Source: Xanthomonas floridensis (lineage in GTDB: Bacteria > Pseudomonadota > Gammaproteobacteria > Xanthomonadales > Xanthomonadaceae). From it: a DNA stretch of 64,000 nt. Each line of letters starts with the position of its first letter. The first letter of the stretch is position 1. The notes below the pieces were generated by a model. The model saw nothing but the letters and a program-made list of their open reading frames with translations, made no database searches and was not told where the DNA came from. The DNA is taken from contig NZ_LXNG01000009.1 in assembly GCF_001642575.1 (NCBI RefSeq), forward strand, positions 1 through 64,000, in the 5' to 3' direction. Shown piece by piece: positions 1 through 64,000 of the stretch. Both the position numbers and the translations under genes were made by a program.

Positions 1-2
1 TG

Positions 3-233
3 TGCAGCATGAGTCGGCGTGGCAACTGCCACGACAACGCACCCGTGGAGAGCTTCTTCGGCCTGCTCAAACGCGAGCGGATCAGGCGGCGGATCTACCC
101 GACCAGGGACGCCGCACGCGCCGAGGTATTCGACTACATCGAGATGTTCTACAACCCAAAACGCCGCCACGGTTCAACTGGCGACCTGTCGCCTGTAGAG
201 TTCGAACGGCGCTACGCGCAACGAGGGTCTTGA
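3..233 (+). mobile_element. IS3-family transposase (OrfB), 3' end
   Basis: This is the C-terminal end of an IS3-type DDE integrase-like transposase. The reading frame is already open at the window edge, so the 5' part lies outside and truncation cannot be judged. The motif SMSRRGNCHDNAPVESFF carries the last catalytic glutamate, followed by the usual KRERIRRRIY and YNPKRRH segments. The right end of the element is probably within about 30 bases of the stop, where a GTGTCTACGGAACCCTGG stretch looks like an IS3-type terminal sequence, but the matching left end is not visible. It marks the left edge of the accessory island. Confidence 0.85.
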
Positions 234-298
234 GTGTCTACGGAACCCTGGGCGTATCAACCGGTGGGTTTTTTGTGCCTGCTTTTTTGCAGGTGCAT

Positions 299-432
299 CC
301 GACGCTATGCCTGCGTCGGGAGGGCGGCTAATACAACACCCTTCGGGGAAATACGCCCGCCGACTGTTCGCGGTTTCTAACCTCCCGACATCCCGTCGCC
401 ACCCGGCGGCGGGACGATGTCCGTGAAGGAGG
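299..432 (+). promoter_or_regulatory. Structured RNA leader upstream of the SymE-like gene
   Basis: The sequence shows several strong stems: CCGACGC/GCGTCGG (299-305 with 313-319), GTCGGGAGG/CCTCCCGAC (315-323 with 381-389), and a hairpin of 8 plus 6 pairs (GACATC 387-392 with GATGTC 416-421; CCGTCGCC 393-400 with GGCGGCGG 405-412). The last two cannot form together because they share 387-389. A GAAGGAGG ribosome binding site (425-432) follows directly. The layout suggests a riboswitch-like or antisense-RNA-like control element. A resemblance to the C4-type phage antisense RNA is a recollection, not a verified match. Confidence 0.55.
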
Positions 433-439
433 CTTTGTC

Positions 440-619
440 ATGCGTCCGCCACAACAGTGCACCGTTGGCTATGGCTACTATGCCGCCAGCGAGCAACTTG
501 TGCCGACGTTGCACCTGCGCGGCCGCTGGCTGGAGCAACTGGGGTTTGTCGTTGGCAGCAAGCTGGATCTCCGCTTGCGCGACGGCGAGTTGGTGGTGAG
601 CTTGGCCCGTAAGGACTGA
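440..619 (+). CDS. SymE-like toxin, 59 residues
   Basis: This short ORF begins MRPPQQCTVGYGYY and contains the segment PTLHLRGRWLEQLGF followed by GSKLDLRLRDGELVV. This is the layout of the SymE family: an AbrB-like swapped-hairpin fold, with SOS-induced type I toxins in E. coli. The length is near the minimal family core. An excellent ribosome binding site, GAAGGAGG, lies 7 bases before the ATG and behind a structured leader. In E. coli the partner is the antisense RNA SymR; no antisense promoter was identified here. SymE-like genes are often found beside polymorphic toxin loci, which fits the next genes. The family call is from motif recognition only. Confidence 0.7.
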   Translation: MRPPQQCTVGYGYYAASEQLVPTLHLRGRWLEQLGFVVGSKLDLRLRDGELVVSLARKD

Positions 620-629
620 GCAGCGTGTT

Positions 630-946
630 GCACCACATCACCATCCACATGATTCTGCCGCCTGCGTTGGCCGAGCAGGCGCAAACGATTGCCGCCATCC
701 GCCATCCGCCAGTCGCCGTTGTCAGCGCAGGATCTGCAGCGCGAGGAAACGCAGTACCGCTATCGCATCGTCGGCACCGAGCTGCAGCCGCAGTGGCGTG
801 AGGCGATCAACCTTGCAACCCAAAGCATGCGCGATGAGTACGGCCTTATCGGCGCTGGATCGTTAAAACTGCAACGCGGCGCCGGTGGCATGTTTGGCGC
901 CAATAGCCAGCCGGGCCATCTCAAGCAAACAGTTTGCTACGCTTGA
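630..946 (+). pseudogene. Decayed duplicate of the toxin central module
   Basis: The stretch is clearly homologous to 3409-3700 inside the large toxin gene. Both encode the segment ETQYRYRIVGTELQPQWREA and then a GAGS-KLQRG segment. The copy has no start of its own. A 7-base tandem ATCCGCC insertion near 700-713 shifts its frame, and it stops at 944-946 just before the immunity gene. It looks like the leftover of an earlier toxin gene, or of a recombination event that installed the present immunity/toxin pair. No function is expected. Confidence 0.8.
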
Positions 947-971
947 TCGAAAGAGTGCCTTGGAGAAAAAA

Positions 972-1604
972 GTGTCTACTCAGAATGCACCCAGGAAAGG
1001 CGAGTTCTACATCCTCAGGTCCGATATCGGGGGAGGCGGTCGTGGGCATGGCGTGGAGTTCGAGAATGAAAAGGCTGTGCCGTTCTCCATTGCCTACAGC
1101 CGGCCAGGCGAGGACGCGGGCCTGGCTGCATTGAAGGAAATCCCGCGCCTGCGCTACGACAGCCGCATCGGCGATATGCCCGATGACCTTGATAGTGGAT
1201 TCAAGGACTACTGGCTGGTCTCCGAGCCGCTGAAGCAGGTTCTTGAAGCTGCCGACCCGGAGGGCTTTGCCTTCGCGCTATGCGACTTCCGATTGGAAGA
1301 CGGTACGCCCGGGGCACCGCACTATCTTTGCGAGGTAGTGCGGATTATCGACGCCATAGACGAGGAGACATCCACCGTCAAGGTGTTGACCGGGTATCCA
1401 AATGGCAAGTACTACAGCCTTTTGGGGGGGGCAAAGTTGGCATTCAGAAAAGACGTAGTCGGGGTCGCGCATGTCTTCAGAACACCTTATACGGCAGATG
1501 CATTTTGCGATCGGTTCTTGCGAGACACCTTGCTTTCCCAGGGGTTCGGCAAATCACCCAGGAAGCGTGGCGTTCGGCTAATCGACGCCGCAGATTATGG
1601 TTAA
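972..1604 (+). CDS. Imm11-family (DUF1629) immunity protein
   Basis: The 210-residue protein has the look of the Imm11/DUF1629 family. These are cytosolic immunity proteins best known from Myxococcus MXAN_0049, which protects against a neighbouring nuclease toxin. It has the typical KDYWLVSEPLKQVLE segment in the middle and a FRTPY-DAFCDRFLRD C-terminal part. A GTG start at 972 is chosen because GGAGAAAAA precedes it; the frame is open further upstream but overlaps the decayed module. The gene ends 34 bases before the AHH nuclease gene on the same strand, the usual order for a toxin/immunity pair. Pairing is inferred from this context. Confidence 0.72.
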   Translation: MSTQNAPRKGEFYILRSDIGGGGRGHGVEFENEKAVPFSIAYSRPGEDAGLAALKEIPRLRYDSRIGDMPDDLDSGFKDYWLVSEPLKQVLEAADPEGFAFALCDFRLEDGTPGAPHYLCEVVRIIDAIDEETSTVKVLTGYPNGKYYSLLGGAKLAFRKDVVGVAHVFRTPYTADAFCDRFLRDTLLSQGFGKSPRKRGVRLIDAADYG

Positions 1605-1638
1605 AAATTTCTCCGCATGGATTTTGGGGTAAAGACAG

Positions 1639-4600
1639 ATGCCGGCCAGTAACGTCATCCTTGAAAGTCATCATGTCATTGAAAACACCATCTTTCGCAA
1701 GCATGACTTGCTCAAAAAGTTGGCCGAGCATCACTTGATCGAAAAGGATATATCGACCAATCGTCTCTATCTTCCGGTAGAGGGTGAGCTGGCTGACGAA
1801 ATCGAAACTTCTCCCCACCGAGGACGCACGCGAAGGTCTTATACGGATGCAATTGTGGATTATCTTAACAATCTCCGTAGCTCCTCCGATGGCCGTGCCG
1901 CCATGGGTGATGACGTTGCCGCATTGAAGCGCGTCGCCGCCCAAGTCCACGACCTGCAGGACACCCTCAAAGTCGCGCTGATCAATCGCGATATGTTCGC
2001 AACCACTCCGGATCACTTGACCAAGGCCGAGACGAACGCACAAAACTACCGCACTATTTCCGAGTACGAGCAATACCGCACTGCCCACGCCGACCAGTTG
2101 AAGACGCTGCGCTCCATGAGCAACGTTGAAGCCGAGTGGGCCGCGATCACCCATTCCGAGCAGCGGATCGCAAAGGTGATCGATGACGCACGCACGACCG
2201 GCAAAAATCTGGTCGCGGTCCCGAAAGAACGCGATGCCGTTATCCGCGAGATCGCCGGCCGAGAAGAATTGCGCATGGCGATTGCGCACGCCGAAGATGC
2301 CGGCCGAATAAGGCTATCCGAGTCCAATGCGGCAGTGGTCCAGCAGGTACTGGATGACACGCCGTCAACCATCGGCGGTGCTTCCCCCAGTATTCGCAAC
2401 GTAGCAGGCGCCGCACCGCATCCATACACGCCGCTCTCGCAGCGCGGTTTCGTCACTCCCGAGTTGCTGGCAGGCGATCTATCTGCAGGCCAAGTAATGC
2501 GCACTGCCGGTCTGCTAGCCACCGCCGCCGACACGGTGATGACCGGCCAACGCGCTACACGTTTCCTCGGCCAGGACAACCCGCTCGCCGCGCAATCGGA
2601 GCTTGCCCACTTTGCCGGCCGCAACGTCGGCGGCTGGGCCGGCGGCACGGCGGCTGCCTACGCGCTGGGCAGCTCGGGCGCCGGGCCGATGGTGCTGATC
2701 GCGGCCGATGCGTATTTCTTGAGTACCGCCGGCGAGAAGGTTGCCGCGTTGCTCGACAACCGTGCCATCTACACCCAGACCGATCGCGAGGGTATCCAGT
2801 GGTCGTTCAACGGCGTCGCCTGGGCACGCGAGGGCAAGGCCGACACCACCAACGACGGCATCGACAACCCGATATCCACACCGATCACCGCCAGCTACCA
2901 GAAGGCACGCGAACTCAATTACCAGGCCACCAACGCCGCTGCAGCGCTCGCCCTCAAGGATGCCCCCGCTCCGCAGGATCCGTATCGCCAGCCGGCCAAT
3001 GCCACTGACCGCCCCAGCCTGAGCAGCGCCGACTGGCGACGCGATGCAGCGGACGGTCAGTGGCATCGGCTGGTCAAGGCCGAGATCGCTGGCGCCAATG
3101 ATCGCGGCAGCTACGTGCAGGAAACCGCCTTGCCGCACCGCAAAGCCGAACTGGACGCGCAGGCGCAGGACACCATCGCCCGCAACATCGCCAACAGTCC
3201 CGGCGCCATTGCCGCGCGCTACGAACTGGCGCACCACCGCAGCGGCTGGGCGGCCGATGGCCTGCCAATGTCGCCAGCGGTGCAGCAGGCGCTGCCGGAT
3301 CCAGATGCCTTGACCGCCTCGAACGGCCAGCGCTACTACCGCGATATCGAAGGCCAGTGGACCAGCAACGGCGCCCCACCCGATGGCAACCGCGTGCTGG
3401 AACTGGAGACCATGCGCGCGATGCTGCTGCCGGCACTGGCCGAGCAGGCGCAAGCGATTGCCGCCATCCGCCAATCGCCACCGTCAGCGCAGGATCTGCA
3501 GCACGAGGAAACACAGTACCGCTACCGCATCGTCGGCACCGAGTTGCAGCCGCAGTGGCGCGAGGCGATCGAGCTTGCGACCCAGCGCACGCGCGAAGAG
3601 CACGGCCTGACCGGCGCTGGATCGGTAAAACTGCAGCGCGGCCCTGGTGGAAGCTTCGGCGCCGATAGTCCGATTGCGCATCTGCAACGCGGCCCCGATG
3701 GCGTAGAGCGTATTGCAGCAGTCACCAGCACCGAGGACATTCGCCAGGCGCTGCAGGAGGTACAGGCGCGGCAGAACCCGGCCCCGCCGATACAGCAGCT
3801 GGCCTCTGCGCCTCGCTCATCGGACGGATCCGCAGATGCGGACACGTCGTCTTCCGCCCCCTCCAACCAGCATGCGCTCGACGTGCAGGCGCGGGGCCAG
3901 GCGGCCAGCGCCGCGCAGGAGCGTCAGGAACGGCAGCAGGAGGACCGGCAAGTGCAAGACCAGCAGCTAGCGCAGGCACGCGCGCACAGGCTGCAGGAGC
4001 AAACCGCGCACGAAGACCGGGTGCAGGACGCTCAGGCGCTGCAGGCGCATGCATTGCAGGAGCTTCGCCAGCAAGAGCCGCAACGGCTGGAGCAGCATGA
4101 ACGTCAGACGCAGGACACCCAACAGCGCGAGCAGGCAAAGCAACAGGCGCAAGAGAGCCAACAGCGCGAGCAGGCGCAGCGGCAGGCTCACGACACCCTG
4201 CAGCGCGAACAGGAAACACGTCAGGACCAGCAAGTACAACTGCGCGATCAGGCGCAGCAGGCACAAGATGCTCATCGTCCTGAGCAACAGTCGCTCCATG
4301 CAGGGGACGCCGGACAGCCCGAGCAGGAGCTGCGCGCGCGCCAAGCCGCGGCGCAGGCGCATCACTCCACCCAAGACATGCCGCTACCCGTTTCGCCGCT
4401 GCTTCAAGCACAGGACGCGCAAGCGCAAGAAAGGCAAGCGCATCAGGGCCAGGACGTTATTGCCCAGCACACGCAAGCACAGCAGCGAGCGCACGGGCAA
4501 TCCCGCGCAGACGAGATGGCGCCGCCCCCACATGCTCGGACAACACTCGCAGCAGCGCACCGAAGAAACGCCGCTGCACCTAACGCAGACCGTTGAAATC

Positions 4601-5662
4601 GCGCATGCAGTGCCAGCAGGTCCGCAACGTGGCGCAGCGGTGCGCGAGCAACAGCCGCCGATTGCGGACCAGGGAGTGTCGACGCAACCGTCCGAGCAAC
4701 CGGCACACACGCAGCTCGCTCAAATGCGGAACGCGCCACCAGCGCTATCGCGCGCTACACCGTTGGGCGCCGAGCAAGATGACGCTCCACAGGCGCAGAC
4801 GCCGCAACCCACCGTGCTGGAAATGCAGGACGACCTTGCGTCGTTGTCATCGTCCACGGACCTTGCCCACGCGTCGGGGCTCTCGATGGACGCGCCCACC
4901 GCAGAACGCTCGGTCGGCGAGCCTGCGAGCGTCTCGGCAGCGCGCCAGCCGGCGTTGCCCGCGCAGAGTGTGGCGCAAGACGCGCCCGCTGCCCCAACGC
5001 CTGGAAGCCCCGAAGCGTGGCTCGCAACGTTACAGAAAATGCGTGCCTTGCGCGTCCAGATCGAACAGGATCTTGAGATGGACACCCGTGTCTTCCAAGC
5101 GCGTCAGGCGCGCATGGTGCGCGGCGAACAACCGTATACGGAACTGGAACTGCGCGATGGCTACGACCCGGATAGCCCCTCGGCGCTGAGGAAAATCGCC
5201 TCCGGCCCCCAGGACGCCGTCTCCCGCAGGGATGCACCGAGCGCCGTTGCGCACACAGGCAACGCGCAGGCCGATGACCAGCAACCCAGGCGGAGGAATG
5301 TCAGCAAGAACCAGGATGTCAACGATCTCATCTACGCTATAGACTCCAAAAACGACGTGGCGATCGATGAAGCCTTGATGCGGATCGCCAATAGCGCCAG
5401 CACCCATGCGTTGATCCAACGCGGGCGCGAACATCTGGAAGCCAAGGCCATGCAGGAAGCACAGGAACAGGTCGGCGCACGCCAGGCGTTGGCAATGGAG
5501 ACGCCAGCAGAAGTGCAGACCAGTCGTGGCCCGGTGATGGTGATGACGTTGCCGCAGTTCGCCCACGGACCCATGATGCAGAGCGGACCGCAGGGTGACG
5601 GTGGTGGGGGCGACGGTGGTGGCGGAGGAGGTGGTGGTGGTGGCGCCGGAGGTGGTGGGTGA
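1639..5662 (+). pseudogene. AHH-nuclease polymorphic toxin, split by a +1 frameshift
   Basis: The first 70 residues carry the AHH nuclease pattern of the HNH/EndoVII superfamily: a SHHVIE motif (HH at 11-12), LYLP (43-46) and SPHRG (58-62). The DNase activity is a family inference. A hydrophobic glycine/alanine-rich stretch follows around residues 330-375, then a conserved YRYRIVGTELQPQW block, and from about residue 740 a very Gln-rich, probably coiled region. The frame ends at 4596, but coding continues in the next frame to 5662 and ends in a polyglycine tail. Removing one C from the C5 run at 4525-4529 would join both parts into about 1,340 residues. The N-terminal nuclease and Gln-rich tail resemble Xanthomonas type IV effectors (X-Tfe), but no XVIPCD domain could be confirmed. 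Confidence 0.65.
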
Positions 5663-5704
5663 TTCAGAGCGCGTGCAGCGCATCGACTTTTTGACAGGAG
5701 CAGC

Positions 5705-6355
5705 ATGATGGAGATGCAGGACAGATCTGTATTGGCCGACGCCGACGCCGCGTTGCATGCGTCCAGCCAGACATTGCAGGACGCGATCGATGTCATGGCA
5801 ACCTTGATTGCGGTGCAAAAGCAGGGAGCGCGGGGCCTGGAAGATCTGCTGCGACAACAGCTGCAGCTACTCCAGAGCGCAGTCAACAGCGCCGATCAGC
5901 GGGTCACTCGGGTGGTCGAAAGCGCGCTGCCACGCTTGACGCAATTGAGCCAGCAGGCGTTGACGCAGACTCTGGAACCTGCGGCAGCGCACTTCACCAA
6001 GCAGATGGCCGATGCGGACCAGACGCTGCAGCAGGCCACCCAACGCTATGCGAAAGCGCAGCACACCCTGGAAACGACAACCACGCGACGCATGTGGATC
6101 GCTTCGATCGCCTTGTTGGTGTCGGGTGTCCTGAGTGTTGTCGTCGCAGGCTACGCGGCCGACAACACGAAAGCGGCGATCGCGGAAGCAGCGCAGCGCA
6201 AGTCGGAAATCGCCTATCTGGATCGGGTCGTGCGCGCCAATCTGGTGCCCTGCGGCACAGACAGACTCTGCGCCGAGGTCGAGAAGAAGGGGCCGCGCTA
6301 CGGCGATCGAGGCCAGTATTGGGAAGTCGTGCTTCGCAACTCCGCTTCGCAATAA
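5705..6355 (+). CDS. Coiled-coil membrane protein of unknown function
   Basis: This 216-residue protein is not recognised. Residues 15-125 are Gln/Ala/Leu-rich with heptad-like spacing, suggesting a coiled coil. One membrane segment follows (WIASIALLVSGVLSVVVAG, about 132-150), then a further charged helix and a C-terminal part with CGTDRLC and RYGDRGQYW. The last segment faintly recalls accessory proteins of plasmid mobilisation systems. It starts 42 bases after the toxin frame ends, behind a GACAGGAG ribosome binding site, so it is probably cotranscribed with it. A role in toxin delivery or membrane anchoring is only inference from position. Confidence 0.55.
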   Translation: MMEMQDRSVLADADAALHASSQTLQDAIDVMATLIAVQKQGARGLEDLLRQQLQLLQSAVNSADQRVTRVVESALPRLTQLSQQALTQTLEPAAAHFTKQMADADQTLQQATQRYAKAQHTLETTTTRRMWIASIALLVSGVLSVVVAGYAADNTKAAIAEAAQRKSEIAYLDRVVRANLVPCGTDRLCAEVEKKGPRYGDRGQYWEVVLRNSASQ

Positions 6356-6377
6356 AAGCTGGCCGGTAGTGCCGGCT
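6351..6377 (-). terminator. Probable intrinsic terminator of mfd
   Basis: A stem of seven pairs with one wobble (AGCTGGC at 6357-6363 with GCCGGCT at 6371-6377) is followed, on the minus strand, by TTTTATT. It sits just beyond the mfd stop codon and also closes the converging island genes. Confidence 0.55.
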
Positions 6378-6421
6378 TACGCGACATGCGCCCTCGATAT
6401 GTGCAGACTTGGGTGTTGTTC

Positions 6422-9400
6422 TTAACCCGGTGCCAAGGCCGCCAATAATCCGCGCGCGGCGTTGAAGCGGTCCGCGCCCTCGGGCAGCGGCAACTTGATG
6501 CGCAGCTTGTCCGGGCCATCCATGGTGTAGATCTTCGGTTGCTTCTGGATCATCTGGATGATGGTCATCGGATCGATGGCCGGCTTGGCTTCGAACAACA
6601 GCCGCCCGCCGTTTTCGCCCAGATCCAGTTTGCGCACGCCCAGCGCATTGGCCTGCAGCTTGAGCTCGGCAATGGCGAACAGGTGCTTGACCGGGTCCGG
6701 CAGCAGGCCGAAGCGGTCGATCATTTCCACCTGCAATTCGCGTAAAGCCTCGGCATCGCGCGCGCTGGAAATGCGCTTGTACAAGGTCAGGCGCGTATGT
6801 ACGTCGGGCAGGTAATCCTCGGGAATCAGCGAGGCCACGTGCAGCTCCACCTCGGCGCCGCGCACTTCCTCACCGGCATCCAGGTCGGGCAGCTTGCCCT
6901 GGCGGATGCTGCGCACCGCGCGTTCCAGCAGTTCGGTATAGAGGCTGAAGCCGACCTCGGCCATCTGCCCGCTCTGGTCTTCGCCGAGCAACTCACCGGC
7001 GCCGCGGATTTCCAGATCGTGCGTGGCCAGCGTAAAGCCGGCACCGAGCTCGTCCATGGAAGCGATCGCTTCCAGGCGTTTCTCGGCATCGGAGGTCATC
7101 GAGCGCCGGTCCGGCACCACCAGATAGGCGTAGGCGCGATGGTGCGAACGGCCCACGCGGCCACGCAGCTGATGCAACTGCGCGAGGCCGAAACGGTCGG
7201 CGCGATTGATGATGATGGTGTTGGCGTTGGGGATGTCGATGCCCGATTCGATGATCGTGGTCGACAGCAACACGTTGAAGCGCTGCTTCTGGAAATCCAG
7301 CATCACCCGTTCCAGCTCGCGTTCGGGCATCTGCCCGTGTGCGATACCGATGCGCGCTTCCGGCACCAGTTCGGACAACTCGCGCTGCATGCGCACGATG
7401 CTTTCCACATCGTTGTGCAGGAAGTACAGCTGCCCGCCGCGGCTCAACTCGCGCTGGAATGCTTCGCGCAGCAGCGTGTTGTCCCAGGCGGTGATGAAGG
7501 TCTGCACCGCCAGCCGGTTCGGCGGCGGGGTGGCGATGATGGACAGGTCGCGCAGGCCGGCCATGGCCATATTGAGCGTGCGCGGGATCGGCGTGGCGGT
7601 GAGGGTGAGCAGGTGCACGTTGGCACGCATCGCCTTGAGCGCTTCCTTCTGGCGCACGCCGAAGCGCTGTTCTTCGTCGACCACGACCAGGCCGAGATCC
7701 TTGAACTTCACATCCGGCTGCAACAGGCGGTGCGTGCCGATGATGACGTCGATATCACCGCTGGCGACCTTCTCCAGTTCGGCCTTGATTTCCTTGGTAC
7801 TCTTGAAGCGCGACAGCACTTCCACCTTCATCGGGTAATCGGCGAAGCGGTCGCGGAAATTGCGGTAGTGCTGTTCGGCCAGCAATGTGGTCGGCACCAG
7901 CACGGCGACCTGTTTGCCGGCACTGGCGGCGGCAAACGCCGCACGCACCGCAACTTCGGTCTTGCCGAAGCCCACGTCGCCGCAAACCACGCGGTCCATC
8001 GGTTGGCTGCTGCCCAGATCGCGCAGCGTCGCATCGATGGCGGCCAACTGGTCGCCGGTTTCCTCGAACGGAAATCCAGCCGCGAACGGCTCGTACATCG
8101 CGCGGTCCACCTGCAACGCCAGGCCGGCGCGTGCACGGCGACGTGCCTGGATCTCCAGCAGTTCCGCGGCCACGTCGCGGACCTTTTCCGCAGCCTTGCG
8201 TTTGGCCTTGGTCCATTGCTCGCCGCCCAGCGAATGCAGCGGCGCGGTCTCGGCCGAGGCACCGGAGTAGCGGCTGATCAGGTGCAGCTGCGCCACCGGC
8301 ACATACAGCCGGTCGCCCTTGGCGTATTCGATTTCCAGGAACTCGCCGGGCATGCCGCCGGCATCGAGCACGATCAGGCCGCGGTAGCGGCCCACGCCGT
8401 GATCCTCGTGCACGATCGGCGCGCCTTCGGACAGCTCGCCCAGGTCGCGAATGATCGCTTCCGGCTCGCGCCCCACCCGGCGCGTGCGGCGCGGCTGGTT
8501 AGCCCGCTCCGGAAACAGCTGGCGCTCGGTGAGCACGGCGATCTGCGGGTCATCCAGTGCAAAGCCATCTTCCAGCGGTGCTACGGTAATGCCGAAACGC
8601 AGCGTGGCCGCGGCCAGGAATGCAGGCAGGTCGGCGACCACGTCCGGCTTGAGCTGTGCGGCGGCCAAGACTTCCATCAAGGCCTCGCGACGGCCGGCCG
8701 AATCGGCGGCCACCAGCACGCGGCCCGGGTAATGGCCCAGGAAGGACGCCAGCGCCTGCCCGGCGGGTGCGTCCTTTGCGGCCACCGGCAGCGGCGGCAA
8801 CGGTTGGTCGCCGAGCGCGGCGGCGTCCTCGATGCGCGGGTGATCGGCTGGCCACACTTCGATGCGGGCCAGCTTGTTGAGCCGCTCGCGCAGCGCATCG
8901 GGCGACTGGTACAGCTCGTCCGGCGGCAGCAGCGGCCGCTCCACATCGTGGCGGCGCTGTTCGTAGCGGTGTTGCGCCTGGGTCCAGAACGCATCGGCGG
9001 CATTGGAAACGCCGGTGGCGATCAGTGGCAGCACGCGCTTGTCCAGATAATCGAACAGCGTGGCTGTCTTGCTGAAGAACATCGGCAGGTAATACTCGAC
9101 GCCAGAGGGCGCGATGCCGGACTTCAGGTCCTGGTACAACGCGCTGCGGCGGGTATCCACGTCAAAACGTTCGCGCAGGCAGGCCAGCACGCGTTCGATG
9201 CTGGCATCGTCCATCGGCACTTCGCGGCCGGGCAGCATCTTCACTGCGTCCACCTTGTCCAGCGAGCGCTGCGACTCGGGATCGAAGGCACGGATGGAAT
9301 CGATATCCTCGTCCAGCAGCTCTATCCGCAGTGGCGTGTCCGCACCCATCGGGAACACATCCAGCAAGCCGCCGCGCACCGCAAAATCGCCCGGGTCCAT

Positions 9401-9889
9401 CACCTGCGGGACGTTGCGGTAACCGGCGCTTTCCAGGCGGCGTTTTTCCGCCTCCAGATCCAGCCGCTGGCCAACGGTGAGATCGAAGCTGCCGCCGACG
9501 ATATAGCTCAGTGGCGCCAACTGCTGCAGCAACGTCTGCACCGGCACGATCACCACACCCTTGCTCAGGCCGGGCAGGCGATGCAGCGCAGCCAGCCGCT
9601 GGCTGATGATCTCCGGGTGCGGGCTGAACTGGTCGTAGGGCAGGGTTTCCCAGTCGGGAAACGGCACCACCGGCAGCGACGAGGATTCGCCCAACAGGGC
9701 CTGCAGATCGGACTCGATCTGGTGTGCACTCTGGTTGTCGCGTGCGATCACCAGCAGCGGCCCGGCACGCGCCTCGGCAGCCCGCGCAATCGACCAGGCC
9801 AATGCGGTGGGCGACGACGGTGCGCGCCAATAGGCGCGGAGCTGGCCAGACTTGGGCAGCGGCGGAGAGGGGTAGGTAGGCGACGGCAT
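6422..9889 (-). CDS. mfd: Transcription-repair coupling factor Mfd
   Basis: The 1,155-residue protein matches Mfd in length and order. An N-terminal UvrB-like region (residues about 20-350) is followed by the RNA-polymerase-binding CarD-like domain (VHEDHGVGRYRGL), a SF2 helicase with Walker A GDVGFGKTEVAV and DEEQRFG, helicase motifs through LRGRVGRS, and the C-terminal TRCF domain. It removes RNA polymerase stalled at lesions and recruits UvrA for strand-specific repair. It is encoded alone and faces the accessory island. The MPSPTYPSPP start fits the neighbouring non-coding gap. Confidence 0.97.
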   Translation of the reverse strand: MPSPTYPSPPLPKSGQLRAYWRAPSSPTALAWSIARAAEARAGPLLVIARDNQSAHQIESDLQALLGESSSLPVVPFPDWETLPYDQFSPHPEIISQRLAALHRLPGLSKGVVIVPVQTLLQQLAPLSYIVGGSFDLTVGQRLDLEAEKRRLESAGYRNVPQVMDPGDFAVRGGLLDVFPMGADTPLRIELLDEDIDSIRAFDPESQRSLDKVDAVKMLPGREVPMDDASIERVLACLRERFDVDTRRSALYQDLKSGIAPSGVEYYLPMFFSKTATLFDYLDKRVLPLIATGVSNAADAFWTQAQHRYEQRRHDVERPLLPPDELYQSPDALRERLNKLARIEVWPADHPRIEDAAALGDQPLPPLPVAAKDAPAGQALASFLGHYPGRVLVAADSAGRREALMEVLAAAQLKPDVVADLPAFLAAATLRFGITVAPLEDGFALDDPQIAVLTERQLFPERANQPRRTRRVGREPEAIIRDLGELSEGAPIVHEDHGVGRYRGLIVLDAGGMPGEFLEIEYAKGDRLYVPVAQLHLISRYSGASAETAPLHSLGGEQWTKAKRKAAEKVRDVAAELLEIQARRRARAGLALQVDRAMYEPFAAGFPFEETGDQLAAIDATLRDLGSSQPMDRVVCGDVGFGKTEVAVRAAFAAASAGKQVAVLVPTTLLAEQHYRNFRDRFADYPMKVEVLSRFKSTKEIKAELEKVASGDIDVIIGTHRLLQPDVKFKDLGLVVVDEEQRFGVRQKEALKAMRANVHLLTLTATPIPRTLNMAMAGLRDLSIIATPPPNRLAVQTFITAWDNTLLREAFQRELSRGGQLYFLHNDVESIVRMQRELSELVPEARIGIAHGQMPERELERVMLDFQKQRFNVLLSTTIIESGIDIPNANTIIINRADRFGLAQLHQLRGRVGRSHHRAYAYLVVPDRRSMTSDAEKRLEAIASMDELGAGFTLATHDLEIRGAGELLGEDQSGQMAEVGFSLYTELLERAVRSIRQGKLPDLDAGEEVRGAEVELHVASLIPEDYLPDVHTRLTLYKRISSARDAEALRELQVEMIDRFGLLPDPVKHLFAIAELKLQANALGVRKLDLGENGGRLLFEAKPAIDPMTIIQMIQKQPKIYTMDGPDKLRIKLPLPEGADRFNAARGLLAALAPG

Positions 9890-10550
9890 CAGCCCGCGAT
9901 TTTATCAGAGCCCCCGCAGTGCCCGGTCCATCTGGCGTGAAAGCTGGGTCGTACGGTGCACGGAGAAGGGCGCTGCAGGGCGACAGCCCTGGCGAACTCG
10001 TGCATCTGTCTTGTTGGCGGCTCTCTGTGGGGCCTGGAAAGTCCAAAGCCACGCTGGTCGAGTGCGCGGTGCCCTCACCGCTTGCGGGACACGCCGTGAA
10101 TCCGTCCCTGCAGGCTCGGTGGCGGCATCCATGCCATCACACGGTCCCGCAAGCGGCGAGGACACCGCGCCAGACGGTTTCACTTGGCGCCTTGGTATGA
10201 GCCAAACACAGCGCTCCCGTCAGCACGGCGGCACTCTCGACGGTGGTGGCAGCTCTCAGTGGCCAAACGTCGGGCTGTCTACCTCCGGGGAGCGGCGGCG
10301 CGGATGCGGCGTGGCATCCATGCCAACCCAGGATCCCGCAAGCGGCGAGGGGAAGGACCGGCAGGCAGCCTTAGGTGTCAGCCAGAATGCCGATCGTCTC
10401 GGCAGGTTTCGCAGCTCACCGTCGAGGAACGTCAGGTCGCCGCGGAACGGGGGCTTTCCCGTGATGAAGCAAGACCCAGGCCGCGATCGCCCCAAGTAAC
10501 CGCAATCCGCTCTTACGAATCCCAAATCCCGATTCCCGAATCCCAGCCCC
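9890..10550. repeat. Gene-free stretch with REP-like repeats
   Basis: No supported gene lies in these 661 bases. A GC-rich unit occurs three times: GCCCTCACCGCTTGCGGGAC at 10071-10090, its inverted form GTCCCGCAAGCGGCGAGG at 10144-10161, and again TCCCGCAAGCGGCGAGG at 10334-10350. The last two are preceded by the shared GGCATCCATGCC (10133 and 10315 regions). Near 10517-10545 short AATCCC/ATTCCCG units repeat in tandem. The pattern is like REP/BIME elements common between Xanthomonas genes. Confidence 0.6.
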
Positions 10551-11093
10551 TCAAGCATCCAACTCCAGCACCATCCGCACCAACTCCGGCGACTCCGGAT
10601 GCGCCTGCGGCTTGAAGCCCAGCGATTCGGCCAGCTGCAGCATCGGTACATTGCTCTGCAGCACGTCGCCGAACAGGCAGTCGAGGTATTTGCGGCGCGC
10701 CCACTTGACCAGCTTGCGCATCAGCTGCCGGCCCAGCCCCTGGCCGGCGACGAAACTGCTGACCAGAATGGTGTACTCGGCCTGGCGGGTGCCCGGCACC
10801 AACGCTGCGCGCGCCACCGCGCCGACCAGGGCTTCGCCCGGCGGCAGCTGCTCGGCGGCAACCAGCACGATCTCGCTCTTGGGGTTGGGATGGGTCAGGC
10901 GCTGCACCATCTCCGGGGTGATTTCGGCGGAGGAACGCACGAAGCGCGCGCGGATTTCCTCCGGTCCCAACAGGCTGAATGCCCCTTGCAGCGGCGGGCC
11001 GTCCTCGGGACGGATCGGGCGGAGCAGCAGGGTGCGGCCATTGGGCAGGCTGAAGTTTTCATGCCAGGGAGGCATGCGATTGCGAATGGCCAT
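10551..11093 (-). CDS. GNAT-family N-acetyltransferase
   Basis: The 180-residue protein has the GNAT layout: the LRPIRPEDGPPL start of the fold and a Q-x-x-G-x-G/A acetyl-CoA loop in VAGQGLGRQLMRKLV around residues 119-133. It resembles the GNAT module found at the C terminus of protein acetyltransferases of the Pat/YfiQ type, but without the acyl-CoA synthetase-like part. The start MAIRNRMPPWHENF is preferred over a longer frame because AAGGAAT precedes it at a good distance. Its substrate is unknown. Confidence 0.75.
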   Translation of the reverse strand: MAIRNRMPPWHENFSLPNGRTLLLRPIRPEDGPPLQGAFSLLGPEEIRARFVRSSAEITPEMVQRLTHPNPKSEIVLVAAEQLPPGEALVGAVARAALVPGTRQAEYTILVSSFVAGQGLGRQLMRKLVKWARRKYLDCLFGDVLQSNVPMLQLAESLGFKPQAHPESPELVRMVLELDA

Positions 11094-11472
11094 GACCGGT
11101 ATTCCTTGAAGATCGGAAGATTCTGGCACCAGCCCGGCGCGCAACCGTGAATGAATCCGGTGCGTTGCCAAGGACCAACAGGGGGTGGCAGTGCTTCCCA
11201 CGCAACTGTAACGAGCCGAGCCGTGAGCCAGTCGTGAGAGTGTCGGGACAGGCGCTGGCCGGGCGCAGTCAATCCAGCCTCCGGGAGGCGACGTGGCAAC
11301 CGGGCGGCTGAGTGCGCGATCCCGGCGGCCGGGCAGTCAATCCGGGACCAGCCCGTTGCTGGCATGCAGCGAGTCCGCGCCAAGGGCCCGGCGCGGTGAC
11401 AGCCAGCGGCTTGCCGCTGCCTATCGTCCCGCTCCCTGGACGCCACCGGCCAGGGTGACGGCCGGCGGCGGA
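11094..11472. other. Gene-free interval between the GNAT gene and rlmJ
   Basis: No supported gene is seen in these 379 bases. Both flanking genes read leftward, so the promoter of the acetyltransferase gene should lie at the left end. I see no convincing promoter, terminator or repeat. Confidence 0.4.
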
Positions 11473-12381
11473 TCAGGCGTCCTGCCGCAGCCACTCCAGC
11501 CGGGTCGAAGCGCCGGGTTCGCCCAGGTGCTTCTTCAGCACCGGCAAGGCCGGCGCCAGCACCTGGTCGAACTGCCAGGGTGCGTTGACGATCAACAGCC
11601 CGCTGCCGGTCAGGCGCAGCGGCGAGTCGTCCGGGCGAACCTGCAGCTCGGCGACCAGCACCGATTTGGCCGGCAGGGTGGCGGCCTTGCGCATGAACGG
11701 CTGCAGGCTGCGGCGCAGCTTGATCGGGTACCACACCATGCAGATGGCCTGCGGCCAGCGCGCCAGGGCCTCGCGCACGCTATGGATGATCTGCGGGTAC
11801 TCGGCATCCTGCGCTTCGTAGGGCGGGTCGATCAGCACCAGCCCGCGACCGATCTTGGTGTCGCCCGCGCGCGGCGGCAGGAAGGCGCGGATCGCCGCAT
11901 AGCCGTCGCCGGCGTGTACGCGCACGCGGCTGTCCTTGTCGAACAGCTGCTTCAGTGCCTGGGCTTCGTCCGGCTGCAGTTCGCAGAACGCCATGCGGTC
12001 CTGCTCGCGCAGCGCTTGGGCGGCCAGCAGCGGCGAGCCGGGGTAGTGGTTGAGCTGGATGCCGGCGGTGGGGCGCGCCGGCTTTTGCCCGGGGGCGGCG
12101 GTGCGCGCGGGGGGGTGGTTGTCGGCCTGCACCGCGCGCAGGTAGCGCTCGACCACCTCCGGCAGGGTGGATTCGGCCATCAACCGCATCACCCCCGCAT
12201 CGGCTTCGCTGGTCTTGCGGCTTTCCTCGCCACCGAGCTGGTAGCGGCCGCGCCCGGCGTGGGTGTCGAGCACGAAGAACGGGGTGTCCTTGCGCTTGAG
12301 CGAGTCGATCAGCGCCAGCAAGGCGATGTGCTTGAGCACGTCGGCATGGTTGCCGGCATGGAAGGCGTGGCGATAGTTCAT
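11473..12381 (-). CDS. rlmJ: 23S rRNA (adenine-2030-N6)-methyltransferase RlmJ
   Basis: The 302-residue protein starts MNYRHAFHAGNHADVLKH, the signature of RlmJ (formerly YhiR/ComJ). It has the methyltransferase catalytic motif DPPYE in VLIDPPYEAQDAEY and an N-terminal LDTHAGRGRY SAM-binding motif. RlmJ methylates A2030 of 23S rRNA. A glycine/alanine/proline-rich insertion near residues 90-105 is longer than in the E. coli protein. It is divergent from creB with about 175 bases between them. Confidence 0.93.
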   Translation of the reverse strand: MNYRHAFHAGNHADVLKHIALLALIDSLKRKDTPFFVLDTHAGRGRYQLGGEESRKTSEADAGVMRLMAESTLPEVVERYLRAVQADNHPPARTAAPGQKPARPTAGIQLNHYPGSPLLAAQALREQDRMAFCELQPDEAQALKQLFDKDSRVRVHAGDGYAAIRAFLPPRAGDTKIGRGLVLIDPPYEAQDAEYPQIIHSVREALARWPQAICMVWYPIKLRRSLQPFMRKAATLPAKSVLVAELQVRPDDSPLRLTGSGLLIVNAPWQFDQVLAPALPVLKKHLGEPGASTRLEWLRQDA

Positions 12382-12557
12382 CGCGGCAGTGTAAGCGGGC
12401 GCGGGGGTTTGCGCTGGGGTGCGCGGTCGCTTGCGGTCTGCTGCTGCCGGTGCGGGCGGCGCCAGCGATCAGGCCTGCGCTGTCGGGAAGTCTTGCGCGC
12501 GCTGCCGTGGCGCTACAGCGCTATAGATCGTGCACGCCTGCGGCTATGCTGCGCGCC

Positions 12558-13259
12558 ATGTCCGACACTCCTGTCCGCGTGCTCGTCGTCGAAGACGAAG
12601 CCGCTATCGCCGATACCGTGCTGTACGCGCTGCGCAGCGAAGGCTATGCGCCCGAACACTGCCTGTTGGGCCGCGAGGCGCTGGCGCGGCTGCGTGCCGA
12701 GCCGGCCGATCTGGTGGTGCTGGATGTCGGCCTGCCGGACATCAATGGTTTCGAGGTCTGTCGCAGCCTGCGCAGTTTCAGCGAGGTGCCGGTGATCTTC
12801 CTCACTGCGCGCAACGACGAGATCGATCGCGTGCTCGGGCTGGAACTGGGTGCCGACGATTACATGGCCAAGCCGTTCTCCCCGCGCGAGCTGGTGGCAC
12901 GGGTGCGCGCCCGCCTGCGTCGCCGCAGCGTGGCCGCGGTGGCACCGGTGGCCGAACCAGGCTGGCAACCGCATGGCGGCTTTGCGATCGACCGCGAAGG
13001 CAGCCGCATCCGCTACGGCGAGGCCCTGCTGCCGCTGACCCGCTACGAATACGCATTGCTGGCCGCACTGCTGCAGCGTCCCGGCGCCATCCTCAGCCGC
13101 GCGCAGTTGATGGATCGTGGCTGGGATGCCAGCGCCGACAGCGCCGACCGCACCGTCGATACCCATATCAAGACCCTGCGCGGAAAGCTGCGCCAGGCCG
13201 GCGTGCCGGCCGACCCGATCCGCACCCACCGTGGCCTTGGCTACGCGCTGGAGCTGTAG
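12558..13259 (+). CDS. creB: Two-component response regulator CreB
   Basis: This is an OmpR/PhoB-type regulator of 233 residues. The receiver domain has acidic residues E12/D13, phosphoacceptor D56 in LVVLDVGLP, and the switch T/K positions in FLTARND and KPFSPREL. The C-terminal winged helix has RTVDTHIKTLRGKLR near the recognition helix. It is named CreB because it is followed by a CreC-type kinase and because creD lies nearby with a CreB-type site in front. ATG 12558 gives the usual short N terminus; ATG 12546 in the same frame is possible. The family responds to carbon metabolism and envelope or beta-lactam stress in enterobacteria. Confidence 0.88.
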   Translation: MSDTPVRVLVVEDEAAIADTVLYALRSEGYAPEHCLLGREALARLRAEPADLVVLDVGLPDINGFEVCRSLRSFSEVPVIFLTARNDEIDRVLGLELGADDYMAKPFSPRELVARVRARLRRRSVAAVAPVAEPGWQPHGGFAIDREGSRIRYGEALLPLTRYEYALLAALLQRPGAILSRAQLMDRGWDASADSADRTVDTHIKTLRGKLRQAGVPADPIRTHRGLGYALEL

Positions 13260-13308
13260 GCGATGACCTCGCGCAGGTGTGCGTGCATCACCCGGGCGGC
13301 GCGCTGAA

Positions 13309-14757
13309 ATGCGGCTCGGGCTCAAGCTGTTCCTGGGATTTTTCCTGATCGTCGGGCTGGCCGCGTTCTTCGTGATGCGGGTGTTCGTCAACGAGGTCAA
13401 GCCCGGCGTGCGCCAGGCGATGGAATCGACCCTGGTGGATGCGGCCAATGTGCTGGCGGAGATGGCCAGCCCCGAGCTTGCGCAGGGGACGATTGCCAGC
13501 GGCAGCTTCGCCCGCCATCTGGCGCAGGCGCAGCATCGCGATCCCAAGGCCTGGGTGTGGCGCTTCCGCAAGAACAACGTGGACTACCGCGTCACCGTGA
13601 CCGATGCGCGCGGCGTGGTGGTGTTCGATTCGCTGGGCCGCGATGTGGGTCGCGACAATTCGCGCTGGAACGATGTCTATCGCACCTTGCGCGGTGAGTA
13701 TGGTGCGCGTTCCAGCCCCGAGATCGATGGCGACCCCACCGCGACGGTGATGCATGTCGCCGCACCGATCTATGCGCCGGACGATCCGAAGAAACTGATC
13801 GGCGTGCTGACCCTGGCCCAGCCCAATCGCAGCATCGATCCCTTCATCGAAGCCAGCCAACGCAACATCCTGCAGCGCGGCGCCTGGTTAATCGGTATTT
13901 CCGCATTGATCGGCATCGCGATGACGTGGTGGTTGATGCGCGGTATCGGCCGGCTCAACCGTTATGCGCAGGCCGTGAGCGCCGGCATGCCGGTGCCGCC
14001 ACCCGAGCCGCGCGGCGATGAAATCGGCGACCTCGGCCAGGCGCTGGAAACCATGCGTCGCAAGCTGGAAGGCAAGGCCTATGTCGAGCAGTATGTGCAG
14101 TCGCTGACGCACGAGATGAAAAGCCCGCTGGCCGCGATCCGTGGCGCCTCGGAGCTGCTCACCGAGCCGTTGCCGGACGCCGACCGCCAGCACTTCGTCG
14201 CCAGCATCCGTGCGCAGGAGCAACGCCTGACCGAAACCATCGACAAGCTGCTGGCGCTCGCCGAAGTGGAACAGCACGGCTGGCTGCAGACGCGCGAGCG
14301 CATCGCCGTGTCCGGCTTGCTGCAGGCGGCGGTGGATGCCGTGGCGCAACGCGCTGCCAGCGCCGGGGTGCAGGTCGCGATCGATGCCGCAGGCCCGACG
14401 GCCGGCGGTCAGGCCGTGCATGGCGATGCGTTCTTGCTGCGGCAGGCGCTGATCAACCTGCTGGAAAATGCCATTGCATTCTCACCCGCGGGCAGCCACG
14501 TGCAATTGCGGACGCAGGTGCAGGGTGCGCAGCTGCAACTGCTGGTCGAAGATCGCGGCAGCGGCGTGCCGGACTACGCGATCGAACGCGTGTTCGAGCG
14601 GTTCTACTCGTTGGCACGCCCGCAGACCGGGCAACGCAGTTCCGGTCTGGGCCTGCCGTTCGTGCGTGAAGTGGCGCGCCTGCACGGCGGCGAGGTGGCC
14701 TTGCGCAATCGCGAAGGCGGTGGAGCGGTGGCAGCACTGCGCCTGCGCATCGGCTGA
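13309..14757 (+). CDS. creC: Sensor histidine kinase CreC
   Basis: The 482-residue membrane kinase has a first transmembrane helix at about 4-24 (KLFLGFFLIVGLAAFFVM), a periplasmic sensor of about 165 residues, a second helix near 190-210, a HAMP region, the phosphoacceptor H268 in SLTHEMKSPLAAI, and an ATPase domain with NLLENAIAFS, DRGSGVPD and SSGLGLPFV. The start MRLGLKLF is chosen because it puts a normal signal anchor at the N terminus; a longer in-frame start at 13279 is less likely. It follows creB by 49 bases and is surely cotranscribed. Confidence 0.92.
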   Translation: MRLGLKLFLGFFLIVGLAAFFVMRVFVNEVKPGVRQAMESTLVDAANVLAEMASPELAQGTIASGSFARHLAQAQHRDPKAWVWRFRKNNVDYRVTVTDARGVVVFDSLGRDVGRDNSRWNDVYRTLRGEYGARSSPEIDGDPTATVMHVAAPIYAPDDPKKLIGVLTLAQPNRSIDPFIEASQRNILQRGAWLIGISALIGIAMTWWLMRGIGRLNRYAQAVSAGMPVPPPEPRGDEIGDLGQALETMRRKLEGKAYVEQYVQSLTHEMKSPLAAIRGASELLTEPLPDADRQHFVASIRAQEQRLTETIDKLLALAEVEQHGWLQTRERIAVSGLLQAAVDAVAQRAASAGVQVAIDAAGPTAGGQAVHGDAFLLRQALINLLENAIAFSPAGSHVQLRTQVQGAQLQLLVEDRGSGVPDYAIERVFERFYSLARPQTGQRSSGLGLPFVREVARLHGGEVALRNREGGGAVAALRLRIG

Positions 14758-14877
14758 CGCGCCTGGCGTGCGGTGCACGACAGGCCGGCAGCCGAATGCC
14801 GCCGCAGGGCAGATGCGGCATGCGCCGAGGCACATGCCGCATCTGGATCAATGGCGGACCAGACCGCGTGGCGCGCG

Positions 14878-15690
14878 TCAGTGCACCACGTCGGCCCCGA
14901 TGACGTCCTTGGCCACCACCGACCACGCCAGCTTGCCGAAGCCCTTGTTGCCCCACTCGGTGCCCCAGCTGTTTTCGATCAACAGCCCCTCGCTGTCGTA
15001 GCCCAGCGCGATCACTGCATGCCCGCCCAGGAGCGGCGTGGTGATGTCGTAATCGACCTGGTTCTTTGGCGAGAGGTCCTCGAAGCCTTGCCGGACATTG
15101 AAGCCGATCACCACCGGCGTGGACGCAGCCAACGCAAGCTTGATCTGCTCGATCAGGGCACGCCCACCGTTGCCGTTGCCCGAATACAGCACCGTGTACT
15201 TGCGGTACGGCGTCGGGTTCCTGGCCGCGTTGGCGCGGTCGGCAGCGGTGGGCGGGTTCTTCCAGTTGTAGTTGCCCCACGAATAATGCTGCTCGGTGTC
15301 GATGCCCTGCGCCAGCGCCACCTCCAACGGCGCTTCCAGGCTGGAACCGTCATCGACGCCGCCATTGACCTGGCTGTAGAGATACATCGGGGCAAAGCGG
15401 GTTTGCGCCTGTTTGTTGGCGTTGGCATACCAGCCGGTGAGGGTGTGGGCAGTCGCCCACGATACGCAGGAATTCACCTGCCCCTGGTCGCCCGGCGGGA
15501 TCGCCCAGACGGTCAGGTCCACCGTCGCAGGCAGCGATTTGGCGGCGCTCGCAGTGCCGAACGGCGGGGTGACCGGCTGCATCAGCGACGATGGTTTCAA
15601 GCCCATGCCGTGCGTTGCGGCCTGCACGACAGCGGATGACAGGCTCAGGCAAGCGAGCAGGCAGAGCACGAGCGAACGTTGGGTGTTCAT
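14878..15690 (-). CDS. Secreted C1 (papain-like) cysteine protease
   Basis: The 270-residue precursor begins with a signal peptide (MNTQRSLVLCLLACLSLSSA, cleavage likely near VQAA). The mature part shows the papain triad: catalytic C75 in GDQGQVNSCVSWA, His in GGHAVIALGYD and Asn in IENSWGTEWGNKGFG. No long inhibitory propeptide is present, since only about 45 residues precede the mature-like start, so activity control may differ from plant papain. It lies between creC and creD and reads against them. A role in degrading plant or external proteins is inferred from secretion. The start has a weak ribosome binding site. Confidence 0.85.
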   Translation of the reverse strand: MNTQRSLVLCLLACLSLSSAVVQAATHGMGLKPSSLMQPVTPPFGTASAAKSLPATVDLTVWAIPPGDQGQVNSCVSWATAHTLTGWYANANKQAQTRFAPMYLYSQVNGGVDDGSSLEAPLEVALAQGIDTEQHYSWGNYNWKNPPTAADRANAARNPTPYRKYTVLYSGNGNGGRALIEQIKLALAASTPVVIGFNVRQGFEDLSPKNQVDYDITTPLLGGHAVIALGYDSEGLLIENSWGTEWGNKGFGKLAWSVVAKDVIGADVVH

Positions 15691-16127
15691 GGCAGGAAAA
15701 CTCCAGGCTAAGAGAGGAACGCAGTCGATGCAGGGGTGGAGCCACGGGCGGCCAGCGGGCATGCGGATGCAATGGCGCCGATGTGGCGCGCGCGAAGTGA
15801 CGAACGTCTGAAAAAAGACGGGACTGGAAAGCCGTGCTCAGAACAACACGAAAGTCGACGGTACGAACCTGCAGTACGCAACTGCAGGCGCATCGTTGCG
15901 CCTGCCGCTGCCGCGCGCAGTGGTGATGCGAAGTGTTGTCGAGGAAACGGAAGCAGGTTGTGGGCCTGGGTTGCATCTGCGCCAATGGATCTTCGTATTC
16001 CCCCAGTGCGTCACAGTGCCGGCGCGCAGGTCAGCGCGGCGGCTACTTCACATTCGCTTCAAATTCGCCTCAAACCCTCACCACCGACACCGCGCAGCCT
16101 GAGCACCTCCCAGACTGAGGACGGTCG
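15691..16127. promoter_or_regulatory. Divergent control region of the cysteine protease and creD
   Basis: No gene is seen in these 437 bases. Two overlapping perfect inverted repeats occur: CTGCAGT/ACTGCAG (15869-15887) and GCAGGCGCA/TGCGCCTGC around a TCGT loop (15884-15905). They share GCAG and cannot both fold. The creD side holds a Cre-tag-like element listed separately. The hairpins lie 180-215 bases before the protease start and could be part of its leader or a factor-binding site. Confidence 0.5.
16047..16073 (+). promoter_or_regulatory. CreB-type binding site (Cre tag) before creD
   Basis: The E. coli CreB site is TTCAC-N6-TTCAC. Here TTCAC (16047-16051), six bases ATTCGC, then TTCAA (16058-16062) is followed by ATTCGC and CTCAA (16069-16073), so the unit repeats about once per helical turn. 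It ends 54 bases before the creD start, and creBC is in the same locus. Confidence 0.7.
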
Positions 16128-17447
16128 ATGAAATCCCTGAAACTGTTGTTGCGCTTCGCCACCATCGGCGGGCTGATCCTGTTGTTGCTGATTCCCTTGT
16201 TGCTGATCCGGGGCGCGGTGCAGGACCGTGCCCGCTACCGTGACGAGGCGGTGGAGCGGGTGGCGCAGAGCAAGGCCGGCGAGCAGCAGTTCATCGCGCC
16301 GGTGCGCGTGCTGCCGTATACCGAAGACGTGCAGGTGACCGAGCCGGACGAGCAGGGCAACCAGCGCAAGGTGTGGCGCAAGCGCGAGGGTGCGCTGTTG
16401 CAGACCCCGCGCAGCCTGAAACTCGGCGGTGAAATGGTGCCGTCGGTGCGCGAAGTGGGCCTGTACCGCGTGCAGGTGTATTCCTGGAAAGCGACGCTGC
16501 ACGCGGAATACGAACCGCTGGACTACGCCGCCGTGCCCACCCGCGTGTATGGCCAGCCGCATCTGGCGGTAGGCATTTCCGATGTGCGCGGGCTGGTCGG
16601 CACGCCGCGGCTGCAGGTGGATGGGCGTGCAGTGGCACTGGAAAGTGGAGCCGGCGCGCTGGCGGATCGGTCGGCGGGCGTGCATGCCGAACTGAGCCCG
16701 CTGGCCGATCCGGTGGCCGGGCGGCTGCAGGCGGGCAATGTGGTGGACATGCAGTTCGTGCTGGACGGTACCCGCCGGCTGGCCATCGCGCCGATCGCCG
16801 ACAACAACGAGATCGCCTTGCGTTCTGCCTGGCAGCACCCGTCCTTCGGCGGCCGTTTCCTGCCCAACGCGCCCAGCATCGGCCCGAAAGGCTTCGATGC
16901 CAGCTGGTCGCTGTCGTCGCTGGCCACCGGCGCACAGACGCAGTTGCAGTCCAGCCAGTCTGCGCTGGACATGCTGGAGGTGCGCCTGGTGGACCCGGTG
17001 GACGTGTATACCCAGGCCGACCGCGCCAGCAAGTACGGCATCCTGTTCGTGGTGCTGACCTTCGTGGCCTTCGTGCTGTTCGAGCTGATCAAGCGCCTGC
17101 CGATCCATCCGTTGCAGTACCTGCTGGTGGGTCTGGCGCTGGCGATCTTCTTCCTGTTGCTGCTCAGCCTGTCCGAGCACATCGCGTTCTGGCAGGCCTA
17201 CCTGCTGTCGGCGGCGGCCTGTATCGGCCTGCAGTTCTTCTACCTGTCCGGGGTGTTGCGCAGCTGGGGCCGCGCGGCGGGATTCTCGGTGATGCTCACC
17301 GCGCTGTATGGCGTGCTGTACAGCCTGTTGATCTCCGAAGACAACGCGCTGCTGATGGGGTCGTTGCTGCTGTTCGGCATCCTGGCCAGCATCATGTGGG
17401 TGACCCGCAAGCTCGATTGGTACGAGCTTGGCAACAGCCTGCGCTGA
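16128..17447 (+). CDS. creD: Inner-membrane protein CreD
   Basis: CreD-family proteins have an N-terminal membrane helix, a large periplasmic part and a C-terminal bundle of helices. Here residues 9-27 (ATIGGLILLLLIPLLLIRG) form the first helix, about 270 periplasmic residues follow, and from FVVLTFVAFVLFELIKRLP onward there are five or six helices. The length of 439 is normal. The function is unclear; it is the main CreB target in E. coli and Stenotrophomonas and is linked to envelope integrity. The preceding Cre-tag-like site suggests direct control by the upstream creBC pair. Confidence 0.93.
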   Translation: MKSLKLLLRFATIGGLILLLLIPLLLIRGAVQDRARYRDEAVERVAQSKAGEQQFIAPVRVLPYTEDVQVTEPDEQGNQRKVWRKREGALLQTPRSLKLGGEMVPSVREVGLYRVQVYSWKATLHAEYEPLDYAAVPTRVYGQPHLAVGISDVRGLVGTPRLQVDGRAVALESGAGALADRSAGVHAELSPLADPVAGRLQAGNVVDMQFVLDGTRRLAIAPIADNNEIALRSAWQHPSFGGRFLPNAPSIGPKGFDASWSLSSLATGAQTQLQSSQSALDMLEVRLVDPVDVYTQADRASKYGILFVVLTFVAFVLFELIKRLPIHPLQYLLVGLALAIFFLLLLSLSEHIAFWQAYLLSAAACIGLQFFYLSGVLRSWGRAAGFSVMLTALYGVLYSLLISEDNALLMGSLLLFGILASIMWVTRKLDWYELGNSLR

Positions 17448-17454
17448 GGTCGGC

Positions 17455-17874
17455 ATGAGGACGCAGGGGCAGGTGGTCCGGCGGGCGCAGCGGCTACTGC
17501 CCGCCGGGATCGAGACAGTGGCGCTGCTTCCCGCAGCGCCACCGCACGATTGGGAATGTTCGGCACTGTCGGCCTTGTCGTTGGCCGGGCAGGGGCGCCG
17601 CGGCGTGATCGGCCTGCGCTTGCATGAGGGGACGGCGCAGGCGCTACGTAGCGGCGGTTGCGCATTCTTGCAGGCGTCGCGGCAACAGCTGCAGGCCGGA
17701 GCCGTGGCACTGCGTCGTTACGGACCATGGCAGCGGCTGAGCAATGGCAGCTACTGGGCCCGCAGCAGCGATGCGCTGCTCGGGGTGCTGGTGGTCGCAG
17801 AAGACGCCGCGGTGTGGTTGATGTGGCAACAGCCGGTTGCCACGGAGCGGCGCCACCGCAGCTGGTTGCGCTGA
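17455..17874 (+). CDS. Conserved hypothetical protein, 139 residues
   Basis: I do not recognise a family. The protein begins MRTQGQVVRRAQRLLPAGIE, has no signal peptide or membrane segment, and ends WLMWQQPVATERRHRSWLR. It starts 7 bases after the creD stop, with GAGGT as ribosome binding site, so it is probably in the creD transcript. The base composition is like that of its neighbours. It may be a small accessory of creD or simply a passenger. Confidence 0.6.
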   Translation: MRTQGQVVRRAQRLLPAGIETVALLPAAPPHDWECSALSALSLAGQGRRGVIGLRLHEGTAQALRSGGCAFLQASRQQLQAGAVALRRYGPWQRLSNGSYWARSSDALLGVLVVAEDAAVWLMWQQPVATERRHRSWLR

Positions 17875-17925
17875 GGTGCGGTGGCACAGCAGCGCAATGC
17901 AGCCGGCTCGCTTACCATGGCCGGC

Positions 17926-18528
17926 ATGACCGGTGCTTCCCTCAGTGTTGAAGCGGTGAGCGGCAACGCGGTGTTGCCGCATCTGGACGCGGTGGCGCAG
18001 CTGCGCATCGCGGTGTTCCGAGCATGGCCGTATCTGTACGACGGCGATGCCGATTACGAACGCAGCTATCTGGCGGCATATGCGGCGTCGCCGCAAAGCG
18101 TCTTCGTGCTGGCACGCGATGGCGATGCGGTGATCGGTGCCTCCACCGGCCTGCCGCTGCTCGATGACAGCGACGCCTTCCATGCGCCCTTCCGCGCAGC
18201 CGGCATCGACCCGGCCCGCGTGTTCTACTTCGGCGAGTCGGTGCTGCTGCCCGCGTATCGCGGGCGAGGCATTGGCCACGCGTTCTTCGACCGCCGCGAG
18301 GCGCATGCGCGCGCGTTGGGCGGCTACGCGCTGACCGCTTTCTGCTCCGTGGACCGTGCGCCCGAGGACCCACGCAAGCCGGCCGACGATCGCCCCAACG
18401 ATGCGTTCTGGCGCAAGCGCGGCTATGCGCCGCAGTCGCACATGCAGGTGCGGCTGGCCTGGGCAGAGTTGCAACACGGCGAGATCGACCACAGTTTGAG
18501 CGTCTGGACACGCACGTTGGCAGACTAG
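17926..18528 (+). CDS. GNAT-family N-acetyltransferase
   Basis: The roughly 200-residue protein has the GNAT fold pattern: FVLARDGDAVIGASTGLPLL for strands 2-4 and the acetyl-CoA loop LPAYRGRGIGHAFFDRREAHA near residue 110. The end carries DDRPNDAFWRKRGYAP, as in a GNAT subgroup conserved in Xanthomonas. The start is uncertain: ATG 17926 gives MTGASLSVEAV, but ATG 17917 or GTG 17881 are in frame and none has a strong ribosome binding site. The substrate is unknown. Confidence 0.75.
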   Translation: MTGASLSVEAVSGNAVLPHLDAVAQLRIAVFRAWPYLYDGDADYERSYLAAYAASPQSVFVLARDGDAVIGASTGLPLLDDSDAFHAPFRAAGIDPARVFYFGESVLLPAYRGRGIGHAFFDRREAHARALGGYALTAFCSVDRAPEDPRKPADDRPNDAFWRKRGYAPQSHMQVRLAWAELQHGEIDHSLSVWTRTLAD

Positions 18529-18611
18529 TCGCGCTTGCACCGTCTGCGTTGTCGCTGGCTGCGACCATGGCCCGCCCGCGTGTCTCCATTTGCCGCCCCA
18601 GGACCCAGCCC

Positions 18612-19508
18612 ATGAATGCGCCGCTCACCATTGCCGTTGCCAAGTACCCGATCGGCCGCCCGGCGGATTTCGATGCGTTTGCCGCACGCGTGTCGGCCCT
18701 GGTCGGCGAGGCTGCGCTGGCCGGCGCCCGCGTGGCGGTGTTGCCGGAATACCTGTCGCTGGAGCTGGGCGCGACCTTCGGCACGCAGGTGTCTGCCGGC
18801 CTGCCGGAATCCTTGGCCGCCATCCAGGCCTTGCGCGCGCCATGGCTTGAACTCTTTGCCGGCCTGGCGCGTCAGCACCGGCTGCACCTGGTACCCGGCA
18901 GTTTCCTGCTGGATCTGGGCCAGGGCCGCTACCGCAATCGCAGCGACTGGTTCACCCCCGATGGCCGCCACGGTTGGCAGGACAAGCTACAGCTCACCGG
19001 CTTCGAAAAGGCCACCGGGCTGATCGAGCCGGGCGATGCGCTCAAGGTGTTCGACGTCGATGGTGTGCGCGCGGCGATCGCAATCTGCTACGACAGCGAA
19101 TTCCCGCTGCCGGTGCGGGCGCAGTACGAGGCCGGTGCACGCCTGCTGATCGTGCCCAGCTGCACCGACACCGCCGCCGGCGCCACCCGCGTACGCATCG
19201 GCTGCCTGGCGCGCGCGCTGGAAAACCGCATGTTCGTCGCGCAATCGGTCACCGCCGGGCAGGCGCCCTGGAGCCCGGCGCTGGACATCAATACCGGCGA
19301 GGCAGCGGTGTTCGCGCCGATGGATGTGGGCTTCCCGGATGACGGCGTGGTGGCGCAGACCCGGGGCGAGGCGGTGTGGGCGTATGCGGCACTGGATATC
19401 GCTGCCTTCGAGGCCAGCCGCGCGCAGGCGCAGGTGGCCAACGACCGCGATTGGCCCGGGCAGTGGGCGGCCGGTCTGGCGCGTGCCCGGCTGGCGGCGT
19501 GGGAGTGA
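18612..19508 (+). CDS. Carbon-nitrogen hydrolase (nitrilase superfamily)
   Basis: The 298-residue enzyme shows the Glu-Lys-Cys triad of the superfamily: VLPEYLSLE with the catalytic glutamate, DKLQLTGFEK with the lysine and AICYDSEFP with the cysteine. It belongs with amidohydrolases that act on small amides or deaminated glutathione-type substrates; the exact substrate cannot be told. There is no signal peptide, so it is cytosolic. ATG 18612 is chosen because it gives the normal short start before the first strand TIAVAKYP. It may be cotranscribed with the preceding GNAT gene. Confidence 0.9.
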   Translation: MNAPLTIAVAKYPIGRPADFDAFAARVSALVGEAALAGARVAVLPEYLSLELGATFGTQVSAGLPESLAAIQALRAPWLELFAGLARQHRLHLVPGSFLLDLGQGRYRNRSDWFTPDGRHGWQDKLQLTGFEKATGLIEPGDALKVFDVDGVRAAIAICYDSEFPLPVRAQYEAGARLLIVPSCTDTAAGATRVRIGCLARALENRMFVAQSVTAGQAPWSPALDINTGEAAVFAPMDVGFPDDGVVAQTRGEAVWAYAALDIAAFEASRAQAQVANDRDWPGQWAAGLARARLAAWE

Positions 19509-19654
19509 GCCTGCGTTGATCGCGGCCAGGGAGCAGGCCAGGGAGTCGCTTCAGTACCGCCGCGCTGCTGTCCGTTCTGTCACCACAGCGTCCATCGGCA
19601 CTGTGGTCGTGGTGTACTGGCGGTCTTCTTCCGTACGGTTGCCCACCCGCTCAC

Positions 19655-20746
19655 ATGGCCAAGAAAACCCTGATCCCGCATAGCGTCCGGCTTGAGTTCA
19701 CCCCGGGCGCCCTGGTGCACAGCAATCTTTCCGGCGCGGCGTTCACCGACGACTGGCTGTGGGTCGCCGGCGACGAAGCCTGTGCGGTGGACCGGTTGCG
19801 CAAGCTGCCGCCCGGCCAGCGCGAGGTCTTGCGCTTCGGCGAGGGGCAGAGTTTTCCGTTGGCCGAGTTGCTGGACCTGCCCGGCGAAGACGCCGAGGAA
19901 GCCGACCTGGAAGGCATGGGGCTGTCAAACGGGTACCTGTGGGTGGTCGGATCGCATGGGCTGAAGCGCAAGAATGCCAAGCCCGATCGCGACGATGCCG
20001 ATAACGCCAAGCGCCTGACCAAGCTCAAGCTCGACGCCAACCGTCGCCTGCTGGCCTGCCTGCCGATCGAGCGCGACGACGACGGGGCGCCGCGGTTGGT
20101 ACGCGAAACCGCCGACGGCCGCCGCGCATTGCGGCTCAAGGGCGATGCCAAGCACAACCAGCTCACCGAGCTGCTGGCCGACGACCCGCATTTCGGCCCG
20201 TTCCTGAAGATTCCCGGCAAGGACAACGGCTTCGATATCGAAGGCATCGTGGTGGATGGCCAGCGCCTGTTGCTGGGCCTGCGCGGGCCGGTGCTGCGTG
20301 GCTGGTCGGCGCTGCTGGAAATCCAGGTGGAGGCGCATGGCGACCATCTGCGCCTGGCGCCGCTGGATGACGACGGCACGCTGTTGCGCAAACACTTCCT
20401 GCAATTGGGCGGGCTGGGCATCCGCGACCTGCATTATTCCGGGGACGACCTGTACCTGCTGGCCGGGCCGACCATGGTGTTGAACGGCGAAATCCGCCTG
20501 TTCAAATGGCCGGACGCGCGCAAGCAGCTGGCCGCCAATCAAGAGACGGTGCGTTTCCAGCACACGCTGCTGGAGTCGGCGGTGCTGCCGCACGGTACCG
20601 ACAGCGACCGCGCCGAGGCGATCTGCAACCTGCCACCGCAGCTGGCTGGCAAGACACCCAGCTGGCTGGTGCTGTACGACGCACCCGGCCCGGCGCGCAG
20701 CGGTGGCGAGTGCGTGGTGTACGGCGACCTGTTGCGCAACCGCTGA
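19655..20746 (+). CDS. DUF3616 domain protein
   Basis: The 363-residue protein matches DUF3616 in length and in motifs such as GLSNGYLWVVGSHGLKRKN and KDNGFDIEGIVVDGQRLLLG. The family probably forms a beta-propeller; no enzymatic function is known to me. There is no signal peptide. It stands alone, with about 145 bases before it that hold no clear gene, and 69 bases before gltX. Confidence 0.8.
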   Translation: MAKKTLIPHSVRLEFTPGALVHSNLSGAAFTDDWLWVAGDEACAVDRLRKLPPGQREVLRFGEGQSFPLAELLDLPGEDAEEADLEGMGLSNGYLWVVGSHGLKRKNAKPDRDDADNAKRLTKLKLDANRRLLACLPIERDDDGAPRLVRETADGRRALRLKGDAKHNQLTELLADDPHFGPFLKIPGKDNGFDIEGIVVDGQRLLLGLRGPVLRGWSALLEIQVEAHGDHLRLAPLDDDGTLLRKHFLQLGGLGIRDLHYSGDDLYLLAGPTMVLNGEIRLFKWPDARKQLAANQETVRFQHTLLESAVLPHGTDSDRAEAICNLPPQLAGKTPSWLVLYDAPGPARSGGECVVYGDLLRNR

Positions 20747-20815
20747 ATCGGCGGGCCGGGCAGGGCCACGCTGCGCAAGGTAAAATCGGCTCATCCCCGT
20801 TTCGCCGAGCGCTCC

Positions 20816-22219
20816 ATGACCTGCCGCACCCGCTTTGCCCCCAGCCCCACCGGTTACCTGCATATCGGCGGCGCCCGCACTGCCCTGTATTGCTGGCTGG
20901 AGGCACGTCGTCGCGGCGGGCAGTTCGTGCTGCGCATCGAAGACACCGACCGCGAACGCAGCACCCAGGCGGCCATCGACGCGATCCTGGAAGCGATGGA
21001 CTGGCTGGGCCTGGACTACGACGAAGGCCCGATCTACCAGACCCAGCGCATCGCGCGCTACCAGGAGGTGGCCGAGCAGCTGTTGGCGCAGGGCAAGGCG
21101 TATTACGCCTACGAAACCCGCGAAGAGCTCGATGCCATGCGCGAGGCCGCAATGGCCAAGCAGGAAAAGCCGCGCTACAACGGCGCCGCACGCGAGCAGC
21201 AGCTGCCGTACCGCGACGACCCCAATCGCGTCATCCGCTTCAAGAATCCGGTCGGCGGCAGCGTGGTCTTCGACGACCTGATCAAGGGCCGCATCGAGAT
21301 CGCCAACAGCGAGCTCGACGACATGGTGATCTTCCGTCCGGACGGCTATCCCACCTACAACTTCGCGGTGGTGGTGGACGACTGGGACATGGGCATCACC
21401 GAGGTGATCCGCGGCGACGACCACATCAACAACACCCCGCGCCAGATCAACATCTACGCAGCGCTGGGTGCGCCAGTGCCGCGTTTCGGCCATATGCCGA
21501 TGATCCTGGACGAGGAGGGCGCCAAGCTCTCCAAGCGCACCGGTGCGGCCGATGTGATGCAGTACAAGGACGCCGGCTACCTGCCGCATGCCTTGATCAA
21601 CTATCTGGCCCGTCTGGGCTGGTCGCATGGCGACCAGGAGCTGTTCAGCCGCCAGGAGCTGCTGGACCTGTTCGACATCACCGACGTCAATTCCAAGGCC
21701 GCGCGGCTGGACATGGCCAAGCTCGGCTGGGTCAACCAGCATTACCTGAAGACCGACGACCCGGCCAGCATCGCGCCGCAGCTGGAATACCAGCTGGGCA
21801 AGCTCGGCATCGACCTGACCCAAGGCCCGGCCGCCGCCGATGTGGTGGTGGCGCTGCGTGAGCGTGTGCAGACCCTCAAGGACATGGCCGAAAAAGCCGT
21901 GGTCTGGTACCAGCCGCTGGAGGTCTACGACGAAGCGGCGGTGATCAAGCACCTGAAGCTGGGCGCCGAAGTGCCGCTGGGCAAGGCGCGCGAGCTGCTG
22001 GCGGCGCAGCGCGAATGGACCGTGGAAAGCGTCTCGGCAGCGCTGCACGATGCCGCTGCGGCACTGGAACTGGGCATGGGCAAGGTGGCCCAGCCGCTGC
22101 GCGTGGCCATCACCGGCACCCAGGTCAGCCCGGACATTTCGCAGACGGTGTACCTGGCCGGCCGCGAGGGTGCCTTGAAACGCATCGATGCGGCACTCAT
22201 CAAGATAGGAGCGGCCTGA
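20816..22219 (+). CDS. gltX: Glutamate-tRNA ligase
   Basis: This class I synthetase of 467 residues has the HIGH-type motif in [17 protein letters not shown] at the start and KLSKR in [10 protein letters not shown] at about residue 240. The anticodon-binding domain fills the C-terminal third. It charges tRNA-Glu. The length is standard and the gene is intact. The zur gene follows after 13 bases, so the two are likely in one transcript. Confidence 0.97.
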
Positions 22220-22232
22220 CGCCGGAGCCTGT

Positions 22233-22739
22233 ATGACCAAGCACACCCACACGCAGGACCATGCCTGCACCGAGCCGCATCACCACGTCGACGATGCCAA
22301 CAGCTTCGTGCGCGCGGTGGAGCGCGCCTGCAGCGAACGCGGCCTGCGGCTGACGCCGATCCGCGCCAACGTGCTGCGGCTGATCGCCGATGCCGGCAAG
22401 CCGGTCAAGGCCTACGAACTGCTGGACTGGGTGCGCGAAGGCAAGGGCGTGGGCGCCGATGCCCCGCCCACTGTCTACCGCGCGCTGGACTTCCTGATGG
22501 CCAACGGGTTCGTGCACAAGCTCGAATCGGTCAATGCCTTCGTCGCCTGCCATCACCCCAACAGCGCCCAGCACTCGGTGCCGTTCCTGATTTGCGACCG
22601 CTGCCATAGCGCGGTGGAGCTGGAAGATCGCGACGTGGTCTCGCAACTGGAAGCCCGCGCCAAGGCGCTGGGTTTCCAGCCACAGGCACAGACGCTGGAA
22701 GTGCATGGGTTGTGCGCCAAGTGCGCGGTGGCCGAGTAA
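22233..22739 (+). CDS. zur: Zinc uptake regulator Zur (Fur family)
   Basis: The 168-residue Fur-family protein has the winged-helix segment GLRLTPIRANVLRLI and the dimer region. A structural zinc site is formed by FLICDRCHSAVEL and HGLCAKCAVAE. A His-rich N terminus (MTKHTHTQDHACTEPHHHVDD) and the lack of the Fur HHDH signature support zinc rather than iron. Zur of X. campestris represses zinc uptake genes through AT-rich palindromes. Two such sites are seen in this window near 44.8 kb, before a ZnuD-like receptor and a MerC-family gene. Confidence 0.88.
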   Translation: MTKHTHTQDHACTEPHHHVDDANSFVRAVERACSERGLRLTPIRANVLRLIADAGKPVKAYELLDWVREGKGVGADAPPTVYRALDFLMANGFVHKLESVNAFVACHHPNSAQHSVPFLICDRCHSAVELEDRDVVSQLEARAKALGFQPQAQTLEVHGLCAKCAVAE

Positions 22740-23099
22740 GCATCGCCAGGCGAACGCAGGGCGGTTCACTTGGAGCGGCTAACAAACCGTCGCGGCACCT
22801 ACGCGGCATGGATACCGCGCAAGAGCTTGCAGGGACGTACCTGCAGCGTGTCCCGCGACGATGGGCGGCAAGGGTCCTGCCGCCAGGCAGCAGATCAGCT
22901 GGCGTGACGTGGTGGTGTTAGCCACCCTATAAGTTGCCGGCAGCGCGCAGGCTCAGCCATCTGCTGCAGCCAAAATGCGCTGTTGTGGTCACACCAACCA
23001 CGCTTCGAACAGTATGCGCGTGCACGAGTGCCCTGCACGCGTATCAGTGGCGTCGCCAGCGACTCGTCGCTTACCCAAGCTATCAGACACCACCGCATA
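22740..23099. other. Gene-free interval between zur and the TetR gene
   Basis: These 360 bases separate two convergent genes. I see no supported ORF, no convincing terminator with a T-tract, and no repeats. Short inverted motifs such as CCTGCAGCG-type stems occur, but none is strong. Confidence 0.4.
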
Positions 23100-23720
23100 T
23101 CACGCCGTGGCGCCGGTCTTGCACCCATAGCCCGCCAGAAACAGGGCGACCGCGCGCTGCGTCGCTTCGCGCAGATACTCAGGCGAGGGGTCCTCCAGCG
23201 CGCCGAACAGGCAGGGCATCAAGGTCTCCGCTTCCAGCAGCGCGCTCAGCTGCCGCGACGCCAGCGTGGCGTCGGCACGGCGCAGCGCGCCCTTGTCCAT
23301 CTGCGCCTGCAGGTAATGGGCCACCCGCAGCAGACCCTCGCCGGGGCCGCTGCGGTAGAACAGCGCGCCCACGTCCGAACGCCCGGCCACCCCGATGACG
23401 GTGCGCAGCACCGTCACCGACTCGGGCGCACACACGAAGGCCAGAATGTCCTGGCCGAAGCGCAGCAAGGCCTGCTCCGGCGGCGCATCGGTCTGCTCCA
23501 GGGTGACCAGCAGCGGCTCGATGTAGCTGTCGGCCATGGCCATGGCGACGGCGACGAACAGTTCTTCCTTGGACGGGAAATACCCGTACAGCGTGCGTTT
23601 GGAGCCGCCAACGCGGGCCGCGATCAGTGACATCGAGGCTCCTTCAAAGCCGTGCTCGAGAAACACCTCGCTGGCCGCTTGCACGATGGCGTCGCGTTTT
23701 TCCTCGGTTCTGACCCGCAT
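23100..23720 (-). CDS. TetR-family repressor of the efflux operon
   Basis: The 206-residue regulator has an N-terminal TetR helix-turn-helix (IVQAASEVFLEHGFEGAS, then GGSKRTLYGYFPSKEELF) and a ligand-binding C-terminal domain. It is divergent from the RND operon with about 125 bases between starts, the same arrangement as smeT-smeDEF and ttgR-ttgABC, so it should repress that operon and itself. The start MRVRTEEK has a near-perfect CAGGAGGA ribosome binding site; a start 21 bases upstream would overlap the -10 region of the predicted promoter. Confidence 0.88.
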   Translation of the reverse strand: MRVRTEEKRDAIVQAASEVFLEHGFEGASMSLIAARVGGSKRTLYGYFPSKEELFVAVAMAMADSYIEPLLVTLEQTDAPPEQALLRFGQDILAFVCAPESVTVLRTVIGVAGRSDVGALFYRSGPGEGLLRVAHYLQAQMDKGALRRADATLASRQLSALLEAETLMPCLFGALEDPSPEYLREATQRAVALFLAGYGCKTGATA

Positions 23721-23742
23721 CGCATCCTCCTGTTGGTTCATA

Positions 23743-23795
23743 AGTATACCGACTGGGCAGGAATGCTTGACGAGCCCAACCGGCGTCATTAGGAT
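23743..23795. promoter_or_regulatory. Overlapping divergent promoters with TetR operator region
   Basis: Rightward promoter: TTGACG (23767-23772), 17 bases, TAGGAT (23790-23795). Leftward promoter: GTCAAG (complement of 23766-23771), 17 bases, TATACT (complement of 23743-23748). The two -35 boxes lie on the same bases, so binding there would silence both genes. Similar blocks GTATACCGAC (23744-) and GATACCGAAC (23793-) flank the region and could be repressor half-sites. Confidence 0.6.
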
Positions 23796-23846
23796 ACCGA
23801 ACCGTACCGTTTAGATTAACCATTGCGCGCTTTCGGAGACCTTCTC

Positions 23847-25070
23847 GTGCGTTCTCAAGCCCTCTATCGCCTGCCGTTGTTTGCTGTTGCCGTCACCGTT
23901 TTGCTCAGCGCCTGCGGTAGCCCGCCGGGCGGACCACCTCCAGAGGAGGGCACGCCCGAGATGGCGGTGCTAACCGTCAGGCAGCAGCCGGTGCCGCTGA
24001 CCACCGCGCTGCCGGGGCGCACCGTGCCGTACCTGATCGCCGAAATCCGCCCACAGGTGGGCGGCATCGTGCAGTCGCGCCAGTTCACCGAGGGCGGCGA
24101 CGTCAAAGCCGGGCAGACGCTGTACCAGATCGATCCGGCCACCTACCGCGCCAGCTATGCCAGCGCCCAGGCCACCCTGGCCAAGGCGCAGGCCAACCTG
24201 CGCACCGCCAGGCTCAAGGCCGAGCGCTACACCGAGTTGGCGCAGATCAAGGCGATCAGCCAGCAGGAAGGCGACGACACCTCCGCCGCCCTGGGCCAGG
24301 CCGAGGCCGATGTGGCCGCCGGCAAGGCCAGCGTGGAAACCGCGCGTATCAATCTGGCCTTCGCGCGCCTGGACGCGCCGATCTCCGGCCGCATCGGCCG
24401 CTCCAGCGTCACCCCGGGGGCGTTGGTGACCGCCAACCAATCCACCGCACTGACCACCATCCAGCAGCTGGACCCGATCTATGTCGATGTCACCCAGCCC
24501 AGCGCGGCAGTGCTGCGGTTGAAGCAGGCGATGGCGCGGGGCGATCTGGAAACGGCCGGCGAGGGTGCCGCCAAGGTGTCGCTGCTGCTGGAAGACGGCA
24601 GCGCCTATCCGCTGCAGGGCCAACTGGCGTTCTCCGATGTCACCGTCGACCAGAACACCGGTTCGATCACCTTGCGCGCGGTGTTTCCCAATCCCGCTGC
24701 CGATCTGCTGCCGGGCATGTACGTGCGTGCGGTGTTGCAGGAAGGCGTCAAGCAGCAGGGCATGCTGGTGCCGCAACAGGCGGTCTCGCGCAACGCTGCC
24801 GGCAATCCGACAGCATTCGTGGTGGGCGCCGACCACAAGTTGCAGTTGCGCGTGCTGGAGACCGACCGTGAAGTCGGCGACCAATGGCTGGTGCGCAGCG
24901 GCTTGAAGCCTGGCGAGCAGGTGGTGGTCGAAGGCGCCTCGCGTGCGCGCGACGGCATCGAAGTCAAGACCGTACCGTGGCAGCCCAAGGGCAAGCCCGC
25001 CGCTGCTGGTAACGCTGCCGGTGCTGCTGGCACCCCTTCCGCCCCGACCGCACCGCGTGCGGCCAACTGA
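23847..25070 (+). CDS. smeD: RND efflux periplasmic adaptor (SmeD/AcrA type)
   Basis: The 407-residue lipoprotein precursor has a lipobox LLSAC after a short signal peptide. The membrane-fusion layout follows: a lipoyl half-motif at about 60-95, a helical hairpin ([20 protein letters not shown] through [16 protein letters not shown]), the second lipoyl half with [12 protein letters not shown], then the beta-barrel and membrane-proximal domains. It links the inner-membrane pump to the outer-membrane channel. The start is GTG 23847 with GGAG 7 bases upstream; TTG 23823 is an alternative. The closest arrangement known to me is smeDEF of Stenotrophomonas. Confidence 0.88.
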
Positions 25071-25086
25071 GGCGGGATCACACGTC

Positions 25087-28000
25087 ATGGCACGCTTTTT
25101 TATCGACCGTCCGATCTTCGCGTGGGTGTTGGCCATCATCGTGATGCTGGCCGGCATCCTGTCCATCGCCACCTTGCCGATCGCGCAATACCCCAGCATC
25201 GCGCCGCCCGCCGTCGCCATCACCGCCAATTATCCGGGCGCCTCGGCGCAGACGCTGGAAGACACCGTCACCCAGGTCATCGAGCAGAAGATGAAGGGGC
25301 TGGACCACCTCAGCTACATGGCCTCCACCAGCGAATCCAGCGGTGCGGTGACCATTACCCTGACCTTCGACAACGGCACCGACCCGGACACCGCGCAGGT
25401 GCAGGTGCAGAACAAGTTGTCGCTGGCCACACCGTTGTTGCCGCAGGAAGTGCAGCAGCAGGGCGTGACGGTGACCAAGTCGGCCACCAATTTCGTCAAC
25501 GTGCTGGCCTTTACCTCCGAAGACGGCAGTATGAGCGATTCGGATCTGTCCGATTACGTGGCTGCCAACGTGCAGGAAACCATCAGCCGCGTCGAAGGCG
25601 TCGGCGACACCACACTGTTCGGTTCGCAATACGCCATGCGCATCTGGCTGGATCCGAACAGGCTGAGCAATTTCAGCCTGACCCCGGTGGATGTGCGCAC
25701 CGCAATCCAGGCGCAGAACGCGCAGGTGTCGGCCGGCCAGCTCGGTGCGTTGCCGGCGGTGGCCAACCAGCAACTCAATGCCACCATCACCGCGCAGACC
25801 CGGCTCAAGACCGCCGAGCAATTCGAAAACATCCTGCTGCGCACGCAGTCCGATGGCTCGCAGGTGCGCCTGCGCGATGTGGCGCGCATCGAGCTGGGCA
25901 GCGAAAGCTACAACACGGTGGGCCGCTACAACGGCAAGCCGGCCGCCGGCCTGGCGATCAAGCTGGCCACCGGTGCGAATGCGTTGGACACGGTACGCGC
26001 CATCGACAAGAGCCTGGAGGAGCAGGAGAAATTCTTCCCGCCGGGCATGAAGGTGCAAAAGCCCTACGACACCACGCCGTTCGTGCGCATCTCCATCGAG
26101 CAGGTGGTGCACACCCTGCTCGAGGCGGTGGTGCTGGTGTTCCTGGTGATGTACCTGTTCCTGCAGAACTTCCGCGCCACCTTGATCCCGACCATCGCGG
26201 TGCCGGTGGTGTTGCTGGGCACGTTCGGCGTGCTGGCCGCGTTTGGCTTCACCATCAACACGCTGACCATGTTCGCGATGGTGCTGGCAATCGGCCTGTT
26301 GGTGGACGATGCCATCGTGGTGGTGGAAAACGTCGAGCGCGTGATGGGCGAGGAGCAGTTGTCGCCCAAGGACGCCACGCGCAAATCGATGGACCAGATT
26401 TCCGGCGCGCTGGTGGGCGTGGCGTTGGTGCTGGCAGCGGTGTTCGTGCCGATGGCCTTCTTCGGCGGCTCCACCGGTGTGATCTACCGGCAGTTCTCCA
26501 TCACGATTGTGTCGGCGATGACCTTGTCGGTGCTGGTGGCGATGATCTTGACTCCGGCCCTGTGCGCCACCTTGCTCAAGCCGGTGCACAAGGGCCATGG
26601 CATGGCCACCACCGGCTTCTTCGGCTGGTTCAACCGCCTGTTCGACCGCGGTACTACCCGCTACCAGGGTGTGGTGCGGCACATGCTGGGCAAGGGCTGG
26701 CGCTACATGCTCGCCTATGCGGTGTTGCTTGCGCTGGTGGTGGTCGGCTTCATGAAGTTGCCGGTGGGCTTCCTGCCGGATGAAGACCAGGGCACCTTGT
26801 TCGTGCTGGTGCAGTTGCCGCCAGGTGCCAGCGATGCGCGCACCGGTGAAGTGCTCAAGCAGGTGGAGCATCACTTCCTGGTCGATCAGAAGGACTCGGT
26901 GTCCGGCGTGTTTGCGGTCTCCGGTTTCAGCTTCGCCGGCACCGGGCAGAACGTGGGGCTTGCCTTCGTCAAGCTGCGGCCGTGGGACGAGCGCACCGGC
27001 AAGGGCCAGAGCGTCACCGACGTGGCCGGCAAGGCCGGTGCGTTCTTCAGCACCATTCGCGATGCCAAGGTGTTTGCGTTCGCACCGCCGGCGGTGTCGG
27101 AGCTGGGTAACGCCACCGGCTTCGATCTGATGCTGCAGGACCGCGCAAACCTGGGTCACGACGCCTTGATGCAGGCCCGCAATCAATTGCTGGCCGAGCT
27201 GTCGCAGGACAAGCGGCTGGTGGCGGTGCGCCCGAACGGGCAGGAGGACACGCCCGAATTCAAGCTGGAGATCGACCCGCACCGGGCGCAGGCGATGGGG
27301 GTGTCGATCTCCGACATCAACAACACCTTTTCCAGTGCGTGGGGCAGCGTGTACGTCAACGATTTCATCGACAAGGGACGTGTCAAGAAGGTGCTGCTGC
27401 AGGCCGACGCGCCATACCGCATGAACCCGCAGGACATCGATCGCTGGTTCGTGCGCAACAGCGCGGGCAGCATGGTGCCGTTCAACGCCTTCGCGACCGC
27501 CAGCTGGCAATCGGGCTCGCCGCGGCTGGAACGCTACAACAGCGTGCCGTCGGTGGAGATCCTGGGCATGGCCTTGCCGGGTGCGGCCTCCAGTGGCGAA
27601 GCGATGCAGATCGTGGAAGCGGCGGCAGCAAAACTGCCGCCGGGCATCGGCTACGAATGGACCGGATTGTCGCGGCAGGAAAAGGCCTCCACCGGACAGA
27701 CCGGCCTGTTGTATGGGCTGTCGATCCTGATCGTGTTCCTGTGTCTGGCCGCGCTGTACGAGAGCTGGGCGATTCCGTTCTCGGTGATCCTGGTGGTGCC
27801 GCTGGGCGTGTTCGGCACGCTGCTGGGCGCGATTTTGACCTGGAAAATGAATGACGTGTACTTCCAGGTGGGATTGTTGACCACCATTGGTCTTGCATCG
27901 AAAAACGCGATCCTGATCGTGGAGTTCGCCAAGGAGCTGCATGAGAGCGGCAAGAGCCTGATCGCGTCGGCACTGGAAGCGGCGCGCATGCGCCTGCGGC

Positions 28001-28230
28001 CGATCCTGATGACATCGCTGGCCTTCATCCTGGGTGTGGTGCCGTTGGTGCTCGGCAGCGGTGCCGGTGCCGGCGCGCAGCATGCGCTGGGCACCGCGGT
28101 GATCGGCGGCATGCTGTCCGGCACGGTGCTGGCGATCTTCTTCGTGCCGCTGTTCTTCGTGCTGGTCAGCGGCCTGTTCCAGCGTCGCGCGCAGCCCGCC
28201 ATGCCCGCTCCGCAACCGACAGGACACTGA
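25087..28230 (+). CDS. smeE: RND multidrug efflux pump, inner membrane (SmeE/AcrB type)
   Basis: The 1,047-residue pump starts [18 protein letters not shown], as HAE1-type RND proteins do. Twelve membrane helices are expected, with two large periplasmic loops. The proton-relay aspartates lie in [14 protein letters not shown] of helix 4, and [17 protein letters not shown] marks helix 10. It exports drugs and other amphiphiles with proton antiport. It sits 16 bases after the adaptor gene and 1 base before the channel gene. The sequence is full length with no defect. Confidence 0.95.
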
Positions 28231-28231
28231 C

Positions 28232-29719
28232 ATGACTTCGATTCGCATGACATTGACCGCGATCGCGGTGGCTGGCGTGTTGTCCGGCTGCACGCTGGCG
28301 CCGCGCTATACCCGGCCCGATGCACCGGTCCCGGCCAGCTTTGCCGGCACCGACGCATCCACTGCTACCGGAGACAGCGCCAGCGATCCGGCGCGCGCGG
28401 TGGCCGATATCGGCTGGCGCGAGGTATTCACCGACCCGGCGTTGCAGCAGGTGATCGCGCTGGCGCTGCAGAACAACCGCGACCTGCGCGTGGCGGCGCT
28501 CAATATCGAGGTGGCACGGGCGCAATACCGCGTGGATCGCACATCGCTGCTGCCGGCCATCGACGGCACCGGCACCGCCAACAACTCGCGCACGCCTGCC
28601 GAACTGGCCGTGCCCGGCCAGCCGCAGCCGTTGCGTAGCTACAGCGCCAGCGTGGGCATCAGTTCCTACGAACTGGATCTGTTCGGGCGCGTGCGCAGCC
28701 TCAAGGAGCAGGCCCTGCAGCAATTCCTGTCCACCGCCGAGGCGCGCCGCAGCGCCCACATCAGCCTGGTGGCGGAGGTGGCCACTGCGTACCTGACCCT
28801 GGCCGCCGATCAGGCATCGCTGCAGCTGGCGCAGTCCACCCTCAGCAGCCAGAGCGACAGTTACCGCCTGCAGCAACGCAGCTTCGAGCTGGGCGTGGCT
28901 TCGCAGCTCACCCTGCGCCAGGCGCAAACCACGGTGGAGAGTGCGCGCGTGGATGTGGAGCGCTATACCGCGCAAGTGGCGCAGGATCGCAATGCGCTGG
29001 TGCTGCTGGTCGGCACGCAGCTGCCGGACGCGTTGTTGCCGCACGCCTTGCCCGACAGCGCCAGCGTGGAAGGCAGTGTGCTGGCCAGCGTTCCGGCCGG
29101 CGTGTCCTCGCAGCTGCTGCAGCGTCGCCCGGACATCCTGGAGGCCGAACGCAACCTGCGCGCGGCCAATGCCAATATCGGCGCGGCACGCGCGGCGTTC
29201 TTCCCCAGCATCAGCCTGACCGGGTCGCTGGGCTCGTCCAGTAACAGCCTGTCGAACCTGTTCGACGCGGGCACGCGCGCGTGGAGTTTCGTGCCCACGT
29301 TGACCTTGCCGATCTTCAATGCCGGGCGTCATCGCGCCAACCTGGACATGGCCAAGGCCAATCGCGAGATCGAGGTGGCCCGCTACGAGAAATCCATCCA
29401 GAGCGCGTTCCGCGAAGTGTCCGATGCGCTCGCGCAGCGCGACACGCTGGGCCGGCAGCTGCAGGCGCAACAGGCCCTGGTCGATGCCACCGCCGACAGC
29501 TACCGCCTGTCGCAGGCACGCTTCGAACGCGGCATCGACAGCTATCTGCAGGCGCTGGATGCGCAGCGCTCGCTATACAGCGCGCAGCAGACATTGATTG
29601 CGACGCAGTTGTCGCGCGTCACCAACCTGGTGACGTTCTACAAGGCGATGGGCGGTGGATGGCTACAGACCGGCGCGACGGACGTGGCCAGCACCGCCAC
29701 GGGGCAGCCCCGTGGATGA
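28232..29719 (+). CDS. smeF: Outer-membrane efflux channel (SmeF/OprM type)
   Basis: The 495-residue protein has a lipoprotein signal with lipobox VLSGC and the start [17 protein letters not shown] typical of NodT/OprM factors. Two repeated TolC-like helical halves follow, with [23 protein letters not shown] beginning the second half. It completes a tripartite pump with the two preceding genes. The last 8 bases overlap the start of a second TetR gene, so translation of both is probably coupled. Confidence 0.93.
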
Positions 29720-30398
29720 GCCCGAGCCGGCCCCTGGGCCGCCACCGGCACCCACGCCAGGCGGCAAACGCGCTGCGATCCTGGCTGCCGCGCAGCGGCT
29801 GTTTCAGCGCGAAGGCGTCGAGCGGATCAGCATGGACACCATTGCCGAGCAGGCGCGCGTCTCCAAGGCGACGGTCTATGCGTACTTCGCATCCAAGGAG
29901 CTGCTGTTTCGCACCACGCTGGAGGCTGCGGCGCATGCGGCTTGCAGCCAGTGGACCGCGCTGCTGGTCATGGACGGCGCACTGGAGCCACGCCTGATCG
30001 CCGTTGCAGACGCAGTGCAGCGTATGGCGAGCCGCCGCGCGCTGGACGATACCGCCTACGCACTGGTGCGCCCACCACTGCTGCCCGCGCAGATGCGCGA
30101 GGAAACGTGGGTGCTGTGCTTCGAGCGCTATGACGACATGATGCGCGCGCTGCTGGCGCGCGAGGTGGCCCGGGGCGTGCTGGCCATCGACAACCTGGCC
30201 GATGCCTCGGTGCATTTCTTCGGCCTGGCGACCGGCATGCCGCCCAGCGCGGCCGCACGCGCCGGCCAGTTACAGACAGGCGCCGGATCTGCAGCGGCAT
30301 ATCTCAGGGGCGCGGTGGCGGTGTTCATGCGTGCCTACCGCCCAGGCACGCTGACACTGGCGGCCAAGCCATCGCGGGAGGTGCCTGGAGGCTTCTAG
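29712..30398 (+). CDS. TetR-family regulator at the end of the efflux operon
   Basis: The 228-residue regulator has a proline-rich N terminus (about 17 residues), then a TetR DNA-binding domain ([39 protein letters not shown]) and a C-terminal TetR_C-type domain with [18 protein letters not shown]. The GTG start at 29712 overlaps the channel gene by 8 bases. It would be coproduced with the pump and could add a feedback loop, in addition to the divergent repressor at the other end. The target is unknown. Confidence 0.8.
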
Positions 30399-30486
30399 GC
30401 AACTGCAGGCGCGGCGGCCGCGGGCATGCTTGGGTGCCGATGGCGCGCCACCATCGCCCGCCAGGTTGAATGCCAGGCGCTCATAA

Positions 30487-30909
<423 letters not shown>

Positions 30910-30915
30910 CGCGCT

Positions 30916-31815
30916 TCAGCGTGGCAGATCGTGGCGCAGCGCATCGATCACCACCTTGAGTGCCGATGAGGACTGCCGGCGGCTCGGGTAGTAAGCGTAA
31001 TAGCCGTCGAACGGGTCGCACCAGTCGTCCAGCACGCGGCGCAGCTGGCCGCTGGCGATGTGCTCCCGCACCATGGTTTCCGGTAGATAGGCCAGCCCTG
31101 CGCCTGCCAGCGCGGCGCGCAGGATCGCGCTGCTGCCATTGAAGGTCCATTGCCCGTGCACGCGCACCTTGAGCGCGCGCCCATCCTTTTCGAAGTCCCA
31201 GGCCAGCAGGCCGCCGTGGGTGGGCAGGCGCAGGCCGATGCAGTTGTGCTGGGCCAGATCGGCCGGCACCGCGGGGATGGTGTGATGCACGAAATAGCCC
31301 GGGACCGCCACCACGGCCATGCGCTGGCGTGGGCTGATCGGCACCGCGATCATGTCCTTGGCGACCTGGTCGCCCAGGCGGATCCCGATGTCGTAGCGCT
31401 CGGCGACGATATCGGCCAGTCCGTAGTCCACGGTCAGTTCGACATTGAGGTCGGGGTACTTCGGCAGCAGTGTGCACAGCGCCGGCCACACGTAAGCGTC
31501 GGCGGCATGGCCGGCGGTGGTGATGCGGATGGTGCCGGCCGGCGTGTCGCGGAAATCGGTGAGCGCGGACAGTTCGTCGTCGATTTCCTGCAGGCGTGGC
31601 GCCACCGTGTCGAACAGGCGCTCACCGGCTTCGGTCATCGACACGCTGCGCGTGGTGCGGGTCAGCAGGCGGATGCCCAGCCGCGTTTCCAGGGCGCGCA
31701 CGGTATGGCTCAGTGCCGATTGCGAGACGCCCAGCTGCGCCGCTGCGCGGGTGAAGCTGCCTTCGCGCGCCACCGTGACGAAGACCTGCAGGTCGTTGAG
31801 GTTTTCCCGAGCCAT
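30916..31815 (-). CDS. LysR-family transcriptional regulator
   Basis: The 299-residue protein has the LysR helix-turn-helix (SFTRAAAQLGVSQSALSHTVRALE) and the substrate-binding domain. It belongs to the group whose members end with DGYYAYYPSRRQSSSALKVVIDALR, often next to aldo/keto reductase or cupin genes. The start MARENLNDLQVFV is chosen over a longer frame because it is the usual length. Its natural target may have been the now truncated reductase or the divergent cupin gene. The effector is unknown. Confidence 0.87.
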   Translation of the reverse strand: MARENLNDLQVFVTVAREGSFTRAAAQLGVSQSALSHTVRALETRLGIRLLTRTTRSVSMTEAGERLFDTVAPRLQEIDDELSALTDFRDTPAGTIRITTAGHAADAYVWPALCTLLPKYPDLNVELTVDYGLADIVAERYDIGIRLGDQVAKDMIAVPISPRQRMAVVAVPGYFVHHTIPAVPADLAQHNCIGLRLPTHGGLLAWDFEKDGRALKVRVHGQWTFNGSSAILRAALAGAGLAYLPETMVREHIASGQLRRVLDDWCDPFDGYYAYYPSRRQSSSALKVVIDALRHDLPR

Positions 31816-32158
31816 TGCTGCCAGTGCCCGCTTCAGGCATGCCATTCATGCGGCAGGCATCATGCGCGATGGTGCGTGATGGCTTCAACGCCGCTGCGGA
31901 TGCAGCGCGGCGTGGCTGCATTGATGCATGGGGTTTCTAGCAGCATGCGCGATTGGCGGGTAAGTGTGGCGGTGCAGGCACGCTACAGTGCGTGCAACTG
32001 GAGTCGGCACCGGTCGCGTACACCCAGTCGTTGCCCGCACGGCGGGCGTGCCGCGGTGGTGGGCTACCGGCCGCCACCAGCCGCGCCGTCTCTGGCGTTG
32101 GCTGTCATCCCCGGACGCGTTGGCCTGGCCGCGCGCACTGCACCCAAGGAGCACCGCA
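31816..32158. other. Divergent interval between the LysR and cupin genes
   Basis: No gene is seen in these 343 bases. An ATGCC-N12-GGCAT inverted repeat (31839-31860) beside a GGCATGCC palindrome (31837-31844), just upstream of the LysR start, could be a LysR site but is weak. AAGGA (32147-32151) serves the cupin gene. Confidence 0.35.
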
Positions 32159-32647
32159 ATGCATCTGTTCGCAACTGCAATATCGTTATCGATGATGGCC
32201 GCCACCGCGACAGGCGGTGAGGGGCAGGGGAGCGCCACAGGCACGCCGATCCGCGTGAGCAAGGCCGGTGGCGCCGCATCGGCGGTGGGTCCGGCCGATT
32301 ACTTCACCGGCAAGGTGCGCATCGATGCACCGTTTCAGGCCGATGCACCGGCGCGGGTGGGCGGCGCCACCGTCACGTTCGAGCCGGGTGCGCGCACCGC
32401 ATGGCACACGCATCCGCTGGGGCAGACGCTGATCGTCACTGCCGGCGCGGGGCGCGTGCAGGAATGGGGCAAGCCGGCGCAGGACATTCGCCCCGGCGAC
32501 ATCGTATGGATCCCGCCGGGGGTCAAGCATTGGCATGGCGCCAACGCGACCGTGGCGATGTCGCATATCGCCATCGCCGAGGCAGTGGACGGCTCGCCGG
32601 TGACCTGGCTGGAGCAGGTCACCGACGCGCAGTACGCCGCCGACTGA
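32159..32647 (+). CDS. Cupin-domain protein, probably exported
   Basis: The 162-residue protein has a short N-terminal hydrophobic stretch ([20 protein letters not shown]) that may be a signal peptide. A single conserved cupin barrel follows with both motifs: [18 protein letters not shown] (metal-binding His residues) and [17 protein letters not shown]. It resembles the (R)-mandelonitrile lyase/carboxymuconolactone-type cupins found next to LysR and reductase genes. The reaction cannot be stated. AAGGAGC precedes the ATG at a good distance. Confidence 0.8.
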
Positions 32648-32798
32648 GGTGAGCCGCCCGCCGATGCTGCCGTGCCGCAATGTGGAGGGTGGTTGCCGCG
32701 CGGGCAGGCTGTGCGCTGGCAGCTGGCAGCCGGTCGCGGTGACAGCCGTGGCGTACAGGTGATCGGCGTGCCGTGACCGCGCCAGGCAGCCGGCGTGC

Positions 32799-33707
32799 CT
32801 ATGCCAGTTCGGCAGCATCCGGTGTGTTCGCGCGCAGCCGCTGCGCATCGCGTGCCGGCGGCTCGCCCAGGATGCGCGCGTAGTCGCGGCTGAATTGCGA
32901 GGCGCTTTCGTAGCCGACGCGGAAGCCCGCGTCGGCAGCGGTCAGCGCCTCGGCCACCATCAACCGGCGTGCCTCGTGCACGCGCAGATGCGAGCGGTAT
33001 TCCAGCGGCGTCATCGAGGTCACCGCCTTGAAATGCGCATGGAAGGTGGAACGGCTCATCGCCGACAGATCGGCTATCTGCTCGATACTGAAGCGCTGCG
33101 CATAGTGTTCGCGCAACCACACGATGGCCTTGGAGATCTGGTTGAGCCGGCTGTCGGCGATCGCCATCTGGCGCACGACTGCATTGGCGGGGTCGGCCAT
33201 CAGGCGATAGAGCAATTCGCGCGTGACCAGCGGGGCGAGTGCGGCGATCTCCTGCGGTCGGTCGAGCAGGCCTGCCAGCCGCACCGCGGTATCGTACAGC
33301 TGCGGTGTGCTGCGGTTGAGCAACAGGCCGGCGCCAGCGGTGTCGCGCTGCGGCTCGGCAAGTTCCGGATGGTGGATCGCCAGTTCGCTGAGCACCGCCG
33401 TGTCCAGGTCCAGGCAGAAGCACAGATACGGTTGCTCGGCGCTGGCCTCGACCACCGAGCCGACGATGGGCAGATCCACCGAGGCCACCAGATACATCTC
33501 GGGGTGATAGTGAAATGCCTGCGCGCCCAGCATCGCCCGTTTGCGCCCTTGCGCCACCAGGCACAGCATCGGCGTATAGACGGTGGGAATGGATACCGTC
33601 CGGGTGGAGCTGCGCATGATCTGCAGCCCGGTAATCGGGGTGGCATGCATCCCGTCGGCAGGTGCGTGGCGCAGCAGCAGGGTGCTCAACTCGGTCAGCG
33701 AAGACAT
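32799..33707 (-). CDS. AraC-family transcriptional regulator
   Basis: The 302-residue protein has the AraC N-terminal cupin-like arm domain ([23 protein letters not shown] region) and a C-terminal double helix-turn-helix ([23 protein letters not shown] and [22 protein letters not shown]). This subgroup often regulates oxidoreductase and efflux genes. The [11 protein letters not shown] start is chosen because the longer frame adds an unlikely leader. It may have controlled the eroded genes around it. Confidence 0.85.
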
Positions 33708-33920
33708 GCAGAACTCGTCAATGGCGCAGGGCGGCCTGGCCGCGATGGGCCCATCGTACAAGAGCGCCGGTCACGCAGCCGCCACGAGACCAAGCTGCAA
33801 GGCGAGCACGCGGCCGGTGTCAGTGACGGGCGCGGCCAGTGCAGTGGCCCGCCGCGGCGGTGATAGGGCGCTCACGTGCGGGCCGTATCATGGGCCTCCA
33901 GCCAGTGCCTGTAGCGCCCA

Positions 33921-34124
33921 ATGCCCGCCAAACCTTCGATCCTGCCGACGCCGACCAGCCCCGCCGAGTGGAAGAAGCTGGAAGCCGCCGCCACCGCAGA
34001 GCTCGCCCGTCGCACCGAGCAGGCACATCTGCAAATCCTTGGCTTGTTGACCACCCACGGCCACCTGCTCAGCGATGCGCAGCGCCGCAGTCTGCACACG
34101 CGGCTGCGGCGCGCCGGGCGCTGA
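33921..34124 (+). CDS. Small hypothetical protein, 67 residues
   Basis: Not recognised. The ORF encodes MPAKPSILPTPTSPAEWKKL followed by a charged, probably helical rest ending in RSLHTRLRRAGR. The third-position GC is like that of coding genes and the helix has regular heptads, but there is no strong ribosome binding site. It could be a real small gene or chance. Confidence 0.4.
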   Translation: MPAKPSILPTPTSPAEWKKLEAAATAELARRTEQAHLQILGLLTTHGHLLSDAQRRSLHTRLRRAGR

Positions 34125-34414
34125 CGGTTCAAGGCGAGCAGGAAGGGCGCGCGCCCGCGATCCTGTCCCCGATGCGAACCCTCGCCTTGGTTCAAAGCCG
34201 ATGCACTACGCGATGTCATCGCCATGGGTGTCGGCAAGGCGTATCGCTGCCATACCGCGCCGGAGCACCCGCTGCGCATCAGAGATCCATTGCAGGTGCC
34301 TGCATCGCCGGCTTGCGATTTCAGCAGCGACGCTGCAATCGCGTATCAAGCCCGGCGCCCTGATCACAGCGCGGTACGCTAACGGCCGCGCATGCGGGAA
34401 CAGTGCAATCGGCG

Positions 34415-34500
34415 CTAGGTCGCTGCCTCCCACAGCGGTCGCTTGCCCAGACGCTGCAGCAGGAATTCCACGAAGGCGCGCACGCGATGTGGCTGCAACT
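34415..34500 (-). pseudogene. 3' end of a LysR-family gene (remnant)
   Basis: Read on the minus strand, this stretch encodes LQPHRVRAFVEFLLQRLGKR followed by PLWEAAT and a stop. RVRAFVEFL is the usual C-terminal ending of LysR regulators. Everything upstream is missing, and the sequence passes directly into an MFS fragment on the other strand at about 34500. Confidence 0.75.
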
Positions 34501-34502
34501 GG

Positions 34503-35028
34503 CGTGCGGTGTTCACCTACATCCAGCCATTGCTGGTGCAGGTGAGCGGGTTTGCACAAGCGGCGGTGTCGCCGGTGCTGCTGGTGTTTGGCGGGGGCAT
34601 GATCGTCGGCAACCTGCTGGGCGGGCGGCTGGCCGACCGCCGCCTTGCTGGGAGCCTGGCGGCCCTGGTGCTGGTCCTGGGCGCGATGGGGTTGGTGCTG
34701 CACAACCGGACCGCGATGGTGGTGTTCGTCGGGCTGCTGGGAGTGGCCGCCTTCGCCACCGTCGCGCCCTTGCAGCTGCGCGTGCTGGAACGCGCGCGCG
34801 GCACCGGGCAGAACCTGGCATCCAGCCGGAACATCGCGGCATTCAACCTGGGCAATGCGCTGGGGGGCGTGGCTGGGCGGGATGGTGATCGCCACCCGGG
34901 CTGGCTTGGTCGCGACCCTGTGGGTGGCAGCACTGCCGACCGCGGTTGGCCTGGGTATCGCGTTGTGGAGCGTGCACCTGCAACGTCGTCGCGCCCACTG
35001 CCCGGGGGCGTGTCTGCCGGCGCAGTGA
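34503..35028 (+). pseudogene. MFS transporter, 3' half with frameshift
   Basis: The fragment encodes the last five or six helices of a sugar-efflux/AraJ-like MFS transporter, from FTYIQPLLVQVSGFAQAAVS through VFGGGMIVGNLLGGRLADRR. A run of six G at 34862-34867 breaks the frame; with five G it would read NALGAWLGGMVIATRAGL to a stop at 35028. The first half is absent. Together with the LysR tail it looks like one deletion that removed the 5' ends and the shared promoter of a divergent gene pair. Confidence 0.8.
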
Positions 35029-35279
35029 GCGAACGCTGCACACCCGCCCCCGCCGCTGGACAACGCGCCTGGCGCTGGCTTCTACGCACCCACATCGCGC
35101 CTCGCGCAGCACGTGCTGCCAGCACCGGCAGCACGTGCGCACGCACATTCTTCACTCTCAGTAGCACTGCAATGGAAACACGTTTGCAATCAACTGGCTG
35201 CTGCAGCGGCCAACCGTGAGTACGCTATTGATCGGCGCCCGCAATGACATGCACATTTCGAATTCCTCCTTTTTTTCGC

Positions 35280-35352
35280 CATTGCTTGCGAGTATGTCGT
35301 CGGCCTCGAGCGTCCAGCGCCCGGCAGCGGATTCGTCCAGAAAGGCATTCCA
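35280..35352 (-). pseudogene. Fragment of a protease P-domain
   Basis: The minus strand encodes NAFLDESAAGRWTLEADD, which matches the NAFLDERAQGVWTLEVTD end of the intact S8 protease. It is a separate, very short relic to the left of the larger decayed copy. Confidence 0.65.
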
Positions 35353-35398
35353 TGGCAACGACCGCAGACATCACCGAGCCGGAAGCGTTGCGTTCGCG

Positions 35399-36371
35399 TC
35401 AGTGCCCCACACTGCGTAGCTTGAAGTCCTGCAGCACTGCAGTGACGGTCAACCCGGTCACGTCAGTGACTTCCAGTGTCCAGTTCCCTTTCGACCGTTC
35501 GTCCAGAAATGCATTGCTGGAGGTCAGGTCGATATAGAACCCGGTCTTTGGCGTAGGCGGTGGCATCCAGTGCCGAGAACGGCGTAAGGACATGGCTGCG
35601 GGTCCCGCTGGGGGGACTCGAGCACCACTTGCTGATCGGTCGGTGTGCGATGTGTCGTGGCAAGCGAAAGTTGCACCGGCCCGCCAATGTGACGTAGATG
35701 CCTCCCAGCCCGGCGCGGGTGGAGTGCATCGATGTCTCCCAGGACTGCTGCTCCTGTTGCGGAAAATCCACGTAGAACGCGGCCGGCTAGGCCCAGCTAG
35801 TGTTGAAGATGTCGATGGCTTTCGCTTCGAACCCATCGCTCCAGGCATAACGCACGCTGGCCAGGCTCCTGGACGCATCGCGGGCATCGAAATCGAAACC
35901 CGCAAGCATCGCTTCGGGCGGCGCTCCGCGGCCACCCCGGCCAGTCCAGCCGACGGCGGCGATGATGCCCGCAGCAGGGGTGCCATGCGGCGTTAACGGA
36001 TCGGTGGGGGGACGTCAGGCGACCCGGTCTCGAAGTTGTAGGAGCCGTTCGGGATGATGTTGTCGGCCAGGTCTTCATGGCCCAGCTCCAGTCCGTCATC
36101 TACCACGCCCACGCCTCTGCCCCGTAAGCCAAGCTCATGCAGAATCTCCACGTCCATGTCCACGCCTGCAACCGGACGGATGTCATCGGTGACCTGCTGG
36201 CCCCGGTTCGAGATATGCCGCTGCTACCGCAGCAATGGATCGTCGGCAGCTGCACGCAATGCGGACCCGGGAGCCGCCTTGACGGCCGTCACCGCCAGCA
36301 GCAGCGAGGGGGCGATCAGCGGCATATCAATCACGAGCAAGCGCTGGCGTTTGCCAACAAGGTGCATGCCA
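35399..36371 (-). pseudogene. Decayed copy of the S8/P-domain protease
   Basis: Pieces in different frames match the intact protease at 37183-38997. The N-terminal part has VAGVDMDVEILHELGLRGRG and GLELGHEDLADNIIPNGSYN, with the His region changed to PHGTPAAGI. A stop follows ...DIFNTSW, and the region with the catalytic Ser is deleted. The sequence then jumps to the C-terminal P-domain (NAFLDERSKGNWTLEVTD, ending FKLRSVGH). It is clearly not functional and arose by tandem duplication. Confidence 0.85.
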
Positions 36372-36551
36372 TCTCTCTTCGGTCGATGACGGGGTGATGT
36401 CGGGCGAAGCCGGGACCAGTCACCGGTGCGTGCGCAGGCGACACCGCGCTGTCGCTTGCCTGTGCGCTGCAGTGACAGTGAACAATGTGGGTAGATGCGT
36501 CTGCGAGCCGCCCGCCGCGTCCTTGAGCGACAGGCGGCCTGCTGCTGTGTG

Positions 36552-37181
36552 CTACATCGGTTGCATGACCGATTGCTGCACCACCAGCGCCGCCTGGATG
36601 CCAGGCTGGCTGGCGCGTAGACGGGTCAGCGCCTGTTGCGTCTTCTCGATCGAGGGATAGGCAATCACTGCGCTGTTGTCGATCCGCGAGGTATACACGA
36701 TCCGCCCGCCGGAACTGTTCGCCAGCGCGGTGGCACTGTCTGGCGTGGCATTGGTCAGCTTGAGCTGTGGTTGGACCAGTACCACACGCCCATTACGTTC
36801 GTTCACTGCCGCGGCGAGCATGCGTTCGGTGGTGGCATTCGATGTGGAAGCGAGGGTGGATGCACTCCGCGCAGCGTTGGTTGACGGAAGCACTACCGCA
36901 TACGGGCCGATCCGCGCGGCGACCTTGCCAGTGGAAGATGCTGCTGTGCTGCTGAGACGTGCCCTTGCGGCAACCGCGGGAGGAGTGGCAGAGCGTTCGT
37001 CCGGCGCGGGGTCGGAGACCACCATGCCAGGCAACATGCGATAGGTGTCGCTTCCGGACTTGAACCGCGCGCCAGTGGCCGCGGCGCTAAGCGCCTGCGC
37101 ATCCATGTATTGGCCAGCGGAAGCGACACCACCGGTAGCCAATGCTGCGATCAATACCGAACTGAGAAATGTGGTTTTCAT
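36552..37181 (-). CDS. Secreted protein, possible I9-like propeptide/inhibitor
   Basis: The 209-residue protein has a clear signal peptide (MKTTFLSSVLIAALATGGVA, cleaved near SAG). The middle is Ala/Ser/Thr-rich and low in complexity. The last 75 residues (RVVLVQPQLKL, then GGRIVYTSRIDNSAVIAY and a PGIQAALVVQQ ending) have the pattern of inhibitor I9/subtilisin propeptides: strand, helix, GG, strand, helix, strand ending in a hydrophobic V-Q pair. It starts one base after the stop of the S8 protease gene, in the same operon. A trans-acting chaperone or inhibitor of the protease is my inference, not an established match. Confidence 0.6.
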   Translation of the reverse strand: MKTTFLSSVLIAALATGGVASAGQYMDAQALSAAATGARFKSGSDTYRMLPGMVVSDPAPDERSATPPAVAARARLSSTAASSTGKVAARIGPYAVVLPSTNAARSASTLASTSNATTERMLAAAVNERNGRVVLVQPQLKLTNATPDSATALANSSGGRIVYTSRIDNSAVIAYPSIEKTQQALTRLRASQPGIQAALVVQQSVMQPM

Positions 37182-37182
37182 G

Positions 37183-38997
37183 TCAGTGCCCCAGGATGCG
37201 GAGTTTGAAGTTTTGCAGTGCCGCGGTGGATGTCGGCGCGGTCATGTCGGTCACTTCCAGGGTCCAGACGCCTTGCGCCCGCTCGTCGAGAAATGCGTTG
37301 CTGGAGGTGAGATCGATATAGAACCCGGTCTGCGCATAAGCGGCTGGGTCCAGTACCGAGAACGGAGTGACGACATAGCTACGCGTTCCGCTGGGAGATT
37401 CCAGCACCACACGCAAATTGGTCGGAGTGCGATGCGATGTGGCAAGCGACAGCTGCACGCCCTCCACCTTCATGGCCTGGGTGATGCGGATGCGTTGTTT
37501 GGCTGGTCGCGCAGGGCCACCGATCTGGTTCGCGGCAGTGGTGGATGCGACCCATTGGGTATCGCGGACCGGAGGCAGCGGCTTGAAGTACCTCGCTTCA
37601 TAAACGGCTGCGGCGCCATCGACCAGGCCGAATCCGTACCAGTTGCTGAAACGATGTCCGGCCGCATTGGTGATCCAGCCTGGGTCGATCACACTCCCCT
37701 GGTAGACCGCAGCAGGCTGCCAGGGATCGACCTGTCGCGCGGTTTTGGCCAGGATGTATTTGACATCGCGCGCGCTCAGGCTCGGGTTTGTGCTCAGTAT
37801 CAAGGCCGCGACGCCGGAGACGGTAGGCGCAGCAGCCGATGTGCCGTTCATGATGGCGTTGTAGTTGCATGACGCATCGATCTTGGACTTGCTGCCGTCC
37901 AACGCATTGTCGACTGAGGAGTCATCAACGTTGTCGCCTGCCGCGCAGCCGCTGAGGTCGGTGGTGACAATGGCAGGGTCATAGGCGTACGGTGCGGTGT
38001 CTGGCGCAAAGAGGGATGCTGCATCGGGATAGAACTTGCGTTGCCGGCCAAACTCGCCGCCAAGACCGGAGACCCATAACGCAGAACCTGAAGACGAGTA
38101 CGACGCGCGTTGACCTGTGGCATCCACGCTGGCGACGACGATCGTGCCGGGAAGACTGCTGCGTGGGTCGATGTTGGCCAGCGCGCATCCCACCTTCAAT
38201 ACACGCGATTCTTCGCTGCAGAGGTTAATGATTTTTCCGTTTTCATCGCGCGTACGCAGCCGCACGAAATTGTTGCCAGCGGACTTGATGTAGATGGCGC
38301 CGCGCCCACCGCGGCTAGAGCGCATCAATGCTTCCCAGGACTGTTGTTCTTCTACCGGGAAATCGAAATAAAACGAAGCGATCGAGCCCCAGCTGTTGTT
38401 GAAGATATCGATATTGCGTGCCTCCGGGCCGTCGCCCCAGGCATACCGGAGACTGGCCTCGGAGGCGGAGGATGCACGTGCCAGAAAATCAAATCCTGCC
38501 ATCAGCACCTCGGGCGCCACACCACGTCCGCCGCGGCCGTTCCAGCCAACGGCGCCGATGATGCCGGCCACCGCAGTGCCGTGGCCGTTAGCCGGATCGA
38601 CGGGCGTAGTGTCGTGGGACCCATCGGCAAAGTTGTACGAACCGTTTGGCAGGATGTTGTCGGCCAGGTCTTCATGGCGTAGCTCCAGCCCGTCATCCAC
38701 CACACCGACCCGCACGCCGCGCCCGCGGATGTTCAAGCCATGCAGGATATCCACGTCCAAGTCCACGCCGGGCACCGGACGGCTGTCGCCGATCACGGCC
38801 TGGCCCTGGTTGGAGAGATGCCACTGGTAGCGATACAAGGGGTCGCTGCGTCGGGATTCGGCGGAGACGGTAATGGCATTGATTGCGTTGCTGGTCACGG
38901 CCGTGACCGGTGGTGTGGCTAGTGCCGAAAGTGGGGTACTAGCGATCAGTAGGGTGCCGATCGACAGTGCGAGGGGTTGCCTGCGAAAAGAGTTCAT
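37183..38997 (-). CDS. Secreted S8 serine protease with P-domain (kexin-like)
   Basis: The 604-residue precursor has a signal peptide (ALSIGTLLIASTPLSALA) and a subtilisin domain with Asp in VGVVDDGLELRHEDLAD (D101/102), His in NGHGTAVAGIIGA (H139), and Ser in NGTSAAAPTVSGVAALIL. A C-terminal P/Homo-B jelly-roll domain follows (about 470-604), with SPSGTRSYVVTPFSVLD and NAFLDERAQGVWTLEVTD. No obvious I9 propeptide precedes the catalytic domain, which fits a separate one encoded just downstream. It is likely secreted by the type II pathway. The gene is intact, unlike the two remnants beside it. Confidence 0.92.
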   Translation of the reverse strand: MNSFRRQPLALSIGTLLIASTPLSALATPPVTAVTSNAINAITVSAESRRSDPLYRYQWHLSNQGQAVIGDSRPVPGVDLDVDILHGLNIRGRGVRVGVVDDGLELRHEDLADNILPNGSYNFADGSHDTTPVDPANGHGTAVAGIIGAVGWNGRGGRGVAPEVLMAGFDFLARASSASEASLRYAWGDGPEARNIDIFNNSWGSIASFYFDFPVEEQQSWEALMRSSRGGRGAIYIKSAGNNFVRLRTRDENGKIINLCSEESRVLKVGCALANIDPRSSLPGTIVVASVDATGQRASYSSSGSALWVSGLGGEFGRQRKFYPDAASLFAPDTAPYAYDPAIVTTDLSGCAAGDNVDDSSVDNALDGSKSKIDASCNYNAIMNGTSAAAPTVSGVAALILSTNPSLSARDVKYILAKTARQVDPWQPAAVYQGSVIDPGWITNAAGHRFSNWYGFGLVDGAAAVYEARYFKPLPPVRDTQWVASTTAANQIGGPARPAKQRIRITQAMKVEGVQLSLATSHRTPTNLRVVLESPSGTRSYVVTPFSVLDPAAYAQTGFYIDLTSSNAFLDERAQGVWTLEVTDMTAPTSTAALQNFKLRILGH

Positions 38998-39840
38998 TCC
39001 GTTTGATTCCAGTCAAAGGTAGGCGCGGTCGAAGCGACACGGTCCTCCGTTCGGCCAATCGCACGATCGGCCGTTGCAGCTGCGCCATTCGCTCGGGACC
39101 CGCCTATGAAGCCCGAGGCGTTGGAGCCGGAAGATGTAGTTGCGGCAGAAAGGCCCGGCGCGATCGCCCGGGTCAAGAGACGCTCGTCAGGCAATCTCGC
39201 CTGCAGGCGGGGTACACCATGGACCGGTCTCCGCCATGTGGCGATGACGGGGTGAGAGAAGAAACAGTGCGGCAGCGGCAGCGACAGGAGTCATGTCCGT
39301 TTATCCCATGAGAGCTACACAGCGCATCGGTCCGGCGATGGAGTGGATGCGGTCAGGTGGTTCGTCGGCTCCCCTGTGCGTCTGGACGCAGCCGATGTTG
39401 GCGATGCATCTGCAGCGTCAACGCCTCGATTAAAGATGGGACACGCATTGCCTGCAAGACACGCGACGTCGTCCATCTGCGTGACACATCGCACAATCTA
39501 TGGCTGGCATGCAGATTTGCGCGTTGCATGCGAAGTTTTGCGTACAGATGCTTTTGGAAAAATTTGCAGGAGCGAGCGTATCGATCGAAATAATACATCG
39601 CGATGCGTCGTTCTGCTTCGCAGCGGGTACCGCTGCGAGCCGGTTGCCATCACGTAGCCGCACCGCGTACGTCATGCAGAAGCTGGACGCCCGCTGCGCG
39701 GGGTGTGTCGCAACGACTCAACGACTGTCGCCGACGCTTGGCATAGGACAAGAATGCGTGGCGAAGAGGGCGGCGCAAGGCCTGGTGCCAGGCTCCGCGC
39801 AGTCGCATTGCGCTGCTGCGCGGAGCCTGGCACCTATGGC
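38998..39840. other. Gene-poor, AT-richer interval
   Basis: No supported gene is seen in these 843 bases. The part from 39420 to 39660 is clearly richer in A/T than the surroundings, unlike the chromosome around it. The S8 protease promoter should lie near the left end, which has no clear elements. The right end holds a 19-base inverted repeat listed separately. Confidence 0.5.
39784..39834. repeat. Perfect 19-base inverted repeat
   Basis: GGTGCCAGGCTCCGCGCAG (39784-39802) and its exact complement (39816-39834) enclose a 13-base loop. It begins 6 bases beyond the TonB receptor stop and could end that transcript, but no T-tract follows on either strand. It could also be a small mobile or protein-binding palindrome. 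Confidence 0.8.
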
Positions 39841-42222
39841 TCACCAGCGATACGCCACCGACATCTGGTATTGCCGTCCGGCAATCGGCCGGCCCATGAA
39901 CACCCCGCCGGTCGCCGCACCCGGCACGCGGACGTTGCCTTCGGTGAGCCCCAGCGTATCGGTGACATTGCTGCCGCTGGCGGTCACCTCCCAATGCTCG
40001 CCGACGTGCAGGTTGGCGCCGATATCCAGCATGTCGTAGGAGGGCAGGCGCTGGCTGTTGGCCAGGTCCGCGAAGCGATCGCCAATGTAGGAATAGGTGG
40101 CAAACACTTTCAGGTCGCCGAATGGCAGCATCCAGTAGTAGCTCGGCGTCAGCCGGAACTGGCGCTTGGGCTGGCGCATCACCTGGTTGCCGGTGAACTC
40201 GCGATAGTTGCGGTATTTCGCATCCAGCCACACGCCGGTGCCGGCCAGCTCGAAGCCGCCGAACGGGCGGATGGCACCTTCCACCTCCAGGCCGCGCGCG
40301 CGCGAATCGCCCACTGCGGTGAAGTTGTCGCCGTTGGACAGGAACGCCTGGAACGGGGAGTTCTTGAAGGTGTTGTAGAACGCGGTCAGATACAGGTCGT
40401 AGCTGCTGGCGCCGGATTTGAGGCCCAGCTCGTATTGGTCCACTTCCTGTACGCGGTTCTGTCCGTCGCGCAGATTGTCGAAGCCGGGAAACTTCACCCC
40501 GGAGTTGACGCGTGCGAACAGGCTGTTGCTGTCGTTGAGCTTGAAGTTCAGGCCTGCGGTCCACGAAAACGCCTCATCGTCCTGATCGATGCGCCGGGTG
40601 GTTGCCAGGGCCAGCGATGTGGCGTTGTCGTAGAGCGTGGCCGGGTTACCGTCCAGATCCACCGTGCTGGTGTCGTGCACATTGCCGGTCACGCTCTGGC
40701 GCTCGTAGCGCGCGCCCAGGTCCAGCCTCAGGCGGTCGTTGAGTTCCCATTCGTCGGCGACGAAGGCCGCGATGTTTTCGCCGTCGTAGTTGGCGCGCAG
40801 GTTGAGGAACGCGGTGCTGGTGAAGCCCTGGCGCGTCGCCTGGCGTCCATCGTCCAATGCCACGTCGATGCGACGTGCGTTGTTTTGCGCGGTGAGCAAC
40901 ATGGTGTTGCCCAGGTACCAGGTGTCGGCAGAGGAATACTTGGCGTAGTACGCACCCATGGTCAAGGTATTGCCTTCAAATAGCGCACGGCTCAGTCGCA
41001 GATCGTTGGTAACCGAATTCAGGCGCTTGTCCACCGACCACCAGCCGGCTTCGAGCACCTGTTGATTCGGGTCGACTGCGCCGCCGCCGTTGGTGTACGT
41101 CGCGCTGCCGGTGGTGCCGTAGCCGGCAATGAAGTCGCTCAACCGCAGTGGTGCGTCGCCGGTGAACAGCGCATAGGTCGGCGCGCTGCCGCTCATCACG
41201 TTGAAGCGGTCGGCGATGGTCCAGTCGCCCACCTCCCAATTCAATTCGCCACCGAACACATCGATGTTGACGCCGCGCCCATCGGCCAGGTCGCGTTGCA
41301 GGCTCTGGCCGTTCGGGCCCACCAACAGCTCCACATTGCGGAAATCGCGGCCGAGCAGGGTGCCGGTTTGCGCATTCAGACCGGGAAAGCTGGACAGGTC
41401 GTTGCCGTTGTTGCGCGACAGCAGCGGAATGGCGGTGTAGAACGCGTTGTTGTCGTCGGTGTGGCGCGCATAGAACGACAGCTCGCCATTGTCCCAGCGC
41501 TTGCTCAAGGTGGCACTGAACTGGCCGCCCTTGTCAGCGGAGAACTGCGGGTCGCGTACGCCGTCGGTCTCGCGAAAAAATCCGCCTACGCTGTAGTACC
41601 AGCCATTGCCCATCGGGCCGCTGTTGAACACATCAATGCGGCGTAGCGCGTTGTTGCCGCCGGTCAGGCGCACGCTGCCCTCCGGTTCGTCCTGGCTCTT
41701 CTTCTGGATGAAGTTCACCGTCAACCCGGGCTGGCCGTTGGAGAAGATCGGGCTGGAGCCGCCACGCAGCACTTCCATACGCTCGACGGTGTCATCGACC
41801 CGGAACAGCGTGGAATTTTCCAGGAACGACAGCGTGGGCGGCGGAAACAGCGGCGAGCCATCCAGTTGCATGGTCACGAATGGCGCGTCGCCTTCGGAGG
41901 GCATGCCGCGCACGAAGATATTGGCACCGGTGCCGCCGCCGCTGGGCTCGGCCCATACGCCCGGCACGATCTTCAACAGGTCGGCGGTACTTTGCGGGAC
42001 GGCTTGTTGAATCTGCTCCGGACTGGCGGTGGTGATCGAGAAGCTGGCATCGCGCTTGGCCAGGCCCTTGAAGCGTGCCGTACCGCTGACGATCACGGCA
42101 TCCAGGGTGGTGGCATCCGGCGTGCCGGAGGCAGCGGGCGATGTCTGGGCACGGCCATCGGGCGCCAGCAGTGCGGCGGCAACGGCGAGCGAGAGGGTGT
42201 AACGGGGTGCGGGAAAACGCAT
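39841..42222 (-). CDS. TonB-dependent outer-membrane receptor
   Basis: The 793-residue precursor has a signal peptide (LSLAVAAALLAPDGRAQ) and a TonB-box-like TLDAVIVSG. The plug domain (about 55-170) has NIFVRGMPSEGDAPFVTMQL and VERMEVLRGGSS. A 22-strand barrel ends with an aromatic terminus MSVAYRW. The substrate is unknown; the plug resembles receptors annotated as siderophore-type, but no Fur box is seen upstream. The start MRFPAPRYTLS has AGGAG at the right distance. Confidence 0.9.
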   Translation of the reverse strand: MRFPAPRYTLSLAVAAALLAPDGRAQTSPAASGTPDATTLDAVIVSGTARFKGLAKRDASFSITTASPEQIQQAVPQSTADLLKIVPGVWAEPSGGGTGANIFVRGMPSEGDAPFVTMQLDGSPLFPPPTLSFLENSTLFRVDDTVERMEVLRGGSSPIFSNGQPGLTVNFIQKKSQDEPEGSVRLTGGNNALRRIDVFNSGPMGNGWYYSVGGFFRETDGVRDPQFSADKGGQFSATLSKRWDNGELSFYARHTDDNNAFYTAIPLLSRNNGNDLSSFPGLNAQTGTLLGRDFRNVELLVGPNGQSLQRDLADGRGVNIDVFGGELNWEVGDWTIADRFNVMSGSAPTYALFTGDAPLRLSDFIAGYGTTGSATYTNGGGAVDPNQQVLEAGWWSVDKRLNSVTNDLRLSRALFEGNTLTMGAYYAKYSSADTWYLGNTMLLTAQNNARRIDVALDDGRQATRQGFTSTAFLNLRANYDGENIAAFVADEWELNDRLRLDLGARYERQSVTGNVHDTSTVDLDGNPATLYDNATSLALATTRRIDQDDEAFSWTAGLNFKLNDSNSLFARVNSGVKFPGFDNLRDGQNRVQEVDQYELGLKSGASSYDLYLTAFYNTFKNSPFQAFLSNGDNFTAVGDSRARGLEVEGAIRPFGGFELAGTGVWLDAKYRNYREFTGNQVMRQPKRQFRLTPSYYWMLPFGDLKVFATYSYIGDRFADLANSQRLPSYDMLDIGANLHVGEHWEVTASGSNVTDTLGLTEGNVRVPGAATGGVFMGRPIAGRQYQMSVAYRW

Positions 42223-42634
42223 GCGCAAGGCTCCTGGTCTCACTGCGAGAGGACTGCCGCGACGCGTGTGGTGGCGCATGCAGCGGCAGGCAGTGCACGC
42301 GCAAGTGCGCGCCGTATCGGCGCATCATTTGCGCCCCCTGTCAGCGCATTGCACGGAAGTTGTACCGCAGATGCGCCAGCGCACGTTGTGCGACGCAGCA
42401 GCTAGCGGCTGCGCCCGCATGCATGTACTGCCTCGCAAGGGCTCGCAGCCGTGCGGGATGGGGCGTGTATCGATGTACACAGCCTTGGCGCAGGCGATGG
42501 CTGCGGCGACCCCAGCGCAGCGACCCAGACGACTGTTTAACCACCAGGCGGACGCGGGCACTGCCCGGAATGTGATCTCCCCTCGTGCGCTGCACCGACC
42601 AGATGGCGGTTGCGCGCCAGGTGTTGTCGGCCAC
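42223..42634. other. Gene-free interval between the TonB receptors
   Basis: These bases contain no supported gene. The right end of the interval is the terminator of the second receptor (listed separately). The left part must hold the promoter of the first receptor, but no convincing -35/-10 pair or Fur box is visible. Confidence 0.4.
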
Positions 42635-42666
42635 TCAAAAACAAGAGGCCGCCCGAAGGCGGCCTC
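42635..42666 (-). terminator. Intrinsic terminator of the ZnuD-like receptor
   Basis: A perfect 9-base stem (GAGGCCGCC at 42645-42653 with GGCGGCCTC at 42658-42666) with a CGAA loop is followed on the minus strand by TTGTTTTTG. Confidence 0.85.
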
Positions 42667-42697
42667 GCTTCTACCCGGCGGGGGAGAGAGACCGCCG

Positions 42698-44764
42698 TCA
42701 GAAGAACAACCGCACGCCGAACGAGGCGCTGCGGCCAGGAAGCATCACATCGTCCTTGAGGAAGGAGGTGTGCACGCGTGCGTCCTGGTTGGTGAGGTTG
42801 TTGCCGTCCAGGAACACTTCCCATGCCGTGCTGCCGTGGTCCATGTGATAGGCTAGGTGCGCATCGACAAAGGTATAGCCGTCGGTCGGCGTTTCGTTCA
42901 CCGCGACCTTGTCCTGCTTCATGGTGCGGGTGGCGCCGAGCGAGGCGCGCCATGCATCGGCATTCCAGCGCATCTGCGCACCGACGCGGCCCGGCGCGAT
43001 GCGCGGCAGATTGCCGCCATCTTTCAGGCGCGCACGCACGGTATCGCCGAACACGCGCAGGTCCCACGCGCCGGTGTCGTTGTTGGCCAGGTGGAAGGTC
43101 GCTTCGCCTTCGAAGCCGTGGAAGATCGCATCGGCCTGCGTCCACTGGCGGATCGGCAGGAAGTCGTTGTCTTCTTCGTTGAACCATTGATTGCCGGTGT
43201 CGACGATGTAGACGAAGTCGTTGTAGCGGTTGTAGTACGCCGACACCTTGGCATCCACCCATTCGTTCTGGAAGTTGAGTCCCAGCTCGGCCTGGTTGGC
43301 TTTTTCGGTCTTCAGATCCGCATCGCCGATCTCATAGGCGAGGGTGGCGATATGCGGGCCGTCGGCGAACAGTTCTTCTTCGGCCGGAGCGCGCTCGGCA
43401 TGGTCCAGGTTGGCGGTCAGGCGCCACTGCTCGTTGAAGCGGAAACCGCCGCTGGCCGAGAAGCTGGTCGGGGTGAAGTCGCGGTCCACGCCGATGTCGG
43501 TCTGGTACTTGACCTTGTCCACGCGCGCACCGACTTCGGCGGTCACCCGCTCCCAGCTGTTGCGCGCCACGGCGAAGGCGCCAAGCGAGCGGGTATCGGT
43601 CTTGGGCACGAAGGACTCTTCGCCGATCGCCTGGAAGGTGGTGTCGCTGCCCTGCAGGCCGAATGCGGTCTGCCAGCCGCCGCCAAAGGTGAAGGAGGCT
43701 TCCACGCGGCCTTCGTTGGCGCGCTTGGTGAACACGGTGCCCACTTCGGCGCCTTCGAATTCGGTGTGCGCGTAATCGGTGTGGCCGAAGCTGTAGCGCA
43801 GCGCGCTGCCTTCGCCCCAGGGATCGGTCAGCCCACCCTTGAGGTCGTAGCGATCCTGCTGCAGCTTCAACGACACCCCGCGCTCGCCGATCGTCGGGTC
43901 GCCCGGCTCGCCGGGGTTGCCGTAGTTGTCGCGGAAGCGCGAGGCCGACACGCCGACGAACCCCCAGTCGCCGGACAGCGATGCACCGATCGAGCCCACC
44001 TTGGAATCGATCCAGCTATTGAGCTGGCGGCCCTGCGGGGTGTCGTAGTCGTTCTGGTTGCGGTACACGCCATCGGCATGGATCGACAGGCCGCTGCCGT
44101 TGCCGGCATCGACGCGGAACATGTCGGTATTGCCGTCCTTGTCGCCGCCGTCAAAACGCACTTCGGCGCGCCCGCTGAAGCCGTCTACCGGCGTTTCGGC
44201 AATGCGGCCATCGACCACGTTGACTACGCCGCCGATCGCGCCGGAGCCGTACAGCAGCGTGGACGGACCCTTCAACACTTCGATCTGGTTTGCCAAAAAC
44301 GGCTCGATGGCTGGCGAATGGTCCTGGCTGACGGTAGACACGTCCTGGGTGGACAGGCCATCGCGCAGCACCGCCACGCGCGGGCCATCCAGACCTCGGA
44401 TGATCGGCCGGCCCACGCCGGGGCCGAAGTTGGAGCTCTGCACGCCCGGCAGGCTGGCCACGGTTTCGCCCAGGCTCGAACTGCGCACCTCGTCCAGACG
44501 CTCGCCGGCCAGCACCTCGACCGGTCGGCTCAATTCGCCGGCCGCATCGCGCAGCGGGCTGGCGGTGACCACCACCTTGTCCAGGTCCTTGATATGCCGG
44601 CCGCTGGAATGGGTGGCGTCATGCCGGGTGTCCGAGGTCGGCGGCGTCTGCGGGTCGGCAACGGCCGGGGCGTCGTCAGCCATGGCCAGGGCAGGCGTCA
44701 GCAGACTGGCCAGTGCCAGGGACAGGGTGGAGCGGCGCAAGGAGGTAGCAAGGGAGGGGGGCAT
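42698..44764 (-). CDS. TonB-dependent receptor, ZnuD-like (zinc)
   Basis: The 688-residue precursor has a signal peptide (LALASLLTPALAMA) and a His-rich N-terminal segment (DTRHDATHSSGRHIKDLDKV). The plug contains VVVTASPLRDAAGEL, GRPIIRGLDGPRVAVLRDGL and EVLKGPSTLLYGSGAIGGVV. The barrel ends in FGVRLFF. ZnuD of Neisseria and its relatives take up zinc and share the DGLSTQDVSTVSQDH type of plug. A Zur-box-like site lies 21 bases before the start, so repression by Zur under zinc-replete conditions is expected. Zinc as substrate is inferred from family and site. Confidence 0.85.
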   Translation of the reverse strand: MPPSLATSLRRSTLSLALASLLTPALAMADDAPAVADPQTPPTSDTRHDATHSSGRHIKDLDKVVVTASPLRDAAGELSRPVEVLAGERLDEVRSSSLGETVASLPGVQSSNFGPGVGRPIIRGLDGPRVAVLRDGLSTQDVSTVSQDHSPAIEPFLANQIEVLKGPSTLLYGSGAIGGVVNVVDGRIAETPVDGFSGRAEVRFDGGDKDGNTDMFRVDAGNGSGLSIHADGVYRNQNDYDTPQGRQLNSWIDSKVGSIGASLSGDWGFVGVSASRFRDNYGNPGEPGDPTIGERGVSLKLQQDRYDLKGGLTDPWGEGSALRYSFGHTDYAHTEFEGAEVGTVFTKRANEGRVEASFTFGGGWQTAFGLQGSDTTFQAIGEESFVPKTDTRSLGAFAVARNSWERVTAEVGARVDKVKYQTDIGVDRDFTPTSFSASGGFRFNEQWRLTANLDHAERAPAEEELFADGPHIATLAYEIGDADLKTEKANQAELGLNFQNEWVDAKVSAYYNRYNDFVYIVDTGNQWFNEEDNDFLPIRQWTQADAIFHGFEGEATFHLANNDTGAWDLRVFGDTVRARLKDGGNLPRIAPGRVGAQMRWNADAWRASLGATRTMKQDKVAVNETPTDGYTFVDAHLAYHMDHGSTAWEVFLDGNNLTNQDARVHTSFLKDDVMLPGRSASFGVRLFF

Positions 44765-44784
44765 GTCGACCGGACTCTCTAAAT

Positions 44785-44799
44785 TGTTACTGTATATCA
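44785..44799 (-). promoter_or_regulatory. Zur-box-like site before the ZnuD-like gene
   Basis: TGTTACTGTATATCA matches the Zur core TGTTATANTATAACA at 11 of 14 defined positions. It lies 21 bases upstream of the receptor start and in an AT-rich patch that stands out from the GC-rich surroundings. Confidence 0.65.
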
Positions 44800-44882
44800 A
44801 TAGGGTGGCGCAGCTTGCCTGCTGCGCCGACGGCAAGGCCCGTCCTGCGCGATGCAGTGGTGCGGGCCTGGAACAAGGAAGA

Positions 44883-44897
44883 TGTTATATTATTCCA
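44883..44897 (+). promoter_or_regulatory. Zur-box-like site before the MerC-family gene
   Basis: TGTTATATTATTCCA matches the Zur core TGTTATANTATAACA at 12 of 14 defined positions and is preceded by GA, as in known boxes. It lies 27 bases upstream of the MerC-family start. With the other site it brackets a divergent control region of about 160 bases. Confidence 0.75.
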
Positions 44898-44924
44898 CGT
44901 CGCCGCGAGTACCTGCTGGAAGTC

Positions 44925-45341
44925 ATGCCTCTGCCCACACTTCGCCATTTGATGGACCGCTTCGGTGCAACCGGGTCGCTGCTGTGCGCCGTGCACTGCG
45001 CGGTGCTGCCGCTGGTGCTGGCCCTGGCCCCGTCGCTGGGGTTGTCGTTCTGGCTGGGCGACGGGGTCGAACTGGCGATCGTCGTTTTCGTGACTCTGCT
45101 TGGGCTTTTCAGCCTGGTGTTGGGGTATCGCCGCCACAAGGCGCTACACGCACTCGCGTTGCTGCTGCCGGGCCTGGCGCTGCTGTGGCTGGGCCTGTTG
45201 TACGACCCGTTGCACCACTCGGTGGTGCCGCACGCGGTGGTGATGACGCTGGGCGGCGCCCTGGTAGGGATCGCGCACCTGGTCAATCTGCGCCTGAATC
45301 ACGGGCATGGGCACGTGCACGACGCGAGTTGCGCGCACTGA
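44925..45341 (+). CDS. MerC-domain membrane protein
   Basis: The 138-residue protein has four hydrophobic segments and the MerC signature CAVHCAVLPLVLALAPSLG near residue 20. The C-terminal end HGHGHVHDASCAH is rich in potential metal ligands. MerC transports mercury in Tn21 operons, but here no mer genes are near. With the Zur-box-like site upstream and the divergent ZnuD-like receptor, a role in zinc transfer across the inner membrane is more likely. This is inference. Confidence 0.82.
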   Translation: MPLPTLRHLMDRFGATGSLLCAVHCAVLPLVLALAPSLGLSFWLGDGVELAIVVFVTLLGLFSLVLGYRRHKALHALALLLPGLALLWLGLLYDPLHHSVVPHAVVMTLGGALVGIAHLVNLRLNHGHGHVHDASCAH

Positions 45342-45619
45342 CGATGCGCTGACAGGCAGCTGCGCGATGGTTGCAGTCAGCGATTAGGAAGCCTGTTTCA
45401 TTCCGGTGCCAGGCCGGCGCCGGTCGCTGACCGCCGGGCACCGCCGATGGTGGATCTGGTCCAGAGATGGCTGGTTCACAGCTTGGCAGGCCCCACGGCT
45501 GCGCGGCCCCGGGCCGACGTGGTAGGCTTGCCGGCCTTGCGCGAGGGCGCCGCTCGGTGCAACCCTCGCCAGACCCGTGCCAGCACGGGAATTTGTATTC
45601 ACATTCAGGAGTCGACGAA

Positions 45620-45802
45620 ATGGGTAAGGGTGACCGTAAGACCGCCAAGGGCAAGCGCTACAACGCCAGCTACGGCAATTCGCGTTCGCACGCGGTGAGC
45701 AAGGTTGTCGTGGGTGCAGCTGCCCCGGTTGCCAAGAAGGGCGTGGTCAAGGCGCCGGCCAAGAAGGCCGTTGCCAAGAAGACCGTCGCCAAGGCCAGCT
45801 GA
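45620..45802 (+). CDS. 30S ribosomal protein Thx family, with extended tail
   Basis: The 60-residue basic protein begins MGKGDRKTAKGKRYNASYGN, the signature of ribosomal protein Thx (bTHX), which stabilises the head of the small subunit. The Thermus form is only about 26 residues; here a Lys/Ala-rich tail (VAKKGVVKAPAKKAVAKKTV) doubles the length, like a histone H1 tail. It has its own ribosome binding site (CAGGAG) and an intrinsic terminator, so it is a single-gene unit. Confidence 0.88.
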   Translation: MGKGDRKTAKGKRYNASYGNSRSHAVSKVVVGAAAPVAKKGVVKAPAKKAVAKKTVAKAS

Positions 45803-45824
45803 CCCCAGCCCGCTTTGCGATCTG

Positions 45825-45854
45825 AAAAACGCGGCGCTTGCGCCGCGTTTTTTT
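45825..45854 (+). terminator. Intrinsic terminator of the Thx gene
   Basis: AAAAACGCGGCG (45825-45836), loop CTTG and CGCCGCGTTTTT (45841-45852) form a strong stem followed by more T. Confidence 0.9.
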
Positions 45855-46065
45855 ATGTCCGATGTCAGCGCGACAGGCTGGTCGTCTGCCTGCTGGCGTG
45901 CCTGGGTCACGCTGGACCACGTGGACCCGGCGGCGCGTCACCGCCATTGGCCCCTGGGGCAAATCGGCGCAAGCCAGTCAACAGTGGCTCGCGCAATGGC
46001 ATCCAGCGCTGCTGTCCGAGATGCACCGGAGACAGCCTGCGCGCCTCGATGGTGCAACAACGTCT

Positions 46066-47403
46066 CTAGTGCGCTGTGTCCGCAGCCGGTGCGGTGGTCT
46101 TCGCCGCCGGGGCCAGCAACTGCTCGGCCAGCCCACGATAAATCGGCGTTTTGCACACCAGCCCCGACACCGCGCGTGCAATCAACACGGTGGCCAGGAT
46201 CGGCAGCAGCATCTGGCTGGTGTCGGTGAGCTCCAGCGAGATCACCGCCGAGGTCAGCGGTGCCTGGGTCACGCCAGTGAGATAGGCGCACATGCCCAGC
46301 AGCACGAAGGTGCGCGGGTCCACGCCCGGCATCAGCACCGACAGGTTGTGGCCAATGCCGGCACCCACCGCCAGCGCTGGCGAGAACAGGCCGCCCGGAA
46401 TACCGGCCAGGTACGAGACCAGGTTGGCGAGGAGCTTCATCAGGCCGAATTCGTGGCCGACCACGGCATGCCCCTGCACCAGGCTGCGCGCCTGCTCGTA
46501 GCCGGTACCGAAGGCACCTTGCCCGAACACCACCGCCAGCCCGACCAGGGCGACGCCGCACAACGCGGCCAGCAGCACCGGATGCCGTTGGCGCAGTGCG
46601 CCCAACCAGCGCGGTTTGCCGCTGACGCTGGCCAGCACCAGCCGCGCGAAGATACCGCCGAGCAGGCCGGCCACACTGCCGCATAACGCAATCGCCAGCC
46701 ATGCACGGCCCAACGGCAGCGCCACCGCCACCTTGCCGAAATACGTGTAGCTGCCCAGCAGGCCCAGCGACACCACGCCACCGACGATCACCGCGGTGAG
46801 CAAGGTGCCGGAGAAGCGGTGCTCGAAGCGCCCGCTAAGTTCTTCGATCGCAAAGACCACGCCGGCCAGCGGGGTGTTGAATGCCGCCGCGATGCCGGCG
46901 GCGCCGCCCGCGAGCAAGAAATGCGAGAGCTCGCGCGGATCATGGAAGCCAAACCAGCGCCCGAACACATGCATCAGGCTGGCACCCACATGCACGGTCG
47001 GCCCTTCGCGCCCGACCGATGCGCCGCCGAGCAGCGACAGCGTGGTCAACGCAAGCTTGCCCAGCGACACGCGCAGCGACAGGTTGGTGTCGCGAAATGC
47101 CGGGTCCGGATGCTCCAGCGCGGCGATGACCTGCGGAATGCCGCTGCCGCGGGTGGGCCGCAAGGCGCCGGAAGTGAGCCAGGCGAGCAGGGCAAAGATG
47201 CCCGGGGTCAGCAGCAATGCCCACCAGATCGAATGCGCGGTGATGCGTTGAAACAACTGGAAGGCAGCATCGCTGGCCTTGGCGAACACGATGGCAACCA
47301 GGGCCACCGCGATCGCGCCGCCCCACAGTGCGGCGCGACGACGCCAGCCTTCGCTGGACAACAGCGGCCGCAAGCGACGCGGCGAGGGATCAGAAGCAGA
47401 CAT
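46066..47403 (-). CDS. clcA: CLC-family chloride/proton antiporter
   Basis: The 445-residue membrane protein has the CLC selectivity motifs GSGIPQV, GREGPTVHVGA (with the gating glutamate) and GGLFSPALAVGAGIG. The second proton-path glutamate is kept in VVFAIEELSGRF, so it is an exchanger rather than a channel. Ten or more membrane helices are present. E. coli ClcA helps in extreme acid resistance. The gene follows the NPP gene by 45 bases on the same strand. Confidence 0.92.
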   Translation of the reverse strand: MSASDPSPRRLRPLLSSEGWRRRAALWGGAIAVALVAIVFAKASDAAFQLFQRITAHSIWWALLLTPGIFALLAWLTSGALRPTRGSGIPQVIAALEHPDPAFRDTNLSLRVSLGKLALTTLSLLGGASVGREGPTVHVGASLMHVFGRWFGFHDPRELSHFLLAGGAAGIAAAFNTPLAGVVFAIEELSGRFEHRFSGTLLTAVIVGGVVSLGLLGSYTYFGKVAVALPLGRAWLAIALCGSVAGLLGGIFARLVLASVSGKPRWLGALRQRHPVLLAALCGVALVGLAVVFGQGAFGTGYEQARSLVQGHAVVGHEFGLMKLLANLVSYLAGIPGGLFSPALAVGAGIGHNLSVLMPGVDPRTFVLLGMCAYLTGVTQAPLTSAVISLELTDTSQMLLPILATVLIARAVSGLVCKTPIYRGLAEQLLAPAAKTTAPAADTAH

Positions 47404-47448
47404 GGCCCCATTGTCGCATCCGCGCGCTGCAGCGGGTGTGCGCAGTGC

Positions 47449-48756
47449 TCAGTGCGTAGCGTCCGGTGGCACGCGCAATGCCGGCAGCAGCGTGGCCGGG
47501 TTGCCATCGTTAGGCGCGGCCTCGATGCCCAGCAGGCGCGTCATCAAGGCATAGACGTCGACATTGTCGAAGCCCGGCAAGGTCTTGCCCTGCGCCAGAT
47601 CCGGTCCTTGCGCCACGAACACCGCACGCATCGAGGGCAGGGCGGGATCGAAGCCGTGCGAGCCGCGCATGCCCTGCTGCGGACGCTTGGCCAGTTTGTC
47701 CGGGAACAGTGCATCCCAGCCTTCGTGCATCTGGCACACGATGGGTGCAATACGTGGGTGGGTGCCGTAATGCCAGCGTGCCGGTAGCTGTGCCTTGCGC
47801 CAGCAGTCGTAGTGCGCATGCGCGCCGAGCAGATGCGCCTCGGCTTTGGCCTGCTGCCCGGGCAGTGGCACGAACCCGATCACCTGGCCGTCGGTGGTGG
47901 CCGTGGCAAGCCCGGGCAGCGCCATGGATTCCACGCTGATGGCATGGCCGGACGGCACCTGGGCCATGCCATGGTCGGAGACCACGATGATGTTGGTACG
48001 CGCGCGGGTGCCGTCGCGCTGCATGCCGTCCAGCAGCCTGCCGATGGCGGCATCCACCGCGCGCACGGCATCGGCATAGTCGCGCGATTCCGGGCCGTGG
48101 TCGTGGCCGGCTTCGTCCACCTGTTCGAAGTACAGCGTGACCAGGCGATTGCGCTGGACGCCGTCGGCCTTGAGCCAGCCGCGCACCGCGTCCACGCGTG
48201 CGTCCAGGCACACACCCTCTTCGTAATGGCGCCACTGCGAGGGGCGCACGCCCTGGATCGCCGCTTCGCTGCCCGGCCATGACCAGGTGGCCGCACGCAG
48301 GCCGGCACGTTCGGCGCCCACCCACAGCGGTTCGCCGCCCCACCAGCGTGCATCGCCTACTGCCTCGGGCTTGCTCAGCCAGAAACCACCCAGTGCCGGG
48401 TCGCGCATGCTGTTGTGCACGATGCCGTGGTGGTCGGGCCGCAGGCCGGTGATCAGCGTGTAGTGGTTGGGAAACGTCAGCGACGGGTACGAGGGCGTCA
48501 TCCAGCGCGCACGCACGCCATCGCGGGACAGCTGCGACAGCGTCGGGGTGATGCCGCGATCAAGCATGTCTGCACGCAGGCCATCGATGGAGATCAGCAG
48601 CAAGGTGTGCGGGCCATCATCCGCTGCTGCCGTGGCGGCCGGCGGGGGGGATGCGCTGGCCGAGTGCGCCTGGGCACTGGGCTGGAGGGGCTGGCTGGTA
48701 CAGGCGGCGAGCAGGGCCGTGGCTGCCGCGGCAACCACACAACGTCGGTCGATCAT
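47449..48756 (-). CDS. Nucleotide pyrophosphatase/phosphodiesterase (NPP)
   Basis: The 435-residue precursor is a lipoprotein (lipobox LLAAC). Alkaline-phosphatase-fold residues are present: D58 in LLISIDGLRAD, the nucleophile T94 in PSLTFPNHY, EQVDEAGHDHG, VVSDHGMAQV and GSHGFDP. It matches the structurally known X. axonopodis/citri NPP, whose nucleophile is Thr90 and first Asp is 54, with a constant offset of four residues in the leader. It hydrolyses phosphodiesters such as nucleotide esters in the periplasm. The short start MIDRRCVVAAA is chosen because it gives a normal lipoprotein signal. Confidence 0.92.
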   Translation of the reverse strand: MIDRRCVVAAAATALLAACTSQPLQPSAQAHSASASPPPAATAAADDGPHTLLLISIDGLRADMLDRGITPTLSQLSRDGVRARWMTPSYPSLTFPNHYTLITGLRPDHHGIVHNSMRDPALGGFWLSKPEAVGDARWWGGEPLWVGAERAGLRAATWSWPGSEAAIQGVRPSQWRHYEEGVCLDARVDAVRGWLKADGVQRNRLVTLYFEQVDEAGHDHGPESRDYADAVRAVDAAIGRLLDGMQRDGTRARTNIIVVSDHGMAQVPSGHAISVESMALPGLATATTDGQVIGFVPLPGQQAKAEAHLLGAHAHYDCWRKAQLPARWHYGTHPRIAPIVCQMHEGWDALFPDKLAKRPQQGMRGSHGFDPALPSMRAVFVAQGPDLAQGKTLPGFDNVDVYALMTRLLGIEAAPNDGNPATLLPALRVPPDATH

Positions 48757-48793
48757 GTGGCCCAGTGTACGGGGCAGCGATGACGTCGCGAAG

Positions 48794-49339
48794 TCATCGC
48801 GAGCCTGCGGCGGGGGCATCGGCGAACAGATCGCCGGCGCGTGCGATCGGCTGTGGCGACCAGCCTTCCAGTTGCAACAAGGCCTGTTTGGTCGGCAGCC
48901 CGCCGCCGAACCCGGTCAATGCCCCGTTGGCACCGATCACGCGATGGCAGGGCAGCACGATCGGCAGCGGATTGCGTCCGTTGGCCGCGCCTACCGCGCG
49001 GCTGGCAGCGGGGCGGCCCACCGCCTGCGCCAGCTGCGCATAGCTCCAGGTCTGGCCGAACGGAATCTGCGCCAGCGTGTGCCAGACCTCGAGCTGGAAG
49101 GGTGTGCCCACCGGTGCCAGCGGCAGGTCGAAGCGGCGTCGCCCCCCATACAGATAATCGAGCAATTGCTCGCGCGCCTCGCGCACCAGCGCGGCGTCCG
49201 GATCGTGCACCCAGCGTGCGCGTCCGGCGGCGTCGTAGCGGTTCTGCGCGAACAGGATATGCCGGACGCCGGCCTGGTCGGCGGCCACGGTCAGGGTGCC
49301 GATCGGCGACGGGAAAAGGTCGTAATGCACGGTGCTCAT
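48794..49339 (-). CDS. ogt: Methylated-DNA-protein cysteine methyltransferase
   Basis: The 181-residue O6-methylguanine-DNA methyltransferase has the active-site PCHRV in VLPCHRVIGANGALTGFGGG and the FQLEVWHTLAQIPFGQTWSY helix-turn-helix. The suicidal cysteine takes the methyl group from O6-methylguanine. The ATG at 49339 overlaps the stop of the ada-alkA gene by 4 bases (ATGA type), so the two form one alkylation-repair operon. The longer frame upstream belongs to shadow sequence. Confidence 0.93.
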   Translation of the reverse strand: MSTVHYDLFPSPIGTLTVAADQAGVRHILFAQNRYDAAGRARWVHDPDAALVREAREQLLDYLYGGRRRFDLPLAPVGTPFQLEVWHTLAQIPFGQTWSYAQLAQAVGRPAASRAVGAANGRNPLPIVLPCHRVIGANGALTGFGGGLPTKQALLQLEGWSPQPIARAGDLFADAPAAGSR

Positions 49340-50799
49340 GGGCGGGATTCCTTGCGGTCGGCGGCGAGATGCCACAGGTGCAGCACGGCGTAGGCGCGCC
49401 ACGGGCGCCAGGCCTGCGAACGCGCGTCGGTAGCGCGTTCGCTCAGCCGCAGCGGTGCGCCGAGTACCTGCTGCAGGATCAGGTCGCCGGCCGGAAATGC
49501 ATCCGGATGCGAGAGCGCACGCATGGCGATGTAGTGCGCCGTCCACGGCCCGATACCGGGCAGGGCGACGCACGCGGCGACGAACTCGGACAGGCGCTGG
49601 CCGGCGCCGAAGTGCAGCCGGCCCTGTGCGCAGGCGCAGGCCAGTGCGCGCAGGGTGGCGGCGCGTGCGCCCGGCAGCCCGAGCTGTTCCAGCGGCGCCT
49701 CGGCCAGCTGTGCGGGCGTGGGGAAACTGCGATCCAGCCCTGGCGGCATCTCGGCATGCCGGCCGCCGTGGCGCTCCACCAGCCGCGCCGCCAGCGTGGC
49801 CGCGCCGGCCACGCTGATCTGCTGGCCCAGCACCGCCCGCACCGCCACTTCAAAGCCATCCCATCCCCCCGGCACGCGCAGGCCGGGCCGGCGCGCGATC
49901 GCCCCGGCCAACAGCGGTTCACATGCCAGCGTGGCGTGGACGGCTTGCAAGTCGGCATCCAGATCGAACAGCCGACGCACCCGGCGCACGATCTGCGGAA
50001 TCTGGCGCGGGTCGGTGGCGCCGATGCGCAGCAGCAGCTCGGCCCGCTGCGGCGCGGCGACAACCTCGATCAAGCTGGCGTTTCCTGGCGTACCGATCAC
50101 GCGCCGGTAGCCGCTGGCATCGACCTGCTCGATCCCCGGAATCGCCCGGCGCTGCAGAAATGCCAGCATCGCCGGCCAGTCCAGAGGAGGGCGATAGCTC
50201 AGGCGCAGCGTGAGTTCGCCGCCCGGTACCTCGGCGCGCTGCTTGCGTAACGCCGACGGCGGCATCCCGCACCCTTCCAGGAACGCCGCATTGAAGCGAC
50301 GCAGGCTGTTGAAGCCGGCGGCGAGCGCGACTTCGGTGACCGGCAAGGCGGTTTCGGTCAGCAACTGCTTGGCCAGCAGCAGCCGGCGCGTGCCATGCAC
50401 CTGGATCGGCGTGGCGCCGAGCTGCTGCACGAACTGCCGCTGCAACTGCCGCGCACTCACGCCCACCGCATCGGCCAGCGTCTGCACCGGCTGCTCCTGC
50501 AGCACGCCTTCGGCAATCATCGCCAGTGCACGTTGCACGCTTTCTTCGCCCAGGTGCTGCTGCGCCTGCGGCGACAGCTCCGGCCGGCAGCGCAGGCACG
50601 GCCGATAGCCGGCCGCACTGGCCGCCGCCGCGCTCGGGTAATAGCTGACGTTGCCCGGCTTGGGTGGTGGCGCCGGACACACCGGCCGACAGTAAATGCC
50701 GGTGCTGCGGACGGCGGTGAAGAACAGCCCGTCGAAGCGCGCATCGCGCGCCAACCGGGCGCGGTCGCATTGAATTCGATCTGGCGTCATCGTCTGCAT
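49336..50799 (-). CDS. alkA: Ada-AlkA fusion: regulator and 3-methyladenine DNA glycosylase
   Basis: The 487-residue fusion has an Ada-type zinc domain with C37, C41, C68 and C71 (STGIYCRPVCPAP and PCLRCRPEL); C37 would accept methyl from phosphotriesters. An AraC helix-turn-helix follows (QTLADAVGVSARQLQRQFVQ), then an AlkA N-terminal domain and an HhH-GPD glycosylase (GIGPWTAHYIAMRAL, catalytic D439 in FPAGDLILQQ). The protein should sense alkylation, activate genes and excise alkylated bases. Ogt follows in the operon, replacing the separate C-terminal Ada domain of E. coli. Confidence 0.93.
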   Translation of the reverse strand: MQTMTPDRIQCDRARLARDARFDGLFFTAVRSTGIYCRPVCPAPPPKPGNVSYYPSAAAASAAGYRPCLRCRPELSPQAQQHLGEESVQRALAMIAEGVLQEQPVQTLADAVGVSARQLQRQFVQQLGATPIQVHGTRRLLLAKQLLTETALPVTEVALAAGFNSLRRFNAAFLEGCGMPPSALRKQRAEVPGGELTLRLSYRPPLDWPAMLAFLQRRAIPGIEQVDASGYRRVIGTPGNASLIEVVAAPQRAELLLRIGATDPRQIPQIVRRVRRLFDLDADLQAVHATLACEPLLAGAIARRPGLRVPGGWDGFEVAVRAVLGQQISVAGAATLAARLVERHGGRHAEMPPGLDRSFPTPAQLAEAPLEQLGLPGARAATLRALACACAQGRLHFGAGQRLSEFVAACVALPGIGPWTAHYIAMRALSHPDAFPAGDLILQQVLGAPLRLSERATDARSQAWRPWRAYAVLHLWHLAADRKESRP

Positions 50800-50925
50800 G
50801 GCGCCAGTCTATGCGCTGGCTCGCGCCACGGCTGGCCGTTTTCGGACAGGGTTGCTGCCTGGATGTCTCCCGCCCGGATATTCTCTGCCGGATTGATCAG
50901 CCAAGACGTGAAACAGGACGCAGGG

Positions 50926-51903
50926 ATGATTGTTCCCAGACATTGGGCCGAGGCCCGTATCCAGCATCGGGAAGGCCGGCGCAGCATCACCGTCCGCCGA
51001 TTCGGATGGTCCGATGAAAGCTACGCTGCGGCTGAACTGCATGCGCGTGGTCGTGCCGGTGAGGCGCTCGACGCGATTCTGAGCGGCACGCCGCTGCCGC
51101 GGAGGGAAAGGCTCGCGGCCTATGGAGAAGGCTTGCCGATTCGCGAAGAGATCGTCGTGCAGGAAGGTAGTCTGGTGCTTACCCGCAACAGCTATGGCGC
51201 CTTGTGCCTGAACACCCCCAATGTGCTGTTTGCGGATGTGGATTTTGCACATTTGCCGCGTAGGGGCCTGGGGGTTGGTTGGGGTTTGCTGATCTTGGTG
51301 AGCGTGATGTTGCTTGGTACTTTCCAATTCCATCTGTTCGGCGGGGTGATACTGGCGACGGCGGTGACTTGGTTATCGAACAGTCTGGCGAGGTCTTGGC
51401 GCCGTCATCGGTTTTGTCGCGCAGGCACACCAGAACAGCAGGCCCGGCAGCGTATCGATGATTTCGCAGCCGCACACCCGCAGTGGCACCTGCGGCTGTA
51501 TCGAACGCCTGCTGGGTTTCGTCTGCTGGCGTTGCACCGCTGTTTTGAGCCGGATGACGCAGAGGCCGCCGCTTGTTTTTCGCAACTCGGCGTTGACGCG
51601 GTCTACGCCCGGATGTGTCGTATGCAGCAATGCTTTCGTGCTCGGGTAAGCCCCAAGCCGTGGCGTGTGGGCATTCATCGACGCATCCGTCCCCCCTATG
51701 CCGCGTGGCGCGCCGAGCACGCAGCGCTACCGGAGCGCCTGCGGTGGATTGCAGGCTATGAGGGCGCCAGTACCGCCTTCGCAGCATGCAGATACATCGC
51801 CTCATTTGGCGAGGAGCGCAGTGTGACCGAGGCTGCTCGACATGTGCAGGAACGCCACGACGCTTGGCGCCGTGCGGATCAGCCGCACCTGCAACTGGCA
51901 TGA
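50926..51903 (+). CDS. Hypothetical membrane protein, 325 residues
   Basis: Not recognised. The N-terminal 110 residues (MIVPRHWAEARIQHREGRRS, then EEIVVQEGSLVLTRNSYG) are soluble. Two membrane helices lie near 120-165 (VGWGLLILVSVMLLGTFQF and GGVILATAVTWLSN), and about 150 residues follow with WHLRLYRTPAGFRLLALHR and many Cys, Arg and Trp. The C-terminal half reads like a domain common in Xanthomonas hypothetical proteins of similar size. A GCAGGG ribosome binding site precedes ATG 50926. It stands alone. Confidence 0.7.
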   Translation: MIVPRHWAEARIQHREGRRSITVRRFGWSDESYAAAELHARGRAGEALDAILSGTPLPRRERLAAYGEGLPIREEIVVQEGSLVLTRNSYGALCLNTPNVLFADVDFAHLPRRGLGVGWGLLILVSVMLLGTFQFHLFGGVILATAVTWLSNSLARSWRRHRFCRAGTPEQQARQRIDDFAAAHPQWHLRLYRTPAGFRLLALHRCFEPDDAEAAACFSQLGVDAVYARMCRMQQCFRARVSPKPWRVGIHRRIRPPYAAWRAEHAALPERLRWIAGYEGASTAFAACRYIASFGEERSVTEAARHVQERHDAWRRADQPHLQLA

Positions 51904-51993
51904 CAGGTCGCGTATTAAGGCAGGGTTCGGGGGCTGCGGCGCGTCCGCCCTAGACTGAGAGCCCGCTCACGCTCCTGTCTGGTGCTCATCTCG

Positions 51994-53178
51994 ATGCTCA
52001 AGCCGCTTTGTCTGTCATTTGCTTGTGCACTGCTGCTGGTTGCCTGCGACCGCAGCGGCACATCCGCTGATGCTGCCGGAGCACAGCAGGGTGGTGCAGC
52101 GCAGGCAGGCGATGGCGACCACATGGTGTCGGTGGATACGCCCGAGCCGGTGGCGCCACCGCCCCGTCCACGCGCGCAGGCGGGCGAGGCGGGCTGGCCG
52201 CAGGCGGAACTGGAAGCGGGCCAGGCCTGGATCAGCTGCGCGACCGATTACAGCAAGGAGGCCGGCGATGGCATCTTGCTGCCGGCGCTGGACCGGCCCA
52301 GCGTAGAAGCGGCGCTGGCGCCATGCCGCGAGACCGGGCTGGTGCGGGTGCGCTATGCGGGCAAGATCAACGCCGGTTTCGCGGCGCTGGTGTGGCGGCT
52401 GGCCGCAGTGGCCGAGCAGTGGAAGTTGCCGCATCGCATCCTGGATCTGGATTCCAGCGGTGGCCAGGTGGAGGCCGCGATCCGCGCCGGCGACACCATC
52501 GGCGAATCCAACTGGACCATCTGGGTGCGCGAAGGCTCGATCTGCCATAGCGCCTGCGTCTTCGTGCTGGCGGCCGGCGACAACCGCCTGGTGGCCGGCA
52601 AGGTGGGCATCCACCGGATGATGCGGATCAGCTCCAAGGCGACCTCGCGTGCGGAGCTCAATCGCGAATTGCGCGAGGTCTACGGCAACGTCAAGGATTA
52701 TCTGGAGCGTAACGGTGTGGCGGTGGCGGTGGCCGACCTGATGATGACGGTGCCCAACCGCAGCCTGCGGCTGCTGACGATGGAGGAGCTGCGCGAGTAC
52801 GGCCTGGATGGCACCAATGCCGTACAGGACGACCTTGAACGCATCCGGCAGATGCGCAAGTGCGGCGATGCGTTCGTGCGGCGCAAGGATGCGTTTTTGG
52901 TGGCGTTCGATCAAAAGTGCAAGGGCGAGGGCGCCGACCTGGATGCGGTCAATGCCTGTGGCCTGGCACTGAAGCAGCGCTTCGGTTTTCCGGATGCGGC
53001 CTGCCCGGAAGAAAGCCCGCTGGCCGAAACCGATGCGGCGGCCCTGCCGGTCACGCCGGCGCTGGATGCGCAGGATGGGGCGCCGGTCGACGCCACGCAG
53101 CCGCTCGCACCGGCTGCCGAACCGGCCCGGGATGCTGCACGGGCCGATTCGTCGGCGCCTGCGCCTGCCGACGGTTGA
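51994..53178 (+). CDS. Lipoprotein with ClpP/crotonase-like fold (COG3904 type)
   Basis: The 394-residue lipoprotein (lipobox LLVAC) has a linker with many Pro/Ala and a central domain of the ClpP/SDH superfamily. LDLDSSGGQVEAAIRAGDTI resembles the ClpP entry loop, ICHSACVFVLAAGDNRLV holds the candidate nucleophile Ser, and VGIHRMMR the candidate His. The last 60 residues are Ala/Pro-rich. Relatives are annotated as predicted periplasmic proteins without proven activity. Serine-protease activity is inferred from the Ser and His positions. ATG 51994 is preferred; GTG 51982 would add four residues. Confidence 0.75.
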   Translation: MLKPLCLSFACALLLVACDRSGTSADAAGAQQGGAAQAGDGDHMVSVDTPEPVAPPPRPRAQAGEAGWPQAELEAGQAWISCATDYSKEAGDGILLPALDRPSVEAALAPCRETGLVRVRYAGKINAGFAALVWRLAAVAEQWKLPHRILDLDSSGGQVEAAIRAGDTIGESNWTIWVREGSICHSACVFVLAAGDNRLVAGKVGIHRMMRISSKATSRAELNRELREVYGNVKDYLERNGVAVAVADLMMTVPNRSLRLLTMEELREYGLDGTNAVQDDLERIRQMRKCGDAFVRRKDAFLVAFDQKCKGEGADLDAVNACGLALKQRFGFPDAACPEESPLAETDAAALPVTPALDAQDGAPVDATQPLAPAAEPARDAARADSSAPAPADG

Positions 53179-53253
53179 GGCCGTTGCAGCTTTCACGCGT
53201 ATCGCACTGAGCGCTGCCTATGGTCGCTGCATAAAACCGGGTCAGGGGGCAGT

Positions 53254-53508
53254 ATGCGAGGCAAGACCAAAGGCGTTCTACTGGCGTACCTGCCATCGGC
53301 GTTGCTGGTGCTGGTGGGCTTCGGCGTGGCCGAACTGCTGCGCCTGGCCGCCGAGGCAATGCGCGAGCAATGGCCGGCAACGCTGGCAATGTGGCTGAGC
53401 CTGGCGGCACTGATTGCAGCCATTGCGCGGGCGTTCTGGGTGAGCTGGCGGCTGTGGCGGCCGCGCGGGGTGGCTGCGGTGCCACCAGCTCCTGGTGGCG
53501 AGGTTTAG
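53254..53508 (+). CDS. Small membrane protein, 84 residues
   Basis: Not recognised. The protein begins MRGKTKGVLLAYLPSALLVL and has two hydrophobic helices (about 8-30 and 43-65), with a basic linker and tail. A GGGGGCAG stretch precedes the ATG. It lies 75 bases after the ClpP-like lipoprotein gene, with which it may be transcribed. Confidence 0.6.
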   Translation: MRGKTKGVLLAYLPSALLVLVGFGVAELLRLAAEAMREQWPATLAMWLSLAALIAAIARAFWVSWRLWRPRGVAAVPPAPGGEV

Positions 53509-53858
53509 GGCGATAGCCACACCGACTGCACAGCCTTAAGGCCGGCGCGGCGGCTGTCTGGATTCCTCACCTACCACCGTGCGCGCGGGTTCCTGTGCGC
53601 CGCCCATGCACTGATGACTGCTGGCGATGGTGGATCAGCCATGCCTGAGTCCCTCCAGCAGCAGTTCCACTCGCTGCCCGGCTGCACTGTTCCTGAGGAC
53701 GCCATCTATTCGATTCGATCAGCGATCTACCCGACATGTCGCCGATTGCAGGTGATCGCACTCGTTGCTTGTTTTGCACAGGTCGCGGCATAGACTGCGC
53801 CACTGGCCGCACGGTGTGCGGCTCACCCTTCCATCCGATCCAGTCAAGGTGCCTGTCC
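53509..53858. other. Gene-free interval before the DUF4019 gene
   Basis: No supported gene lies in these 350 bases. The promoter of the DUF4019 gene should be in the right half, but no convincing -35/-10 pair is visible. No repeats are seen. Confidence 0.35.
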
Positions 53859-54434
53859 ATGCGTCATCCTCGTTTGCTTGTTGCGCTGGTGTTTGCTCCA
53901 GCGCTGGTGTTCGCGCAACAACCGCAGTCTTCCGACCGCGCAGCCACCGCACCTGCGGCACAACCGGCATCTGTCACGCGCACTGCGGCGACGGCGCAAC
54001 CGGCGGCTGCGGCGCAGAAGCCGGCCGCGCCGGCGCTGAGCCCCGCTCAACAGGCTCAGGTAGCCAAGCAGGACGTCGAGATGACCCAGGCCGCCTTGCG
54101 CGTGGCGCAGATGGTCGACACCAACAAGGCCGCGGCGATCTGGGATGGCGCCTCCCGCGTGGCCAAGACCGCGGTCAAGCGCGATGCCTTCGTGGCGCAG
54201 TTGGGCGGCGAGCGCGCGCGCCTGGGTGCGGTCGTCGGTCGCGGCCAGAGCTCGGTGACGCGGGTCAAGTACGGTCCTGGCGCACAGGTGCCTGAAGGGC
54301 TGTACGTCAACGTCAGTTTCCCGACCCGGTTCGCCAATGCGCAGCAGCCGGTGCGCGAGCTGGTGTCGTTCCGCCTGGACGAAGACAAGACCTGGCGTGT
54401 AGCGGGCTACAGCCTGCGCACGGCGGTGAAGTGA
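53859..54434 (+). CDS. DUF4019 secreted protein
   Basis: The 191-residue precursor begins with a signal peptide (MRHPRLLVALVFAPALVFA). A low-complexity Ala/Pro/Thr/Gln linker of about 45 residues follows, then a DUF4019 domain (AAIWDGASRVAKTAVKRDAF through VSFRLDEDKTWRVAGYSLR). The family is small, exported and of unknown role. ATG 53859 is chosen because it gives the signal peptide. The MAPEG gene follows 25 bases later. Confidence 0.8.
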   Translation: MRHPRLLVALVFAPALVFAQQPQSSDRAATAPAAQPASVTRTAATAQPAAAAQKPAAPALSPAQQAQVAKQDVEMTQAALRVAQMVDTNKAAAIWDGASRVAKTAVKRDAFVAQLGGERARLGAVVGRGQSSVTRVKYGPGAQVPEGLYVNVSFPTRFANAQQPVRELVSFRLDEDKTWRVAGYSLRTAVK

Positions 54435-54459
54435 TGCCGCAACCGGCCAGGAGACGCGC

Positions 54460-54861
54460 ATGCAACTGACGATCGAGCTGAAGATGCTGGGCTGGGCCAT
54501 GGTGCTCGGCCTGGTGCAGCTGCTGGCCGCCTCGGCCAGCATGACTGCCCAGCGCGGCACCAAGTGGAACGCAAGCGCACGCGATGGCGATGCCAAGCCG
54601 CTGACCGGTGTGGCGGCTCGCCTGGATCGCGCATTCCGTAACTATCTGGAGACCTTTCCGATCTTCGCAGCGGCGGTGCTGGCGGTGAGCGTGGCGGGGC
54701 GTACCAGTGCGGACACTGCACTGGCGGTGCAGCTGTACCTGTGGGCGCGCGTGGCCTATGTGCCGGTCTATGCGGCCGGTATTCCGTACCTGCGCAGTGC
54801 GATCTGGGTGGTGTCGTTCTGGGGCATCGTCAAGCTGGTGCGTGCACTGCTGGGTCTGTGA
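54460..54861 (+). CDS. MAPEG-family membrane protein
   Basis: The 133-residue protein has four helices and the MAPEG motif RLDRAFRNYLETFPIFAAAV, with the Arg/Asn/Glu set typical of the family. MAPEG proteins handle glutathione and eicosanoids in eukaryotes; bacterial members of this type are uncharacterised. A GGAGACGC ribosome binding site precedes it. Confidence 0.85.
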   Translation: MQLTIELKMLGWAMVLGLVQLLAASASMTAQRGTKWNASARDGDAKPLTGVAARLDRAFRNYLETFPIFAAAVLAVSVAGRTSADTALAVQLYLWARVAYVPVYAAGIPYLRSAIWVVSFWGIVKLVRALLGL

Positions 54862-54942
54862 TCCGACACCGGCCGCGATGAGGACGCTGCCTGGCCAACG
54901 TTGGCGGCCCGGGTAGGCAGACCAAAGGCATGCCTAAAAGAT

Positions 54943-54991
54943 GCAGCGCTTGATCTGGATCAAGCGCTGCACAGCGTGCCGGCTCTAGACT
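54943..54991 (+). promoter_or_regulatory. FNR/ANR-type palindrome and promoter of ubiM
   Basis: TTGATCTGGATCAA (54950-54963) is a perfect match to the FNR/ANR consensus TTGAT-N4-ATCAA. Perfect flanks GCAGCGC and GCGCTGC extend the palindrome to 54943-54970. Its centre, 54956.5, is exactly 41.5 bases before a start site predicted from TAGACT (54986-54991) as the -10 box. This is the geometry of a class II activated promoter. Confidence 0.7.
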
Positions 54992-55020
54992 CCCTGCATC
55001 GGCAATCACGGATACACGGC

Positions 55021-56199
55021 ATGCAGAAGGTGGATATCGCGATCATTGGTGCCGGGCCGGTAGGTCTGAGTCTTGCGCGCGCGCTGGCTGGCACCGGCCT
55101 GTCGCTGGTGTTGATCGATCAGCAGCCGCACGCGCAGCTGGCCGACCCCGCCTTCGATGGGCGCGAGATCGCGCTGACCCATGCCTCGCACGCCTTGCTG
55201 GAGCAATCGGGCATCTGGCAGCAATTCCCGGCCGAAGCAATTTCGCCTCTGCGCGATGCGCGGGTCATGGACGGACAGTCTTCATTTGCGCTGACCTTCG
55301 CCGCCTCTGCACCTGGCGCGGGCGATCTCGGCTGGCTGGTGCCCAATCACCTGATCCGGCGCGCCGCCTGGCAGGCGGTACAGGGGCAGGACGGGGTGGC
55401 GTTGCGCTGCGGTTGCAGCGTGCGCGCGATCGAGCACAGCGGCACCGGCGTGCAGCTCCAACTGTCCGATGGCCAGCGGCTGTCGGCGCGTCTGCTGGTG
55501 GCTGCCGACAGCCGGTTTTCCAGTACCCGGCGCCTGCTTGGTATTGGTGCGCAGCTGCGTGACTTCGGCAAGACCATGCTGGTGTGTCGCATGCGGCATG
55601 CGCTGCCGCATCACCATGCGGCGTGGGAGTGGTTCGGCTATGGCAAGACGCTGGCATTGCTGCCGCTGCATGGCAATCGCGCCGGCGCGGTGCTGACCTT
55701 GCCGCCGCGACGGATCGAGGCCTTGCTTGCGCTCGACGCCGTGCGGTTCGGCGCTGCGATGACCGATGCATTCGAGCACCGCCTGGGTCCGATGGATCAG
55801 GACGGCAGCCGGCATGCGTATCCATTGATCGCCAGCTATGCACAGCGCTTCGTGAGCGAGCGCGCGGCGTTGATCGGCGATGCGGCGGTGGGCATGCATC
55901 CGGTCACCGCCCACGGGTTCAACTTCGGACTGCAGAGCCAGGCACGCCTGGCCGAGCGCGTGCGTCGAGCGGCGGCCAGCGGGCGGGACATTGGCAGCGC
56001 CGTGCTGCTGCACGACTACGAGCGCGCGCATCGCGTCGCCACACGCCCCTTGTACGAGGCCACCAATGCCCTGGCGGCGCTCTACACGGACGATCGCCTG
56101 CCGGCACGGCTCGCCCGAGCGGGAGCGCTGCGGGCCGCGCATGTGGTGGCGCCATTCAAGCGGGCGATTGCTGCGCATCTGGTCCAGCGGGGTGCCTGA
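55021..56199 (+). CDS. ubiM: FAD-dependent ubiquinone hydroxylase, UbiM type
   Basis: This 392-residue flavoprotein monooxygenase of the UbiH/UbiF group has an FAD-binding GAGPVGLSLARAL start, a middle GWLVPNHLIRRAAWQAV, and the GDAAVGMHPVTAHGFNFGL motif. The segment FDGREIALTHASHALLEQSG followed by ISPLRDARVMDG is typical of UbiM, which hydroxylates the ubiquinone precursor ring. The flanking genes are not in the ubiquinone pathway. An FNR-like palindrome upstream suggests oxygen-dependent control, unusual for an oxygen-using enzyme. MQKVDIAII is the natural start. Confidence 0.85.
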   Translation: MQKVDIAIIGAGPVGLSLARALAGTGLSLVLIDQQPHAQLADPAFDGREIALTHASHALLEQSGIWQQFPAEAISPLRDARVMDGQSSFALTFAASAPGAGDLGWLVPNHLIRRAAWQAVQGQDGVALRCGCSVRAIEHSGTGVQLQLSDGQRLSARLLVAADSRFSSTRRLLGIGAQLRDFGKTMLVCRMRHALPHHHAAWEWFGYGKTLALLPLHGNRAGAVLTLPPRRIEALLALDAVRFGAAMTDAFEHRLGPMDQDGSRHAYPLIASYAQRFVSERAALIGDAAVGMHPVTAHGFNFGLQSQARLAERVRRAAASGRDIGSAVLLHDYERAHRVATRPLYEATNALAALYTDDRLPARLARAGALRAAHVVAPFKRAIAAHLVQRGA

Positions 56200-56352
56200 G
56201 GCGTTGCGACTGTGGCGCGAAAATCATCACCTGTTGCACCACGCTGCCTCAGCCCGGCGCACTAGCGTTTGAAGCCTGTTTCCATGCCTGATGGAGCCAT
56301 GTTGCGCACCGGCCACGCATCCTTGCGCATGCCGCAAGCGCGCTGGCTAAGC

Positions 56353-56673
56353 TCAGCGCAAGGCGTCTACCCGCGCAACGATCGCCTCGATCGCGGCCTG
56401 CGCATCGCCGCAGCGCAAGGCCTGTTCCAGTAGCGGAATTACCCAGGCGCAGCCGGCCTTGGTCACGTCCGCGCGCCAGTCGCCACGCCAGCCTTCCAGC
56501 TCGTGCAGCGCCAGCATGCTGCAGCCGCCGCGCTCGGCATGGCCGCCGCGGATGGAGTGCTCCAACCAGAACGGCGTTGCCGAACCGATGGCGATCGAAA
56601 ATACATGGACGTCGTGCTCCGGGTCGTCGGCCGAGGGTGCGATGTTGCGCTGGCCGATCTCCACCACCTTCAT
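56353..56673 (-). CDS. Hypothetical protein, 106 residues
   Basis: Not recognised. The protein begins MKVVEIGQRNIAPSADDPEH and ends with a helical RCGDAQAAIEAIVARVDALR. It has two buried-looking Cys and no membrane segment. The ATG overlaps the stop of the S4 gene by 4 bases, so the pair is translationally coupled. Confidence 0.65.
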   Translation of the reverse strand: MKVVEIGQRNIAPSADDPEHDVHVFSIAIGSATPFWLEHSIRGGHAERGGCSMLALHELEGWRGDWRADVTKAGCAWVIPLLEQALRCGDAQAAIEAIVARVDALR

Positions 56674-56912
56674 TCGGCCGGTGCCGCGTCCGGGTCCATC
56701 GCCATCACGCGAATCTCCACATCCTCCAGCTGCACCACCTGACCGGGACGAATCTTGGCGGTCTTGCGCAGCTCCTGCGCACCGTCGACGTTGACCGCAC
56801 CGCTGGCGACGATCGCCTTGCCCTGGCCGCCGCTGTCGGCGAGGCCAGCCAGCTTGAGCAACTGGTGGAGCTCGATGTACTCGCCGTCGATGTCGAATTC
56901 CAGGATCTGCAT
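56670..56912 (-). CDS. S4-domain RNA-binding protein (YbcJ-like)
   Basis: The 80-residue protein is almost a bare S4 domain: MQILEFDIDGEYIELHQLLK, then GLADSGGQGKAIVASGAVNVDG and KIRPGQVVQL. YbcJ-type proteins bind structured RNA; the partner is unknown. The start at 56912 is chosen because it opens the domain directly; a longer frame would add a Trp/Cys/Arg-rich leader without a ribosome binding site. The next gene overlaps by 4 bases. Confidence 0.82.
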   Translation of the reverse strand: MQILEFDIDGEYIELHQLLKLAGLADSGGQGKAIVASGAVNVDGAQELRKTAKIRPGQVVQLEDVEIRVMAMDPDAAPAE

Positions 56913-57063
56913 GCTGCGCTCGTTGACGAAAAGAGAGCGATTATCCGCCTGCGGTAGCCGACAGCACCACCACCGATTGCGCCGCACTGGAGGACGCCGT
57001 CGGTGGTCCTGGCCCGGGCACGGTCTGGGTCAGCAGGGGCGCATTCGACGCAACCCGGCACGC

Positions 57064-57711
57064 TCACTGGCGCCGGAAGTGCGCGATCTCCGCCAGCAGG
57101 CGCGTCGCGCGGGTCATGCCGCGCCCGGCATGTGCGTCGTCCAGGCGATCCAGCCAGGGATGGCGCGCGTGCTGCAGGCGCCGGTAGCCATACCAGGTGC
57201 CGACGATGCCGATCACGCCGAAGACCGCATTGAGCAGCAGCCACCCGTGAGGCAGGCCGATACCGGTGAGCCAGCGCCAGAGGCTGTCGGCCACCGCCAC
57301 CCACAGCAGCCAGAACGCCATGCCCAGCCAGGGCGCCACCCGTGTGCGCCAGCGGCGCAGCTGCGCGAGCGCCTGCTGGGTCTGCAACAGCGGCCCGGCA
57401 AAGTCCAGTCGCGCCAGCAGCTGCAGTTGCCGTACCGCCGACAGTGCCAGCGCCACACACCACAACTGCAGCAGCACGCCGCCGATGATCGCCGCCATGT
57501 CGTCTCCGCTGCCGCTCCAGCTGCGCGCCACCACGCTGCCCAGCGCGATGGCGCACAGCAGCTGCGCCGATTGGCTCAGCCACAGCGGGCGCAGGCTGGC
57601 GTGCGCGGCGTTGCTGTGGGCTTGCTCACGCAATTGGCCGATCTGCGCGGCCTGTTGGTCCAGGCGGTGTTCCAGGGTGGTCCAGGCGTGGTGCATGTCA
57701 TCCAGTTCCAT
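57064..57711 (-). CDS. Membrane protein next to the sigma factor
   Basis: The 215-residue protein begins MELDDMHHAWTTLEHRLDQQ, with a coiled N terminus, then four hydrophobic segments (SQSAQLLCAIALGSVVA, AIIGGVLLQLWCVALAL, APWLGMAFWLLWVAVA and LLNAVFGVIGIVGTWYG). It starts 24 bases after the stop of the sigma factor gene on the same strand. Membrane partners in such positions can act as anti-sigma factors, but no zinc or anti-sigma motif is seen. The function is unknown. Confidence 0.75.
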   Translation of the reverse strand: MELDDMHHAWTTLEHRLDQQAAQIGQLREQAHSNAAHASLRPLWLSQSAQLLCAIALGSVVARSWSGSGDDMAAIIGGVLLQLWCVALALSAVRQLQLLARLDFAGPLLQTQQALAQLRRWRTRVAPWLGMAFWLLWVAVADSLWRWLTGIGLPHGWLLLNAVFGVIGIVGTWYGYRRLQHARHPWLDRLDDAHAGRGMTRATRLLAEIAHFRRQ

Positions 57712-57735
57712 GGCGGCTCCAGTGCGGTGGTGAGG

Positions 57736-58236
57736 TCAGAGGTCGGTGCGAATGCGGGCTTTCAGGCGGCTGAGTTTGGTGGCGACATTGGTCTCGCTGA
57801 TGCCGAGCACCTCGCCGATCTCGCGGTAGCTGTGTTCGTCCAGATAGAGCAGCAACAGGGCACGGTCCAGCGGCGGTTGTTGCGCGATGAAGGCATAAAG
57901 CGCATGCACCTGCTGCTCGCGGACGGGGTCGTGTGCCAGTGGATCGGCGATGCGATCGACCACCGCATCCAGCGCGATCGGTTCGCCGGGCATCCGGCTG
58001 CGGCCGCGCAGGTCGCTGATCGCCACGTTCAGCGCGATGCGGTACATCCAGGTGGAAAAGCGCCGGCCCGGGTCGTAGCTGGGAAAGGCCCGCCACAGCT
58101 GGGCGGCGATTTCCTGGGCGAGCTCGTCGCGGTCGTCGCGGTCGCGGCAATAGCTGGCCGCGACCTTCAGCGCAATGCCGCGGTGCTGCTGCAGCAGGCT
58201 GCTGAAACGGGCTTGGAGGTCTGTGTCCAGGGGCAT
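57736..58236 (-). CDS. RNA polymerase sigma factor, ECF type
   Basis: The 166-residue sigma factor has region 2 (DELAQEIAAQLWRAFPSYDP and FSTWMYRIALNVAISDLRGR) and region 4 (LLLLYLDEHSYREIGEVLGI followed by SETNVATKLSRLKARIR). The linker is short, as in ECF sigma factors. It should be controlled by its neighbour or a signal in the membrane. The start at 58236 lacks a Shine-Dalgarno sequence; a GTG at 58305 in frame is an alternative. It is divergent from the DEAD-box helicase gene. Confidence 0.83.
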   Translation of the reverse strand: MPLDTDLQARFSSLLQQHRGIALKVAASYCRDRDDRDELAQEIAAQLWRAFPSYDPGRRFSTWMYRIALNVAISDLRGRSRMPGEPIALDAVVDRIADPLAHDPVREQQVHALYAFIAQQPPLDRALLLLYLDEHSYREIGEVLGISETNVATKLSRLKARIRTDL

Positions 58237-58408
58237 GGGGCAGGGCGTGAGGAGGAGAAAAGGTTGGCTTGAGGGGATGATTCGCTGGCGCGGGCAAATC
58301 CTCACAACCTGAACGGACTGTCACGGCCCTTCGACAGCAGGGGGGGTAAGGGCGCACACTATGCTGCTTTGCGCCTGCCGGCTCCGTGCGGCGCCTCCGG
58401 AGTTACCC

Positions 58409-60310
58409 ATGACCCAAGAATCTTCCGCGCCGCTGCTGTTTGCAGACCTCGGCCTCTCGGACGCTGTGATGAAGGCCGTTGCCGCCGTCGGCTACGAGAC
58501 CCCTTCGCCGATCCAGGCCGCCACCATCCCGGCGCTGCTGGCTGGCCGCGACGTGCTCGGCCAGGCCCAGACCGGCACCGGCAAGACCGCCGCGTTCGCG
58601 CTGCCGGTGCTGTCCAATGCCGACCTGAATCAGGTCAAGCCGCAGGCGCTGGTGCTGGCCCCGACCCGCGAGCTGGCCATCCAGGTCGCCGAGGCGTTCC
58701 AGAAATATGCCGAAGCCATCCCCGGCTTCCGCGTGCTGCCGGTCTACGGCGGCCAGCCCTATGCCCAGCAGCTCAGTGCGCTCAAGCGCGGGGTGCATGT
58801 GGTGGTGGGTACCCCTGGCCGGGTAATCGATCACCTGGACCGCGGCACCCTGGATCTGTCGCAGCTGAAGACGCTGGTGCTGGACGAAGCCGACGAAATG
58901 CTGCGCATGGGCTTCATCGACGATGTCGAGGCTGTGCTCAAGAAACTGCCAGAGCAGCGCCAGGTGGCGTTGTTCTCGGCCACCATGCCGCCGGCCATCC
59001 GCCGTATCGCGCAGACCTACCTGAAAGACCCGGCCGAAGTCACCATCGCAGCCAAGACCACCACGTCGGCCAATATCCGCCAGCGTTACTGGTGGGTGAG
59101 CGGGCTGCACAAGCTGGACGCGCTGACCCGCATTCTCGAGGTCGAGCCGTTCGACGGCATGATCATCTTCGCGCGCACCAAGGCCGGTACCGAAGAGCTG
59201 GCGCAGAAGCTGCAGGCGCGCGGCATGGCTGCCGCTGCCATCAACGGCGACATGCAGCAGGCAGCCCGCGAGAAGACCATTGCCCAGCTCAAGGACGGCA
59301 AGCTGGACATCCTGGTCGCCACCGACGTGGCCGCGCGCGGCCTGGACGTGGAGCGCATCAGCCACGTGCTGAACTACGACATTCCGTACGACACCGAAAG
59401 CTATGTGCACCGCATCGGCCGCACCGGCCGTGCCGGCCGCAGCGGCGAGGCGATCCTGTTCGTCACCCCGCGCGAGAAGGGCATGCTGCGTTCGATCGAG
59501 CGCGCCACCCGCCAGCCGATCGAAGAAATGCAGCTGCCGAGCGTGGATGCAGTCAATGACACCCGCGTCGCGCGCTTCATGACCCGCATCACCGAGACGC
59601 TGGCCGGCGGCCAGATCGAGATGTATCGCGATCTGCTGCAGCGCTATGAGGCCGAAAACAACGTACCGGCGATCGATATCGCCGCCGCCATGGCCAAGCT
59701 GCTGCAGGGCGATGCGCCGTTCCTGCTGACCCCGCCGGTGCGTGGTGCGCGCGAGGACATTGCGCCGCGCGAGCGTCATGAGCGTGCCGACCGCGGCGAT
59801 CGTCCGCGCTTCGAGCCGAAGTTCGAGCGTGGCCCGCGTGCCGACGGCGACCGCGCACCGCGCCCGCCGCGTGGCGAGGATGCCGGCAGCGAGCGTCCGC
59901 GCCGTGAGCCGGCCCCGCGTGGCGAACCGGAGTTCGGTATGGAGAGCTATCGCATCGAAGTGGGCCACAGCCACGGCGTGAAGCCGGCCAACATCGTCGG
60001 CGCGATTGCCAACGAGGCCGGTCTGGAAAGCCGTTACATCGGCCGCATCGACATCCAGGACGATTACTCGATCCTGGACCTGCCGGCCGACATGCCGCGC
60101 GAACTGCTGCAGCACCTGAAGAAGGTCTGGGTGTCCGGCCAGCAGCTCAACATGCGCAAGCTGGAAGAGGGCGAGGCGGCCGCTGCGCCGTCCAAGCCGC
60201 GCTTCCCGCGCGGTGGCAAGCCGTCGGGCCGTCCGAATGGCCCCGGGCGTCCGATGGACCGCGCCGGCGCGCCGCACCGCAAGGGTCCGCCCAAGCCGCG
60301 CGGCGAGTAA
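58409..60310 (+). CDS. deaD: DEAD-box RNA helicase (DeaD/CsdA type)
   Basis: The 633-residue helicase has the Q motif (FADLGLSDAVMKAVAAVGYE then PSPIQAATIP), AQTGTGKT, DEADEM, SAT, and HRIGRTGRAGR. A DbpA-like RNA-binding domain follows (YRIEVGHSHGVKPANIVGAI), with Arg/Gly/Pro-rich segments before and after it. This is the layout of CsdA/DeaD helicases, which assist ribosome assembly and cold growth. ATG 58409 is chosen because GGAG precedes it; an in-frame leader upstream is not likely to be translated. Confidence 0.92.
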   Translation: MTQESSAPLLFADLGLSDAVMKAVAAVGYETPSPIQAATIPALLAGRDVLGQAQTGTGKTAAFALPVLSNADLNQVKPQALVLAPTRELAIQVAEAFQKYAEAIPGFRVLPVYGGQPYAQQLSALKRGVHVVVGTPGRVIDHLDRGTLDLSQLKTLVLDEADEMLRMGFIDDVEAVLKKLPEQRQVALFSATMPPAIRRIAQTYLKDPAEVTIAAKTTTSANIRQRYWWVSGLHKLDALTRILEVEPFDGMIIFARTKAGTEELAQKLQARGMAAAAINGDMQQAAREKTIAQLKDGKLDILVATDVAARGLDVERISHVLNYDIPYDTESYVHRIGRTGRAGRSGEAILFVTPREKGMLRSIERATRQPIEEMQLPSVDAVNDTRVARFMTRITETLAGGQIEMYRDLLQRYEAENNVPAIDIAAAMAKLLQGDAPFLLTPPVRGAREDIAPRERHERADRGDRPRFEPKFERGPRADGDRAPRPPRGEDAGSERPRREPAPRGEPEFGMESYRIEVGHSHGVKPANIVGAIANEAGLESRYIGRIDIQDDYSILDLPADMPRELLQHLKKVWVSGQQLNMRKLEEGEAAAAPSKPRFPRGGKPSGRPNGPGRPMDRAGAPHRKGPPKPRGE

Positions 60311-60709
60311 GCGCGGGTCACGCGCCGACTGCGCCGCCGCCAGGCGCGCGCGGCCGGTGCCCGCATTCGGCCTGCAGCTTGCGTGCCCTCCGGTTCTGAG
60401 TGCGTCGGCTAGATCCACCTGACGGCTGCTTGCGAGGTGGTATTGGCCGCTCCAGGCCGCCACCGGCGGTGGTATCGCAGGCCGGGTCCGCAGCGCATGG
60501 CTGGAATCGCTATGTTCTCAAGGACATAGCAGCGCCGACGCGCCATCCCTCGTTTCGAGGCGGTCGCGCAGATCCGGGATCGATCGGCTCCGCAAGTTGT
60601 ACCCGCGTCCCGATAAGCGGGCCCGGCCATACAGAGTGCGCCGTTGCGGCCGCTACTGCCTTCAGGCGCCCACTGGGCGCCTGAATCGCACTGGGGCGGT
60701 GAAGGACAC
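60311..60709. promoter_or_regulatory. Leader region before the GGDEF-EAL gene
   Basis: No gene is seen in these 399 bases. Two palindromes stand out: GCTATGT/ACATAGC (60509-60530) and a perfect 10-base hairpin TTCAGGCGCC/GGCGCCTGAA with loop CACTG (60661-60685) in the leader just before the start codon. Both lack T-tracts, so they could be regulatory rather than terminators. GAAGGA serves the downstream gene. Confidence 0.45.
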
Positions 60710-63118
60710 ATGGCAATGGCACAGGCAGCACGCAAGAGTGGTGGGCAGACCCTGCACCTGGTCCGCGGCTGGCTGACGTTGCCCCTGGCGCTGCTGATCG
60801 GCATGGCGGTGGTCATGGCGGTGGGCTCGGCACTGGTGATCGAAACCCAGTCCGGCGCAACCGCCTGGATCGTCGGCGAAAGCCAGTGGTCCAAGGCCCA
60901 ACAGGAATCGGTGTACTGGCTGGAACGGTACCTGGGCAGCGGCGATTCGGCCGACCTGCAGGCAGCCTGCCGCGCGCTGGAAGTGCCGCTGGGGGATCGC
61001 TCGGCGCGCATCGCGGTCGAGCAGCCGGTGATCGATTGGGACGCGGTACATGCCGGTCTGGCCGCTGGCCGCAATGCCCCAGAGGACATGCCGCAGATGG
61101 TGCGGCTGTACCGCTATGGCCAGGGCGTACCGTACCTGGGCGAGGCGATTGCGCTGTGGAAGCGCACCGACGCCGACATCCTGCAATTGAGTGCGCTGGC
61201 CGATCGTGCAGCCTCGGCACAGGCCACCGGCAAGCCGGACCCGCGCACGTTGCAGGCGCTGCGCGACGAGCTGCATCTGCTGGACGCGCGCATGCGCAGC
61301 GATGCGGCCGAATTCCTGGTGTTGCTGACCCGCTGCGCGCGCCTGCTGCACGACGTGATGGTGGTCTGCAGTTTGGCCACCTTGCTCCTGGTGCTGACCA
61401 CCTGCGTGCTGGCGATGCGCCGCATCCGCGATTACCTGCTGTCGCACGAGGGACGCTTTCGCACCGCGTTCCAGCAGGCCGCGCTGGGCATGGTCAAGTT
61501 CGACCTACGTGGCCATGTGCTGGACGCCAACGCGTCGATGGCCAATATCCTGCGCTACCGCCCGGACGAACTACCGGGCTGCACGCTGGCGGAGGTGATG
61601 CATCCGGACGACATCGTGCTGGACGGCCGCGGCATGATCGACTGGCCACGCCTGATGCAATCGGGCGAGCTGCGCTTTCTGCGGGCCGATGGCGGGGTGA
61701 TGTGGGGCCGCTGGAGCGCCTCGCTGGTGGAACCTGGCCCGGAAGAGCCCACGCTGGTGCTGGCGGTGATCGAGGATGTCTCGCACGCGCACGAACTGGC
61801 CGACGAGGTCGCCTTCCACGCGCGCCACGATGCCTTGACCGGTCTGATCAACCGCCGCGAGATCGAGCGGCGTCTGCTGCGGCTGATCGAGCCGCCGCAG
61901 TCGCCGCAGCTGTGCCATGCGCTGTGCTTCGTCGATCTGGACCACTTCAAGCTGGTCAATGACACCTTCGGGCACGCGGTCGGCGACAAGTTCCTGTGCC
62001 ACTTCGCCGATGTCATCACCATGCAGCTGCGCCCCGGTGATTGGCTGGGGCGGCTGGGGGGCGACGAGTTCGCGATCCTGCTGGCCAATACCGACCTGGC
62101 GCAGGCGCAAGCGCTGCTGGAGCGCATGCATGGCGTGCTCGGGCAGCCGTGGAGCCATCAGGACGGTCGGCCGCTGACGCCGAGTTGCAGCTTCGGGGTG
62201 GTGGAAATCCGCCAGGGCGCCAGCGACGTCAATGCCTTGATGACCGCGGCCGACCTGGCCTGTTTCGCGGCCAAGGAAGAAGGCCGCAACCGCATTCGCT
62301 GCTTCGGCGAAAACGATCTGGCTCTGGCGCGGCGGCGTCACGACGGTGGCTGGATCAGCGCCGTGCAACAGGCCATCGCCGAAGAACGCCTTCTGCTGTA
62401 TGCGCAGAAGATCCAGGTGCTGAGCGACCCCGGGCGCCTGCAATACGAAGTGCTGGTGCGCATGCGCGCGCGCGATGGGCGGGTGCTGAGCCCGGGCGAA
62501 TTCCTGCCGGCGGTGGAGCGCTACGGGCTGGGGCGCATGGTCGATGCCTACGTGCTGGAGACCCTGTGCGCGCAGCTGGCTGCCAGCCCGATGCATGTGG
62601 CCACGCTGGATTTGTGCCACGTCAACCTGTCCGCACAATCGATCGCGCAACCGGATTTTCTCGATTTCGTCTGCGCCCTGTTCGAGCGCTATCCCGCGCT
62701 GGTGCCCAAGTTGTGCATGGAAATCACCGAGACCGCAGTGATCGGCGACCTGGAACATGCGCAGCGCTTCGTGCAGAGCGTGCGCGCGCGCGGGTGCCAT
62801 GTGGCGCTGGACGACTTCGGCAGCGGGCTGGCCTCGTTCGGCTACCTCAAGCAGTTCACCGTGGATGTGCTGAAGATCGATTGCGGCTTCGTGCGCAACT
62901 ACGCGCACGATGCCGTGGATCGCGCGGCGGTGCATTCGATTGCCCAGGTCGGCCTGGCGCTGGGGATCGAAGTGGTGGCAGAAGGCGTGGAGTCGGAGTC
63001 CGATATTCCCGGCCTGCGCGACGCGGGGGTAGGCCAGGTGCAGGGGTTCAGCCTGCATCGCCCGTGTCCGCTGGACGACCTGATCGCGCCGCAGCCGCTG
63101 CTGATGGTGAGCGGCTAG
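60710..63118 (+). CDS. Membrane PAS-GGDEF-EAL(EVL) protein
   Basis: The 802-residue protein has a first helix (LTLPLALLIGMAVVMAVGSA), a periplasmic sensor of about 180 residues, a second helix (VVCSLATLLLVLTTCVLAM), a PAS domain, a GGDEF domain with intact GGDEF and an RxxD inhibition site (RPGD) five residues upstream, and an EAL domain whose signature reads EVL (YEVLVRM) and has DDFGSGLASFGYL. It should make and degrade c-di-GMP; both halves look able to bind. A hairpin lies in the leader. No partner gene is beside it. Confidence 0.88.
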   Translation: MAMAQAARKSGGQTLHLVRGWLTLPLALLIGMAVVMAVGSALVIETQSGATAWIVGESQWSKAQQESVYWLERYLGSGDSADLQAACRALEVPLGDRSARIAVEQPVIDWDAVHAGLAAGRNAPEDMPQMVRLYRYGQGVPYLGEAIALWKRTDADILQLSALADRAASAQATGKPDPRTLQALRDELHLLDARMRSDAAEFLVLLTRCARLLHDVMVVCSLATLLLVLTTCVLAMRRIRDYLLSHEGRFRTAFQQAALGMVKFDLRGHVLDANASMANILRYRPDELPGCTLAEVMHPDDIVLDGRGMIDWPRLMQSGELRFLRADGGVMWGRWSASLVEPGPEEPTLVLAVIEDVSHAHELADEVAFHARHDALTGLINRREIERRLLRLIEPPQSPQLCHALCFVDLDHFKLVNDTFGHAVGDKFLCHFADVITMQLRPGDWLGRLGGDEFAILLANTDLAQAQALLERMHGVLGQPWSHQDGRPLTPSCSFGVVEIRQGASDVNALMTAADLACFAAKEEGRNRIRCFGENDLALARRRHDGGWISAVQQAIAEERLLLYAQKIQVLSDPGRLQYEVLVRMRARDGRVLSPGEFLPAVERYGLGRMVDAYVLETLCAQLAASPMHVATLDLCHVNLSAQSIAQPDFLDFVCALFERYPALVPKLCMEITETAVIGDLEHAQRFVQSVRARGCHVALDDFGSGLASFGYLKQFTVDVLKIDCGFVRNYAHDAVDRAAVHSIAQVGLALGIEVVAEGVESESDIPGLRDAGVGQVQGFSLHRPCPLDDLIAPQPLLMVSG

Positions 63119-63290
63119 GGCCGGTCATTGCAGTTGCCAGCGCGCCATCCGGCCCTAAGACTCCGGCGGCGTATGGGGACGCGTTGTTTGGGAGATGCGC
63201 CACTGCTGCGCAAGCCGCTCAGCACACAGGTGCTGCGCTACCGCCTGCAGGCGACGGCGCACGGCCGCCGAAATCGCCGATAATTGGCGA

Positions 63291-64000
63291 ATGACCAACC
63301 GACTCAACAAACATATCGCCGAGACCGGCTTTTGCTCGCGCCGCGAGGCCGACCGCCTGATCGGCGAACGCCGCGTCACCGTCAATGGCGTGGTGGCCGG
63401 CACCGGCGCGGTGGTGGGCGACGACGACACCGTGCTGGTGGACGGCCAGCCGCTGCGCGCACGTGAGGCCAAGAAGCCCGGCGGCCGCAAGCATGTCTAC
63501 ATCGCGCTCAACAAGCCGGTGGGCATTACCTGCACCACCGAGAGTTCGGTCAAGGGCAATATCGTGGAATTCGTCGGCCACGAGCAGCGCATCTTTCCGA
63601 TCGGCCGCCTGGACAAGGATTCCGAAGGGCTGATCCTGATGACCAGCAACGGCAACATCGTCAACGAGATCCTGCGCGCAGAAAACCGCCATCAGAAGGA
63701 GTACCTGGTGGCGGTCAACAAGCCGGTCACCGATGAATTCCTGCGCGGCATGGCGCGCGGCGTGCGCATCCACAACGAGACCACGTTGCCGTGCCGCACT
63801 GCGCGGATCGCCAAGTTCGGGTTCCGCATCGTGCTGGAGCAGGGCTTGAACCGGCAGATCCGCCTGATGGCCGCCGAGTTCGGCTACCGGGTGACGCAGC
63901 TGCGCCGGGTGCGGATCGACAACATCAAGCTGGCCGCGCTCAAACCGGGGCAATGGCGCAATCTCAGCGATGCGGAGCTGCGTGGTTTGCTGCCGCAGCG
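63291..64000 (+). CDS. rluF: 23S rRNA pseudouridine synthase RluF, partial
   Basis: The first 236 residues of an RluB/E/F-family enzyme are seen; the gene runs off the window. An N-terminal S4 domain (RLNKHIAETGFCSRREADRL) is followed by the catalytic domain with GRLDKDSEGLIL (catalytic Asp) and LEQGLNRQIRLMA. The close likeness to E. coli RluF (NIVEFVGHEQRIFPIGRLDK, RVTQLRRVRIDNI) supports RluF, which modifies U2604 of 23S rRNA. ATG 63291 is a natural start. Confidence 0.88.
   Translation, partial: MTNRLNKHIAETGFCSRREADRLIGERRVTVNGVVAGTGAVVGDDDTVLVDGQPLRAREAKKPGGRKHVYIALNKPVGITCTTESSVKGNIVEFVGHEQRIFPIGRLDKDSEGLILMTSNGNIVNEILRAENRHQKEYLVAVNKPVTDEFLRGMARGVRIHNETTLPCRTARIAKFGFRIVLEQGLNRQIRLMAAEFGYRVTQLRRVRIDNIKLAALKPGQWRNLSDAELRGLLPQ

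What the first reader, a model, noticed from the sequence alone, without database searches (positions are those of the whole stretch)
972..5662. AHH nuclease/Imm11 pair with a giant Gln-rich, polyglycine-tailed body
The nuclease domain sits at the N terminus, not at the C terminus as in most polymorphic toxins. About 1,200 residues of Gln-rich coiled sequence and a terminal polyglycine follow. N-terminal toxin with C-terminal Gln-rich tail recalls Xanthomonas type IV killing effectors, but no XVIPCD was identified. The delivery route may be new.
Basis: partly seen in the sequence, partly recalled or inferred. Interest (0 to 1): 0.7.

Follow-up and report, generated by a model that had tools for sequence, protein, structure and literature searches.

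The report
Nuclease toxin with plasmid-type partner
The window holds a broken copy of a bacteria-killing DNA-cutting toxin, its antidote gene and a small membrane protein related to those that sit behind plasmid-transfer enzymes; relatives suggest that this membrane protein and the toxin's tail form a delivery kit used by several kinds of toxin.

Summary
Head and antidote are real: Imm11 (972-1604) and an N-terminal AHH nuclease (1639-1998). The toxin gene is broken in its Gln-rich part: one frame ends at 4596, the rest is read in another frame to 5662; a 1322-residue intact paralogue lies in the same genome. Homologues with the same AHH head and middle region can carry XVIPCD, the export domain of Xanthomonas type IV killing effectors. 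In 35 Xanthomonas genomes, 66 of 73 tails have this partner within 130 bp downstream; none of 8 XVIPCD-tailed homologues examined has it. Tail plus partner also serve lysozyme, Tle1-type and lipase-like heads. Best reading: tail plus partner is a relaxase-style recruitment unit for type IV secretion. Export is not shown, and one Paracidovorax genome has the unit with no T4SS detected. My searches of an open-licence library found no paper describing tail or partner.

The parts
3..233 (+). 3' end of an IS3-type transposase at the contig start (the window starts at base 1 of contig C9)
   Evidence: rve_2 PF13333 E 2.4e-14, NF033516 IS3 transposase E 2.2e-25, below its cut-off; window = G000:C9:1-64000
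623..921 (+). relic of the toxin's middle region, left of the immunity gene
   Evidence: direct repeats D1 and D2 to 3392-3683, 78-84%; protein match 698-928 at 77%
972..1604 (+). Imm11 immunity protein (ORF can be read from 885)
   Evidence: PF07791 E 5.9e-51
1639..4596 (+). first open frame of the broken toxin gene (985 aa): head, middle region, start of Gln-rich part
   Evidence: matches the intact paralogue C30 at 79% over residues 1-978
1639..1998 (+). AHH nuclease head
   Evidence: PF14412 E 7.1e-6, above cut-off; conserved residues in 38 heads
2476..3783 (+). middle region, function unknown, shared with XVIPCD-tailed effectors
   Evidence: matches in 31 of 35 Xanthomonas genomes; no Pfam hit above cut-off
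3740..4593 (+). Gln-rich stretch (18-33% Gln per 100 residues)
4390..4600 (.). approximate zone in which the coding frame changes (gene broken)
   Evidence: first frame stops at 4596, second is open 4049-5662
4595..5662 (+). second open piece: rest of the linker, tail module, polyglycine
   Evidence: no Pfam family above cut-off
5291..5596 (+). tail module (about 100 residues, ends in the TSRGPVMVMTLPQFA..GP block)
   Evidence: match 5258-5644 at E 3.3e-48 to the intact paralogue's tail; alignment of 29 tails
5597..5659 (+). polyglycine end
5705..6355 (+). partner gene: 216 aa, coiled coil, one membrane span (130-148), C-terminal domain with Cys183 and Cys189; homologous to MbeB / MOBQ-relaxase partner proteins

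Best explanation
The window carries a three-gene unit, immunity - toxin - partner, whose toxin gene is broken here. In intact relatives the toxin is an antibacterial DNase effector: AHH head, middle region of unknown role, Gln-rich linker, tail module, polyglycine. Imm11 protects the producer. The tail module with the partner replaces the XVIPCD as the export unit: the partner sits in the inner membrane with its coiled coil in the cytoplasm, binds the tail, and hands the toxin to a type IV secretion apparatus, in the way in which small membrane proteins encoded behind plasmid relaxases help relaxases to leave. Shown here by sequence: the domains, the break, the kinship with XVIPCD effectors, the tail family, its tight linkage to the partner, the partner's homology to relaxase-partner genes, and the use of the module by unrelated toxin heads. 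Inferred: tail-partner binding, membrane topology, hand-off, and that the machine is a T4SS.
For: Partner linkage: 66 of 73 tail matches in 35 genomes have a partner match on the same strand within 130 bp downstream. The partner follows the tail, not the head: besides AHH it follows tails on Tle1-type phospholipases (L101, L102: PF09994 E 2.3e-12 and 7.9e-14; L269 E 4.6e-19), phage-lysozyme proteins (L252, L254) and GHSLGGG lipase-like proteins with an ankyrin-repeat gene upstream (L124-L128). None of 8 loci with an XVIPCD-tailed homologue of the middle region has a partner (L116, L117, L119-L123; L221; XVIPCD). Partner homology: HHalign of 22 partners against 10 plasmid proteins probability 98.6, E 1.5e-15, 135 columns; against 4 MbeB proteins 97.2; reversed controls 1.4 and 3.4. 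In 9 of the 10 plasmid loci the gene directly follows a relaxase (L131, L133-L135, L137-L141; not L136). Tail families: T1-T2 97.1, T1-T4 95.8, T2-T4 95.3, T3-T4 83.3 (reversed controls done for four pairings involving T1 or T2, all below 1). All of 17 partners have one strong hydrophobic span with net positive charge before it; a C-terminal Cys pair in 16 of 17. Parallel case: homologues with a 'tail8' end have a VirD4-like coupling-protein gene 0.5-2.4 kb upstream in 10 of 10 loci (L008, L109-L115, L222, L223) and 5 of 8 loci of a third XVIPCD-like type have one directly downstream, so on this scaffold the tail type goes with a recruitment gene. All 25 tail-bearing Xanthomonas genomes have a VirB4 match but 10 of 25 have no T6SS VipB. 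Literature, passages only: relaxase TraI lacks XVIPCD yet binds VirD4 (PMC10432156); a reference title states that the R1162 relaxase's transport signals require the small protein MobB (PMC3297438); in X. citri an XVIPCD-less XAC3266 homologue, XAC2247, is toxic and is neutralised by XAC2246 but not by XAC2248 (PMC10989847), which fits immunity - toxin - partner if XAC2247 is of this type (not verified).
Against: No export data. Tail presence does not follow the canonical X-T4SS coupling protein: 19 of 26 genomes with it and 6 of 9 without it have tails. VirB4 is so common that its co-occurrence says little: of 28 Xanthomonas genomes tested only G009 and G024 had no match. Paracidovorax valerianellae has the whole unit (L169) with neither VirD4 nor VirB4 found. 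52 of 118 partner matches have no match to the giants' tail beside them; of 21 loci read, 13 show another tail-bearing protein directly upstream, the others a transposase, a tail-less protein or nothing clear. Outside the genus 12 of 20 loci have a tail match directly upstream, 2 have tail matches on the other strand, 6 have none. Pairings T1-T3 (6.0) and T2-T3 (32.8) are weak. Partner divergence also follows the head after allowing for the tail (0.495), not only the tail after allowing for the head (0.622). The first BLAST links to plasmids were weak (E 2e-3 to 0.5). No structure could be predicted.
Confidence: 0.5

Rival explanations
1. The partner is a second, membrane-bound immunity protein (or holds the toxin at the membrane until release), and export uses another signal.
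For: It lies in the same operon-like unit (42 bp after the toxin stop), and its divergence partly follows the head (0.495 after allowing for the tail).
Against: It accompanies nuclease, phospholipase, lysozyme and lipase-like heads alike, while AHH/Imm11 effectors with XVIPCD do without it. In X. citri XAC2248 does not neutralise XAC2247 (PMC10989847), if that is this unit.
Confidence: 0.15
2. The tail and partner belong to another exporter (T6SS or a general envelope pathway); the mobilisation homology is only a shared membrane-anchor fold.
For: P. valerianellae carries the unit with no VirD4 or VirB4 found; tails do not follow the canonical X-VirD4. T6SS was not tested in the two Paracidovorax genomes.
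Against: 10 of 25 tail-bearing genomes have no VipB; no single machine other than a VirB4-type T4SS was found in all 25 tail-bearing Xanthomonas genomes among those tested; the same scaffold carries XVIPCD or sits by VirD4 genes.
Confidence: 0.2
3. These are XVIPCD-less 'atypical' effectors that are not injected but act inside the producer as toxin-immunity pairs.
For: Atypical T4SS effectors lacking XVIPCD are described and compared with toxin-antitoxin pairs (PMC10989847); many copies are fragments, and the window copy is broken.
Against: The tail block is strongly conserved in 29 tails and linked to the partner in 66 of 73 cases; intact 1,270-1,400-aa copies occur in many genomes; wall- and lipid-attacking heads carry the same tail.
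Confidence: 0.15

Closest known systems
TfdA (S. maltophilia 20845) and XAC3266: AHH/GHH nuclease X-Tfes (PMC11253643, PMC6536674, PMC6759196; passages)
   Same: N-terminal AHH/GHH nuclease with paired His, large central region, separate immunity gene, similar size in the XVIPCD-tailed homologues here (863-946 aa).
   Different: TfdA and XAC3266 end in XVIPCD; the unit here has tail module, polyglycine and a partner gene instead.
'Atypical T4E' XAC2247-XAC2246 of X. citri (PMC10989847; abstract, sections 5 part 1 and 9, passages)
   Same: XAC3266 homologue without XVIPCD, toxic in E. coli, neutralised by one neighbour but not by the other.
   Different: The passages I saw describe neither a tail module nor a mobilisation-type partner; I could not match the locus tags to sequence.
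MbeB and MOBQ-relaxase partner proteins of small plasmids
   Same: Small protein encoded behind the substrate gene; coiled coil, one membrane span, C-terminal CG..RLCA..D....YG..G.Y domain.
   Different: Partner here follows toxins; the MbeB_N domain (PF04837) is absent.
Polymorphic toxins (CdiA, Rhs; recalled, and PMC3482391 listing)
   Same: Variable toxin head with cognate immunity; truncated extra cassettes beside a full-length copy (L100).
   Different: Polarity is reversed: toxin at the N terminus, conserved body and tail at the C terminus.

Membership tests
AHH nuclease (PF14412) | profile match above cut-off | tested here: met
   26.4 bits vs 22.3 with residues 1-120 alone; paralogues 22.4 and 22.3 bits at full length; no hit with the whole 985-aa ORF
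AHH nuclease (PF14412) | conserved paired His and further residues | tested here: met
   H11/H12 in 37 of 38 heads, N41/P46/P59/H60/G62 in 38 of 38
AHH nuclease (PF14412) | nuclease activity | not testable with these tools
   shown for TfdA by others (PMC11253643, passages)
Imm11 (PF07791) | profile match above cut-off | tested here: met
   173 bits vs 22.1
Imm11 (PF07791) | neutralises the neighbouring toxin | not testable with these tools
   only co-divergence with the head
X-Tfe (Xanthomonadales T4SS effector) | C-terminal XVIPCD (PF20410) | tested here: not met
   no hit in window pieces or C30/C12 paralogues; HHalign of the four tail sets against 29 XVIPCDs 0.1-4.5
X-Tfe (Xanthomonadales T4SS effector) | immunity gene beside the effector | tested here: met
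   Imm11 34 bp upstream
X-Tfe (Xanthomonadales T4SS effector) | X-T4SS in the genome | tested here: met
   VirD4 on C7 with VirB7- and VirB8-like ORFs behind it, as read by eye; VirB4 on C7
X-Tfe (Xanthomonadales T4SS effector) | VirD4-dependent secretion | not testable with these tools
   needs secretion or killing assays
MbeB mobilisation protein | MbeB_N domain (PF04837) | tested here: not met
   no hit in partners; L142 as positive example E 4.8e-18
MbeB mobilisation protein | membrane span plus C-terminal domain homologous to MbeB / MOBQ partners | tested here: met
   HHalign 97.2 (MbeB), 98.6 (MOBQ partners), reversed controls 1.4 and 3.4
MbeB mobilisation protein | gene next to a relaxase | tested here: not met
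   in the loci read it follows toxin-like genes, transposases or others, no relaxase seen
Polymorphic toxin of CdiA/Rhs type | toxin domain at the C terminus | tested here: not met
   AHH is at residues 9-100
T6SS effector | T6SS in all genomes that carry the unit | tested here: not met
   10 of 25 tail-bearing Xanthomonas genomes have no VipB match

The most novel reading that the evidence does not exclude
Bacteria of this order have a second substrate-recruitment route for killing effectors: a short C-terminal tail module plus a dedicated inner-membrane escort taken over from plasmid mobilisation, so that toxins are handed to a type IV apparatus as relaxases are. The route serves nuclease, phospholipase, lipase-like and wall-attacking toxins in at least 20 of 98 sampled genera that hold the partner family, and could be the 'yet unidentified adaptor' that others have proposed for T4SS effectors.
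Probability: 0.42. Interest if true: 0.85.

Novelty: new variant of a known kind. Interest (0 to 1): 0.7.

Why it matters
XVIPCD is used to find the bacteria-killing type IV effectors of this order, so toxins with another export module are missed or written off as effectors that lost their signal. A recognisable tail plus a neighbouring partner gene gives a search handle for a further set of antibacterial toxins (partner family in 70 of 398 genomes of the order) and makes a concrete question testable: does a mobilisation-type membrane protein act as a substrate adaptor for protein effectors? The swap of XVIPCD, VirD4-linked and partner-linked tails on one scaffold is also a natural experiment on how T4SS substrates change recruiters.

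Tried and rejected
One long Gln-rich protein 972-5662: rejected, two frames. Hidden XVIPCD in the tail: rejected. T6SS as the common machine: disfavoured. Canonical X-VirD4 as a requirement: not supported by co-occurrence. Partner as known family: no Pfam or NCBIfam family above cut-off (weak sub-threshold hits to coiled-coil families ignored). Divergence tests were meant to separate head-bound from tail-bound partner evolution but both signals remained. A shared GP.M end in tails, some XVIPCD effectors and some relaxases was seen by eye and not used: too short. Papers: searches in an open-licence library; none of the listings or passages seen describes the tail or the partner; papers outside that library were not seen.
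Full report
Where it lies. The window is bases 1-64000 of contig C9 of a Xanthomonas-like genome of 5.25 Mb (the genus is inferred from the named relatives). The contig starts inside an IS3-type transposase (3-233), and a gene read as mfd by eye lies on the other strand at 6422-9889.

What is there. Imm11 at 972-1604 (PF07791, E 5.9e-51) is followed after 34 bp by an AHH-headed ORF (1639-4596, 985 aa). The AHH match passes Pfam's cut-off when the head is scanned alone (26.4 vs 22.3 bits) but the whole ORF gave no hit. The conserved end of the protein, with its polyglycine, lies in another frame, open from 4049 to 5662. The gene is therefore broken in the Gln-rich stretch, really or by a sequence error. 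In the same genome the C30 copy is intact (1322 aa, L006) and the C12 copy (L007) is open to the contig end.

The parts of the toxin. The head keeps the paired His (37 of 38 heads) and other AHH residues. The middle region (2476-3783) is found in 31 of 35 Xanthomonas genomes and has no Pfam family above cut-off. The Gln-rich part covers about 300 residues, not 1,200. The tail module is conserved: in 29 tails the block TSRGPVMV.TLP.FA is nearly unchanged; it matches in 25 of 35 genomes.

Kinship with type IV killing effectors. Proteins with AHH head and the same middle region but a true XVIPCD exist in the genus: L116 (863 aa, PF20410 E 2.1e-10) and L120 (946 aa, E 4e-9). This is the architecture of TfdA of Stenotrophomonas maltophilia, 899 aa with GHH nuclease, central region and XVIPCD, whose DNase activity and toxicity need H10 and H11 and which is neutralised by its immunity protein (PMC11253643, passages), and of XAC3266 with XAC3267 (PMC6536674 and PMC6759196, passages). 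The window's genome has 21 XVIPCD matches and an X-T4SS region on C7.

What replaces the XVIPCD. Neither the window pieces nor the C30 and C12 paralogues hit PF20410, and profile comparison of four tail sets with 29 XVIPCDs gives 0.1-4.5. Instead there is the tail module, and next to it the partner gene. In 35 genomes 66 of 73 tail matches have a partner match within 130 bp downstream on the same strand (the window allowed was 600 bp); one of the seven misses ends 2 bases before the contig end. None of 8 loci with an XVIPCD-tailed homologue has a partner (L116, L117, L119-L123, L221; L118 was left out because its XVIPCD was not confirmed).

The module is not tied to the nuclease. Tail plus partner occur behind Tle1-type phospholipase heads (L101, L102) and behind GHSLGGG lipase-like proteins with an ankyrin-repeat gene upstream (L124-L128; no Pfam lipase hit, NCBIfam SA1320_fam E 9.9e-5 below its cut-off). 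Of 21 loci of more distant partners, 13 show a protein with a related tail directly upstream; the rest show transposases, a tail-less protein or nothing clear. In a sample of 398 genomes of the order the partner family occurs in 70, in 20 of 98 genera. In 20 loci from other genera, profiles made only from Xanthomonas tails find a tail directly upstream in 12, on the other strand nearby in 2 and not in 6; among the 12 are phage-lysozyme proteins (L252, L254), a protein with a peptidoglycan-binding domain and a sub-threshold M23 match (L257) and a Tle1-type protein (L269). Profile comparisons join the tail sets T1, T2 and T4 (95-97) and T3 with T4 (83), but T1-T3 (6.0) and T2-T3 (32.8) are weak; reversed controls for four pairings stay below 1.

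What the partner is. tblastn of the window partner found 20 plasmid records, 19 of them Xanthomonas and one a 3.3-kb MOBQ plasmid at E 2e-3; a divergent partner gave weak hits to MbeB and relaxase-region genes at E 0.1-0.5. Profile comparison settles it: 22 partners against 10 plasmid proteins 98.6 (E 1.5e-15, 135 columns), against 4 MbeB proteins 97.2, against reversed alignments 1.4 and 3.4. In 9 of the 10 plasmid loci the gene follows a relaxase directly; in L136 it follows an IS element. The partners lack MbeB_N, so they are relatives, not members of that Pfam family. In all of 17 partners there is one strong hydrophobic span with positive charge before it; 16 of 17 have two Cys in the C-terminal domain. 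I read this as coiled coil in the cytoplasm and Cys domain in the periplasm; that is inference.

How it probably works. The same scaffold carries other ends. A 'tail8' end has a VirD4-like gene (about 74% to the X-T4SS VirD4) 0.5-2.4 kb upstream in 10 of 10 loci, and a third, XVIPCD-like end has a VirD4-like gene (about 44%) directly downstream in 5 of 8 loci (profile scores of these two ends to XVIPCD are 49.5 and 66.0, reversed 0.3). So on this scaffold the kind of tail goes with a recruitment gene. The partner fits that slot. Supporting literature, seen as passages or titles only: TraI of X. euvesicatoria lacks XVIPCD and still binds VirD4, and an unknown adaptor has been proposed (PMC10432156); the R1162 relaxase's transport signals require the small protein MobB (title in the reference list of PMC3297438; homology of R1162 MobB to the partner was not tested).

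Which machine. All 25 tail-bearing Xanthomonas genomes have a VirB4 match, 10 of them no T6SS VipB. But the canonical X-VirD4 (at least 90% identity, full length) is present in 26 genomes, of which 19 have tails, and absent or broken in 9, of which 6 have tails, so it is not a requirement. Paracidovorax valerianellae holds the whole unit (L169: middle region 96%, tail 97%, head 41%, Imm11 45% to L006) without VirD4 or VirB4 found; P. cattleyae (L182) has distant matches to both. T6SS was not tested in these two. Export by a T4SS is therefore the best guess, not a result.

Is it known? In nine searches of the held library I found no description of the tail or the partner. The nearest is the 'atypical T4E' XAC2247 of X. 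citri, an XAC3266 homologue without XVIPCD, toxic in E. coli and neutralised by XAC2246 but not XAC2248 (PMC10989847, abstract, sections 5 part 1 and 9, passages). If XAC2247 is of this type, XAC2248 could be the partner; I could not check this.

Evolution. Heads differ more than tails (median identity 43% and 74% in 30 units) and head and Imm11 change together (0.78; 0.675 after allowing for the middle region). L100 shows four AHH/Imm11 cassettes in a row, two of them cut in the middle region, with the last full-length copy followed by the partner. The relic at 623-921 fits the same pattern: exchange of heads through the body, with the polarity of CdiA-type systems reversed.

Verdict. The window copy itself is probably not functional as it stands.

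Noticed in passing
L008 (G000:C25), 4623-8318 and 8808-10511, minus strand: A homologue with another head and a peptidoglycan-binding domain lies next to a second VirD4-like gene, near a gene read by eye as a MobA/MobL-type relaxase and an ABC exporter of bacteriocin type; 10 of 10 such loci have the VirD4-like gene upstream.
   Followed up: partly
L103, L215, L216, L217, L219: A further class with an XVIPCD-like end and its own VirD4-like gene (about 44% to the X-T4SS one) directly downstream.
   Followed up: partly
L100, 1597-17288: Tandem array of four Imm11/AHH cassettes, two truncated in the middle region, one full-length copy with the partner at the end.
   Followed up: partly
L101, 2200-7410 minus strand; also G021:C1:4402553-4403629: Tail and partner lie in one open frame (1736 aa in L101), a natural fusion or a frame accident in the polyglycine stretch.
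   Followed up: no
L169 and L182: The whole unit occurs in two Paracidovorax species (Burkholderiales), with 96-97% identical middle and tail in one of them: recent transfer between distant bacteria.
   Followed up: partly
L132, 10241-15636 (X. perforans plasmid pLH3.1): The three-gene order is also on large Xanthomonas plasmids, annotated as DUF1629 protein and two hypothetical proteins.
   Followed up: no
L146 (X. fragariae plasmid pYL19), 4918-8314: A partner gene behind two hypothetical genes without the usual tail, on a plasmid with a relaxase and a DotA/TraY gene.
   Followed up: no
L255, L256, L263, L148, L158, L162: Partner genes without a recognisable toxin upstream, three of them behind transposase genes as read by eye.
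   Followed up: no
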